DNA from: Bolinopsis microptera
Lineage: Eukaryota > Ctenophora > Tentaculata > Lobata > Bolinopsidae
Assembly (NCBI RefSeq): GCF_026151205.1
Contig: NC_087082.1
Coordinates: 10,858,901 to 10,922,900, forward strand
Direction of reading: 5' to 3'
Length of the DNA: 64,000 nucleotides
The notes beneath the pieces were generated by a model, which saw nothing but the letters and a program-made list of their open reading frames with translations, had not been told where the DNA came from and ran no database searches. A program made the position numbers and the translations under genes. Below are positions 1 to 64,000 of the stretch, in pieces; within the stretch, counting starts at the first letter, position 1; the number at the start of each line of letters is the position of its first letter.

Positions 1-324
1 ACCAAGGTTCATAAACAATCATACACTAGACCCACACAGGACCATCCCAGATAGTGACACATATTCAGGTGTGGACCATGCTCGGAAGTCCCTCGCCTGC
101 CCGCCAAAGAAGAACATCTGAAGTGGGTTTGCTCTGAGCAAGGTAGTAACAGCTTCGAGACTCCAGAGGTCTGTTGCGTTGATATCTATTATTCTATGTT
201 TTTGTATATACTTAGGGAGTCCTGGAGTGTGGCTAGCAGGAGTCACACTCTGTGGGCACGGCGAGAAGGCCTCCCTCTTCACTAGGAGGCCAGAAACCGT
301 TGACCAAAACAGAGAGAGAGAGAT

Positions 325-1255
325 ACTACTACTACTATAACTACTACTATTACTACTGTTGTTTAGTGTGTACACATAGTAGTAGTACTATTATACTATA
401 CTACTACTACTATAACTACTACTATTACTACTACTGTGTAGTGTGTACACATAGTAGTAGTACTATTATACTATACTACTACTACTATAACTACTATTAT
501 TACTACTACTGTGTAGTGTGTACACATAGTAGCAGTACTATACTATACTACTACTACTACTATAACTACTACTATTACTACTACTGTGTAGTGTGTACAC
601 ATAGTAGTAGTACTATACTATACTACTACTACTATAACTACTACTATTACTACTACTGTGTAGTGTGTACACATAGTAGTAGTACTATACTATACTACTA
701 CTACTATAACTACTACTATTACTACTACTGTTTAGTGTGTACACATAGTAGCAGTACTATACTAGTACTACTACTACTATAACTACTACTATTACTACTA
801 CTGTGTAGTGTGTACACATAGTAGTAGTACTATACTATACTACTACTACTATAACTACTACTATTACTACTACTGTGTAGTGTGTACACATAGTAGTACT
901 ATTATACTATACTACTACTACTATAACTACTACTATTACTACTACTGTTTAGTGTGTACACATAGTAGCAGTACTATACTATACTACTACTATAACTACT
1001 ACTATTACTACTACTGTTTAGTGTGTACACATAGTAGTAGTACTATACTACTACTACTACTACTACTATAACTACTACTATAACTACTACTGTGTAGTGT
1101 GTACACATAGTAGTAGTACTAAACTATACTATACTACTACTACTATAACTACTACTATTACTACTACTGTTTAGTGTGTACACATAGTAGTAGTACTATA
1201 CTATACTACTACTACTATAACTACTACTATTACTACTACTGTTTAGTGTGTACGT
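325..1255. repeat. TAC-rich minisatellite, about 68-80 bp unit, about 12 copies
   Basis: Each unit has a run of TAC/TAT triplets followed by a conserved core containing GTGTGTACACATAGTAG. The core recurs about every 68-80 bases (near 366, 439, 512, 591, 665, 737 and so on to about 1174), and a diverged last copy lies near 1240. The triplet runs and the TAGTAG stretch after each core are complementary, so units can fold into hairpins. The Tyr-rich reading frames across it are a by-product of the triplet repeat, not genes. Confidence 0.95.
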
Positions 1256-1983
1256 GCGTAGATCCAGTTTACTGTAGCTGTGTGACATCAAACATGGACT
1301 TTACTTACAATAATGATTATCTGATTACTACAATCACTTAAATAGTATTTATCTAAACATGGCACAAGCACTCGTACTGTAACAATAATAATCCAGAAGT
1401 TTCTACCACCTGCTAGCGGCAAAGCTAATGAGCACAGAATATAGACAGATCTATTGCCCTAAACAAATACACATGGTTTATTGTACTGTGCTGAATCCTG
1501 ACAACAACACACACACACACGCGGTTGTCATGTATTTGAACGCAGCAGCGGCAGCAGTCGCTGCTATCTCATTATTGGCCGTGTAATATGTTCAAATGTA
1601 CACATTTGGTGCAATTAGTGAGCTTCAGCTAACCATTGTACTAGTAGTGTAGTAGTGGTGTAGTAGTACTACAAGTTTAAAGGAGACAGTGGATTTGTGC
1701 TGTGTAATATACATACCAATAATGATCAGCCCAAGTGTTATGAGCTATAATAATGCTATGGTAACTCTATCTATTTAAGGGCTCTCCTGCCCATTGCCCC
1801 TGCCATTTCTGACAATCTAGAAATACGGTCAGCTAACTTTCGATCGGTTTAAAAGTTAAAACTGCACCAAATCCAGGAATAGCTTCACCGTAACCAATGC
1901 TTTAACAGTGTGATAAGATAATTAAGATAATTAATCAGTGTGATATTATTCAATTAAATGTGACAATTCTCTCCTCTCAGCGA
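1256..1983. other. Intergenic, no gene seen
   Basis: AT-rich sequence with a short CA run near 1502-1519. No coding exon or RNA gene is recognisable. Confidence 0.6.
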
Positions 1984-1991
1984 CTAAGCGT

Positions 1992-2705
1992 GGCAGTATC
2001 GAGATAGCCCGACCACTGGTCCGCGGACCACTGTCCGCGGACCACTGTCTGCGGACCACTGTCTACCAGATCATATTACTGTATAATAACAGTATCCCCT
2101 GAATCAAGCAACAGGTGTTTGTGAATAGTTGATATCTTGTAGTAGAATGATTTTTTGTAGTAGAATGTAGGATCCCATCGAGGACTGAAGATTCTCGGTG
2201 GACAAGCAAGACCTCCGGCATCAGAAGATGCTACAGGGTCATGAGCAGTGCATGATATACCAGCATGCCTCTTGTTGCAGAAAACGCAGAAGCTTGGGTT
2301 GGCTCTGGAGACGATGAGGGTTTTACCAGCTTGAGTCCACTTGTCGAGAGGTGAGATAGGGTCGCAGGGTAGGGCTGAGTTCATCCGTTTCGTTTTCTCT
2401 GAGACCATAGTTGTAGTTGTTCAAGAAGGAGTTGATGATAGAAATGATTGATGCAGTCTGATAATAGTTATTCTTTATATATTGCATGATGTGAACTGAT
2501 CTCGTAAGGTTAATCGTTTAATAAGCCTTGACACCACCGCTGATTGGAATTCGCGTGCGATGATGTGAACCCTGCTTGATTCAGGGGATGATGTGAACCC
2601 TGCTTGATTCAGGGGATACTGTTATTATACAGTAATATGATCTGGTAGACAGTGGTCCGCGGACAGTGGTCCGCGGACCAGTGGTCGGGCTATCTCGATA
2701 CTGCC
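1992..2705. mobile_element. Non-autonomous DNA transposon with long TIRs and 8-bp TSD
   Basis: The ends are inverted repeats starting GGCAGTATCGAGATAGCCCG; the arms run about 1992-2110 and 2604-2705. Directly outside both ends is the same 8-mer, CTAAGCGT (1984-1991 and 2706-2713), a clear target-site duplication. The arms carry short CCGCGGACCACTGT repeats, with one more copy in the left arm. Near the right arm a 28-bp unit is doubled (2560-2587, 2588-2615). No transposase is visible. An 8-bp TSD fits hAT, P or Merlin; the GG terminus is more like Merlin than hAT. A 110-residue minus-strand frame (2076-2408) with a CVFC...C cysteine cluster may be captured or chance sequence. Confidence 0.9.
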
Positions 2706-2713
2706 CTAAGCGT

Positions 2714-3610
2714 TGTGTTGTAGAACATTCTATTGTCTATTCCACTAATAACGTATAATGTAATATAATATATTATATCTCCTTTAGTGGCCACCAACAC
2801 AGCCGTTGTAATGTACTGTAATTCTGAAGTGTCTTTATTTGCCAGGCCGTTACTAACGGTTCCTTTCCACTGTCACTTTATTCTACAGGCTGGCATATTT
2901 CAAATATTTTTGATGTGCGTTACAATTGCTGTTACAATTTAAAGAAAACTTTAATAGCCATTCCCAACTTCCCAACCACTTTCTAATAGAAAATCAATGT
3001 AAAAAGTAAAATAATTAGATCATGAAGATAATTCCAGAGAAATCCTAAAATGAGGAGATAATCACAAATCAGGAATTATGATAAAGACTTACAATCCTGG
3101 TGGTGGTAGCACTGAACCGTGATGTAAAAGTATCTGTGTAAAGAGCGTGCGGTACAGGGTGTAAAGCGTGCGGTACAGGGTCTGTTGGGCTGGATCTGCG
3201 TTCCATCTACCACACGTCGCGTCATGATGGAGTAATCCGCTAAATGTGCAGAAATGGTCTACATAACCTGTAAACGACTCTAGTGGCAGTCACATACCAC
3301 ACTTGATGTGGCGTAGCGGAACAAAGATCGTTAGAAGTTACGAAAGAGTATTTACGGAATGTGTAGACATCGGAATTTGATTCTAATTTTCGAAAATTAT
3401 TCGTTAGATAGCATTTCATCCATTCATCACTTTGTGTCATTTAAATTTTATCTCCGGTTTCACGTGATGGTGTGCATTGGTCGTCAAATTATCACGTTCA
3501 CTCATCACTGCACTATCCGTTTCACTACCTGTTTCACTATCTATTTCACTATCTATTTAAATATCTCTTTAAATGTCACTATCTTTTTCATTAATATCCT
3601 CTTGTTTCAG
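2714..3610. other. No exon seen; probably intron upstream of kinase exons
   Basis: The kinase exon at 3611 starts inside the catalytic domain, so upstream exons must exist. I see no glycine-loop or VAVK exon here. It is AT-rich with no clear repeats. Confidence 0.4.
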
Positions 3611-8177
<4,567 letters not shown>

Positions 8178-9980
8178 ATACCGGTGAATATAAAGATACA
8201 TGAGATGATGATAACTAGCCCACCTTCTCTTTCTGCTACCTTCTATGTGATTCATCATTACCCAGCTACATCCTTAATATATCGCCGTTAAAGAGTCAGT
8301 GTTTATCTGTGCGTGCTGGACTAGGAGTTGAGATAATATGGGGAATATGAAAATATTGTCCCTGATTTTAACAAGCTCCTCGTGTCGATCTCCACTCAAA
8401 GACCCTCGAGACTGGACTCGGTTGGGTGTGATTTGATGTTCTATCAATTTGCAATCTTCGTGAGACCCTTGCAGTATCTAACCAGGTCGAACTTTTAAAC
8501 TTCAAGATTACCTACTACCTAGGCAAGCTTGCTTTAATCACGAAATGTGTTTACTACCCAATATGCGCTAAGATTTATATTTGAGTGGAGCGCAACTTCA
8601 ACGTTCATCTCACATCGTTCAGCAGTTTTGAGCATCTAATTTTTAATCCATGAAGAACCTTATTCCTAAACATTGTCCTTACCCGAACTCTATTTGCTTG
8701 CCCTGACCCCAATCATAAGCCATAAACTTGGTATCACGTACCCAAACCCTAAAACCCCCTATTTTATTCAGTGACCAAACTGTAGAATTTAAAAGAGCTT
8801 AGAGTTATTTCGTAATCAAGTGTAATTCAATAAAAGATTTCCAACAGACATTATTTTTCTGTCACAGGATTATAACAGTCTCATAACATAGTTTTCTACC
8901 AACAATAAATTCGATCTTAAGAGCCAGAAGGAAGTGGCTATGGGTGTTCAGATTCGTTTAAAATGATTGTTATGCTGTGCATGTCTACCAAAAACTTAAA
9001 GAACTTTAGAAAATGCTTTTATTTATATTTTATCTGATAAAAGATTTATTGCTGCGCTTGATATAATATGTTAACTTTCGTTGTATCATCGACACAGTTC
9101 TTTAGGCTGTGTTAACAATTAACAGTACGGCGCCTCAACCGAGCAGTTTATTTGCATATGATGTATTTCTTCGTTCAATTACTAGGCAGACAGGTTTATT
9201 CGGAAGATTTTGATTCTTTGAACATTTGTTGCATAGTTTAATAAGTCCTCAACTTTTCTACAAACGGTTGATTTTTTGTTAAATTGTAGGATTTTGTGGG
9301 TTTATAAAAACTTGATATACTCAATTTAACCAACCGTAAAAAGTCACAGCACTTAAATGTTTTGATCTACTTTGAGCTAAGGGAGAGAATAATGACTAAA
9401 ACATAGCTAATCAAGAAAATTTGTATTATATCGTTTTACATTGGTAGGTAAAATTGTTACCGTATTAAAGTAAAGTACTGCTACAGCTGAGATCACGAAT
9501 TTCCTTGATGTAACATACTGAATAATGACACAACGTTGGTAGTTTAAATCTTAAATTATAACATGACACAGTTTATAGTTAAGTTACAAATATTTGGCAC
9601 AATGCGCCAGACAATATCAAGTATTTCTATTCTCAATCTGAGATTTTTGCCAAGATTTCTAGGAGTTGAGCCACCATTAAATTTAGTGGCTACCCCTCCA
9701 ATTTAACATCCTAATTCGCTCTTATTCGTATTAATGATGGACCTTGTAGTACGAGGGTTTGAGGATGTTAATAAATTCAGATTTCACTTTTATATTTTAC
9801 TTAATAGTCTTAACCGGACATTTAAATGCTATTTATAAGAAGTTAGGATATTAAGGGATTATTTACATACTAAGCAGCAGCCGAGGGGAGGGTTTGGAAA
9901 TAATTACATGAATAGATGAATTTTCTACACAGTAGCTGTGTGTAAATGTAATAGTGATCGTGATGGGGGAGAGCCGAGAT
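8178..9980. other. Intergenic or kinase 3' UTR, nothing recognised
   Basis: AT-rich sequence after the kinase stop codon, with no coding exon, RNA gene or repeat array that I can support. Confidence 0.5.
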
Positions 9981-10048
9981 CATAATATCTTAGCCATATT
10001 TGAACATCCCTCTCGAGAGGGATGTTCAAATATGGCTAAGATATTATG
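9981..10048. repeat. Perfect 68-bp palindrome without spacer
   Basis: Two 34-base arms are exact reverse complements and meet at CCCTCTCGAGAGGG, centred between 10014 and 10015. No mismatch and no spacer are seen. The flanks (GAGAT on the left, TGGAC on the right) show no target duplication. Confidence 0.97.
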
Positions 10049-10599
10049 TGGACGATCCCTTAGCTTAGGTCCTTAGAGATATTGGTTACCTTTCACAACG
10101 TTATAAGGCGGGTGTAGTAGTTGATTTTAACAATGTCGTTATTTGTTAGCTAAAGATTTTCATATCAGCTGTCCTGCTACTCACGTGCTGTGCTAAAGTG
10201 ACGGTCTAGTATGAGTGTAAGAATTATCCAAAATTCAGGTGGCGTTTCTAAGAGAATGGCAAAACAAGCCTCATTAATTTCAAAATGTCTATATTTTTAA
10301 TAATTTTATTATTTATTGCCACGAGAGAAATATTTACGGCAATAGTCATCAGTATTCAAATTTGTCTGTTCTTTTAACAGTTCAATCTCCTGTTAATATC
10401 AAACTCGTTTTTGAAATCATTAGTATTTGGTCATACCTTCATTTTAAAAACACTGATACACAGTACATATTATGACACTGTAGATGAAAAGTGTGGTTAT
10501 ACTTATAATCACAAATATTGTTATACTTCATACGGATTTGATTTCAATGTTATGAGAGTTGTTTTTCTGAGTATAACTCATGCCACATTTAAAGACGCA

Positions 10600-11458
10600 G
10601 CCAAATATTGCCCGTCTTGGCGCGCGCAAAACGTATCCCTCCTGGGCCTCGAACGGTCCGGCCCCGGAGTTAAGGTCGCAACGTGAGACAAGACAAAGCC
10701 GAATCTTGGTGATTAATTGACATACGTTGCATGCCACTTTTCGCGCGCCGCCGAAGGCGGAATATCTCTGATATTTGTGATACGTAACATGTATCAAGTG
10801 ATTAATCACTCCACACTCGAAACCCTAGCGTAACCTAATCCTAGTTCATAGTTGAAGCATTTTATCCTTAGTCATTAGCACGCTCGTCGCTCAATCATTG
10901 TCATACGTTGTATGACCTGCCTGTAGCGTCGAAGACGCTACAGTGAAGCGACCGTGGGGGTCACCACGTGATACAACTCAATCAGTAATGCGAACCCTAG
11001 TGCCGAGGCGAGGAGAAGAGACAAAGTTTTCTAAATTGTCCTCAGCTCTAGCATCTAGAGCTGCGCAAATGTACTATTTTTATTTCTGTTTCTAAACCGC
11101 GTGGTATGGTCCTATTTTTAGCTCAAATTAACTGCATGTGGAATGTTTACACACCATACACACTGTCTCACATCGTGATCCTCATCGTCATTTCGCCCTA
11201 CCGCGTGGCAAAAGCCACGACATGCTCGTGCGCGGCGGGCCCACATCATATTACTGGGCCGCGCTCAGCCTGTCATTCCGCCGAATCTTTATTGTTTATG
11301 AACATGATAGCCTGAGGTCCCCAGGTAAACATCATATTGTAGGTTTATAACCTACCAAGACGCGCGCGCGCCGAGGCTGAATTTTTCAGTTCAAAAATAA
11401 TTTTTGAGGCATGTTTTAAAATTCCCGGCAAAAATGGTCATATTCAAAAATACCCATG
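10600..11458. repeat. GC-richer, palindrome-dense block
   Basis: Stands out from AT-rich surroundings by CG-rich words (CGCGCGCC, GCCGCCGAAGGCGG) and many short inverted repeats, such as TGTAGCGTC/GACGCTACA near 10920-10945 and CAGCTCTA/TAGAGCTG near 11043-11064. No coding potential is seen. It is probably a decayed repetitive element of unknown class. Confidence 0.45.
11245..11330 (+). repeat. Dispersed repeat, second copy at 57362-57453
   Basis: Shares GCTCAGCCTGTCATTCCGCC and GGTCCCCAGGTAA with 57362-57453, in the same order and spacing apart from small indels. At the other locus a MITE interrupts the shared sequence after GGTAA; this copy preserves the empty site (TAA at 11326-11328). 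Confidence 0.85.
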
Positions 11459-11460
11459 AA

Positions 11461-11486
11461 CCCCCCCCCCCCCCCCCCCCCCCCCC
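11461..11486 (+). repeat. Homopolymer tract of 26 C
   Basis: An unbroken C run just before the LINE fragment. The exact length may be affected by sequencing. Confidence 0.9.
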
Positions 11487-11489
11487 GAT

Positions 11490-12960
11490 TAACCCCCTGT
11501 GAAGACGCAATTACCTCAAGTAACACGCCCAGCCGGTAAGGTTTGCTTTGGGGTGCACAATGTAAAGCGCTTGTTTCCAAAGCTAACTTTAGACTTGGAC
11601 TACTTAAGAAACTACTTTTGTCTTTTCTCAAAAAAAATTGTCTTTTCTCAACATGTTATTTCACTACTGATGAAAGGCAGAAAAGATTGTTCTATTTAGC
11701 GTTAATTAGGTCTATATTTGAACATTGTTCTGTCATATGGTCCCCTCAATCTGCAACTCATCTTCAACAGTTTGTTGTTATCCAAAAGAGGGCTATTAAA
11801 TGGATCAATGGTGAAACCTACTCCAGCTATAATGACGATAAACTTGCTACAGAGCAAAAGAAACTAAATATTCTCCCTGTCTTGCAGAAGCTTATTTATA
11901 ACGATCTTATGACCTTCTATAAAATAATGATTAGCATAATCCCAGTTTCGCTTCCTACTTATATTATATATAGTCCTATGCCGTCCAGAGGGCACCCGAT
12001 ACCAGTGGCGTAACGTTGCCTGTTGGCGCCCCCTGCCAAAAAGGCGCCCCCCTGTTGGCGCCCCCTCCCCTTTTGGTGCCCCTCCCTAAAATTGAACAAA
12101 TTAGGTGATTTTAGAGGATACGCCGGTAAAATCTCTAAAAAAGTGTGCATCTAGAGTAAAACGCGCATTTTTGCTAGTACTTTAGTTAAGTTTTCGAAAT
12201 TGTCCCACATTCAAACGAAGATTTGGCGCCCCCATAAGACGGCGCCCCCCTGCACAGCGGGGTCAGCAGGGCCCTTCGTTACGCCACTGCCCGATACACT
12301 AGGCACAATGTTCAAATAATTGCTAGGTCGGATACTTCAACTTATATGAGTACCACTGACAGTGGTCCACTGTGCCTTGATCGGATGCCTTCCGAAATAG
12401 CTTCTTTCGTAGATCTATGCTGAAATGGAATAGTCTACCAGTATGTATCCGGCAGTCAGAGCGGATTTCTACTTTTAAGACCAAACTGATCAAGTACCTC
12501 TGGGCTGCCGATATAGTCTGGCCAGACTAGCTCATCAGTCTTATGAGTCTCAGAAATGTGTTTTTGTTGGTTACAATTCTGTCCGTCCAATTTCCTATCC
12601 GCTTGTCCTCTTCTTTTTACTTCTATCAGTTGTGACGGAATTGTAATGAACAAAATCCATATAATTATTTATGATATGTTTGATTTCTTGTTATTGTATG
12701 TCATTCAAATTTGGTAGACGGCCCCAACGTTAATTTGGCTCTTGCTATGTGTTGGTTCAGCCGAATTAATTATTATGTAATCAAGTTTATTTTCTCTTTT
12801 AGTTAGTTGTCATCCGGTCAAACATTAAGAAACTTATATTGCAGTACCATTTATCAATTAGTATATCAAAATATGTCATTGTAATTTTGCATGGCTGAAA
12901 TGTAACGCTTGATTTATATATAATATGATAATTAATTGAATTTTCAAATTAAAAAAAAAG
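11490..12960 (+). mobile_element. 5'-truncated LINE, reverse transcriptase C-terminal region
   Basis: The frame from 11543 encodes a typical LINE post-RT segment (RSIFEHCSVIWSP, VIQKRAIKWI). It is broken at 12003 by a MITE. After the MITE, coding resumes with the family hallmark WNSLPVCIRQS followed by a short FKTKLIKYLW tail and a stop near 12530. An A-rich stretch at about 12951-12959 may be the 3' tail. No endonuclease or catalytic RT motif remains. The clade is uncertain (CR1/Jockey-like). Confidence 0.8.
12003..12289. mobile_element. hAT-type MITE inserted in the LINE
   Basis: A 287-bp element with 13-bp terminal inverted repeats CAGTGGCGTAACG / CGTTACGCCACTG. An exact 8-bp target duplication CCCGATAC lies at 11995-12002 and 12290-12297. 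CAGTGGCG ends plus 8-bp TSDs are typical of hAT elements. The interior is GC-rich (repeated TTGGCGCCCCC) and has no coding capacity. Removing it restores the LINE reading order. Confidence 0.95.
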
Positions 12961-13101
12961 TGATCATAATCCAATTGAAGTTTGACATAACATCACTTGG
13001 CCACGGCTATATAGTATTTATTATGATTATTTTTAATTTTATAATGACACAAAAATCAACTTGAATGAATTTGTCTAATAACACATTCTCTAGAAGCAGC
13101 T

Positions 13102-13677
13102 ATGGGAGAGGAAACAAAGTGTTGTATTTGTCTTGATGTCAGTGAGAATCTCCTCATTATGCCATGCTGCGGCACTGAAACATCGACAGTAAAATATTGT
13201 GGTGGTTGCATCAAGCTAATGTGTGATGCAGATGACACACAAAAAGATACAGTTGGTGTATGTCCTATCTGTAAGAAATCGTTTGAAATGGAATTCAAGG
13301 TTACTGCTCTTAAAAAGTTTGAAGTAAGAGGACAATGTGTTATGTGTTGTCAAGAAAACAAGGTTATTGTTTCACCTGATTCATTGTGTGAGATTTGCCT
13401 TCTTGGGAAAGCTTATCCCTACAAATACACATGCGACCGCTGTGGAAAAACCCAGGTCATTCCTCATCCAATGTGGAGGTACCAAATTTCGCCTGACGAA
13501 TTTGGGAGTGCAACTTGGGCCTGTCACCAAAAATGTGGTGATTACACCCATTGGAAGATTGTCCAAGAAGAAATTGCTAAAATCCCTGCTGCCTTATTGC
13601 CTGATACTTGGAGACCAGTTTACACTGATGCAGAAAGTGCACTTGCAGAAGTTAGAGAAATGATACGTAAAAACTGA
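13102..13677 (+). CDS. Single-exon RING-like cysteine-rich protein, 191 aa
   Basis: Starts MGEETKCCICLD and runs uninterrupted to a TGA. The first 65 residues hold a RING-like pattern: CCIC, PCCG, YCGGC and CPIC pairs, without the usual His, so a variant all-Cys RING is likely. The rest adds further Cys pairs (CVMCC, CEIC, CDRC, CHQKC), suggesting more zinc sites. RING proteins often act as ubiquitin E3 ligases, but nothing here proves that. No intron is seen in the CDS. A CTCTAG just before the leader (near 13090) could be a 3' splice site of a 5'-UTR intron or trans-splicing. The neighbouring genes give no functional hint. Confidence 0.75.
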   Translation: MGEETKCCICLDVSENLLIMPCCGTETSTVKYCGGCIKLMCDADDTQKDTVGVCPICKKSFEMEFKVTALKKFEVRGQCVMCCQENKVIVSPDSLCEICLLGKAYPYKYTCDRCGKTQVIPHPMWRYQISPDEFGSATWACHQKCGDYTHWKIVQEEIAKIPAALLPDTWRPVYTDAESALAEVREMIRKN

Positions 13678-14876
13678 TTTCTTTGTAATATTATAGTGCA
13701 TCCTTAGATAAATGAACAACATTAGTTTGGACAAGCTGTTCCCAGCAACAAAATCGACTGTGTTCTTTATGCATATTACATTTCTCTACACCAATGACAC
13801 TTCAAGTGGCTCTAAGTTTTGATCGTCTAAGTGCACCAGTTGGGCATCACTACTATCCTGTGAAGGACCTTTTTGAAATTTTACTCTTTAAATTTGATCT
13901 TGCATTTCCACAGACTGCTTAGACGGCTAAACTTACTGTGCATTGCATCAATATACTATACTCGGCTGGACTTATTGTCATTGACAAAAGCATATTTTGA
14001 TATATCAAATTATTATAATAATTGTTGTATGGTAAATGCAAAATAAGTGAAAGTTTAAAATCAAAATATATCATAATTAAATTTTTTTATTTACCAAAGT
14101 TCTAATATGATGGACGTTTTCAGTAAGCTTTAATTTTTTGCTGTATTGTAAAATATGTAAAATTTGTGAAAGTTTCAAATCAAATCATATGTTTGTAAAA
14201 ATTTGAAGATGAATATTTTTCAGTAAGTTTACATTTTTTGTAAGTTTTAAAATTGTATAGTTATTTTGTCTCAAGTTTTCAAATTCTATTTTTTAACAGT
14301 TTTGACACGTCTTTTTGTTTTAATGCAACGATTTTTGTTTCAATGCATGATTTATTCAATTTAAGGTAATACTAAAGGTAACTTGTAGTATGAGGTATGA
14401 CTTTAATCTCATCTAAGATTAATTGCTGGATAAGAATTGAATATTTTGTTTTAATTTCAAGACGTATACTAGCAGTTTAAATCAGTGTATATTTTTCAGT
14501 TGTTCTCTGTGCTTATATATCTATCGCTATCAAAGATAGCGATAGATACGTATTGACAATTTTATGAATAAAAAAGACAATTTTTGGAATTTATTTCAAT
14601 GTATGACATTATTATATAGTGTATTCTCTACTATTAGATTCTCCAATTTAAAAAGTTACATCCTGATTCTTTGATTCCATTGCATGCTGTATAAAATATG
14701 ATTCATAGGTATGAGTTAATCGAGATTTTGTTCATTCTTGTGAATGAAAATAATTGAATAATAACTAGTTAGCTATATTAGAACCGGTTAGCTAACAAAC
14801 ATACATAATATTATAATAGTGTTATCATGTGCAAGTATGTCTGAATTTCAAATCGTTAAATCCCAAATTTTGTTTA
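13678..14876. other. AT-rich interval between convergent genes; hairpin at 14518-14548
   Basis: Holds the 3' UTRs of the RING gene (+) and the chitinase gene (-). A perfect 14-bp inverted repeat (TATCTATCGCTATC, 3-base loop) lies at 14518-14548. A minus-strand AATAAA lies at 14590-14595, about 280 bases past the chitinase stop, and is a plausible poly(A) signal. Confidence 0.5.
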
Positions 14877-16483
14877 TCAAGAGCATGATGCAAAGGTTTT
14901 TTGGGTGGCACAATCTAAGTTCGGTCCTGGTGTAGTATTCAACATTTCAGCAAAGATCTTGTATCCTTCAACTCTGTGTATTGTTTTATCCATAGGTGTC
15001 TTTCCACATTCAACCCCTGTAAAATGTTGGTATGATTATTTTTACTTGTAGAAACATAGTAAAGACCTAATTACTGCTAACTCAGCTTTAATTTCACTTT
15101 GACGAACAAATTTTCAACAGAGTCTCTACAGTATATAACTGGTAATATTAAGCCTAAAATTTTTGTGATGGGATGGTAGCAGGTTGATGATTTTATTTTA
15201 AGCTTCTGATTGGAAAATGCTCTGACCCCATAGGCCAATTCAAGAACAATAGTTGTAGTTTAATAACAATTAACCTCCATTGATTATGTTGATAGTCGCT
15301 CCAAATCCTACATCTCGTCCACATTCCGTGTCACCATCAGTAGGTTTCCAGTTTTCAGTTATTGCATCGTGACATGATGGTTTGGGTTCCTGTTATGGTT
15401 TCTGTGTTATCACTAGCTGAAATTCTATCTGCGTGTTCAGTGTAAAGACAAACTACCACCTAATAAGAACAGCAAAAATGTAGGTAAAGAATTAAACTTT
15501 GAATAATATTCAAGAGTTTTTGCTTACAGATATCATGCTTTATTCGTGCTATTCAAAGATGTTGGTGTTTGTTACTGTACCTGTGGTGTCATCCAAAACC
15601 AAAGAGCTGTTTGGAATGCAAGTTTTCCTTCTTGTGCCACTCTCTGTGGGTTTTTTAGGAGCACCATATTGTCCCCGAACAGTTGCTTACTTACAAAACC
15701 ATAGTTGTAATTCCATGACAATTGCATTGGTCCTGGACGAAGGAAATCAGTTTAATAGTGTTATTAATATACAGCAACCTGTAAAAGTGTAAATATCAGG
15801 GCCAAAGTTTAGCTGGTTGAAACAATGGGTGGTCCGACTAACAGAAAATGAAACAGCTGAATCTAATTTCAAGATATGTCATATGTTGATCTACTGACCT
15901 CTGCCATGGTAACTTTTACCAGGCTGACAAGGATCATCGGAATTGTTGGCATCACAGTAAGCTACTTCCCCATTGTCACTCCTTCCAACCTTTCAAATAA
16001 TATAAATTGAAATGTGTGGGTAAAAAATTGTCTTAATTAGATGTTAGTAAATTAGATCACTATCTAGAATATTAAAATACGTGTACGGTGGTGATCGCCA
16101 AACTGATTCAGTTAGTATAAAGCTCCAGTAACGAAAATACTGTAGAGCTCAATACACTGGATTGTTACGATTAATGTAACAAGCTGAGGGGATAATAACC
16201 TCTTGCAGAAAGTAGAGGCCCCAAGCATATCTGCCGTCCGGGGCTGTATCCCAACCCCCAGTTGTCTCTTGTGCTATGTTTGCCAGGAATGCTGCTATCT
16301 CCCGTCTGTTTATTTCATCTGAGCCGTCGTTAGCAAAGAGAGGATAGCCCTTGGCTGCTTCCAGCAGGTGTTCGTATTCATACAACTTGAACTCAGCCTC
16401 CCCCTTTTCGTTTCTGTACGGAAAGAGTTCCTCAAAATCCTCCTTAGTGAAGTATTTCTCCAAACCTCCGTTATCTTCGATAC
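14877..16483 (-). CDS. GH19 chitinase domain, C-terminal end of the protein
   Basis: Five exons encode [40 protein letters not shown] (acid Glu of the HETTGGW motif, with Gln for His), [13 protein letters not shown] (second catalytic Glu), [59 protein letters not shown] and [10 protein letters not shown], then a stop. This is the full order of GH19 landmarks, about 250 residues. GH19 is common in plants and bacteria and sporadic in animals. It is preceded by sushi module 3 with a matching phase-1 junction. Confidence 0.93.
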
Positions 16484-19400
16484 CTGAGATAACATCTTTT
16501 TTTAAGCAAAACCAACTTACAAACAGTTGCTCATGGTTTCGCTTCATTATTATTTTTATTTCCTTACTTACAGTAATTGGTATAAGTTACTTAAATATTC
16601 ATTTTGATAACGCAAGCAAAATCTCGGTTATAATAGGGAGTGAATATAATGTCGGCTAACGCAGCATGGGGATCCATTATTAAGCTAAGGTAAGGTGTTA
16701 CAGGTGAACTTAATTAAAATGATTATTGTATTTTGTTTTATTATCATAACTTACATTCGGGAAGCTCTCCCCAATCATTCTTCTGGCACGTAAGAACACT
16801 ATTTCCCGAAATTCTGAACCTGTAACAAAATTATATTTATACTCTAAAGAATACACTGTAAAATCCAGTTTGTTTTTATTTATCAATTAGTGCTTAAAGT
16901 TCAATTAATGTGTGTGATACTGTACAAGTTTTTGCTCACCCATTCTTGCAACTTATCGTAGCTGTCGTTCCTTCTGTAACCTGTTTGATCTTTTTCACAC
17001 TGAACGTCACCTTCTTCACTGCGTTTTTCACCTTCTTAACCTTTTTCTCCAGAGCTTTAGCACTCTTCTTGTTGCACTTCTCCAAATCTCCGTTATCTTC
17101 GATACCTGAGATAAAATCTTTAAACTCACAAACAGTTGCTCATGGTTTCGCTTCATTATTATTTTTATTTCCTTACTTACAGTAATTGGTATAAGTTACT
17201 AAAATATTCATTTGATAACGGGAGCAAAATCTCGGTTATGATAGGGGAGTGAATAATATAATGTCGACTAACGCGGCATGGGGATCCATTATAAAGCTAA
17301 GGTAAGGTGTTACAGGTGAACTTAATTAAAGTGATAATTGTATTTTGTTTTATTATCATATCTTACATTCGGGAAGCTCTCTCCAATCATTCTTCTGGCA
17401 CGTAAGAACACTATTTCCCGAAATTCTGAACCTGTAACAAAATTATATTTATACTCTAAAGAATACACTGTAAAATCCAGTTTGTTTTTATTTATCAATT
17501 AGTGCTTAAAAATCAATTAAGGTGTGTGATACTGTACAAGTTTTTGCTCACCCATTCTTGCAACTTATCGTAGCTGTCGTTCCTTCTGTAACCTGTTTGA
17601 TCTTTTTCACACTGAACGTCACCTTCTTCACTGCGTTTTTCACCTTCTTAACCTTTTTCTCCAGAGCTTTAGCACTCTTCTTGTTGCACTTCTCCAAATC
17701 TCCGTTATCTTCGATACCTGAGATAAAATATTTAAACTCACAAACAGTTGCTCATGATGGTTTTGCTTCATTATTATTTGTATTTCCTTACTTACAGTAA
17801 TTGGTATAAGTTACTAAAATATTCATTTTGATAACGCAAGCAAAATCTCGGTTATAATAGGGAGTGAATATAATGTCGGCTAACGCAGCATGGGGATCCA
17901 TTATTAAGCTAAGGTAAGGTGTTACAGGTGAACTTAATTAAAATGATTATTGTATTTTGTTTTATTATCATAACTTACATTCGGGAAGCTCTCCCCAATC
18001 ATTCTTCTGGCACGTAAGAACACTATTTCCCGAAATTCTGAACCTGTAACAAAATTATATTTATACTCTAAAGAATACACTGTAAAATCCAGTTTGTTTT
18101 TATTTATCAATTAGTGCTTAAAAATCAATTAATGTGTGTGATACTGTACAAGTTTTTGCTCACCCATTCTTGCAACTTATCGTAGCTGTCGTTCCTTCTG
18201 TAACCTGTTTGATCTTTTTCGCACTGAACTTCACCTTCTTCTCTGCGTTTTTCACCTTCTTAACCTTTTTCTTCAGAGCTTTAGCACTCTTCTGGTTGCA
18301 CTCTGAAGAAAGGAACTTTTATCGGTCAGTAGATATAATATGACATATTTTAAATCATATAACGTACAGTATAGATAGCAATAATATCTTTTCTTGCTCA
18401 TACTAACATAGAACATACTAATTAACTCCAGCAGATAATCTTAAATAAAACAAATTACTTGATTTATTGTCTTCATCCTCATTTTCATCATCACTTTCAT
18501 CCTCATTTTCATCGTCATTTTCATCGTCATTTTCATCGTCATTCTCATCGTCATTTTCATCGTCATTTTCATCGTCATTTTCATCGTCATTTTCATCATC
18601 ATTTTCATCACTGTTGTCATCATTTTCTGATGGAGAGAGATATGTTCGCATTGCAGTCAGGAAAGGGTTTTTTCCATCTCCGCACAGGTCTTTGAAATCA
18701 TCCATTGAAGTATCCCAAACCATTCCACCTGCTAGCCCCATGTCTTTGATGTACTGCATCTGCAAAAGTTAGACTGTATAAAAACTGATAAACAATTACT
18801 GGCATCTGACCTATCTGAATTTTGATTTAAAAACAATAATATTACCTTTATTTTAACTGTTTCAAGATCATCAAATCCAACCCACTGGTCCCCCATGTAG
18901 GCGTGAGGACCAACAATGCATTCATCACCCTTAACTTTAGTCCAGCCCTTGTCCTTGATGTTCAGGCAGATCTCATGATATCCCATATAACCTGCTTGCT
19001 TTGTCCACTTACCTAAAAGTAGAGTTCACATAATATTATGAAGGTAGATAATTAAAAGTTATCATGGATTAGTTTCAGTGCCTACATGGCTACTCTATAA
19101 GTCTATTTATATTAGCATCGTTACCTTCAACCCCGGCTCCACTTGAATCAGCTCCGATGCCATTATTTGCAGAGTTTGTTAGAGTAAAAGACCGACCATA
19201 AATGCCTAGTCCCATCTGGATCTTGTTGGCTGGAAAGCCTTTAGCAATCCAGTGTTTAACAGCAGTGTCCGTGTTGAGTTTGTCAGCATTGCAACCTAAG
19301 AGAGGAGAATTGTGTCCTGTGACAGTCTCCCAAGAGCCATGGAAATCGTAAGACATGAGGTTAAGATAGTCAAGGTACTGAGCCAGAACTGGAACATCGT

Positions 19401-22400
19401 AGCCAGCATCAATAACAGCCTGACTGGCAGAAACAGCAGCAGTTACCAGCATATTGTGAGGAGCAAACAGCTCCTTCAACTCCTTTACCCAGATTCCAAA
19501 GTTGGTCTTGTCTGATGGATCTGGGTTGGGTAGATTGTGTTATTAATGGCAGTATAACTACAAAATATATCACTTTACTCTATTGATTTATAGAAGGAGT
19601 AGGTACTGTTTATGTATCGGTATGTCCTAAGTTGTTGTTATATTTTATACCTGATTCATCACAATTAGCCTGCCAACAGGCGGGATACTCCCAATCCAGG
19701 TCCAGTCCATCAAACTTCCACTTTTGAAGAATTTCCAGAACATCAGAATTGAATGCCGCCCTGAAATTTGTTGGTGATTAATTGTACATTTATTATACAT
19801 TTTTAGGTCAAGGAATGGTCCTTAGATAAAGATGTGCATTCATATAATCTTAACAGGAGTTAGAAAGTAAAGAGACTTGTATCTTAAGATCAGATAATAT
19901 ATCTAAACTCTACCTCAGCTGAGGGGACTTGGCTAGATCCGAATACTTGGAGCCTTCGCTGTCATTCCAGCCGCCAATAGCCAAGAGAACCTTTCTGACC
20001 CTGGATCCTGCAGCATTCTTTAAATCAACAATCTTTTTAAAGAACTCTCCTCCACCCACATCAGTGTCTGCCCAAGGATCATGGACCTTGATCTTGTTGT
20101 TGTCCAAGACAGCGAATGCGTAGTTTATAATGGTACAGAGTGTTGGGTCTACATTATCTGCTGAGTATTTACCGTTCCCCTCACGGTACCAGGCCCAGTT
20201 AATAAAGTAGCACACAACGTCTTTATCTCCATAGTTTTCCGAGGATTCATCATCGTTGTTTTCGTCATTTTTATCGTCATTTTCATCGTCATTTTCATCG
20301 TCATTTTCATCGTCATTTTCATCTTCATTTTCATCATCACTTTCATCACTGTTGTCATCATTTTCTGATGGAGAGAGATATGTTCGCATTGCAGTCAGGA
20401 AAGGGTTTTTTCCATCTCCGCACAGGTCTTTGAAATCATCCATTGAAGTATCCCAAACCATTCCACCTGCTAGCCCCATGTCTTTGATGTACTGCATCTG
20501 CAAAAGTTAGACTGTATAAAAACTGATAAACAATTACTGGCATCTGACCTATCTGAATTTTGATTTAAAAACAATAATATTACCTTTATTTTAACTGTTT
20601 CAAGATCATCAAATCCAACCCACTGGTCCCCCATGTAGGCGTGAGGACCAACAATGCATTCATCACCCTTAACTTTAGTCCAGCCCTTGTCCTTGATGTT
20701 CAGGCAGATCTCATGATATCCCATATAACCTGCTTGTTTTGTCCACTTACCTAAAAGTAGAGTTCACATAATATTATGAAGGTAGATAATTAAAAGTTAT
20801 CATGGATTAGTTTCAGTGCCTACATGGCTACTCTATAAGTCTATTTATATTAGCATCGTTACCTTCAACACCGGCTCCACTTGAATCAGCTCCGATCCCA
20901 TTATTTGCAGAATTGGTTAGAGTAAAAGACCGACCATAAATGCCTAGTCCCATCTGGATCTTGTTGGCTGGAAAGCCTTTAGCAATCCAGTGTTTAACAG
21001 CAGTGTCCGTGTTGAGTTTGTCAGCATTGCAACCTAAGAGAGGAGAATTGTGTCCTGTGACAGTCTCCCAAGAGCCATGGAAATCGTAAGACATGAGGTT
21101 AAGATAGTCAAGGTACTGAGCCAGAACTGGAACATCGTAGCCAGCATCAATAACAGCCTGACTGGCAGAAACAGCAGCAGTTACCAGCATATTGTGAGGA
21201 GCAAACAGCTCCTTCAACTCCTTTACCCAGATTCCAAAGTTGGTCTTGTCTGATGGATCTGGGTTGGGTAGATTGTGTTATTAATGGCAGTATAACTACA
21301 AAATATATCACTTTACTCTATTGATTTATAGAAGGAGTACTGTATCGGTATGTCCTAAGTTGTTGTTATATTTTATACCTGATTCATTACAATTAGCCTG
21401 CCAACAGGCGGGATACTCCCAATCCAGGTCCAGTCCATCAAACTTCCACTTGTGAAGAATTTCCAGAACATCAGAATTGAATGCCGCCCTGAAATTTGTT
21501 GGTGATTAATTGTACATTTATTATACATTTTTAGGTCAAGGAATGATCCTTAGATAAAGATGTGCATTCATATAATCTTAACAGGATTTAGAAAGTAAAG
21601 AGACTTGTATCTTAAGATCAGATAATATATCTAAACTCTACCTAAGCTGAGGGGATTTGGCTAGATCCGAATACTTGGAGCCTTCGCTGTCATTCCAGCC
21701 GCCAATAGCCAAGAGAACCTTTCTGACCCTGGATCCTGCAGCATTCTTTAAATCAACAATCTTTTTAAAGAACTCTCCTCCACCCACATCAGTGTCTGCC
21801 CAAGGATCATGGACCTTGATCTTGTTGTTGTCCAAGACAGCGAATGCGTAGTTTATAATGGTACAGAGTGTTGGGTCTACATTATCTGCTGAGTATTTAC
21901 CGTTCCCCTCACGGTACCAGGCCCAGTTAATAAAGTAGCACACAACGTCCTTATCTCCATAGTTTTCCGAGGATTCATCATCGTTGTTTTCGTCATTTTC
22001 ATCGTCATTTTCATCGTCATTTTCATCGTCATTTTCATCACCATCTTCATCATCATTTTCATCTTCATTTTCATCATCATTTTCATCACTGTTGTCATCA
22101 TTTTCTGATGGAGAGAGATATGTTCGCATTGCAGTCAGGAAAGGGTTTTTTCCATCTCCGCACAGGTCTTTGAAATCATCCATTGAAGTATCCCAAACCA
22201 TTCCACCTGCTAGCCCCATGTCTTTGATGTACTGCATCTGCAAAAGTGAGACTGTATAAAAACTGATAAACAATTACTGGCATCTGACCTATCTGAATTT
22301 TGATTTAAGAACAATAGTATTACCTTTATTTTAACTGTTTCAAGATCATCAAATCCAACCCACTGGTCCCCCATGTAGGCATGAGGACCAACAATGCATT

Positions 22401-25400
22401 CATCACCCTTAACTTTAGTCCAGCCCTTGTCCTTGATGTTTAGGCAGATCTCATGATATCCCATATAACCTGCTTGTTTTGTCCACTTACCTAAAAGTAG
22501 AGTTCACATATTATGAAGGTAGATAATTAAAAGTTATCATGGATTAGTTTCAGTGCCTACATGGCTACTCTATAAGTCTATTTATATTAGCATCGTTACC
22601 TTCAACACCGGCTCCACTTGAATCAGCTCCGATCCCATTATTTGCAGAGTTTGTTAGAGTAAAAGACCGACCATAAATGCCTAGTCCCATCTGGATCTTG
22701 TTGGCTGGAAAGCCTTTAGCAATCCAGTGTTTAACAGCAGTGTCCGTGTTGAGTTTGTCAGCATTGCAACCTAAGAGAGGAGAATTGTGTCCTGTGACAG
22801 TCTCCCAAGAGCCATGGAAATCGTAAGACATGAGGTTAAGATAGTCAAGGTACTGAGCCAGAACTGGAACATCGTAGCCAGCATCAATGACAGCCTGACT
22901 GGCAGAAACAGCAGCAGTTACCAGCATATTGTGAGGAGCAAACAGCTCCTTCAACTCCTTTACCCAGATTCCAAAGTTGGTCTTGTCTGATGGATCTGGG
23001 TTGGGTAGATTGTGTTATTAATGGCAGTACATAACTACAAAATATATCACTTTACTTTATTGATTTATAGAAGGAGTACTGTATCGGTATGTCCTAAGTT
23101 GTTGTTATATTTTATACCTGATTCAACACAATTAGCCTGCCAACAGGCGGGATACTCCCAATCCAGGTCCAGTCCATCAAACTTCCACTTGTGAAGAATT
23201 TCCAGAACATCAGAATTGAATGCCGCCCTGAAATTTGTTGGTGATTAATTGTACATTTATTATACATTTTTAGGTCAAGGAATGATCCTTAGATAAAGAT
23301 GTGCATTCATATAATCTTAACAGGATTTAGAAAGTAAAGAGACTTGTATCTTAAGTTCAGCTAATATATCTAAACTCTACCTAAGCTGAGGGGATTTGGC
23401 TAGATCCGAATACTTGGAGCCTTCGCTGTCATTCCAGCCGCCAATAGCCAAGAGAACTTTTCTGACCCTGGATCCTGCAGCATTCTTTAAATCGACAATC
23501 TTTTTAAAGAACTCTCCTCCACCCACATCAGTGTCTGCCCAAGGATCATGGACCTTGATCTTGTTGTTGTCCAAGACAGCGAATGCGTAGTTTATAATGG
23601 TACAGAGTGTTGGGTCTACATTATCTGCTGAGTATTTACCGTTCCCCTCACGGTACCAGGCCCAGTTAATAAAGTAGCACACAACGTCCTTATCTCCATA
23701 GTTTTCCGAGGATTCATCATCGTTGTTTTCGTCATTTTCATCGTCATTTTCATCGTCATTTTCATCGTCATTTTCATCACCATCTTCATCATCATTTTCA
23801 TCTTCATTTTCATCATCATTTCCATCACTGTTGTCATCATTTTCTGATGGAGAGAGATATGTTCGCATTGCAGTCAGGAAAGGGTTTTTTCCATCTCCGC
23901 ACAGGTCTTTGAAATCATCCATTGAAGTATCCCAAACCATTCCACCTGCTAGCCCCATGTCTTTGATGTACTGCATCTGCAAAAGTGAGACTGTATAAAA
24001 ACTGATAAACAATTACTAGCATCTGACCTATCTGAATTTTGATTTAAGAACAATAGTATTACCTTTATTTTAACTGTTTCAAGATCATCAAATCCAACCC
24101 ACTGGTCCCCCATGTAGGCATGAGGACCAACAATGCATTCATCACCCTTAACTTTAGTCCAGCCCTTGTCCTTGATGTTCAGGCAGATCTCATGATATCC
24201 CATATAACCTGCTTGTTTTGTCCACTTACCTAAAAGTAGAGTTCACATAATATTATGAAGGTAGATAATTAAAAGTTATCATGGATTAGTTTCAGTGCCT
24301 ACATGGCTACTCTATAAGTCTATTTATATTAGCATCGTTACCTTCAACACCGGCTCCACTTGAATCAGCTCCGATCCCATTATTTGCAGAATTGGTTAGA
24401 GTAAAAGACCGACCATAAATGCCTAGTCCCATCTGGATCTTGTTGGCTGGAAAGCCTTTAGCAATCCAGTGTCTAACAGCAGTGTCCGTGTTGAGTTTGT
24501 CAGCATTGCAACCTAAGAGAGGAGAATTGTGTCCTGTGACAGTCTCCCAAGAGCCATGGAAATCGTAAGACATGAGGTTAAGATAGTCAAGGTACTGAGC
24601 CAGAACTGGAACATCGTAGCCAGCATCAATGACAGCCTGACTGGCAGAAACAGCAGCAGTTACCAGCATATTGTGAGGAGCAAACAGCTCCTTCAACTCC
24701 TTTACCCAGATTCCAAAGTTGGTCTTGTCTGATGGATCTGGGTTGGGTAGATTGTGTTATTAATGGCAGTATAACTACAAAATATATAATTTTACTCTAT
24801 TGATTTATAGAAGGAGTACTGTATCGGTATGTCCTAAGTTGTTGTTATATTTTATACCTGATTCAACACAATTAGCCTGCCAACAGGCGGGATACTCCCA
24901 ATCCAGGTCCAGTCCATCAAACTTCCACTTTTGAAGAATTTCCAGAACATCAAAATTGAATGCCGCCCTGAAATTTGTTGGCGATTAATTGTACATTTAT
25001 TATACATTTTTAGGTCAAGGAATGATCCTTAGATAAAGATGTGCATTCATATAATCTTAACAGGATTTAGAAAGTAAAGAGACTTGTATCTTAAGTTCAG
25101 CTAATATATCTAAACTCTACCTAAGCTGAGGGGATTTGGCTAGATCCGAATACTTGGAGCCTTCGCTGTCATTCCAGCCGCCAATAGCCAAGAGAACTTT
25201 TCTGACCCTGGATCCTGCAGCATTCTTTAAATCGACAATCTTTTTAAAGAACTCTCCTCCACCCACATCAGTGTCTGCCCAAGGATCATGGACCTTGATC
25301 TTGTTGTTGTCCAAGACAGCGAATGCGTAGTTTATAATGGTACAGAGTGTTGGGTCTACATTATCTGCTGAGTATTTACCGTTCCCCTCACGGTACCAAG

Positions 25401-27785
25401 CCCAGTTAATAAAGTAGCACACAACGTCTTTATCTCCATAGTTGTCCGAGGATTCATCATCGTTGTTTTCGTCATTTTCGTCATCATTTTCATCGTCATT
25501 TTCATCGTCATTTTCATCACCATCTTCATCATCATTTTCATCTTCATTTTCATCATCATTTTCATCACTGTTGTCATCATTTTCTGATGGAGAGAGATAT
25601 GTTCGCATTGCAGTCAGGAAAGGGTTTTTTCCATCTCCGCACAGGTCTTTGAAATCATCCATTGAAGTATCCCAAACCATTCCACCTGCTAGCCCCATGT
25701 CTTTGATGTACTGCATCTGCAAAAGTGAGACTGTATAAAAACTGATAAACAATTACTAGCATCTGACCTATCTGAATTTTGATTTAAGAACAATAGTATT
25801 ACCTTTATTTTAACTGTTTCAAGATCATCAAATCCAACCCACTGGTCCCCCATGTAGGCATGAGGACCAACAATGCATTCATCACCCTTAACTTTAGTCC
25901 AGCCCTTGTCCTTGATGTTCAGGCAGATCTCATGATATCCCATATAACCTGCTTGTTTTGTCCACTTACCTAAAAGTAGAGTTCACATAATATTATGAAG
26001 GTAGATAATTAAAAGTTATCATGGATTAGTTTCAGTGCCTACATGGCTACTCTATAAGTCTATTTATATTAGCATCGTTACCTTCAACACCGGCTCCACT
26101 TGAATCAGCTCCGATCCCATTATTTGCAGAATTGGTTAGAGTAAAAGACCGACCATAAATGCCTAGTCCCATCTGGATCTTGTTGGCTGGAAAGCCTTTA
26201 GCAATCCAGTGTCTAACAGCAGTGTCCGTGTTGAGTTTGTCAGCATTGCAACCTAAGAGAGGAGAATTGTGTCCTGTGACAGTCTCCCAAGAGCCATGGA
26301 AATCGTAAGACATGAGGTTAAGATAGTCAAGGTACTGAGCCAGAACTGGAACATCGTAGCCAGCATCAATGACAGCCTGACTGGCAGAAACAGCAGCAGT
26401 TACCAGCATATTGTGAGGAGCAAACAGCTCCTTCAACTCCTTTACCCAGATTCCAAAGTTGGTCTTGTCTGATGGATCTGGGTTGGGTAGATTGTGTTAT
26501 TAATGGCAGTATAACTAAAAAATATATCACTTTACTCTATTGATTTATAGAAGGAGTACTGTATCGGTATGTCCTAAGTTGTTGTTATATTTTATACCTG
26601 ATTCATCACAATTAGCCTGCCAACAGGCGGGATACTCCCAATCCAGGTCCAGTCCATCAAACTTCCACTTTTGAAGAATTTCCAGAACATCAGAATTGAA
26701 TGCCGTCCTGAAATTTGTTGGCGATTAATTGTACATGTATTATACATTTTTAGGTCAAGGAATGCTCCTTAGATAAAGATGTGCATTCATATAATCTTAA
26801 CAGGATTTAGAAAGTAAAGAGACTTGTATCTTAAGATCAGCTAATATATCTAAACTCTACCTCAGCTGAGGGGACTTGGCTAGATCCGAATACTTGGAGC
26901 CTTCGCTGTCATTCCAGCCGCCAATAGCCAAGAGAACTTTTCTGACCCTGGATCCTGCAGCATTCTTTAAATCAACAATCTTTTTAAAGAACTCTCCTCC
27001 ACCCACATCAGTGTCTGCCCAAGGATCATGGACCTTGATCTTGTTGTTTTCCAAGACAGCGAATGCGTAGTTTATAATGGTACAGAGTGTTGGGTCTACA
27101 TTATCTGCTGAGTATTTACCGTTCCCCTCACGGTACCAGGCCCAGTTAATAAAGTAGCACACAACGTCTTTATCTCCATAGTTGTCCGAGGATTCATCAT
27201 CGTTGTTTTCGTCATTTTCATCGTCATTTTCATCGTCATTTTCATCGTCATTTTCATTGTCATTTTCATCACCATCTTCATCATCATTTTCATCTTCATT
27301 TTCATCAGATGAATCACCTTCATTGTTTTCATCACTGTTGTCATCAATTTTGCAATCTACTTGTGCTTCCCAGTTGCACTGCAAAGACGAATATAAATGG
27401 AAAAGCTATTCTAACTAATTTCCCAAGGAGTAAATTACATCAATAAATCACATTTTATATTAATTTGTAGTTTATAAACTTTGTTCCGACTCATGGATCT
27501 CCTTATCTCCTACTGCATTGATTATTTCAGAGTATTTTTAAATGTCTGATTTTAAATTTTTAAGGCTATTATGTTACAAGGACAACTTACGTTCTGAATG
27601 TCTTGATCCCAAAGTGTCCCATCTGCACAGGGGTACCTCCAAGCTACACCAGACCCACAGTTGTAGTAATATTCACAAGAGGTAGGGTCAGTAAACAGAC
27701 CATTTGGATCAGGACAGTCAAAGTCTTGGTCGTGTTCTTGAGATAGTGCTCCTGCAATCCAACATAACAGGAAGAGTGCTATCAT
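14877..27785 (-). CDS. Secreted multi-catalytic chitinase: SP-CBM14-(GH18)x5-(CCP)x3-GH19, about 2,732 aa
   Basis: I reconstruct 33 exons. Signal/CBM14 27785-27591; linker + GH18-1 N 27378-26861. Each GH18 then has exons of 110, 396 and 167 nt (26707-26598, 26477-26082, 25969-25803 for the first). Exons shared by neighbouring GH18 domains are 25716-25121, 23976-23381, 22237-21642 and 20497-19914; the last GH18 end is 18759-18459. CCP exons: 18302-18164, 18043-17979, 17717-17552, 17431-17367, 17105-16940, 16819-16755. GH19 exons: 16483-16200, 15989-15899, 15732-15581, 15389-15275, 15016-14877. All junctions are GT-AG with matching phases, the sum is 8,199 nt, and the stop is at 14877-14879. 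GH18 (retaining) and GH19 (inverting) both cut beta-1,4-GlcNAc links in chitin. All catalytic motifs appear intact. It is probably secreted to bind and degrade or remodel chitin. The single-transcript model rests on phase agreement and needs RNA evidence. Confidence 0.87.
16755..18302 (-). CDS. Three tandem sushi/CCP modules with Lys-rich lead segments
   Basis: Each module is an exon pair (166 + 65 nt, 139 + 65 in the first) in a 612-bp tandem unit. The product has a Lys-rich stretch ([17 protein letters not shown]) and then [19 protein letters not shown] and [11 protein letters not shown], which has the Cys, Gly and Trp pattern of a sushi domain. Each pair begins and ends in phase 1, so copies can be added without frameshift. 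The first copy uses a different acceptor, giving [10 protein letters not shown]. The repeated IEDNG lead-in also opens the GH19 domain. Confidence 0.87.
18632..20218 (-). CDS. GH18 chitinase domain 5, joined to sushi modules
   Basis: Exons 19760-19651, 19520-19125 and 19012-18846 carry the catalytic motifs. The terminal exon 18759-18459 has the longest acidic tail and ends in phase 1 (codon A|AG) at a GTAATT donor. This fits exactly onto the first sushi exon at 18302 ([12 protein letters not shown]). This junction links the GH18 part to the GH19 part. Confidence 0.9.
20369..21958 (-). CDS. GH18 chitinase domain 4
   Basis: Exons 21488-21379, 21258-20863 and 20750-20584 carry [19 protein letters not shown] and the [14 protein letters not shown] segment. 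Flanking linker exons are 22237-21642 and 20497-19914. No disabling change is seen. Confidence 0.92.
22109..23697 (-). CDS. GH18 chitinase domain 3
   Basis: All catalytic motifs are intact (exon 23227-23118 for [10 protein letters not shown]; exon 22995-22600 for SYDFHGSWE). The exon 22490-22324 neighbourhood lacks a small ATA repeat in the intron that other copies have near the same site, a useful marker of copy identity. Confidence 0.92.
23848..25437 (-). CDS. GH18 chitinase domain 2
   Basis: Same four-intron layout as domain 1, offset by 1,740 bp. Catalytic [10 protein letters not shown] is intact (exon 24967-24858). Exon 24737-24342 carries the SYDFHGSWE motif with TAVRHWIAK, a form shared only with domain 1 (domains 3-5 have TAVKHW). 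This pairs copies 1 and 2 as the most recent relatives. Confidence 0.92.
25588..27177 (-). CDS. GH18 chitinase domain 1
   Basis: Starts [12 protein letters not shown] (strand beta 1), followed by VLLAIGGWN, the catalytic [12 protein letters not shown] (acid Glu present), [11 protein letters not shown] and [11 protein letters not shown]. It spans four introns. It differs slightly from the other copies, for example VLENNK instead of VLDNNK and RTAFNSD instead of RAAFNSD. The linker before it is unique to this copy (EGDSSDEN), because it joins CBM14 rather than another GH18. Confidence 0.92.
27591..27785 (-). CDS. Exon 1: signal peptide and most of CBM14 chitin-binding domain
   Basis: [16 protein letters not shown] is a clear secretory signal. 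It is followed by a peritrophin-A/CBM14 domain with Cys in [13 protein letters not shown] and YPC. The last two Cys (CNWEAQVDC) come from the next exon at 27378; the junction is phase 0 (QN|CNWE). With both exons the six-cysteine pattern is complete. CBM14 binds chitin and would anchor the enzyme to substrate. Confidence 0.9.
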
Positions 27786-27817
27786 CTTTAAATAGTTTGG
27801 TTTAGTAACAGAACTTG

Positions 27818-27826
27818 GTATATATA
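27818..27826 (-). promoter_or_regulatory. Possible TATA box of the chitinase gene
   Basis: TATATATA on the minus strand lies about 33-41 bases before the ATG at 27785. Initiation about 30 bases downstream would leave a leader of only a few bases, so this may instead be a chance AT run. Confidence 0.3.
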
Positions 27827-28985
27827 CGAGAAGTTATAATCCGGTCGCATTATCGCAATATCCTTCATCTCAAATCGACACAAAACCAATTAAGATTTTG
27901 AAAAAAAGCTCGAATCAAAGAGAGAAAAAAGTAGGATTCGAAACACAGTACAGAAACCAGAAGGTGCACTTGAACCACTGCACTGGCGACTCCAACAACA
28001 ACTGGATAAGAATGAGGAATATCATAATATACCAGCTACCACAAGCTAGTATACTGGCATTATACTGCAGTAGTTTCTCTTTTATAACAGGTCGAACTAG
28101 AACGTCGAGTAAACAATGCATATTCTATGTAATTTCTTAACCACTTGTATAAATTCTATGCCATCTAAACAGTTCCATTGTCTTGTTTTGCTAAAGGGGG
28201 CATGAAGAAGAACATAACCCCGGAATGTCGTTGTCCTTTGTTATGTCTGCGATCATTTCACCTGTAAACAAAGAAACAGAGAAAGGTCACACTGTCACCA
28301 ACAAACATACCAACAAACAAGTCACCAGGTATTGTGAAGACACACTGATATTGATCATTGTTTACATATTTAACAAGAAGAGACACCTAAGCATACCTCT
28401 TGGAAGTTTACCCTTTTGGATGTGTTAAAATATGAATATCCTAAATAATGATAAAAGTTTAGATAGATTTCAAGCTTTTCATGCTTGGTTTGGGTCACAA
28501 CTTTACATCCTTTGGTGTTAGGACTTGAGGAAATGGTGTGTAACTTTTCTTGTAGTTTCTGAAAGGACATGACAGAGTGAACAAATCCTCAAATAAAACA
28601 AATTGAAATTGAGAACCTAATGAGGCCAGGTTGTTGACCTCAGCGCGGAGGTGCAGTCTATACTGATAGGTGCAATATATAATAGCCTTGCTTCTGTTTT
28701 AAGACCCGACAGTAATCCTGGGTTTTGATTGGTCATTGATGGAAGCTGGTTGGTTGATAACAGTCACGTGACATAAAATATTATGGTTACCGCTTCACCA
28801 GTATCCAGACTTATTAACCTACTGATAATTATTTCACATGTGACATCAATTCTTCACATCAAAGTTTGTGAAGACACCGCGTGTGAATCTGACTGTGTAA
28901 TTTTCTTCATCTCACAGCGATAATATTTAACAATATGAATTAGTCATTATTATCATGGTGATTTAAGTAAGCTACTGTTCCGAAT
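27827..28985. other. Upstream region of chitinase gene, nothing recognised
   Basis: AT-rich with short reading frames that resemble no family. It may hold the promoter. Confidence 0.4.
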
Positions 28986-28989
28986 CTCT

Positions 28990-29215
28990 CTGTTCATGTG
29001 ATTCGCTGTAATCTCCTGACTTGTGCACAAAGGACAGTATCTCTGCCGGTGTAGAATGAAATGCTAGTGTAGTATCCGGAACAACTGTGCCTTTTTTCAT
29101 CGGTGTTTTTCCTCGTTCAATCGTTGTGAAACATCACGTTGCTTATATTTGCTCCAAATCCTGTGTCTGGTCCGTCAGTCAGTCAGTCAGGCGGTTTCAC
29201 GAATTCTGGTCAACT
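28990..29215 (-). pseudogene. Relic of the last two GH19 exons (copy A)
   Basis: On the minus strand, 29140-29215 matches the SCHDAI...GATINI exon of the live gene (shared GCTCCAAATCCT). 29083-29130 matches the final exon (ERGKTPMKKG against [10 protein letters not shown]). The remainder to about 28990 still aligns weakly with [10 protein letters not shown]. The intron between them is lost or shortened, and there are indels. Confidence 0.7.
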
Positions 29216-29299
29216 GTGACGTAACATAAATACATATTTATGACAAACATTACAAAATAGTCAACACAAGAATATCAAAATATTAATTCAAGTAACCAA

Positions 29300-31127
29300 G
29301 TGTAATGTATGCTGCAGCTAAGTCTGATAAATACACTCTTTTGGACAACAATATTGATGCAGTCAAACAATTCTTTGTTAGTTGAGTTGAAAGAGCTAAA
29401 AAGCATGCATCTCCTCAAAACAAGAGTGCAGCTACATTTCAGTCTTCATCGATCCCAGACACTAACAAAGAATATAATCCTTGGAATGATAAGCAGAGAA
29501 CAAATAATCTGTCTAAAGTGGTTTCTGTACAAAAGGACAATAATGGTAAAATCATCAATGATAACGACAGACTCCGAAAACAAATTGATGAATTAAAAAC
29601 CTTTTTCTTCCAATCCAACTACCCTAAAACTATGGTAGATAACATCAGTGAAAAAGTCAAAGGCTTTGAAAGATGCCTCAAACCACTGGACAACTCAAAC
29701 AGCAGTGTCCTGGTCCCAAAGTCTCCAGAACCAGCAGTCCGCGTTATTTCAACATTTGGCAGCGATCAAGAGTTAGTTGAATCGGTAAAAAGATTGGAAC
29801 CAGAACTCAGTAGAACCAGGAGCTTCTCAGGATTATCTGGTTCCCATACAAGTGGAAACACCCCAGGCTCCCCAATATCATCTAGAGCCAGTACATCACG
29901 CCCTATCTTCAAATTCGTCAGACGTACTGGAACATCATTTAGAAGGAAGTTAGTCAAAGCAAAACAGTTTGCGGATGACTTAACCCAACCTCACACAAGA
30001 CCATGTGGGGGCAGACACTGCGGTACCTGTAACATCATATCTCCACATCCATCAATAACAGTCAATGGACAGCGAGCCAAAGCAGTGTCTGGTACATGTG
30101 TCAGCTACAATGTTGTATACATCTTCAGTTGCCAACTTTGTAATATGTGTTATGTAGGAAGAACGGTGCAGCCCCTAAGGGCACGAGTAAACGAACATCG
30201 CGCTCATTACTACAAACTCATTTCGGACAATACGTTTGTCCCTGAAGAAAACGACGACGGATTCAGCTTGGGCAAACACCTTGTAGAAGTTCATAACATG
30301 AAACAACGTGACAATTTCAACCAGGCTTATAAAGTGTCAATTCTCAGTAATAGTAGCCCAAGAACTCTAGAAGTGGATGAACACCGTTACATTCAGAAAC
30401 TAAGAACTATACGTCCATTGGGGCTCAATGCCGTGGACCCGTTTGGGATTCCATTATTGGATTTATCTTAAAGGTTTTCCATTGCATTGGGGCACAAAAG
30501 TTATGTTTTTAAAAATATTCATAGGTATCGTTTTTATTTGTTTCATTTCATTTCCAATGTTACACTTTGTAGGAACTGATATTAACCGAGTTTCTGATTC
30601 AGGATGTTACTGAAGATAGTAATGAAAATGTTTTAACACCTCAGTACTGTGTTTTACTACAGCTCAACCTGCTCAGTCTGACTATTTGGGAATTTAAACT
30701 CTTGATAATGGTAAACTAATCAACTCTGAAAAACTTGAAAAGATATGTGTACAAAATGGTTTCTCAGTGCACAAAACATTTCACATGAAGAAATCTGATA
30801 CTACTGGAATGGTACTTAATCCTCAAACTGATGTTGATGTTCTGACTGCTAAACTTAGGGATGCTGATCATTCAGTTGTGAAAGTGTCGACTGAGTACCG
30901 ATTGTTCACATTGTAGGATTATCAAAGGAATACACTGCGGATGAATTAAAATCTATAATCTTAAAACAGAATCCTGGAATATCAACACTATTTGAATGTA
31001 CCTCTACGTCTATTGATGATAAACTGATCGATATCTTGGCTGTTGAACCTCTCAAAAACAATGTTCAAATCTTTAAGGCAATTGTAAAGGTCAGCAAAGT
31101 TATTAGATCCATTCTTGCTAAGTTTGA
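29300..31127 (+). mobile_element. Penelope-type retroelement remnant with GIY-YIG endonuclease ORF
   Basis: The open frame 29518-30471 (317 aa) ends in a GIY-YIG-type nuclease region: VVYIFSCQLCNMCYVGRT, then RARVNEHRAHYY, preceded by a Cys cluster (PCGGRHCGTC) usual before this domain in Penelope-like elements. Upstream residues (KTFFFQSNYPKTMVDNI) resemble the segment after the RT thumb; the RT itself is missing. From 30690 to 31127 a second coding relic (LNPQTDVDVLTAKL, ELKSIILKQNPGISTLFE) with a frameshift near 30905 looks like a retroelement gag-like ORF. Confidence 0.75.
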
Positions 31128-31290
31128 ATAACTGTGCCTTTTTTCATCGGTATTTCTCCTCGATCAATCGTTAAAAAACATGTTGTTTATAGTTTCTCCA
31201 AATCCTGTGTCTGGTCTGCAGGCTTTGTCACAGTCAGACTGTTTCCGAGATTCTAGTTATTGTATCGTGACATGGTGGTTTGGGTGCCTG
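31128..31290 (-). pseudogene. Relic of the last two GH19 exons (copy B)
   Basis: 31190-31290 on the minus strand reads APKPPCHDTIT before frame decay and aligns with [11 protein letters not shown] of the live gene. 31130-31175 reads IDRGEIPMKKGTV and matches the last exon. It shares AACTGTGCCTTTTTTCATCG and following sequence with copy A, so the two relics are direct repeats around the retroelement remnant. Confidence 0.75.
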
Positions 31291-31299
31291 TTAACTGTG

Positions 31300-32144
31300 A
31301 AATAAATTAGTATCTATGACAAACATTACAAAATAATCAAAACAATATGATTGATTCAGGTAACCTTTAACAAGGTGTAGTATATGATATTATACATTAT
31401 TATACATTATGCTTTTAGGTATAAAAGTCTTAAAATGTATTTTTCACTTTACTGGTAATTCAACCAATTTGAGCGCCTCATGAGGTTCACGCCAGAGACA
31501 ATGTACAAAATGTACAAAATGTACATACTATGCTAGTCAGTATTTAGAGTCTTGTATATCAAGTGTAATTTCCTTTGCTTAAACATGTTGTTTCGTAGCA
31601 ACACTGATGCGTTCTTGCGGTCTTTTCAATCTTTTTTGGGTCTGTTTGTGAACTTTCAAATTGTTTGATAGATATCGATTTTATCCTTTCTTGTATTAAG
31701 TTGTTCATTTGGGTAGTTTATATTTAATACTGCTGAATATGTCAACATTGGTGCTATCAGACTTCTATTTATTATTACTGTATTTGTCTCGTCTGAATAG
31801 TAAAATTATACTGTTTTTTTCCTTGATGTTTTCAATACCCCAAACCAGCTGATAGTACTTAATCATTAACAAAGTTTACCTTTTGCACATAGATTGCGGA
31901 GAAAGTCTACTGGTAGCTTCCACTACCGTTACCGTGGAAACTCAACAAAGTGTTAAGCTGTGATCCAGCATCGCCGATATTCCAGTTCAACACGTCATAT
32001 TTATCAGAACAAATCCTTCTGAGAACTGTTCAACTCATTTTAACGGAGCATTTTCAGCTCGGGCAGTTTCGAACTCTATAATAAACAGCAAGTACCTAGT
32101 AATAATATCCACCGAATTGATATCACCAAAAGAAACAAATTACT
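31300..32144. other. Intergenic, nothing recognised
   Basis: AT-rich; includes a tandem ATGTACAAA doublet near 31500. The leader of the SAM gene probably begins near its end. Confidence 0.4.
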
Positions 32145-35100
32145 ATGTCTTACGTCTCGTCTCTCGGGAATCTAGAGAAAAACTCCGGAATGCCGGACAG
32201 CGAGAATGAAAACAAGCGACTGATGGACCGACCTGCTAAGAGATACAGCAGTCAAGACACAGAGGGACCTGCTAAGAGATACAGCAGTCAAGATACGGAG
32301 GGATCTGCTAAGAGATACAGCAGTCAAGATACGGAGGGGTTTGAAGGTTACGAAGAGGGGCATGTTTACAGTTCTCCCTATGCGCATCATCCGCCCTATG
32401 TGCAACACCCTGACGAAATAAAAGTAAGTCTAAACTTTTGCATTTCTTAATTTGTATAATGTATAAACTAACCCTTAGATACAATAGTTTAAATGTATAA
32501 TATATAATCATGTATATTCTATGCAATATAAATATATTATTATATTGTAATAGATACTAGATATTTAAAACCCAACTATCTTCCTCGTTTTGCTGACAAC
32601 CGTCTTCCCTTCTAAATCTTCCTCCAGAACAGTAGTTCTTCTCTGAAACCTATAAACGTTCTCTCTCGACTTTAACAGTGGTTACATAGTTACAGTATAC
32701 ACTACACAGTATAATGAGTGTACATTGTACACTGTACACTGTAAAACTATAGCTTAGAGGGGAATTAACAATTGTTAAATTATCAATCAACAATACATCA
32801 ATTGGCTATAATTGTAAATTCAACTATAATCTATTGTTATCCTCATCTTTATCACAATCAGATAACATTAACATCAGAATCGTAATAAAGAGGTCACCTT
32901 TTGCCTAAGTACTTTTCCTTACAACATTTAAATTACCTGCATTTATCATATAATATGTTAATTAAGTGAGTGCAGTAAGACGTATAAATTGTGAGTTTTT
33001 AACTCTTTATTATAACTCTAAAAATCACACAATGAAACTATTTGACACAAATCGAAGACTCATCCCATACTGACGAAGTAATTACTAAAATTCTTTAAAT
33101 TATAACTAGGTAAATTAGATAGGTAAATTAGCCCTCTGGCAGACATTTAAAGTCCCACACGTATTTGCCCCCTGGTGCAGTGTGCTATAGAAGAAATGTT
33201 TCCATCTGTTATTATATCTAAACGATAACTACGGTGATATCTGAAACCAATTTGGAATTGGAGAGCGAGATTATTGATCGATTCACTAGGACTTAGTTCC
33301 ACCGGGTCCCGGGATCTTGTAGTGCTCATCGTTCTGCAGCCTTTATGTTATCTTCATCTCGATCAATTCAGGATTCACTCTTGTTCAAATGCAATTATGA
33401 TCAAATCGCTTAAATGTACATCTTATAGCAATAATATTACCATTATTATGATATAATTTTTTATGTCTCGTCTACATATTTTCACTCAGTCTGGAATTTC
33501 AATGAATACTCTTGTCTTATACACAATAAAATAAGAAACAGGCAATTCTTTATTTCCACACAAACTAGCCAAATGTCGCTAGAAAATACAGCTGTAATAG
33601 TGTTAATTACCTAACATAATACTACCTGCTGAAATGCATGGTTAGTCTGTTGTACCGGAGCAAAATATGAAGTTATTCTAAATAAATTACATTCAATTTG
33701 AATTTATAAACGACTGCTTGATTATACAATGCACATGCCATGCACATACCATGCACATACCATGCTCATATCATGATATTTCAACAATTTACACCACATT
33801 TTCTCTACAATAATTATGAACCAGGTAACACGATGTATCCTACACACGTTATACTTATGTGTTACTGCAGCTCTTCTGTCATTTGTACGGCTTGCGTATC
33901 CGTGTTCACTGTTACTGTACCCGCGATAATTTAACTACAATTGTTGGATTTTAGTGTTGCTTTTGTTGTGTGCATAGCTCTCTGAGCAGAGATCTCTGTG
34001 ACCGTCTGACTTAGGCTTTATGTTTCGTAGCTTGTACAGTGTGAGTACATTAATACGCTCTGAGTAGCGTAATATCCGGATCGTAACATTATTTATAGTT
34101 GTATCTTGGGTAAAATTTGTATTGATCCCGTTTCTTACGACAAGGAAAAACCTCTTATCAGGAAAGGAATTATTCGACGTTTCAATGTAACAACATCGTA
34201 TTCATGATCTTAAATTATTTGTTATATATAGTAGTGTTGAAAGTATTAGAATTAGTATGGTATGAGGAGGCATACTATACTTACAGTTTCGGGAGGAGTC
34301 GTGGGTGTGTGATGTATAAGCAGGAAGTGTTCGTACTTTCTAGCACCAACCACGGAAGGGTATATTATAATAATTAATATAATGGATTATAACAAAATAT
34401 CCACAGATTTGGATAGGCCATTGATATTTTATTGTTAATGAGTTGATGAGTTAATGAGTTAATTATAAAATACCGGATAATATTACGTTGTGTTATTCAA
34501 GAAATATGTTACAGCAACAGTTTAAATCATGGCTGAGTCTGAGAAAGAAGTAGAAGATGTAAGTTGAAAATTGTGTCTCTTTTTGAAAACCAGTGCTCTT
34601 TCTCTCTTTCCTTGCCTCATTTACCTCTTAGTTTCCCAGGTAAATTGTAGCAATGTTTTCAGTGGTCTTCACCCTTCAAAAAGACGGTGACTAATCTCGC
34701 ACTTCCTAGTTTTAAATCTATTTATAGAATTAGATGATTGCTTGGATATTTTTAAAATATTCTTAGATTTTCAGTTCTTCGCTGACCTTCAGATTGGTCA
34801 GTAAATTGGAGCATTTTGGAAAGATTGTGTCCATCTACAGAAAATTACCTGTTATTGAATGCAGACAATGATTGACGCACAGCTATATTGGCCTCCTAGA
34901 TTTCACTTAGGTCCTCGCAAAAAAGGACTGTTCTGCCATCAACCTTATATATATATGTTAGGTTTTCCAGGTAACAAAAAAGAGTTTTAACTCTTCTATA
35001 CCAATATGAACATTCCAGCTGTCTGTTTAGCGTAGAATGTGAAGAATGTCGATTATGGCTTAGTTCTGTAAGAGTAAGACAATAAAACTCTTGATCAGAT

Positions 35101-38100
35101 AAGATCTTTCATACAACTGTTCAGTTTTCAAAGCTTTCATTGTGTGCCGGGCTATGTAATCAGTTTTTACACAGACTAAATTAAAAGACGCCACCTAGAT
35201 CTCTCAATGAAGCAGTGAACGAGTGAAATACCGTTTTCACTATTTTTTGGAAACTTGGTTAAAATCAGAGTGCAGTCTGAAGCATAATAATAAGATCTCT
35301 AAGCATTTCTGCTGGTTTTAACCATTATGCTATTATGCGTAATTCTTTTATCTTGTATTTAATCACCTTCCCGTAAAGCACAATTATTTGTTATTGATAC
35401 ATGTTTATCTAACACTGTACAGTGTACACTGATACAGATATCTCGATGATATCATATCTACCCCTTTCTAACAATGTGCCCCTGAAGGACGCTAAATCTC
35501 GATGATATCTACCCCTTTCTAACAATGTGCCCCTTAAGAACGCTATACCTTGATAATATCTACCCCTTTCTAACAATGTGCCCCTGAAGGACGCTATATC
35601 TCGATGATATCTACCCCTTTCTAACAATGTGCCCCTGAAGGACGCTATATCTTGATAATATCTACCCCTTTCTAACAATGTGCCCCTTAAGAACGCTATA
35701 TCTTGATGATATCTACCCCTTTCTAACAATGTGCCCCTTAAGAACGCTATATCTTGATAATATCTACCCCTTTCTAACAATGTGCCCCTGAAGGACGCTA
35801 TATCTTGATAATATCTACCCCTTTCTAACAATGTGCCCCTGAAGGACGCTATATCTTGATAATATCTACCCCTTTCTAACAATGTGCCCCTGAAGGACGC
35901 TATATCTCGATGATATCTACCCCTTTCTAACAATGTGCCCCTTAAGAACGCTATATCTTGATAATATCTACCCCTTTCTAACAATGTGCCCCTGAAGGAC
36001 GCTATATCTTGATGATATCTACCCCTTTCTAACAATGTGCCCCTGAAGGACGCTATATCTTGATAATATCTACCCCTTTCTAACAATGTGCCCCTGAAGG
36101 ACGCTATATCTTGATGATATCTACCCCTTTCTAACAATGTGCCCCTTAAGAACGCTATATCTTGATAATATCTACCCCTTTCTAACAATGTGCCCCTGAA
36201 GGACGCTATATCTTGATAATATCTACCCCTTTCTAACAATGTGCCCCTGAAGGACGCTATATCTCGATGATATCTACCCCTTTCTAACAATGTGCCCCTG
36301 AAGGACGCTATATCTTGATAATATCTACCCCTTTCTAACAATGTGCCCCTGAAGGACGCTATATCTTGATGATATCTACCCCTTTCTAACAATGTGCCCC
36401 TTAAGAACGCTATATCTTGATAATATCTACCCCTTTCTAACAATGTGCCCCTGAAGGACGCTATATCTTGATAATATCTACCCCTTTCTAACAATGTGCC
36501 CCTGAAGGACGCTATATCTTGATAATATCTACCCCTTTCTAACAATGTGCCCCTGAAGGACGCTATATCTCGATGATATCTACCCCTTTCTAACAATGTG
36601 CCCCTTAAGAACGCTATATCTTGATAATATCTACCCCTTTCTAACAATGTGCCCCTGAAGGACGCTATATCTTGATGATATCTACCCCTTTCTAACAATG
36701 TGTCCCTGAAGGACGCTATGACAGTTACCTCGCAACCCGGATCAGCTGCAGGAAGCACGAAAGAGATAGAGGAGTACCTGGTGCAATTGGCCCCGTCTGA
36801 GATTGCCAGTTAGTATCACTTATAAAATAGATGATTTTAGCTGAAAATAGTTTTCTGAGTTCTCAAATTGAGCAAGTAATTGATAACACCGAGAATTAAA
36901 ATCTCTCCTTGTTTTGATGAGCCCAATAAGTAATTATTTTGTATTGAATACACAGTACACACCTACACACTCAGGCCACTACTATAATTCTATTTCGCTA
37001 TCAGATTACCAAACTAACCTCCAATCAGAGTGGACAACAGATGAAGTGTGTACTCAGTTCCTGGAGAGAATAGAGTTCGCTTATCTGATAGAGAACTTTA
37101 AAGTTAACAATATAACTGGCAGGGTGAGGTCTTTTTCCCTATTATTTCACTATTATTTCACTATTATTTCACTCTTATTTCACTATTATTTCACTGTTAT
37201 TTCACTATTATTTCACTCTTTTCAGAGAAGACGGTGTGATTCAAATGTTTTAGAGGTTACTCCTCTCTTATTTGCTAGGATTTAAATATTATCCCAAAGT
37301 CCCAAGGGCCAAGCCCCCAAATTAAAACAAATTTAAAAATTGGAGAGGCCGAATAAGAAAATGAAGATCTATAATTATTATAATATTATGTTATTATGAT
37401 TATAATTTCCAAACACAGGTTTTACTGATGTTGGAGGAGAGGAATTTAGTGGAGATGGGTGTTAATGTTATCGGGGACAGACTCATGATTCTCAGCTATC
37501 TCAAACTACTCAAAAAGAAGAAGGTGAGCTGTTTAAAACACTAGATATTGCGTGTGCGTAGTTCGTGATGAGGGGGGAGGGGGGAGGGGGGTGTTGTAAA
37601 GCAGCAAAGTTACTTCTGATTTCATGAGAGAAGCTAGAACTTTGTCGACAAATTACAGTGCCAGAAGGTATATAATATAATTTAGTACTATTAGTGATGA
37701 GTAGCAATTTAGGGCTTTAGGGAGAGAAAATTGGTGATATTGGTGATAATTTTGGGATCTTATGATATCTTATTTGATAAGATCACTGCCCACTGGCCAC
37801 TGGCTGCCGGCCGGCCACCCTTGCATAACTGAAACTCAGTCTCATTAACGCACTATGCTTAATGCTTATGTAACATACATAATATATATGTCCAATAAGC
37901 GTTATAATGTTTTATGACTTGCTTGTCATCTTCTGAGAATGCTGATGTGGTAAAGTCAGGAAAACATTTTCGATGATTTGTATGACGTGTCCATTGTCCA
38001 AATGTCCATGTCCCCTGCGTAATTACTGCATTATTCCAATCCGTTCGTCAAAATTAATTCACACTAACAGTTTTGTATTAGTAACTAAATCAAACAGAGT

Positions 38101-41100
38101 TTTTAACAACTACTACAGAATCAGATGTACTACTTCTTTTAATCTAAACCATTTTTCAATCGGGTCAAGCTAAATAATGTGTTACCGATAGTGTTACTAA
38201 ATGTGTTACTGATAGTGTTACTGATAGTGTTACTAAATGTGTTACTGATAGTGTTACTGATAGCGTTACTAAATGTGTTACTGATATTGTTACTAAATAT
38301 GTTACTGGTATTATTACTGATAGTGTTACTAATAGAGTTACTGATAGCGTTACTGATAGCGTTTCTAAATGTGTTACTGATAGTGTTACTAAATGTGTTA
38401 CTAATAGTGTTACTATTTCCTGTAGATAGAAGCAGACAAGATGGCTACCCTCTGGCAGGGGGAGACCCCTGCACCCGGGCTAGCCTACAGTGAGGACTGT
38501 TGCCAGTGCATGTCCAAGATGTGCTGCCCGTGCTGCATCACGCGCAAGTTGTGGCGCATCACCGGACAGGGTATATTCTACCGGATAGTGCCTCCGTGCA
38601 GTATGTTTACTGAGGGTGAGTTGTTGTTTGTAGGTAGTTTACCTCCGTGCAGTATGTTTACTGAGGGTGAGTTGTTGTTTGTAGGTAGTTTACCTCCGTG
38701 CAGTATGTTTACTGAGGGTGAGTTGTTGTTTGTAGGCAGTTTTCTGGAGGGTTCTGGAAGGTTCCTGATTATAAATGAGTGTTTTTGTAGATTCCTGTTG
38801 TGTAAAATAGATTGGGTAACTTGTGGAATGTGGAGGTCATAGGAAAATATGTATGGAATGTGGAAAGACTGTGTCGTTACACACTCTAACGTCATTCTTC
38901 AGTCTAACGTCATTCTTCGGTCTTTCTTCATTCTTCAGTCTTTAATTAGATAATTGAATTAGGTTCAGCGTTTTGAGTTGTGTACTTTAAAATAAGAGTT
39001 ATTATAACGTATCATCAGAACGTTTGCTATCGATGAGATCATGTCAGACTGCAAACGTCTGTTAACTATACAACCTATACCTCGCACCTGTTCAACATTA
39101 TAATTCAATTAACCACCAGTACGGCCATCTCTTTATTTGTCAGCTATGAGGAGAGGTATTGTGAAACTTTACAAGTTCATGATATCGAGTTACGGATGTG
39201 ATTTCATCGACACTGCAGAAACTTCTAATAGCAGTAGAGACGAATACGTCTTAAAAATAGATTTACCGAGCGAACTAGCTTGCAAAGGATTATTGATATT
39301 TTTAGTCCCACTTGGTGTCCTTTATTCATTTTATCCGTTAATTGGATAATTGGGTAGTTAGCTAATTACAGAAAATTAAAATATGTTATTGACTCAAAGT
39401 GATCGAAAGTGAATAAAACGAGGAGAAAAGTATTTTTTTTAATAAATCGAATTGTTTAAGTCAAATGACGTGATCAAATTGCATTAAATTATCAAATGTG
39501 AAGCAAAGTAGGTTTCAGAAAAGTTTGAAAAGTTTACTTTTCGGGAATGTTAAATAACTTAGACTCTGAATCTGAAATTTTCAGGATATGTTCTGGGGAT
39601 CATTTAAAGAAACCAATCGAGCCGAATTTTGAGATAGGCCTTAGAAAATGTCTTATTCGATTTTGAAAATCTTGGACCTGGAAAAATTTTACATAAGTGC
39701 TGACCTTTGACCGGCGATAATTTCGGCTAGGAACAATATTTTCCATGGGACCAAAAGCAGCTGATAGATATCACTCCCCTCTATCATCACGATTATTGAT
39801 TAGTACATTTTTCGTTTAGAAATGCTGACGGGCGTAGGCAGGGAAATTAGTTTGCGACTGATTTAAACATTTTGATCAACAGAGTTCAGTTCACCGAAGT
39901 ACTAATATTCAGGAAATTAGCAAAGTTTTATTGTTAATAAAATGATGTAGCTCTAACATTGGAAATGAAATGCTCGATTGTATCGGATTGTTTACATCCA
40001 AATAAGGAGACAACATCGCCTGGTAGGTTGAAACCTAGCAGTCTGGTTATCTTTGACTTATGTAATGTTTGAAAAGATTTAGATTACACAAATGTCTTTG
40101 AAACATGTCTGTGAGTAGATACGTGCCCGTAGCTGCATCACATCAATACAAAACTCGGAATACAGTCACCGATGCTAACCTGTTTACCGTGCTCATCAAA
40201 ATGTGTATATGAAGATATGATTGTTTTACATATTTCCACTGAGGGTTCACAAATAAAATATGGGTCGGTCTACGATATAATATTTTATTATAGATAATAA
40301 AATATATATTATAATAATATATCTTCTACTATATCGACTTACTTCGACTTACTTCGACTTACTCGACTTCGACTTAGAATAAGTGAATAATTAATTGTGT
40401 TCAGATCGATCTACATTTAATTCAGCTGTTTCTTCGGTTGGGATGGATATTTTTGATACGATAAAAACTGTCTATCAAAGAACGATATAAGCCTCCTCCC
40501 TGTGACCACGGGCTTTCTATATAATATAAATTCAACTACTGCAGAACCTTTATATACTGTGCTTCTTTATTATATATTTTGTCCATTGTCATGGACTGAC
40601 CTAATGCTCGCTATTTCGCATCGCTTTGACTGGCGTCATGCTCATTGCTTGGGTCATTTCGAAGAACTTTATACCGTATCAATATTGTCAATATTATACC
40701 GGGTACCTCGATAAACCGGGCTTTTTCTTTTATCCCAAAATACAGGTTTATAAGCTCGTGTTATGCAAGAAATGTGATACATTAATTAGCTTATATCGTA
40801 TTTAATTAAATTATGGGGTAAATGATACCATTGACAGGTTATTTGAGAGGCTACAGAGTACAGATACTGAGGATTGGGATTCACTTTTCATCCCCGAGTG
40901 GTTTATAGAGGTTTTTTGTATATTTTAGGACCCTTATCGAGCTGTATTCGTAATACGACACAAGCAACAAAGTAAAAATCTTGTCATGAAATGTTCACCT
41001 AAAATTTTTTAAAATCTTCTCACAATCTTCTTAGTTCTGAAACGTCAAAAAAAGTAACTTTTAGCTGCCCTAGACGATCTTTGGTAAAATGCCTATCAAT

Positions 41101-44100
41101 ACTTATTATTCCCTCCGATTTCAAGTTGTGGAACACAACAAGAAAATTGAGAATAATCTTGTGCGAGGGTAGGGACCCAGATGTCGTTTCTAACCCAAAT
41201 AAACTTTAAGGAGGAATCTCATCAGTAGCCGCACCTCCTTACTCGGTTTCTGAACTGAAATTCTATGGGCCTCCAGACGGCCAGACCGAGTATTACCATC
41301 CCATCCTTATAGAGTTCATCACAAGTAGCACCCATATAATAGGTATTCTGTATCTAGGTACATTAGGTATTTATGTATATTTAAGAGGTTGAGAGCTGCT
41401 AAGCCATTAGATACGCCTATAACTGCACTTGAAGTTGAGACAGCAGCCAAGAAACTAAAGAACGGTAAAGCCGTTGGTCCTGACAACCTCCCTAACGAAT
41501 TCCTTAAGTATGCACCTCCTTCTTTCTACATGAAGTTTGCATCACTTATCAATGAGTCCTTTGAAAAACAAGAGCACGTTCAATCGTTCACTGAGGGATA
41601 TCTTACCCCCCTACAGAAGCCTGGAAAACCAAAAGGACCAGTTAAGAGTCTGCGTCCCTTGTGCCTTCTCAATGGAACTAGGAAAATCCTTTCCATGATA
41701 ACACTCCAGCGTATTCAACAACAGATAGCAGACTACACTGGGCCATGGCAGAATGCCTATAAATCAGGACACAGCTGCTCTAATATTGTCTGGACACAAA
41801 GGGTTCTTATTTCTGTTGTCAAGGAGAAACATTGGGAGTTTAGTAAAATGGGGATAGACATGTCATCAGCCTTCGACACAATACATCGGTCAACTATCCT
41901 CAGGCTACTCGAAGATGCAGGATGCTCAGAAGATGACATAAGACTAGTTAGATATCTGCTCGCTAACACCAAGCTCAGAATTAAGATCAAAAAGACGACA
42001 TCGGGAGAGTTCGAAGTCACAATAGGAGCCTTTCAAGGTGACTGTTTGTCTGGCTCGCTGTTTACCATGTACCTAGCTGGAGCACTCTACCACCTTAGAG
42101 TTGTTGTTATACATCTACGCCCAAATCCCCCCATATCTGAAAGCTCCCTTCCTTTAGAATGGGAATATGCTGATGATGTGGACTTTGCTGATGAAGATGA
42201 GGATTCGTTACACCAGCTCCTTCCAATTTGCAAGGAAATTCTCTCAGAATGGAATTTGTTTGTAAATGAATCTAAAACCGAGTTTGTAAAGTGTTATCTG
42301 GCTGGAAGTAGTGAGAAGGACGAAAAAGGAGAACCTCTAAGAAATAGAGAACCTTGGAGGAAGTGTGTGTCCCTAGGCTCTAAGCTATGTAGTAAAGAAG
42401 ACATACAGCATCGTATAATCCTTGGAAATGTTGCATTCGAAAAATACAAGAAAGTTTGGATGCAAGGATCTAAGATTAATCTGAAGACCAAGATTAAGAT
42501 ATACGAAGCATACGTTACATCTGTTATGCTCTATAACTGCAATAGCTGGGCTACCCCTCAGAACCTATTTGACAAACTTGATGCATGTCATAGAAGACAC
42601 CTGCGTCAAATATTGAAGATGACTTATCCCATTATTATCAGTAATAAAGCACTCTATGAACGCTGTGGTGTAACACCGTTGTCAGAGCGAGTGACATATG
42701 CTCGCTGGAAAATGCTTGGACATGTCCTTCGCAGTGACTGCTCATCACCAGCTCAGAGAGCTCTTCAATTTGCTGTTAATGCGTTATTTACCATGAAAGG
42801 ACGTGTTGGTCGACACCAAAGTAATCTTTTAAAGTTTATTATAAATGATTTGAATAAAAGAAACCTACCATTACGTGATATTAATGATCTTTATGATCTT
42901 AGGGCTACTGCCTCTAACAGAGTTTTGTGGAGAAAATTATTTACCTCATAATTAACCTTTATTTTTCAGAGAACTGTTATGTTTTTTTGGGCACTTATCA
43001 GTCTCTTATATTAAGATGTTTCTTTACTATTTTGAGATTGTTTTAAAAGTTAGATAATAATATAATAATAATAATAATAAATATAAGAGGTTGACGCCCC
43101 CCAAAAGCCAATGGCGCGGAATAGCGATAACCCCTTCCGTCATGGCTTATTTCCCCTTGAAGTAGGCATAAACGTGGGCGACTAATTGTTCAATTGGGAG
43201 CTTTGAATCACTCATAATACTTTATCACCACATCTTTAATACTATATAAACTTAACTCTTTTTATCTTTGCGACTAATAAATAATAATCCTATGAATGTC
43301 TCTCCTAAAGAGATCAAGGGTCGAAACTTAATGGTATCACCTTTCCAATCATGGAGAATGCATGAGTCACAACTGTTTTTGTAGTTTTGTCGCCGATATT
43401 GAAAAAGTTAGTTCAACTGTACAAAACAATAAGCTAGATAATTTAATCAATAATTTTTGTAATCACTATACAAGCCATTCCTAATATATTGTCAATGATA
43501 ATAACATTCACAACATAAGACATACAAAAACATGTCAGTTATCCACTTTTATCAATGAAATTATCAAATGAAACTACTAAACACGGGAAAGTCTTTAACA
43601 TGGTACAGTGTGCACCCGTAGTAGTAATAAACTAAAAAGGCTCCTAATAATCTTCAAATAAAATACTAGATTAAATCAAATTGCAGTATTGATGTAGATA
43701 ACATTGCTTGCAGAAGCATTTTCAAGTTTTCTTCGTAAGTGTAGGATATACAATCCAGCCATAACTGATGTTATGAAGAAAACCGCTGCCAACCCTGATG
43801 ATATCCCAACTCTTATATTGTGTTGGGCTGCGTTGTCTGAAAAATAAATATAGTATTTAACACTTATACTATGCCATCGAAAATTATATATGTAGCTGTA
43901 AGTCCCTACTTCACAGCTCTGGCATCCTGTTGCTTGGTTTAGATATTGCCCTCCCACACAAGGACCTAAAATAATGACGTTTACAGGGTTTATAAATAAT
44001 TATTTCACTATTCAATAGTTCAATTCTAAAGCCGCAAACCTCAAAATGTGATGTATGAGGTTTATTTCTAGTACAGTCACTCTGTGAACTACCATCACCA

Positions 44101-47100
44101 CGTCCCACTGTTTTACCAGAAGGACAATTAGAACACTGTAAAACAGTTCCTGTTTTCGAACAACAATTAAAAATATTTCCAAAAAACATTGTTAATCGAA
44201 AATTTATAAATACAAATATTGTCATAAAGTTTTCATAAAATTAATGCTGCTCACAATCTTCTGAAACTTTCAAAAAAGTAAATTTAAGCTTCCCTAGACG
44301 ATCTTTGGTAAAATACCTATAAATACCTATTATTCCCTCCGATTTCAAAATAGATATAGGTATTTATATAATATACTACAAAACGCAGCTAGCATCATCA
44401 CGTGTTAATATTATGACCCTTTCAATGCAGATTACTACAGAATAGATAACCGCCCGTGACTTGACTGATTTATTGCTCTGAACCGTAATAAACCTAAAGA
44501 ACCTCGTTTGTGACGAATATTTTTTGATGTGATTAAAACTTTATTTCAAAGAACACACTAGCTTCCTCCCTGTTACCACGGGCTTTCTAGTTTAATATAA
44601 AAGAGAAACGATCAGGAACTTCATTCCATAGCCAAGATAAGAACTATAATCTCTAAATATCTGTTAATGAATACTGTTGTACACTTACTCCAGGAACAGT
44701 CACTCTCCAATATCCCTTGTCCTGCTGCGACAGATTTTCCCTCAGGACAGCTCACACAGGAGGAAACTGTTCCTCCAGCGCTGTAAGTCCCTACTTCACA
44801 GCTCTGGCATCCTGTTGCTTGGTTTAGATATTGTCCTCCCACACAAGGACCTGAAATAATGACGTTTACAGGGTTTATTAATAATTATTTCACTATTCAA
44901 TAGTTCAATTCTGAACCAGCATAAAAATATTTTCATGAAATTTTCACAAAAATTAATACTGCTCACAATCTTCTGAATCTTTCAAAAAAGTAAATTTCAG
45001 CTTCCCTAGACGATCTTTGGTAAAATACCTATAAATACCTATTATTCCCTCCGATTTCAAAATAGATATATGTATGTATTTATGTAATATATTTATGAGG
45101 TTGCCGTCATATTACTATCTATTATGTTTACATGTTATGTGGTACACCCTGTAGAAATTTTTATTTTTCTGTCATGTTCGGTAGAAATTTACCTGGTACA
45201 CAAGTTGGAGAGATGGGAAGCTCGCCGTTCGCACACATTATTGTTGACGATCCAATTATCACGAACCCGTTGTTGCATGACACGTTGAATGTGGCGCCCG
45301 AGTAAATTTCCGAATCCGGGGTTACTGTGCCTTTTTCAATAATGGGCGTGCTACAATCAAGTGCTGGAAAGATATCATCAGAATTCTTATCAAAAGTGAA
45401 CAATACTGTGTAATTACTTACTGATGATTTGCAAATGAATTCTAATTAATATTCTAATTGGGAGATTGAAAAGAACGTTTGTCACTAAATTCGAAACTCG
45501 AAGTTTACAGCTTTATAATAATTAATACTATAATAATAACCTCGCATGGATTATTTGTAATACAAAGTAGGCCAATGATTAACTTATGAATTAATATATA
45601 GTGTTCCATAATGGTATTCTTTAAAAATAAAAGCTTCTGTGTAAATTTCACCAGACTGTAGAAAAGTAGCATAATAATAAGCCAGTGATATAGACTCCTA
45701 CCTCTCCCAATGATAACTAGTTCATATATTTGAACATCCCCTTGACGACTACCATCAAATTTAACAGTGTCTCCTATCATGCAATCAGAAGCAGCATTGT
45801 CCGGGGCTGTTCCATCCTCAGAGTACACTGACACGGGCCAATGGGAGCAGTAAGTACCACTGCAGGTACACGCGTCCCTCGAGCATGTGTGTGTGTCAAG
45901 ATTACCGTTCACCCAATGAAGTACTACCTCTACACAATACTCCCTGTCTAACTGCGCTATAAACCAGGTGTCATATCCAGTGGAGTAAGCTTCAGTATTT
46001 GTATTCCTGTCTATAGCGTTACTTGCCACACTACTTGAGCTATACGCTGTAGTCATAGACACGGAAACAGGTGTTATTTCGCCATCTACTTCTCCTATAA
46101 TTTCACCTGAAATAATGAGCTCGATAAATTGTCGTGTTTCACTACTTAGCACCCGCAGTTCAATTAGAGACATATGGGACTCCAACTTAATTTGTGTACA
46201 TATTATGTATTCTGTGTTAATTCTGATAAGGTTGTGATATACAAATATATTACAATTTTGTATATTAACCTTGGATGGATAACCACAATAGCGTCGTAAA
46301 GAGGAGTATCTTTATCTTCATGATCATACGGTCGCTAGACATGAGCATATTCAAGTTACAGAAATTGTTCGAATCAGTCAACTGCTTTAACGTTATCACA
46401 ATAATATATCATCTGACAAAAATTCGTCACATATTCCAATTGAGGAATGAAGGTACCGAATGATAGCCTTGGAATGCATGTTTCAAGGCTATCAAGTATC
46501 ACTCGAAGAGAAAAGAGTCATGTTGTAACAATGGAGGAATGTTGTTAAAGCATCAGCTTTACTATCACAGATGACAGACTAACTTAAATTTCTGTATAAT
46601 TAATATCAATACTACAGAACGCAGCTAGCATCATCACGTGTTAATATTATTATGACCCTTTCAATGCAAATCACTACAGAATAGATAACCGGCCGTGAAG
46701 CAAACCTGGATTAATTTTTAGCAGTGATTTAACTTGGCTTGACTGATTTATTGCTCTGAACCGTAATAAACCTAAAGAACCTCATTACTTTACCTATAAC
46801 ATGAAAATAAGTTTTTGTTAAATAATAAAGGTGACAATAAGCACACCCAAATTTGTTTAACCATACAATATAAATATAATAACATTTTATAACGTAGGTA
46901 CCATAGATTTCACCTGTTAATTGTGTGCACTGTGCACTTTGAACATTGTGACAATTAACTTAAATGATACCATATATTATTAGCAATCATTTGGTCGAAA
47001 AAAATCGTGATCGGCTAAAGTTTTAGCTTTTTTAAATCTTCGATCTGACTTAAACCATGTATAATATGTTAACGATTTTAGTTTAAATACGATGAAGTTA

Positions 47101-50100
47101 ATAATATATTTCACAGTTAATATCTGCACAAGTTTCGAGAATAAATTGCGTCGTACACCGACCCTAAATTGTGAACCTTCGATGCAATTATGTAAAACAA
47201 TCATATCTTCATAAACATTTGATGAAGAAATCGTCTCTAAAACCTAAAATGTCCAATCAACTCGGTGCTCGATTAACTTAGAAAAAAGTTAGAAAAGCAA
47301 GTAAACATTGTTACGTAGGGACTGTGCTGAACATACGAGTTAACGTCCCACGAGTGAAGAATCACTTAGTAACCGGGTAATGGTTACTCGGAATAATGTT
47401 TTCCTCTGAATCTCCTCGCTATTTATAAAACAGGTTAGCATCAGGTGACTGTATTCCGAGTTTCGTATTGATGTGATGCAGCTGCGGGCACATATCTACT
47501 CACAGACATGTTTCAAACCACCAGGCAATATTGTCTCCTTATTTGGATGTAAACAAACTGATACAATCGAGCATTCCGTCTCCATTGTTAGATCTTCGTG
47601 TTAACTTCTTGGTTCTGCACGTGTCTCACCAAGATATTGTACGGAATATTGTAAGTTATTATTTCTATAGGTATTACACAATGGCTGGGTGGCCTAGTGG
47701 TTAGAGCTTCCGCCTTCTGTACAGAAGGTTCAGGGTTCGAATCCCAGTTTCACTCAGTCTAGGGAGTAGCTAAGGATTCATTGGATCTATGCGATCTCCT
47801 CGGTCGACTCAGCCGAATGATAGGAAACTTGATTGAGGGTTAAATGAGGAGGGGTGCCTGTGCCAAAAGATCAAGAATCTTAGGATACTCCTTCAGAACA
47901 TCTACAATGTAGTGTACTGTAAAACAAGGGCGGTCGAACTATTCGATGACCCTGTAGAGGAATCTACGAACTTTACAAATTACAAAAAAATTATTTACAC
48001 CAATGTAGAAGAATGACTGGAATGATCCTACTGCTACCTTCAATACCATATTATCTTTAAGAAGTGTTTAACAGTAATAATACGGTAACTTAGTAATTAA
48101 CAGACATTTTTATTGTGGTTGGGGTCGGTGTTAACAGACTTCACCAGGAAAGGTAAAATAATGGCCCTAAACATACCAACATAACACTAATATCTCCATT
48201 CTCCATACCACACGTAGATTGGTATAGGGTATGACCTATGTGTGAACAAAAAGAAGATGCCGTATCTAGCTGACTGGGACAATGCCGGGCCATAGCACAA
48301 CTGATATCAGAGATAGTATTATTTCCTATCCCTAAAGACATGATTATCTACTTAACATAGTCCTCATTCCTACCATAGTCAATTTCGCAACACGCACCAA
48401 ACGTCTTGAGGAGTGTGAGTGATTACCTTTCCTCTTTTGGTTTTTATTTTTCCTATTTACTCGGGCTCCGCTATGACTCTCATTTCTCTCGCCACTATAT
48501 CAATGGCATCCCTGGTAACCTCTTCTTTAAGGGTTGCCACACCCTAGAGGTAGCAAAGCATTTATATGCTATCCTCTCGTGGGGCAAATCTTCTAGGTTA
48601 TAAAATCACAAGAATTAAAATGAGAGATACCACTTCGTTTACTAAGTTTCGTCAGTCTAATTTTCACGCAAAATTTACCATTTATTTAACCTTCGAAAAG
48701 GATAGTTTAGGTCGAAACGCTCGGTAAATCGAAACTTGGTAAATCGAAGGTCTACCATATTTATTGTGCTTTAATCATCAGTAATTTTTCAATATAGAGC
48801 GATTCTTTTAATTGTGAGTCATTAATATAATACTCCCTGCATCTCTAGTTAATAAGAATGCTCGTGATCAAGTCAATAAAGTTCACTAAATCTGCCAGAA
48901 AAGCACCTTTTTCTAAACGCAAACATTCTAGTGAATTTCTAGTGAATTTCTACTGTATTTCTACTGAATTTCCCTCCACATACACTTTGGAATCAGATTA
49001 ATAACTTTTCGTGACATCTAGAATAACTGCGATCAGCTGAGAATAAGTGGCATGGTATGTGAGATAGCTAACTTTATCTGCTTCCTTTATCACCTCGTTA
49101 AGAGATGACAGTGCTCGGTATTATAAAACATTGTAGTGAGTAGATAATAGTGAAGGAATGGGGTCACGATCGGTCGTTGACATGCGAACCACGCCATCTG
49201 CTGATACTAATGAAGTAATACCTGCTAAGTAGGATCTAGAAAAGTTAGAATAGAACAGGAGGAAAAGAATTCGATAGACTTATAGTAATCAAAGTGTCTG
49301 GATACTGTTTTATATCTAATTTCTTACTTATTATATTTATCATTATTTATTACCCTTTATTACTATCAGACCTGGATCCTGGACAGATATTATGTCTTCA
49401 GGATGACGCTGATGACGAAGCTTTTCCAAGTTCTGAAAATGTTGATAAAATAAAACGTGCCAATTTCAGACGAAAAAACATTGTCAAACAAAATTGTTGG
49501 AAAAAAGTTGAATTATTCGAAAAATATTTTTTGTGGATTTTTTTGAAAATGTTTGTTTGTTTGTTTGGGCCCGGACGGTGCCGGTGGTTCTAATGACCAT
49601 TTACTAAAATACATAGATACAAAATACAATATAGTATAAATATTATAATCAGAAGTTTTATAAATCCTATCCGTCCAAGTTAAACTTGAAGGGCGCTACA
49701 CGCACGACGAAAACTCCCTTTAATGTGAGCTGAAGTAGACTACTAGTAGTAGAGCTAGTAGCGCTTGAAATTGACAGAACTGAAAACGAAATCTGACAAT
49801 TGTCGCGAAAACTGACAGTTTTGTGTGCTCAAAGTGTCGAGAAATACTGACAGTGCAAGACTGGGCACACAAGAGTGAGTTAAAAACATCCTCCACACAA
49901 CAAAAACTTGAATACACTAATAATAATCAATTATTAAAAACACACAAGCTCATTCTGCAGTCTTATTAGTCTTATCAGTACTCTTTATAGCACCGTTTCT
50001 GATAAAGTGTAGCTTATCCGGCTGCTCAGTTACCAGTTTTTTCATGTCCCTGACGAGTTCTCTTTGCTTGGCTCTCTGTTCTGGAGATCGATCTGGGCTG

Positions 50101-53100
50101 ATAAAAACAGTTTTAAACTTTTCCGTTGCTCGCAGGTTTCTCGATTTAGCGAGAATCTGATTAACAATTGTTGCACTTGCCGCAGTCACTTTAACTGGTC
50201 TCACAGCCTTGCCAGGTTTGAGCTTTCCGACTCTACTAGCTTCGATTCTGGGTTTCTCTCCGATTGCTGAGAACACTTCACTGACCACGGTGCTGAGCTC
50301 CTCATTGTCCTGCTCCGATAAACCAAAAATCATCAAATTTTTGTTTCGGTCTTCCTCCTGTACCACAGTTTTCACAGCTTTCTTGATCATTTCAGAACTG
50401 ACAGGCTTCTGAGATTCCGGACAATTCGCCTGTAATACCGAGCTGAAGGATTGGAATTCAGCCTTGACAGACTCTCCGACTGACGATTTAACTGACGTCT
50501 GCAACGATTCCAACTGTTCATTTTTGCAGGCTAGTAGTTCTGACTGCAGCTTAATGATGGTCTCCTGTGTCTCGAACATAAGATGTTTAACTGAGTTTGA
50601 GGCCATCTTGTAGTCCGTGGATACGACACCAGTGAACTCCTCCAAATATCTTAATGCATCGTGCAACAGGTCACACGCAGTGTTCTTGTTCATCTTCTTC
50701 ACGCACGAAGGGGATAGTTGCTTCATTGCTGTGATCTCCATCTCGTACATAGCCTTGCTGAGAAGTTCAACTGAGTCACCCCTTAACATGTTGATCTCCT
50801 TTTCACCATACTCGCTGGGCGGGATGGTCATGGTCGTGTAACACGGTGATACACAAACCACTGTAGCTGCACGTTACAATCAACAGAGATAAGCACTAAG
50901 ATAAGAGAGTAAGAAAAGAGCAACGTATGCAATTAGTGTAATACTGAACTGATGAAAAATTAAAACAAAACAACTTTTTTTCCCAAAACTTTAATAACCA
51001 TTTAAATTTGTTTTAAATGTAAACAATATAATTTGTACCCCTATCACCCATTGGGCTACATATAATTGGGCTTCATTATATGTAGCCCAATAAATTTTGA
51101 GCATATATGCTATAGATTCGTTATAGCGTTTAGTAATTTGGTTTTTTGTCTAGAAAAGGTGGGTCATAAAAACGACCCTATCGTCCCTAATGGGTTAAAA
51201 TGTACCCAACAAAGATGTACATTTAAGTCATTCAAGCGAGACTTTGTGTTGAAATACCAAGATTATGGACTTTTTTATCAGTTCAGATTTTATGAACAAA
51301 TATTTGTATGAAGTTACCAAAATTATGCACTTTCATATCAGTTCAGACATTATGAACAAATATTAGAAATATTATCAAAAGCTAGGTGGAAATAAAACGT
51401 CTTTAGGGCATTTTTAAAACATTCTACAGATGATAATGATCTCACTATAATAATAAATTTTACCAAAAACTACTTTTCTCCTCGTTTTATGCAATTTCGA
51501 TAATTTTGAGCCAATAAAAATTTGGTGATTACCCAATTGACTGATTATCTGACGTGAACATTTTAGCAGGAAACGTTTAAGTTAAACACTCTCAATGAAT
51601 CTGCAGCATTCTACAATGTTTACAACTATCGATATTTGACTAACATGAAAAGTGGTAAAAAGTTGCAAAAGTGACACGTGGAAAAGTTAGTCAGCCATAG
51701 AGGACACCTATAAACTATAGTGGGAAAAATTTCAAATATACTTTATAAGCTGGTTCTGTCGGTAAATCGATTTTTAAAAACGGACTTGTCTGTACTATTC
51801 CGAATAGTGTTAATCGTGTTAATAAGTGTTAATCGTATCGCATCTTGAGCAGATGGCTCGTAAAATCTTCACTGGAATATATTTGTCTCCACTAAAATAT
51901 TTTGATTACCGACTGGACATTCACCGGTTGATCGTTTTCCTAGCAATTTCATCGTAGTTTCCTGCTTATTTCGCATCAAATAAGCAAATATTGTGATTAT
52001 TATGGTCACGTGGGTACACATGTGACATAATGTGCCGCGCGCGAGTATAATATTTTGATATTGTTCGCGCTGAGCACGTACGTTTAAATAACAATAAAGG
52101 TAGTTTTCGTTCAAATGAAAGCCCTCTATTTTATGTGTTTGCCAGTCAATTACACACCAAACAGAGCAACATATTATATAAGTATTATGTAACGCGATGG
52201 ACATATTTTAAGCGGATAATATCCTGTCCGAACCCAGGATACATAACTTGTTGTTGTAACTTTGTATGAAAAGTATTAATTAATATTATCATGTAAATAT
52301 ATTTAAGTATTTAACATTTCTACGGCGATCTGTTGTACAAGGATATAATTTTATACTGTTTCAGTGAGACAAGAATACATTGATTTCCGTTTCTTGAAGG
52401 ACATGGAGCTGAGAACCCGGAATACATTTGCTTGCTGCTGTAGGACACATGTGAGTACATGTTAATTGTTATTTTAAATTTGTTTCACTAAAATTTGTTT
52501 CACTAATTTGACTGTGACATATGTGTGCACTGAGAAAAGTATGTACAGGTTAAGTAGGCTGTGAGATGTTTTAGCGAATATTTGCAAAATGTGAAACAGT
52601 TTCCAAGAATGTAAGAATGCGAAACAGCACGACCTAATTACTTTTACCCTGCACCCACCATCGATTCAGGAGTTTCTTATGTACGCAGACCAGAAAGGCA
52701 AATCAGGCGGAGATGACGATGAACCAATTGTGGGGATAGAGGAACCCCACCAACTCCTGCATCCTGAGGCAGACAAAGTTGAGACCATCGTCAGATCAGC
52801 GTGGAGCAACGCTAGACTTGTTGCAGAGTAGTGTGATGGTGTGAGTGATATGTGTGAGCTACATGGACTAAATGTTGTGTGATTAACTGTCAGCACTGTC
52901 CAATTCCGTTCATCTTGGTGTAATGTGTGTGATATGTACCAAGCGCTACTAAAGCGATTTTAAATTTTTAAAGACTGTTGCCTCGTCTAATTAAACTTTA
53001 CACTTAAAATATTGCATGTTTTGTACCCATAACAGGAGTTGTTTAATGTATATGTGACATGTGAAAATAGCTATAAAATGTCTAAGAAAGGTAAAAATTT

Positions 53101-53814
53101 CACCCTTCTCTGCCAACATGCAGCAGAAGCATTTTCGCAGCTGCTATTTTTATTGAAGCTCTGCTAAGCCTAAAAAGTAAAGCTACGATTTAAGCCCTAA
53201 ATATGAAAACATCAATAATTTTTAGTTCGTGTGAAAAATTTGAATGTTTTGTGTAATATTGGGATTGCAAGTTTGTGTGAAAGCATTTGAATTGCAAGTA
53301 GTGCATACCGAATACCGATTAATGCAAGAATTTTAGTGTTAAGCATGACGATTCATCATTTATGAAGGGCAAATAATGTCATCAAAACATAATCAGTTCA
53401 ATTCATTGTTAAAGTGACCTGATCACCTATACAATATACATGTGAGATAAATCTAAATGGTAATGGCCTGATTAAAAGCACCTCTTTGTATTATCGGAAG
53501 TCTCTATAAACTATAAAGTATACATTGTATACATTGTGTACATTGTATACATTGTATACATTGTATATTGTTACAACATGAACATCTCGGTCAGCTGTGT
53601 AGCACATTGCGCTATCTAACCGACCATAACTAATTCCACTAATTACCATCACTGACTCAAAAACTCTCAGGAGCTGATAATGTACGCTGAGCAGGCTTCT
53701 GACGAAGATACGCCCGATAGCCGATCTATACACCCGGTGCTGCATCCTGATGCTGAGAAGGTGGAGACGATTGTAAGGACAGCTTGGAGTAACGCTCGAT
53801 TGGTGGCTGACTAA
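32145..53814 (+). CDS. SAM-domain protein with cysteine-rich C-terminal region and alternative ends
   Basis: Exons: 32145-32423 or alternative first exon 34529-34558; 36712-36808; 37029-37123; 37419-37523; 38426-38615; 52365-52450; then either terminal exon 52670-52831 or 53671-53814. All GT-AG phases agree. With the first terminal exon the products are 337 or 254 residues. The middle (WTTDEVCTQFLERIEF ... NLVEMGVNVIGDRL) is a SAM domain, usually a protein- or RNA-interaction module. Next is a Cys cluster (DCCQCMSKMCCPCC), then WRITGQGIFYRIV and YIDFRFLKDMELR, faintly like bacterial PH-like domains. I do not recognise the full protein. The intron 38616-52364 holds another gene on the opposite strand. 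No signal peptide is seen, so it is likely intracellular. Confidence 0.72.
32230..32337 (+). repeat. 36-bp coding repeat x3 in first exon
   Basis: Encodes three copies of PAKRYSSQDTEG (first residue P/P/S) in the long first exon of the SAM gene, between MDR and FEGYEEG. Only a few silent or single changes separate copies. Confidence 0.95.
34529..34558 (+). CDS. Alternative first coding exon of the SAM gene
   Basis: ATG with a ten-codon frame (MAESEKEVED) ending exactly at a GTAAGT donor in phase 0, the same phase as the end of the 32145 exon. Both can therefore splice to 36712. It implies a second promoter upstream. Evidence is limited to this short frame. Confidence 0.5.
35450..36711. repeat. 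51-bp minisatellite, about 25 copies, ending on a splice acceptor
   Basis: Unit of 51 bases containing CTACCCCTTTCTAACAATG and CCCCTGAAGGACGC. Two variants alternate irregularly (CTGAAGGACGC and CTTAAGAACGC; TCGATGA, TTGATAA, TTGATGA). Every copy has a pyrimidine run, a branch-point-like CTAAC and an AG. In the last copy that AG (36710-36711) serves as the acceptor of the exon at 36712, where the unit changes from GACGCTATAT to GACGCTATGA. The 449-residue minus-strand frame is a by-product of 51 being divisible by three. Confidence 0.93.
37139..37215. repeat. 12-bp tandem repeat just after a splice donor
   Basis: About six copies of CTATTATTTCA, starting 15 bases past the donor at 37124. It is intronic. 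Confidence 0.85.
38177..38424. repeat. 12-bp GTGTTACTGATA array abutting an exon
   Basis: About 20 imperfect copies of GTGTTACTRATA/GTGTTACTAAAT run to the acceptor at 38425. The Leu/Val-rich frame across it is not a gene. Confidence 0.9.
38591..38743 (+). repeat. 51-bp triplication across a splice donor
   Basis: Three direct copies beginning CCTCCGTGCAGTATG at 38591, 38642 and 38693. Each includes the exon end ACTGAGG and a GTGAGT donor (38616, 38667, 38718). Since 51 is divisible by three and the unit has no stop, use of a later donor would add 17 or 34 in-frame residues (PPCSMFTEGELLFVGSL). Confidence 0.93.
38744..39950. other. Intronic, no exon supported
   Basis: Part of the large SAM-gene intron. 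An open frame near 39137-39349 follows a TTTGTCAG but needs no place in the model and matches no family. AT-rich. Confidence 0.4.
39955..40190 (+). repeat. Dispersed repeat; inverted copy at 47430-47595
   Basis: Shares ACATGTCTGTGAGTAGATA, TCACATCAATAC and TTTACATCCAAATAAGGAGA with the reverse complement of 47430-47595. This copy has about 75 extra bases (starting TAGGTTGAAACC) in the middle. Confidence 0.85.
40433..40530 (+). repeat. Dispersed repeat; copies at 44511-44605 and 63940-63985(-)
   Basis: CTTCGGTTGGGATGGATATT recurs reversed at the right edge of the window. CCTCCCTG and CCACGGGCTTTCTA recur at 44511-44605. Confidence 0.75.
41018..41128 (+). repeat. Dispersed repeat; copies at 44250-44352 and 44948-45070
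   Basis: The three copies share CCCTAGACGATCTTTGGTAA and TTATTCCCTCCGATTTCAA in the same order. The two at 44-45 kb are closer to each other and belong to a local duplication in the receptor gene. Confidence 0.88.
41393..43083 (+). mobile_element. 5'-truncated LINE with intact RT ORF, TSD and (TAA)n tail
   Basis: An 11-bp duplication TAAGAGGTTGA flanks it (41382-41392 and 43084-43094). The body ends in a TAA/ATA microsatellite (about 43052-43083). The 5' end is cut inside the RT, as expected of target-primed reverse transcription. The frame (to 42951, about 520 aa) is uninterrupted and shows MGIDMSSAFDTI (motif A), GDCLSGSLF (motif B) and EYADDVDF (catalytic YADD), then a C-terminal RHLRQIL ... 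RWKMLGHVLR region. It is probably RTE-like. The endonuclease domain is missing. It lies in the SAM-gene intron in the same orientation. Confidence 0.93.
43676..46348 (-). CDS. Type I membrane protein: galactose-binding-like, CCP, ephrin-receptor-like, TM; 325 aa
   Basis: Five exons, all joined in phase 1: 46348-46270 (signal peptide, MKIKILLFTTLLWLSIQ), 46106-45702, 45363-45193, 44850-44689 and 43836-43676. The sum is 978 nt with a TGA. Exon 2 encodes an F5/8C- or fucolectin-like fold (AYSSSSVASNAIDRNT ... VQIYELVIIGR). Exon 3 is a sushi/CCP domain (LDCSTP ... YSGATFNVSCNNGF). Exon 4 is a GCC2/GCC3 ephrin-receptor-like Cys module (GPCVGGQYLNQATGC ... SCPEGKSV). Exon 5 is a transmembrane helix (GLAAVFFITSVMAGLYIL) plus a short tail without signalling motifs. 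It is probably a cell-surface carbohydrate-recognition or adhesion protein. It lies wholly in an intron of the SAM gene, on the other strand. Confidence 0.82.
43900..44165 (-). pseudogene. Broken extra copy of the ephrin-receptor-like exon
   Basis: 43900-43968 repeats the first half of the 44850 exon almost exactly (GPCVGGQYLNQATGC, then EVGTYS) and then diverges into a stop-free non-homologous tail. 44050-44165 carries the second half of another copy (SNCPSGKTVGRGDGSSQ). Neither is complete, and the surrounding intron sequence is also duplicated. If included in some transcripts they would alter the ectodomain; most likely they are decaying. Confidence 0.65.
44378..44510 (+). repeat. Direct repeat with 46610-46783
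   Basis: Shares CGCAGCTAGCATCATCACGT, GACCCTTTCAATGCA, GAATAGATAACCG and TTGCTCTGAACCGTAATAAA with 46610-46783. The second copy has about 45 extra bases. The pair flanks most of the receptor gene. Confidence 0.88.
46349..47429. other. Intronic; upstream region of the receptor gene
   Basis: Would hold the receptor promoter on the minus strand. Apart from the repeat copy at 46610-46783, nothing is recognised. Confidence 0.4.
47430..47595 (-). repeat. Inverted copy of the 39955-40190 repeat
   Basis: The reverse complement aligns with 39955-40190 except for about 75 bases missing here. Confidence 0.85.
47683..47990 (+). mobile_element. tRNA-derived SINE
   Basis: The head has a pol III A box TGGCCTAGTGG (47690-47700) and a B box GGTTCGAATCC (47734-47744) at tRNA spacing, followed by an unrelated body and an A-rich tail (AAAAAAA at about 47984-47990). 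The anticodon region is a palindrome (CCTTCTGTACAGAAGG) and the acceptor ends do not pair, so it is not a working tRNA gene. Confidence 0.82.
47991..49945. other. Intronic, no supported gene
   Basis: AT-rich. A 99-codon frame at 49294-49593 (DLDPGQILCLQDDADDEAF) looks slightly protein-like but matches nothing I know. Short direct repeats TCTAGTGAATT occur near 48940. Confidence 0.4.
49950..50861 (-). mobile_element. LINE ORF1 (303 aa), intact frame, ORF2 not seen
   Basis: Uninterrupted frame with a predicted coiled-coil middle (QETIIKLQSELLACKNEQLE) and a C-terminal RRM-like segment typical of LINE ORF1 proteins (DRNKNLMIFGLSE, EASRVGKLKPGKAVRPVKV, KTVFISPDRSPEQRAKQREL). ORF1 proteins bind RNA and chaperone the retrotransposon. 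No reverse transcriptase follows downstream on this strand. Alternatively it is a domesticated single gene. Confidence 0.75.
51051..51090. repeat. Hairpin with 16-bp arms
   Basis: TTGGGCTACATATAAT (51051-51066) and its exact reverse complement (51075-51090) are separated by 8 bases. Confidence 0.95.
51246..51365. repeat. Degenerate tandem duplication, about 58 bp
   Basis: Two adjacent copies share ACCAARATTATG, ATCAGTTCAGA and TTATGAACAAATATT. Confidence 0.85.
51366..52364. other. Intronic, nothing recognised
   Basis: AT-rich sequence before the acceptor at 52364. No exon fits the phase of the flanking exons. Confidence 0.4.
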
Positions 53815-55005
53815 AGGACTTCCAAAGTCCTGGACTTTGTGGCTGTGATGTGTCCCACGTTTAGAGGGATCTTTAATTTAGTGTTTAAAATAGAAATTTA
53901 ATGTTTATATCTATTGTGAGAATATTATTCATTTATTCCTTCTGAGTTGTAGACTGATTCTGAATTACCCTGATTTCGTTAGTTTTAGGAAATATTGTAA
54001 GTTTTGTTGATCAGATAATATAGGTTTGCAATTCACATTATGATATTTGGTAGATATGATATTCTAAACACTTTTAGCAGCTTTTTGATTGCTCTAAATG
54101 TTCTTATCCTTATCAAATCTTTACTCTCCATAGTTACCTTATCTATTTTTGGGTAAAATGAAGTGCAAAACAACTTAATGAGCAACAAAAGTATAAGTTA
54201 ATAAATAATTCTACCCGCTCATTTCACGAAAATAGCGTAATTTAACATGCTTCTCTTTTTGAATTATTTTAAATGAAAAACTTTATATAAATCGTAAAAA
54301 GATTTGTTATATTGTGCATTTCGTGCCTACTCTTGAACATTCACGACTAATATTCCATAAACAAAGAATAATGAATATCTTCCATCAGGATGCATCGGTT
54401 GAACCTGAAAATTTGGTGTATCCAACATGTGTACATATATAACTGCTTAATTACATAATATTATTAGAGTTGATCTCCAGCTTTGTATTATATTTACTCT
54501 ATTGTACTATATTTATTATTATACGATGAATGATAATATTTACTTTCTGTTGGATTTTGAGTTAAATTATAAAGTTAATATTAAGAACAACTAATTTGAA
54601 CATTCTTTCATATTCCTTTAAATTGAAGTTTTTCTTTGTTCAATCTCCTATAATCATCTTTTTGATGTCACAGGGTCTGCTAAATTATCAAACACATGTC
54701 ATTGCTCCTTCATAATACACATCTTTTAAAATAGACATGAATATTGCCACATGACCCAACATGGGATTACATTGACTACATCTACCCGTCCCATCCCAAA
54801 TTTCCTGAGGTAAATGTACAAATCAAACAAAAGAGAAGCAGCATGAAATGATAAAATATCAAACAATACGCACCAAAATTATCGACACCACTAACAAAAT
54901 CAGAGCACCAGTAAATTAATTTTCGCGACACAACCAACTTGTATTTTTACTGTCATTGAGTTCACGAGACAGACTTTATTAAACTGCTTGTGTTTTGCCG
55001 CGATC
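53815..55005. other. Intergenic between SAM gene and VWC gene
   Basis: AT-rich 3'-flanking sequence; no gene or repeat array recognised. Confidence 0.45.
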
Positions 55006-56592
55006 ATGCTGACTGTTCTGCTCTTCCTCCTGGTGATCCTGCCCCTGACAAGACAGTACCCCATGCTGGAGGGGGGTGATGTGGGGTGCGCTCACGATGG
55101 CCAGGATGTGGATATTGGGGACTTGTTAATGGTTGGGTGCGACAACTGCACCTGCACTCCCGGTGGGTTTTTCGTATTAAGTTTAATCCTTTTACTTTAT
55201 TCGTAGGTTTGGTTTTGGTTTATAGAGCTGCACGCCACATATGTCCAGGTTCATTATAATATATAATCCAGGACTTCTAGGCAGGGTAGGTTGACCTGTA
55301 TGATACATTTTACATGTTGTCTAGGCCCACAACTGGACAGTTAATTATTATTCAACTGTGTTAACAAAAGCCTCTACAATGATATATGATATATGAGATT
55401 CGCATTCGTAAAATTAAAGTTTTCAAACATTTTGGCCACTGGTTGAAATATGTGATCAACGTTTTAAAGAAATCATGTTCACAAATAAAATCATCATCCT
55501 GTTTTCGTCAAACAGTTTTCTTTAATTGGTGCGACGTAAGAGGAACTTCGAAGTTCCAGTGTATTAATAGCACGCTTGGAAACAATTATTGCAATCTTTA
55601 AAGTATAAACTCAGATATACAAGTTTTTCCAAAACACAATAAGCCTATCATTGAAATAAAAACGGCGAATCTCTTAGATCCACTGTAATATATTTCCAAA
55701 ACACTACAGGCAAGATCGTGTGTCCAACACCTCCAACCTGTCCCCGCGACTGTCTGTACAAGGAAACGATTTATAAAGACGGAGACAAGTTTACTAGCAG
55801 TAAAACTTGTGATAAGTGTGTTTGTAGAGATGGGACTGTCACCTGCTCCCCCAAAGACGTAAGTTTTTTCCTGGTCCTGGTCTTGGTCCAGGTCCTGGTC
55901 CTGGTCCTGGTCCTGGTCCTGGTCCTGGTCCTGGTCCTGGTCCTGGTCCTGGTCCTGGTCCTGGTCCTGGTCCTATTTTTATTCTTGATTTAAAGATTTA
56001 AAATATAATACCGTTTGTTTTTACTTTTTTAAGATCCGATCATGATTGCACTTCCGGGTGCATTTTAAATCAACATTATTATTCTACAATGTAGAATCAT
56101 ATGTAGAATCTACATATGATTATAGATTATTCTTTGTTCCAATTCCAACAGTGTAGGGGTTCCTGTACAGTAAATGGTAAGCACTACGAAAAGGGAGAAT
56201 CGTTCAAGATCGACTGTGAGACATGTATCTGTTTGGGCCGTGACGTAATTAAGTGCAACAAACACTTTTGCCCCTGTCTTATTGCAAATCAAATTGTTGA
56301 GCATGGAGGTGGGTTAATACCAAGTTTATAAAATTGTTGTCAGCTTGAAAAAAATCTTGTTAAAACTTGCTTGTGTTACAAATTGTAGCTGCTAGAATCC
56401 GTATCCAAACAAATTTAACTAGCTTAATTTCCTGAATATATCCACTCAGATGAAATAACAGATGCGAATGATCCCCGGGGAACTTTGGTGTACATATGTG
56501 ACGATGGCAGGCAGACTATAAAGGAGGACAACAGGTTAGGCGGACCAGTTGTTCTGGTCAGGGCTGGAATCGAGGACATTCTGGAGGAATAA
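55006..56592 (+). CDS. Secreted VWC-like cysteine-rich protein, 201 aa
   Basis: Exons 55006-55162, 55710-55858, 56152-56308 and 56450-56592 join with matching phases (606 nt). The start MLTVLLFLLVILPL is a signal peptide. Two von Willebrand C-like modules follow (CAHDGQDVDIG ... CDNCTCTPG; CLYKETIYKDGDKF ... CDKCVCRDGTVTC), then a third Cys module (CRGSCTVNGKHYEKGESF ... CETCICLG) and a Cys-poor tail (RGTLVYICDDGRQTIKEDN). VWC domains are extracellular and often bind growth factors or matrix; the actual role here is unknown. Two further copies lie within 5 kb. Confidence 0.85.
55871..55973. repeat. (GGTCCT)n hexanucleotide array next to a splice donor
   Basis: About 17 copies of CTGGTC starting a dozen bases after the donor at 55859 in intron 2 of the VWC gene. 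Confidence 0.95.
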
Positions 56593-57361
56593 ATTGAACG
56601 AGGAGTGTTTCAAAATATTTTGAGACTCGATATTTTGGTCGAGTTCAGCTGGCTTGAGATAACGTGGATAGTAGTTTTACCTTAAGATAGGAGAGCTTTA
56701 CTTCATGATTTTATGAGTTGTAGGGAAGTCCAGTTTTTTTTTGGCAGCTTGCTCATGGTTTTCAAATTTCTTGTCAACTCATATTGAATCTTAAATATTC
56801 ATTTATTTTTAGTTTTAAAAGCATCAATTCAATTTGATTTTGATTGTGCTGACTGTATATCAATATGATAACCAAAAAGTCTTCTGTTTTTATGAATTGA
56901 CTAAAAATATATATATATATTAATGGTATAACAATAATTAATATAATAATGGTGTAACCGGTGGCGTCAATAGGGTGACAAAATGGTTGGTGTGGCGGAA
57001 AATACTCAAGTAAATGCCGTTATTATTTCTGCTTTAACGACATCATGTCCTCGTGTAGTTAGGAATAGGATTATAAACTTTTACCTCATCCGTAAGGTAA
57101 GATCACGTGACTGTTCGTAGCCGGAGTCGCAATCTAGAAACAAAGCCATCACTTAAATAGCCGCCTTGTACTGAGTCTACTGATCCAATGCATAGGGAGC
57201 CACAAGTTATAAGTAGTCTATTAGTCTATTGTCGCGTTTTCTGACGATCACGATCTGTTTCATCGTTTCACCCTGATTGTAATGGTTGGTACATGCATGT
57301 TTCTAGTTGTGAGGTCAAGAAATGCTCTACGGGGACGGAATATGCAGTCACGATGGGTGGG
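56593..57361. other. Intergenic, nothing recognised
   Basis: AT-rich 3' flank of the VWC gene, with a short TA run near 56910. Confidence 0.45.
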
Positions 57362-57453
57362 AGTATGACATTGTTACTGGGCGGCGCTCAGCCTGTCATT
57401 CCGCCAAATCTCTATGATTATGAACATACATATAATAGCTTGGGGTCCCCAGG
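57362..57453 (+). repeat. Dispersed repeat, partner of 11245-11330
   Basis: Older repeat interrupted at its right side by the MITE at 57457. Confidence 0.85.
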
Positions 57454-57456
57454 TAA

Positions 57457-57896
57457 GGGTCTGCCCACACAACGCCATGTGGCGACGGGCCACATGGCCC
57501 GATTAACCTAAACACACTGTGCCACTTGGCGTGGATTTAGCAAATCCGCGGCTCTATTCAGAGGCACGGATTTCCTGCCCACACTACGCCATGTTGCGAC
57601 GGGCCACATGGCGTGGGTCAAAAGGCACAGTGTGTTTAGAGCTCCCGCCACTAGTCACCGGATTCACACAACGAGGCGCGTAGTGTGTTTAGAGCTCCCA
57701 CCAGTTGGCGTGGAAACTCTCGGGGAATAGAGGCACAGATTTTAAAAATCCGTGCCTCTATTCCCCTTGCTAAATCCACGCCAAGTGGCACAGTGTGTTT
57801 AGATAGACGGGCCACATGGCGGGAGCTCTAAACACACTGTGCCTTTTGACCCACGCCATGTGGCCCGTCGCCACATGGCGTAGTGTGGGCAGACCC
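57457..57896. mobile_element. PIF/Harbinger-type MITE, 440 bp
   Basis: Terminal inverted repeats GGGTCTGCCCACAC / GTGTGGGCAGACCC are flanked by TAA (57454-57456 and 57897-57899), the 3-bp target duplication of PIF/Harbinger elements. The inside is an elaborate set of nested inverted repeats around ACGCCATGTGGCGACGGGCC, AGGCACAGTGTGTTTAGAGC and AGAGGCACAGATTTT, so almost the whole element can fold. No coding capacity. Confidence 0.93.
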
Positions 57897-57899
57897 TAA

Positions 57900-59070
57900 A
57901 ATTAAATGACATTGGTGCGACAGCTGTGTCTACCATGAAGGAGTCGTTCACATATTACGTAATCAGCCGAGGTGGGGTTACGCTAGTGTAAATTTGACAC
58001 AATAGTTATGTGTGAAACTGAATTAAAAGTGAATAATGATTACTTAATATGTGAACAGTATTTTATGGTTTATTCATTGCTTCGTTACTAAGAGTAAGTA
58101 ATCTTTTTACCAGAAAAGATCACGGAATGGGAATCACTTGCCGCAATTATATTTGAGTCAAGTGAGCAAATGATTGCTATTTTGATCCACTTGGAATAAA
58201 ATCATAATGTGACATCGTTCATAAATTATGGCGTATCACTTTTTGGCTAATTTTTAACCCCTCCCCCTTCGTTTTCAAAGGCAAAATGTAATGTAGATTG
58301 TAGGTGTGATAATACATATTTTGGAAATAGTGCGATTCCGCACCTATATCTAAAACCTTTTTATGCGCGGCAAATTTAGAGACAAAAACACCGCAATTTA
58401 GCTGAACAATTCGCAAAATTTCCAGCATTTAAGTACTCTCAGCTTGGATTATTCAACAGCATAGCAAATAACTATATAACGTTGCCTAACGGCCAACACG
58501 ATTTTTGTATCCAACACGACAATTGACAATTTGTCTTACGCTGACGCAATGTCTTACGCTGAGTTTTCTAACAATTCAAAATGCATGAACTCTCATAATT
58601 ACCCTCATAGAAGGTTTTACAATTAGATAGGCAGGATGACTGGAGCTAGTCGACCTGATCATGAGCATATAACCTGGTCATGAGCATATAACCATTAAAT
58701 TCTCCAACATTGTGTGTTTATACATTTAAAAGTATATTCCAACCCATCGGGACAATGAGAGTTGGCAAAGAAACGTATGATAGATGTTCTTGCGTAGACG
58801 AGACTGTCACGAGTACTCAGAGAAAAGTAAAATTGAGTTAGAGGCCCTTGGAGGCCTTTACTTCAGAGGCCTTTACTTTAGTGATGTTCTTGTTTCGATA
58901 TATCGGTACATATAGCGGTCGTACTTAATTTTTTTTATGGAAACAAATTTGAAATCTTTGTTATACTTACAATTATCATGGGTCCGATTAAAATTTTGAT
59001 TAATTATCCATATCGTAAATACAATTACATATAAATTCATATTATTCCAATCCCAATTCTGATTCCAATA
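57900..59070. other. Intergenic, small repeats only
   Basis: Contains a doubled CATGAGCATATAACC (near 58660-58692) and a doubled TGTCTTACGCTGA (near 58541-58561). No gene seen. Confidence 0.5.
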
Positions 59071-59480
59071 GTGCAATTAGGGTTATTGTTCAGGGCAAGG
59101 CCATCTGCACTTCGAGAATCGTTTAAAAAAGACTGCGAAATGTGCACGTGTCTGGAAAATGACGATTCATTGTGATAAAAACTTTTGTGCTTGCCTTATT
59201 GACAATCAACCAATTCAGCACGAAAGTAAGTTAGGAACAAATACGTTTTTGCGTTAAATTTAATTTTGTGTTAGTGAATCATGCAAATCACAAATGGGTT
59301 CTTTTACTTTTTTTTTAATTTTCACGGTACTTGTTACTTGAGCTAAGATTTGTAACAAGACCGATAACAATTGCCTTCTTAGTGGAATTCACGGACAGTA
59401 GTAACCCACGTGGAACCCTGGTTAACAAATGTGACGACAGGAGGGTCTCTATCGCGGAGGATAACCGGGTTATTGGTTAG
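59071..59480 (+). pseudogene. Relic of VWC gene exons 3 and 4
   Basis: 59120-59223 matches exon 3 (ESFKKDCEMCTCLEND; then, after a frameshift, DKNFCACLIDNQPIQHE) and still ends at a GTAAGT. 59389-59480 matches exon 4 (SNPRGTLVNKCDDRRVSIAEDN), followed by an early stop. The frameshift and the lack of exons 1-2 nearby argue for a dead copy. Confidence 0.85.
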
Positions 59481-60075
59481 GAAAAGGAGAAAACAAAGAG
59501 GAGTGATAAGTTGAAGTGGTGAACATATCATGATCATGTGGATCATTATTCGTTATTCATCTTAAGATACTTTTAAGAATCAGGGTTAGTGTAGTTCAAT
59601 CATATTATTCTGATTTAAAGTGAAAGGGTTTAGTTTTTTAGTTATATTGGCAATTAATAAATACTGGTTTGTAATTAATAACTTTAAAGAGACACTTTTT
59701 GGTTTTAGTGGGATACTTGCTAAAAATTGTTTCATGTCAAATTCAATGCGATTTTTACCGTTAAATGGAAATTAATCTTTAGTATTCATTATTAGAATTA
59801 TTCAACAATTTTAGATCCCATAAAAAAATAAAGTTACTTTAAAATTGAGTTTACTCATGCAAAAACGTTCCATCACCATTTTACATAATTATAAAAAAAT
59901 GTATATAATGTTCAGGGATCTAATCATCAGAAAAGGCTCTAATCAGAGTCATTAATGTAAAAATAACAAAATCCTTTTAGAATTTAAATTAAACTCGAGT
60001 CTCGACTGTTGATTATATTTATAGCAAAATAAAAAAACATTGCTAAACAAAAATGTAAGGGCCTCTTACCAAAAC
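59481..60075. other. Intergenic between VWC relic and minus-strand VWC copy
   Basis: AT-rich with A-runs; no exon 3/4 counterparts for the minus-strand copy were found here. Confidence 0.5.
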
Positions 60076-61371
60076 TTACTGTTCTGTAATACAAAATCTG
60101 TATTGAGCACATGTAGTAACCCCATCTGCACAAGTGCACTTATCACATGTTTCTTTAACATACCAAACATCCCCGTCCTTGTGGGTTTCTCCCTTGTGGA
60201 AGCAGTCACGGACACAGTTAGCTAGCTCCGGGCACACGATCTTTCCTGTAATTTTGTTGATTTCAACAGTTGTTTTAATGAGCTATATGATCTATTAATA
60301 TTATAATAGTTGCATATACTTTTAATGGGCTCAAGAATTAGACCTGGATACACCAAATTTTTAGTATGACAGTGTATTATCATGAGTATGGTATTAGTAT
60401 AAATTTGGAACTGACCGGTACCTGGGGTTTTGGCTGCCAGATATCAATATAAATGTATTTTACGATTTGCCGAATTTTGCCGGACCGGGACCGGGTATGT
60501 AGAAGAACAAATTTCAGGCTGCCGGAAAATTTTAACTAACCTTTATCATTTAAAAATGTGGATCTAAGCGTCAATTATTTATTTAATTATTCAATAACAT
60601 ACTCCCGCACCTAGGTTATTAGTATTTTGCCCTAAAATCCGCAGTAAATCAGATCGCGAGACATATTATTCTACCCCGAAATTCAAACCTAAGGACCCAG
60701 CATGTTAATACTATAGAACCGAAATAAAATGTTCGATTGTTATAAAATTAATCTGAAAAGTTTTAAAATTTCGACTTTGATTGAATTTCAAAGAATTTAA
60801 CATTTTCCCTAAAATTTTGAAATCTCCGATCTCAAGCGACGATCCTTTACAAACTTAAAATCTATTCGTTTATTTGTTTTTTCCACTTATCTCATTCTGT
60901 TCAATGTTCAACTATGCGTGAATGTAATCTAAATGGAATTGGATACCGATTGCGAAAATTGATCTCTACAAGTTGATGGTTAGACTTAGTTACCCTGTAT
61001 AGTAAGTGTAACTCCATAGTCCATTGTAAGTTAGCCACAATTGAAGGCTATGTGGAGAATTAACAAGTGTCGCGGCCCGGCACGTGCAGTGGCGCGCTCC
61101 GGCAGTGGCGTAACTTTGCGCAGCAGTACATTAGTATGCCGTTGAAAACATCATCTGTGAGGAAGCAAGGGGAAATTCTGAACAAACCTGGTTGGCAGAC
61201 GCAGTTGTCGCAGTGAATAACAATGGTTTCACCGACTTGGTATGTCAGACCAGCGTGAACGCACGTGCACTTCTGTTGCGGAATAACCATGGATCTGACT
61301 ACCGGAAGTGAAAACACGCAAGTGCCAACCATAACCATCATGGCGATTCCAATATGCATCGTAATCGTCAA
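60076..61371 (-). CDS. Shortened VWC-like secreted protein, 117 aa
   Basis: Exons 61371-61188 and 60245-60076 join in phase 1 (354 nt with TAA). MTITMHIGIAMMVMVGTCVF is a signal-like start. The modules CVHAGLTYQVGETIV ... CDNCVCQPG and KIVCPELANCVRDC ... CDKCTCADGVTTC parallel the first two exons of the + strand paralogue, including the CxPG-KIVCP junction. The frame stops at TAA right where the paralogue has a splice donor (sequence ACAGTAAGT), so either the protein ends here or a lost downstream exon once followed. Probably young or decaying; expression unknown. Confidence 0.68.
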
Positions 61372-62030
61372 AGTTTAATCCTAACGAAAACTTCACAAAA
61401 GACTATACCGCATATATTTTATAATTTTCTACGTAATCCTTATACTTATAGTGGTAAATTAATAATTGCTATTGTATGTAAGCACATGATCCCATGTAGC
61501 TCGCAAAGTTTAAGTTAAGCGGAGTTTTATTTTATAAATATAATTATAACACTCTCCTTTTCTCAATATCTGACCCAGTATCCCTCCCAACACCCATGAA
61601 TGGTCAGCCCAATATTATGTTTTTCTCCTGTCACCAGATCCTTGCCATTCTATTTCTCCGAGTTAATCCATTTGAGTCTTCAGATCAAAGTATTTTCATC
61701 TTCAGCTGTCCCGTTCCCCGAACAACCCAATATCTTTATTTTTCAACATCATGTTCGTCCAAATATGCAATCCTCGGTCTGATCACTAAGTTTACCAGTT
61801 TCTTCCAAGTTTTAACAGATCTTAAAAAATTTTTAAAAGAAGAAAAGAAAGCTTATTGTTTATGCTATATTCCGCTACTAGTACTACCTTATCGGACATT
61901 ATTTGAACGGACAATAATTAAACGCTGAAGGCCCTAGCGTTCATTTTTATGTCCGTTCAAATAAAGTCCGTCCAAGTTAAAGTCCGTTTAAATTTTACAA
62001 CAACTTCTTAACAACTTCTTAACAACTGCC
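61372..62030. other. Intergenic; ends in an 11-bp satellite
   Basis: No gene supported. From about 61999 copies of TTCTTAACAAC lead into the foldback element. Confidence 0.5.
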
Positions 62031-63273
62031 GTCCAGACCAAATGACCTCATAGGCAGTTCAGTGACCTTTTAGCGCACCGTTTCCACACCAAAAAAAAAT
62101 ATTTTGAGAATACCTATTTTTGTAATCGAGCATTTCCTGGTAATTAGAGTGCAATTTTCGGAAAAACACAATTTGTTTCGTGGAGAGGCTATAAGTTCAT
62201 CGATTTCTTGCGGTATCGGGTTGAAATTTTGCTCGCCGTCTTTTCACACCTATTTCAAGGTGTGTGTAAAATCTTGATATCGTATCTAAAAAGGCTGGTG
62301 TGTTATAAATTTGTAAAGTTAAAAAAAGTCAAAAAGCTGAAATTGTCCTTTTCAGGCTTATTTTAACCAAAAAGTCAGTCAGGGAAGATCGGATTGATTT
62401 GATGCTTGACATGAAATTGTTCTCTGAATTCTGGCGCAGTTTTTGATGCCCTCAAAAATGTTTTTACTCATTCATCTTCAGATCTATTGGACTTCAAAGC
62501 CAAACAACAAATTTAGTCATATTTTTCGTTTTTCATATTTACTGATTTTTCTAAAATTTTGATAGGAATGTGCTAGTGACTTTTTGAAGTGCGCAAAATA
62601 ATCGCAACTAGCACATTTATATATGAGCGAAGAACAACAAAACACCCTAAAATGCTTCCCTTTGAAGTAATACTAATGGGAGAAAATGTGATTTTTTATC
62701 TGCAAAGCCAAAAAATCACATTTTCTCCCATTACTTCAAAGGGAAGCATTTATTTTAGGGTGACTAAATATGAAAAACGAAAAATGTGACTAAATTTGTT
62801 GTTTGGCTTTGAAGTCCAATAGATCTGAAGATGAATGAGTAAAAACATTTTTGAGAGCATCAAAAACTGCGCCAGAATTCAGAGAACAATTTCATGTCAA
62901 GCATCAAATCAATCCGATCTTCCCTGACTGACTTTTTGGTTAAAATAAGCCTGAAAAGGACAATTTCAGCTTTTTGACTTTTTTTTACTTTAAAAATTTA
63001 TAACACACCAGCCTTTTTAGATACGATATCAAGATTTTACACACACCTTGAAATAGGTGTGAAAAGACGGCGAGCAAAATTTCAACCCGATACCGCAAGA
63101 AATCGATGAACTTATAGCCTCTCCACGAAACAAATTGTGTTTTTCCGAAAATTGCACTCTAACCAGGAAATGCTCGATTACAAAAATAGGTATTCTCAAA
63201 ATAATTTTTTTTTGGTGTGGAAACGGTGCGCTAGAAGGTCACTGAACTGCCTATGAGGTCATTTGGTCTGGAC
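62031..63273. mobile_element. 1.24-kb foldback (long inverted repeat)
   Basis: The outer ends are GTCCAGACCAAATGACCTCA (62031) and its reverse complement ending at 63273. The arms stay nearly identical for about 510 bases each. The left arm then has about 95 extra bases (62548-62642), and pairing resumes around ATGCTTCCCTTTGAAGTAA down to a small loop near 62702-62715. No coding frame is seen. It could be a foldback transposon or a hairpin RNA source. Confidence 0.93.
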
Positions 63274-63291
63274 AGATTTGGTGTATGCCCC

Positions 63292-63342
63292 CTTAACAAC
63301 TGCTTAACAACTGCTTAACAACTGCTTAACAACTGCTTGCCT
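63292..63342. repeat. 11-bp CTTAACAACTG satellite
   Basis: Four to five copies on the right of the foldback; related TTCTTAACAAC copies lie left of it (about 61999-62028). Confidence 0.93.
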
Positions 63343-64000
63343 CGTTTACTGTATTATACTGTATTATTTTTCGATTGAAAAATTATCTGCTAAAAGTAAA
63401 ATGGGGGGACTTGAAAAGACCGAAAAAATATTTTCGGCTCATAATGATCAGGGTAGCATGGCCATGAAACATGAACAAAAGTAGTTTCCACAAAAACTTT
63501 GAACAAAATTTCGACTTCTTAAATTTTCGGTATGAGTCATTCTCGATAGGTGCTTCGAATTTCGATGGCAGAGCTCCCGCTTCCGAGCTCGTATTCCAAA
63601 GGGGAGGTCTGCCTTCGGAGGTCGCATCATTAGAAGCAGCACAGACCTACTATATACACACAAACTAACTAGGAAGTCATCTCTACGAACCAGTCTACCC
63701 CTAATATAATTCATAATTCGTGTAACGACTAGTAAGTTGCAGCTTGAATCGCTGGTGTATATTTGTCTAAGTTTCTATACAAACTGTACATACTCAACAC
63801 ATAATTGACCAATATAACTTTCAGTATGCCGTTTTATAGCAATAATATATTCGAGATAATGCTAATGCTATACTAGAAAAGCCGCGGTCACTAGGAGGAA
63901 GGTAATAGTATTCTTTGATAATGATAGTCATGTTTTTTTTTTCTATCGCATCAAAAAATATCCATCCCAACCGAAGATACAGCCGGAGCCAAAAAACACT
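63343..64000. other. Window end, no gene supported
   Basis: AT-rich; a dispersed repeat copy (63940-63985, minus) is shared with 40433-40530. Confidence 0.5.

What the first reader, a model, noticed from the sequence alone, without database searches (positions are those of the whole stretch)
14877..27785. One gene fusing five GH18 and one GH19 chitinase domains
Seen: signal peptide, CBM14, five GH18 domains with intact [10 protein letters not shown], three sushi modules and a full GH19 domain with QETTGGW, all on one strand, with every GT-AG phase fitting and a coding sum of 8,199 nt. Known: GH18 (TIM barrel, retaining) and GH19 (lysozyme-like, inverting) are unrelated folds. Inference: a natural multi-enzyme chitin degrader that combines two mechanisms on one chain; I know of no standard animal architecture like it.
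Basis: partly seen in the sequence, partly recalled or inferred. Interest (0 to 1): 0.93.

Follow-up and report, generated by a model that had tools for sequence, protein, structure and literature searches.

The report
Animal chitinase with six catalytic domains
A single animal gene, probably from a comb jelly, appears to encode one secreted protein with five near-identical copies of one type of chitin-cutting enzyme plus one of an unrelated type, perhaps for digesting crustacean shells.

Summary
Minus strand 27785-14877 gives 33 exons, 32 GT-AG introns and one 8,199-nt frame: signal-like start, CBM14, five GH18, three sushi-like modules, GH19. All five GH18 motifs and both GH19 catalytic glutamates are present. 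GH18 units are about 1.74-kb tandem copies, 1-5 differences per 374 aa. Sushi-GH19 linkage is strongly supported: sushi units 2 and 3 share the intron end and exon start of GH19. GH18-sushi linkage is inferred: 156-nt intron, no start Met before the GH19 active site. No transcript was available. The genome is probably a ctenophore, perhaps Bolinopsis microptera; it has a second GH19 gene with CBM14 and two other GH18 loci. Best reading: a secreted digestive chitinase, array-expanded like insect group II chitinase and joined to GH19. GH18-GH19 chains are published for bacteria and a diatom, so this is a new variant; I found none reported in animals (searches named in the full report). Activity, synergy and one-transcript status are untested.

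The parts
27591..27785 (-). Exon 1: start codon, signal-peptide-like sequence, most of CBM14
   Evidence: signal peptide by eye
26861..27378 (-). Exon 2: end of CBM14, acidic linker 0 (57 aa, net charge -34), start of GH18-1
25585..27177 (-). GH18 unit 1; catalytic motif [10 protein letters not shown] at aa 255
23845..25437 (-). GH18 unit 2; motif at aa 678
22106..23697 (-). GH18 unit 3; motif at aa 1101
20366..21958 (-). GH18 unit 4; motif at aa 1524
18628..20230 (-). GH18 unit 5; motif at aa 1943
18459..18609 (-). Last acidic linker (12-bp minisatellite, net charge -37), ends at donor CAA|gtaatt; holds one AATAAA/ATTAAA at 18468
18303..18458 (-). 156-nt intron joining the GH18 part to the sushi part; no AATAAA/ATTAAA inside
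17979..18302 (-). Sushi-like module 1 (exons 18302-18164 and 18043-17979)
17367..17717 (-). Sushi-like module 2 (exons 17717-17552 and 17431-17367); its first exon begins like GH19 exon 1
16755..17105 (-). Sushi-like module 3 (exons 17105-16940 and 16819-16755); its first exon begins like GH19 exon 1
16200..16483 (-). GH19 exon 1, with QETTGGW (aa 2544) and the second catalytic Glu at its end
15899..15989 (-). GH19 exon 2
15581..15732 (-). GH19 exon 3 ([20 protein letters not shown])
15275..15389 (-). GH19 exon 4
14877..15016 (-). GH19 exon 5 and stop codon; first AATAAA/ATTAAA after the stop at 14595

Best explanation
It is one gene of an animal (probably a ctenophore, perhaps Bolinopsis microptera) for a secreted, chitin-binding chitinase with six catalytic domains. 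The CBM14 at the front anchors the chain to chitin; five interchangeable GH18 domains, spaced by long acidic linkers, cut the polymer many times per binding event; the C-terminal GH19, preceded by three basic sushi-like modules, cuts by its different, inverting mechanism. Products go to GH20 hexosaminidases, which the genome has. The likely use is digestion of crustacean prey. The GH18 array probably grew by unequal crossing-over between the 12-bp minisatellites that encode the linkers on both sides of each unit; the sushi array grew separately. Shown: exon structure, domains, intact catalytic residues, tandem near-identity, lower divergence in exons than introns, shared sequence between sushi units and the GH19 exon start. 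Inferred: one transcript, secretion, enzyme activity, additive action, digestive role, the crossing-over mechanism. The confidence figure is for the one-gene, secreted-chitinase reading; for the digestive role alone I would say about 0.65.
For: 33 exons, 32 GT-AG introns, one stop. Pfam matches for each domain type. QETTGGW and the later Glu align with solved GH19 chitinases (that these two Glu are the catalytic pair is recalled). GH18 best solved match is insect group II chitinase, 385 bits, with chitotriosidase about 294 bits. All five GH18 keep [10 protein letters not shown] and the [16 protein letters not shown] and [12 protein letters not shown] stretches. Over the 10 unit pairs, linkers and gaps left out, exons differ at 108 of 11,220 compared positions and introns at 77 of 4,698; pN 0-0.0057 against pS 0.017-0.050. 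Sushi-GH19 link: the end of the intron before GH19 and its exon start match those before sushi units 2 and 3 at 87-88%. GH18-sushi link: 156-nt intron without AATAAA/ATTAAA, and first Met after the junction at aa 2600, past QETTGGW at 2544. Diet: 14 exon-level GH20 matches, no chitin synthase match (PF03142, no candidates at all, so weak); PMC11184263 (abstract and passages) reports chitinases with the catalytic motif in two crustacean-digesting ctenophores and none in ctenophore-eating Beroe ovata.
Against: No transcript, protein or enzyme data. The GH18-sushi junction rests on splice-site and reading-frame logic; unspliced reading ends at a stop at 18418-18420, and an AATAAA/ATTAAA lies at 18468 in the linker exon, though before that stop. 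Donor 16200 looks weak. No relative of the gene from another ctenophore could be fetched, so conservation of the fusion is unknown. Absence of chitin synthase rests on a search that can miss exons. Insect ChtII domains C1 and C2 were additive, not synergistic (PMC5827449), so synergy should not be assumed.
Confidence: 0.8

Rival explanations
1. Two adjacent genes on one strand: a CBM14-5xGH18 gene that ends at the stop at 18418-18420, and a sushi-GH19 gene that starts with a 5' exon not recognised here.
For: Intron 18458-18303 is unproven; reading on from 18459 without splicing meets a stop at 18418-18420; an AATAAA/ATTAAA lies at 18468. The other GH19 gene of this genome, on C6, has no GH18 among the matches found on C6 (lower bounds) or in the 18.5 kb read around it.
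Against: No Met in the sushi-GH19 part before aa 2600, past the active site; only 156 nt between the parts; the signal at 18468 lies before, not after, the stop; phases fit across the junction.
Confidence: 0.13
2. Assembly artefact: the number of GH18 or sushi copies, or the join itself, was made by the assembler.
For: Unit exons differ by only 0.7-1.3% between copies, the situation in which copy number is most easily mis-assembled.
Against: No N; the copies differ by their own substitutions and indels; exons diverge less than introns, as in real copies. Copy number may still be off or vary between individuals.
Confidence: 0.05
3. Same single gene, but its main role is defence or remodelling rather than digestion.
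For: Cnidarian chitinases have been linked to regeneration (PMC11184263, discussion passage) and to pattern formation and immunity (title of a Hydractinia paper in the reference list of PMC1945033). Sushi modules are frequent in recognition proteins (recalled).
Against: Lack of a chitinase with the catalytic motif in the ctenophore-eating Beroe ovata fits diet (PMC11184263); no chitin synthase match here (weak).
Confidence: 0.25

Closest known systems
Insect group II chitinase (ChtII; OfChtII of Ostrinia furnacalis)
   Same: Five GH18 domains and CBM14 on one secreted chain of similar length (2,929 against 2,732 aa; PMC5827449, passages and section 5); best solved match of the GH18 unit.
   Different: ChtII generally has 4-7 CBM14, and no GH19 is named in the passages read; three of five OfChtII GH18 domains lack the catalytic Glu, here none does; here the GH18 units are near-identical, with acidic minisatellite linkers, and a GH19 follows.
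GH18-GH19 chains of bacteria and a diatom (Endozoicomonadaceae PMC10576748; Thalassiosira weissflogii TwChi10/22 PMC12028343; one in M5nr PMC6626019; Bacteroidales UBA6680, locus L050)
   Same: GH18 and GH19 on one deduced chain.
   Different: Not animals as far as stated; no 5+1 arrangement with CBM14 and sushi seen. L050 has three GH19 stretches and one GH18 with PKD-like domains.
CBM14-linker-GH19 gene on C6 of the same genome
   Same: 58% identical GH19; a phase-1 intron before GH19 in both (by eye); the two group together among bacterial relatives (100/97).
   Different: Pro/Thr-rich linker, no sushi seen there and no GH18 found on C6. Its CBM14 and exon joins were read by eye.
CBM14-linker-GH18 gene on C3 of the same genome
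   Same: GH18 of the same type (310.5 bits) with a CBM14-like start (by eye).
   Different: One GH18 in one uninterrupted 500-aa frame, Pro/Thr-rich linker.

Membership tests
GH18 chitinase | Catalytic DxxDxDxE motif with the Glu | tested here: met
   [10 protein letters not shown] in 5 of 5 units; Pfam 293 bits for unit 1
GH18 chitinase | TIM-barrel fold and hydrolase activity | not testable with these tools
   Fold inferred from a 385-bit match to a solved insect group II chitinase domain; activity untested
GH19 chitinase | Two catalytic Glu and the conserved core | tested here: met
   QETTGGW and the Glu of LYFLQE align with solved GH19; both invariant in the C6 paralogue; Pfam 239.9 bits, 3-232 of 232. 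Which Glu are catalytic is recalled.
GH19 chitinase | Inverting chitinase activity | not testable with these tools
   no assay
CBM14 (peritrophin-A) | Full domain with six cysteines | tested here: met
   Pfam 42.9 bits, 1-53 of 53; six Cys by eye
Sushi (SCR) | Four cysteines and the pattern over the whole domain | tested here: inconclusive
   Three Pfam stretches, best at profile 11-56 of 56; the part between the first and second Cys is lysine-rich
Insect group II chitinase | 4-5 GH18 domains on one chain | tested here: met
   five, if one transcript
Insect group II chitinase | 4-7 CBM14 modules | tested here: not met
   one CBM14 in the model; Pfam saw the two end pieces, and the middle holds only GH18 units and acidic linkers; definition from PMC5827449
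GH18-GH19 fusion chitinases | Both catalytic domains translated from one mRNA | tested here: inconclusive
   gene model supports it; no transcript

The most novel reading that the evidence does not exclude
A self-expanding multi-enzyme: linker minisatellites on both sides of every GH18 domain let the catalytic array gain and lose whole enzymes by unequal crossing-over, so that individuals carry different numbers of active GH18 domains, joined to a GH19 that complements them. It would be an animal chitinase that holds both hydrolase families on one chain, with catalytic-domain number as a variable trait tied to crustacean diet.
Probability: 0.3. Interest if true: 0.7.

Novelty: new variant of a known kind. 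Interest (0 to 1): 0.52.

Why it matters
It shows how an animal may assemble a multi-enzyme chain from two unrelated chitinase families, a design that the passages I read describe in bacteria and a diatom, and it offers a natural system to test whether tethering GH18 to GH19 improves attack on crystalline chitin. Near-identical active units with minisatellite linkers make the growth of an enzyme array open to direct population testing. It bears on how ctenophores, early-branching predators of crustaceans, digest prey, and it shows that a chitinase survey based on GH18 alone (PMC11184263 names no GH19 in its main text) misses part of the repertoire.

Tried and rejected
Assembly gap: rejected, no N. 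GH19 as a bacterial contaminant: rejected; it has introns, lies on a contig of at least 20.59 Mb (C11 match), and groups with the C6 paralogue at 100/97. In that tree the pair falls in a 13-row group (100/98) whose 11 other rows are 9 Bacteroidota, a Treponema and a Beijerinckiaceae; the step inside it that joins the pair to 8 mostly Bacteroidota rows is weaker (95/77), and C6_GH19 and L050 are flagged as long rows. The tree holds 72 bacterial rows and 2 from this genome and no other animal or plant rows, so it does not settle where the animal GH19 came from. Of 93 bacterial relatives the tool kept 80; 73 of 80 gave a GH19 domain over 150 aa and 72 passed the length filter for the tree. Frames were chosen by length around the match, so some high-GC frames are spurious; the count '1 of 80 loci with GH18' comes from one GH18 unit searched against the whole loci at E 1e-4 and could miss distant GH18.

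Organism: COX1 was sought and not found. The glutamate-receptor test gave mixed results: L006 has ML032222a (Mnemiopsis, recalled from the ML prefix) as best solved match, with only moderate similarity; L010 lists it below mammalian kainate receptors; L005 does not list it among the 60 shown of 483. Size (264.65 Mb) fits the 265 Mb given for B. microptera in PMC11797021, but that table gives 346 scaffolds against 232 contigs here. Ctenophore is likely, the species is a guess. The sushi module searched in this genome gave 6 matches in this gene and 5 weaker ones (40-54% identity) on C1, C2 and C5; these were not followed.

A wider survey of bacteria around L050 was dropped, the latter giving no kinship.
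Full report
What is there. The window is C11:10858901-10922900 of a 264.65-Mb genome in 232 contigs. Pfam, run on two end pieces, finds CBM_14 (42.9 bits) and Glyco_hydro_18 (293 bits, full length) in the first, and three Sushi stretches and Glyco_hydro_19 (239.9 bits, 3-232 of 232) in the last.

The GH18 array. Five units repeat with start-to-start spacings of 1,728-1,742 bp; the listed ungapped 300-nt stretches are 94-99% identical to their reference copy, except 87% where unit 5 has an indel. Each unit encodes 374 aa, and any two differ by 1-5 residues. Over the ten unit pairs, linkers and gaps left out, exons differ at 108 of 11,220 compared positions (0.96%) and introns at 77 of 4,698 (1.64%); pN is 0-0.0057 and pS 0.017-0.050, with one multi-hit codon left out in each of two pairs. 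The pairs are not independent, but the direction is that of selection keeping the proteins alike. All five units keep [10 protein letters not shown] and three further conserved stretches. The best solved relative is insect group II chitinase (385 bits); human-type chitotriosidase scores about 294. Six linkers of 45-57 aa flank the five domains; they consist mostly of D, E and N, carry net charges of -27 to -37, and are encoded by a 12-bp minisatellite. Minisatellites on both sides of every unit suggest unequal crossing-over as the way the array grew; this is inference.

The sushi modules and GH19. Three 612-bp units each encode a sushi-like module with a lysine-rich segment between its first and second cysteine, net charge +12 to +13. 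The GH19 matches solved GH19 chitinases (best 265 bits, an ancestral reconstruction) with QETTGGW and the later Glu aligned. A second GH19 in this genome, on C6, is 58% identical; by eye it is preceded by a Pro/Thr-rich linker and a CBM14 with a signal-like start, and both GH19 genes have a phase-1 intron directly before the domain.

One gene or two. The sushi-to-GH19 join is strongly supported by a footprint: the end of the intron before GH19 and the first bases of the GH19 exon are shared with the same places before sushi units 2 and 3, at 87-88% identity, so the sushi array expanded while already next to GH19 exon 1 on this strand. The GH18-to-sushi join is inferred. The intron is 156 nt and holds no AATAAA or ATTAAA; the phases fit; and no methionine occurs in the sushi-GH19 part until aa 2600, beyond QETTGGW at 2544, so a separate gene would need a 5' exon for which there is almost no room. 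Against this stand the lack of any transcript, the stop at 18418-18420 that unspliced reading would meet, and one AATAAA/ATTAAA at 18468 inside the linker exon, which however lies before that stop.

Which animal. COX1 was not found. One glutamate-receptor frame has ML032222a (Mnemiopsis, recalled from the prefix) as its best solved match, at moderate similarity; two others do not put it first. Contigs C3 and C6 are 21.3 and 20.9 Mb while C15 is 0.17 Mb, and total size fits Bolinopsis microptera (265 Mb, 13 chromosomes; PMC11797021, passages); the scaffold number in that table (346) differs from 232. I take ctenophore as likely and the species as a guess.

What it does. PMC11184263 (abstract and passages) reports three chitinase genes with the GH18 catalytic motif in each of Mnemiopsis leidyi and Hormiphora californensis and none with that motif in the ctenophore-eating Beroe ovata; GH19 has no occurrence in that main text. 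PMC13231562 (one passage) lists two chitinase genes among regions with signs of selection in Mnemiopsis. Here GH18 matches lie at three loci (C11, C3, C15) and GH19 at two (C11, C6); both are lower bounds. No match was found for chitin synthase (PF03142) or LPMO_10; both searches had no candidates at all, so they are weak. GH20 has 14 exon-level matches. A secreted digestive chitinase is the best reading. For mechanism, insect ChtII offers the model: its authors suggest that binding modules and many domains compensate for simple active sites, and its two active domains were additive rather than synergistic (PMC5827449, passages). I therefore expect multivalent attack by GH18 with GH19 cutting by its inverting mechanism, and do not assume synergy.

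What is known. Searches of the paper library: GH18 with GH19 and cnidarian (7 papers), chitinase with ctenophore (20 of 21 listed), GH18/GH19 catalytic domains and fusion (30 of 394 listed), GH18 domain with GH19 domain (5 papers), GH19 in animals and horizontal transfer (20 of 144 listed), group II chitinase (10 of 17 listed), chitinase with GH19 and Mnemiopsis (none), GH18-GH19 wording (5 papers) and a last broad one (15 of 34 listed). In the listings and the passages I opened, no animal GH18-GH19 chain appeared. What appeared is a 'dual GH18-GH19 endo-chitinase' in Endozoicomonadaceae (PMC10576748, passages), 'GH18-GH19 domain fusions' TwChi10/22 in a diatom (PMC12028343, passage), and one GH18-GH19 among 43 million mostly microbial proteins (PMC6626019, passages); PMC4928363 (passages) says GH19 is rarely found with other GH domains in bacteria. 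GH19 itself is known in animals: Hydra contigs (PMC6019070, passages) and a Metazoa group in the GH19 database (PMC8547705, passages). In the GTDB scan, 1 of 80 kept loci (of 93 relatives) had a GH18 match, in the same frame: a Bacteroidales chain with three GH19 stretches and one GH18. Most subscription papers and all preprint servers' own copies are missing from the library and supplements were not read, so an earlier animal report cannot be excluded.

Verdict. It is interesting for array growth and for the enzyme combination, less so as a principle.

Noticed in passing
G000:C3:6173624-6174661 (L002): CBM14-linker-GH18 gene in one uninterrupted 500-aa frame, unlike the intron-containing C11 and C15 genes: possible retrocopy or intron loss.
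   Followed up: partly
G000:C2:21804799-21899653: Five GH20 hexosaminidase matches without internal stops (four in frames of 408 aa), three of them about 2.2 kb apart: another tandem expansion in the chitin pathway.
   Followed up: no
L050:481-12822: Bacteroidales MAG frame of 4,114 aa within the locus (4,775) with three GH19 stretches, one GH18 and PKD-like domains.
   Followed up: partly
G000:C12:11782391-11809362: Cluster of four glutamate-receptor-like matches, three of them in uninterrupted frames of 923-949 aa.
   Followed up: no
window 41329-42951: 540-aa frame with a reverse transcriptase domain (RVT_1, 71.6 bits), probably a retroelement.
   Followed up: no
window 29386-30471: 361-aa frame next to the gene that looks by eye like a retroelement end with a GIY-YIG-type motif; no Pfam match at 0.001.
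   Followed up: no
window 35409-36809: 466-aa frame with a FAM234A/B beta-propeller match (101 bits).
   Followed up: no
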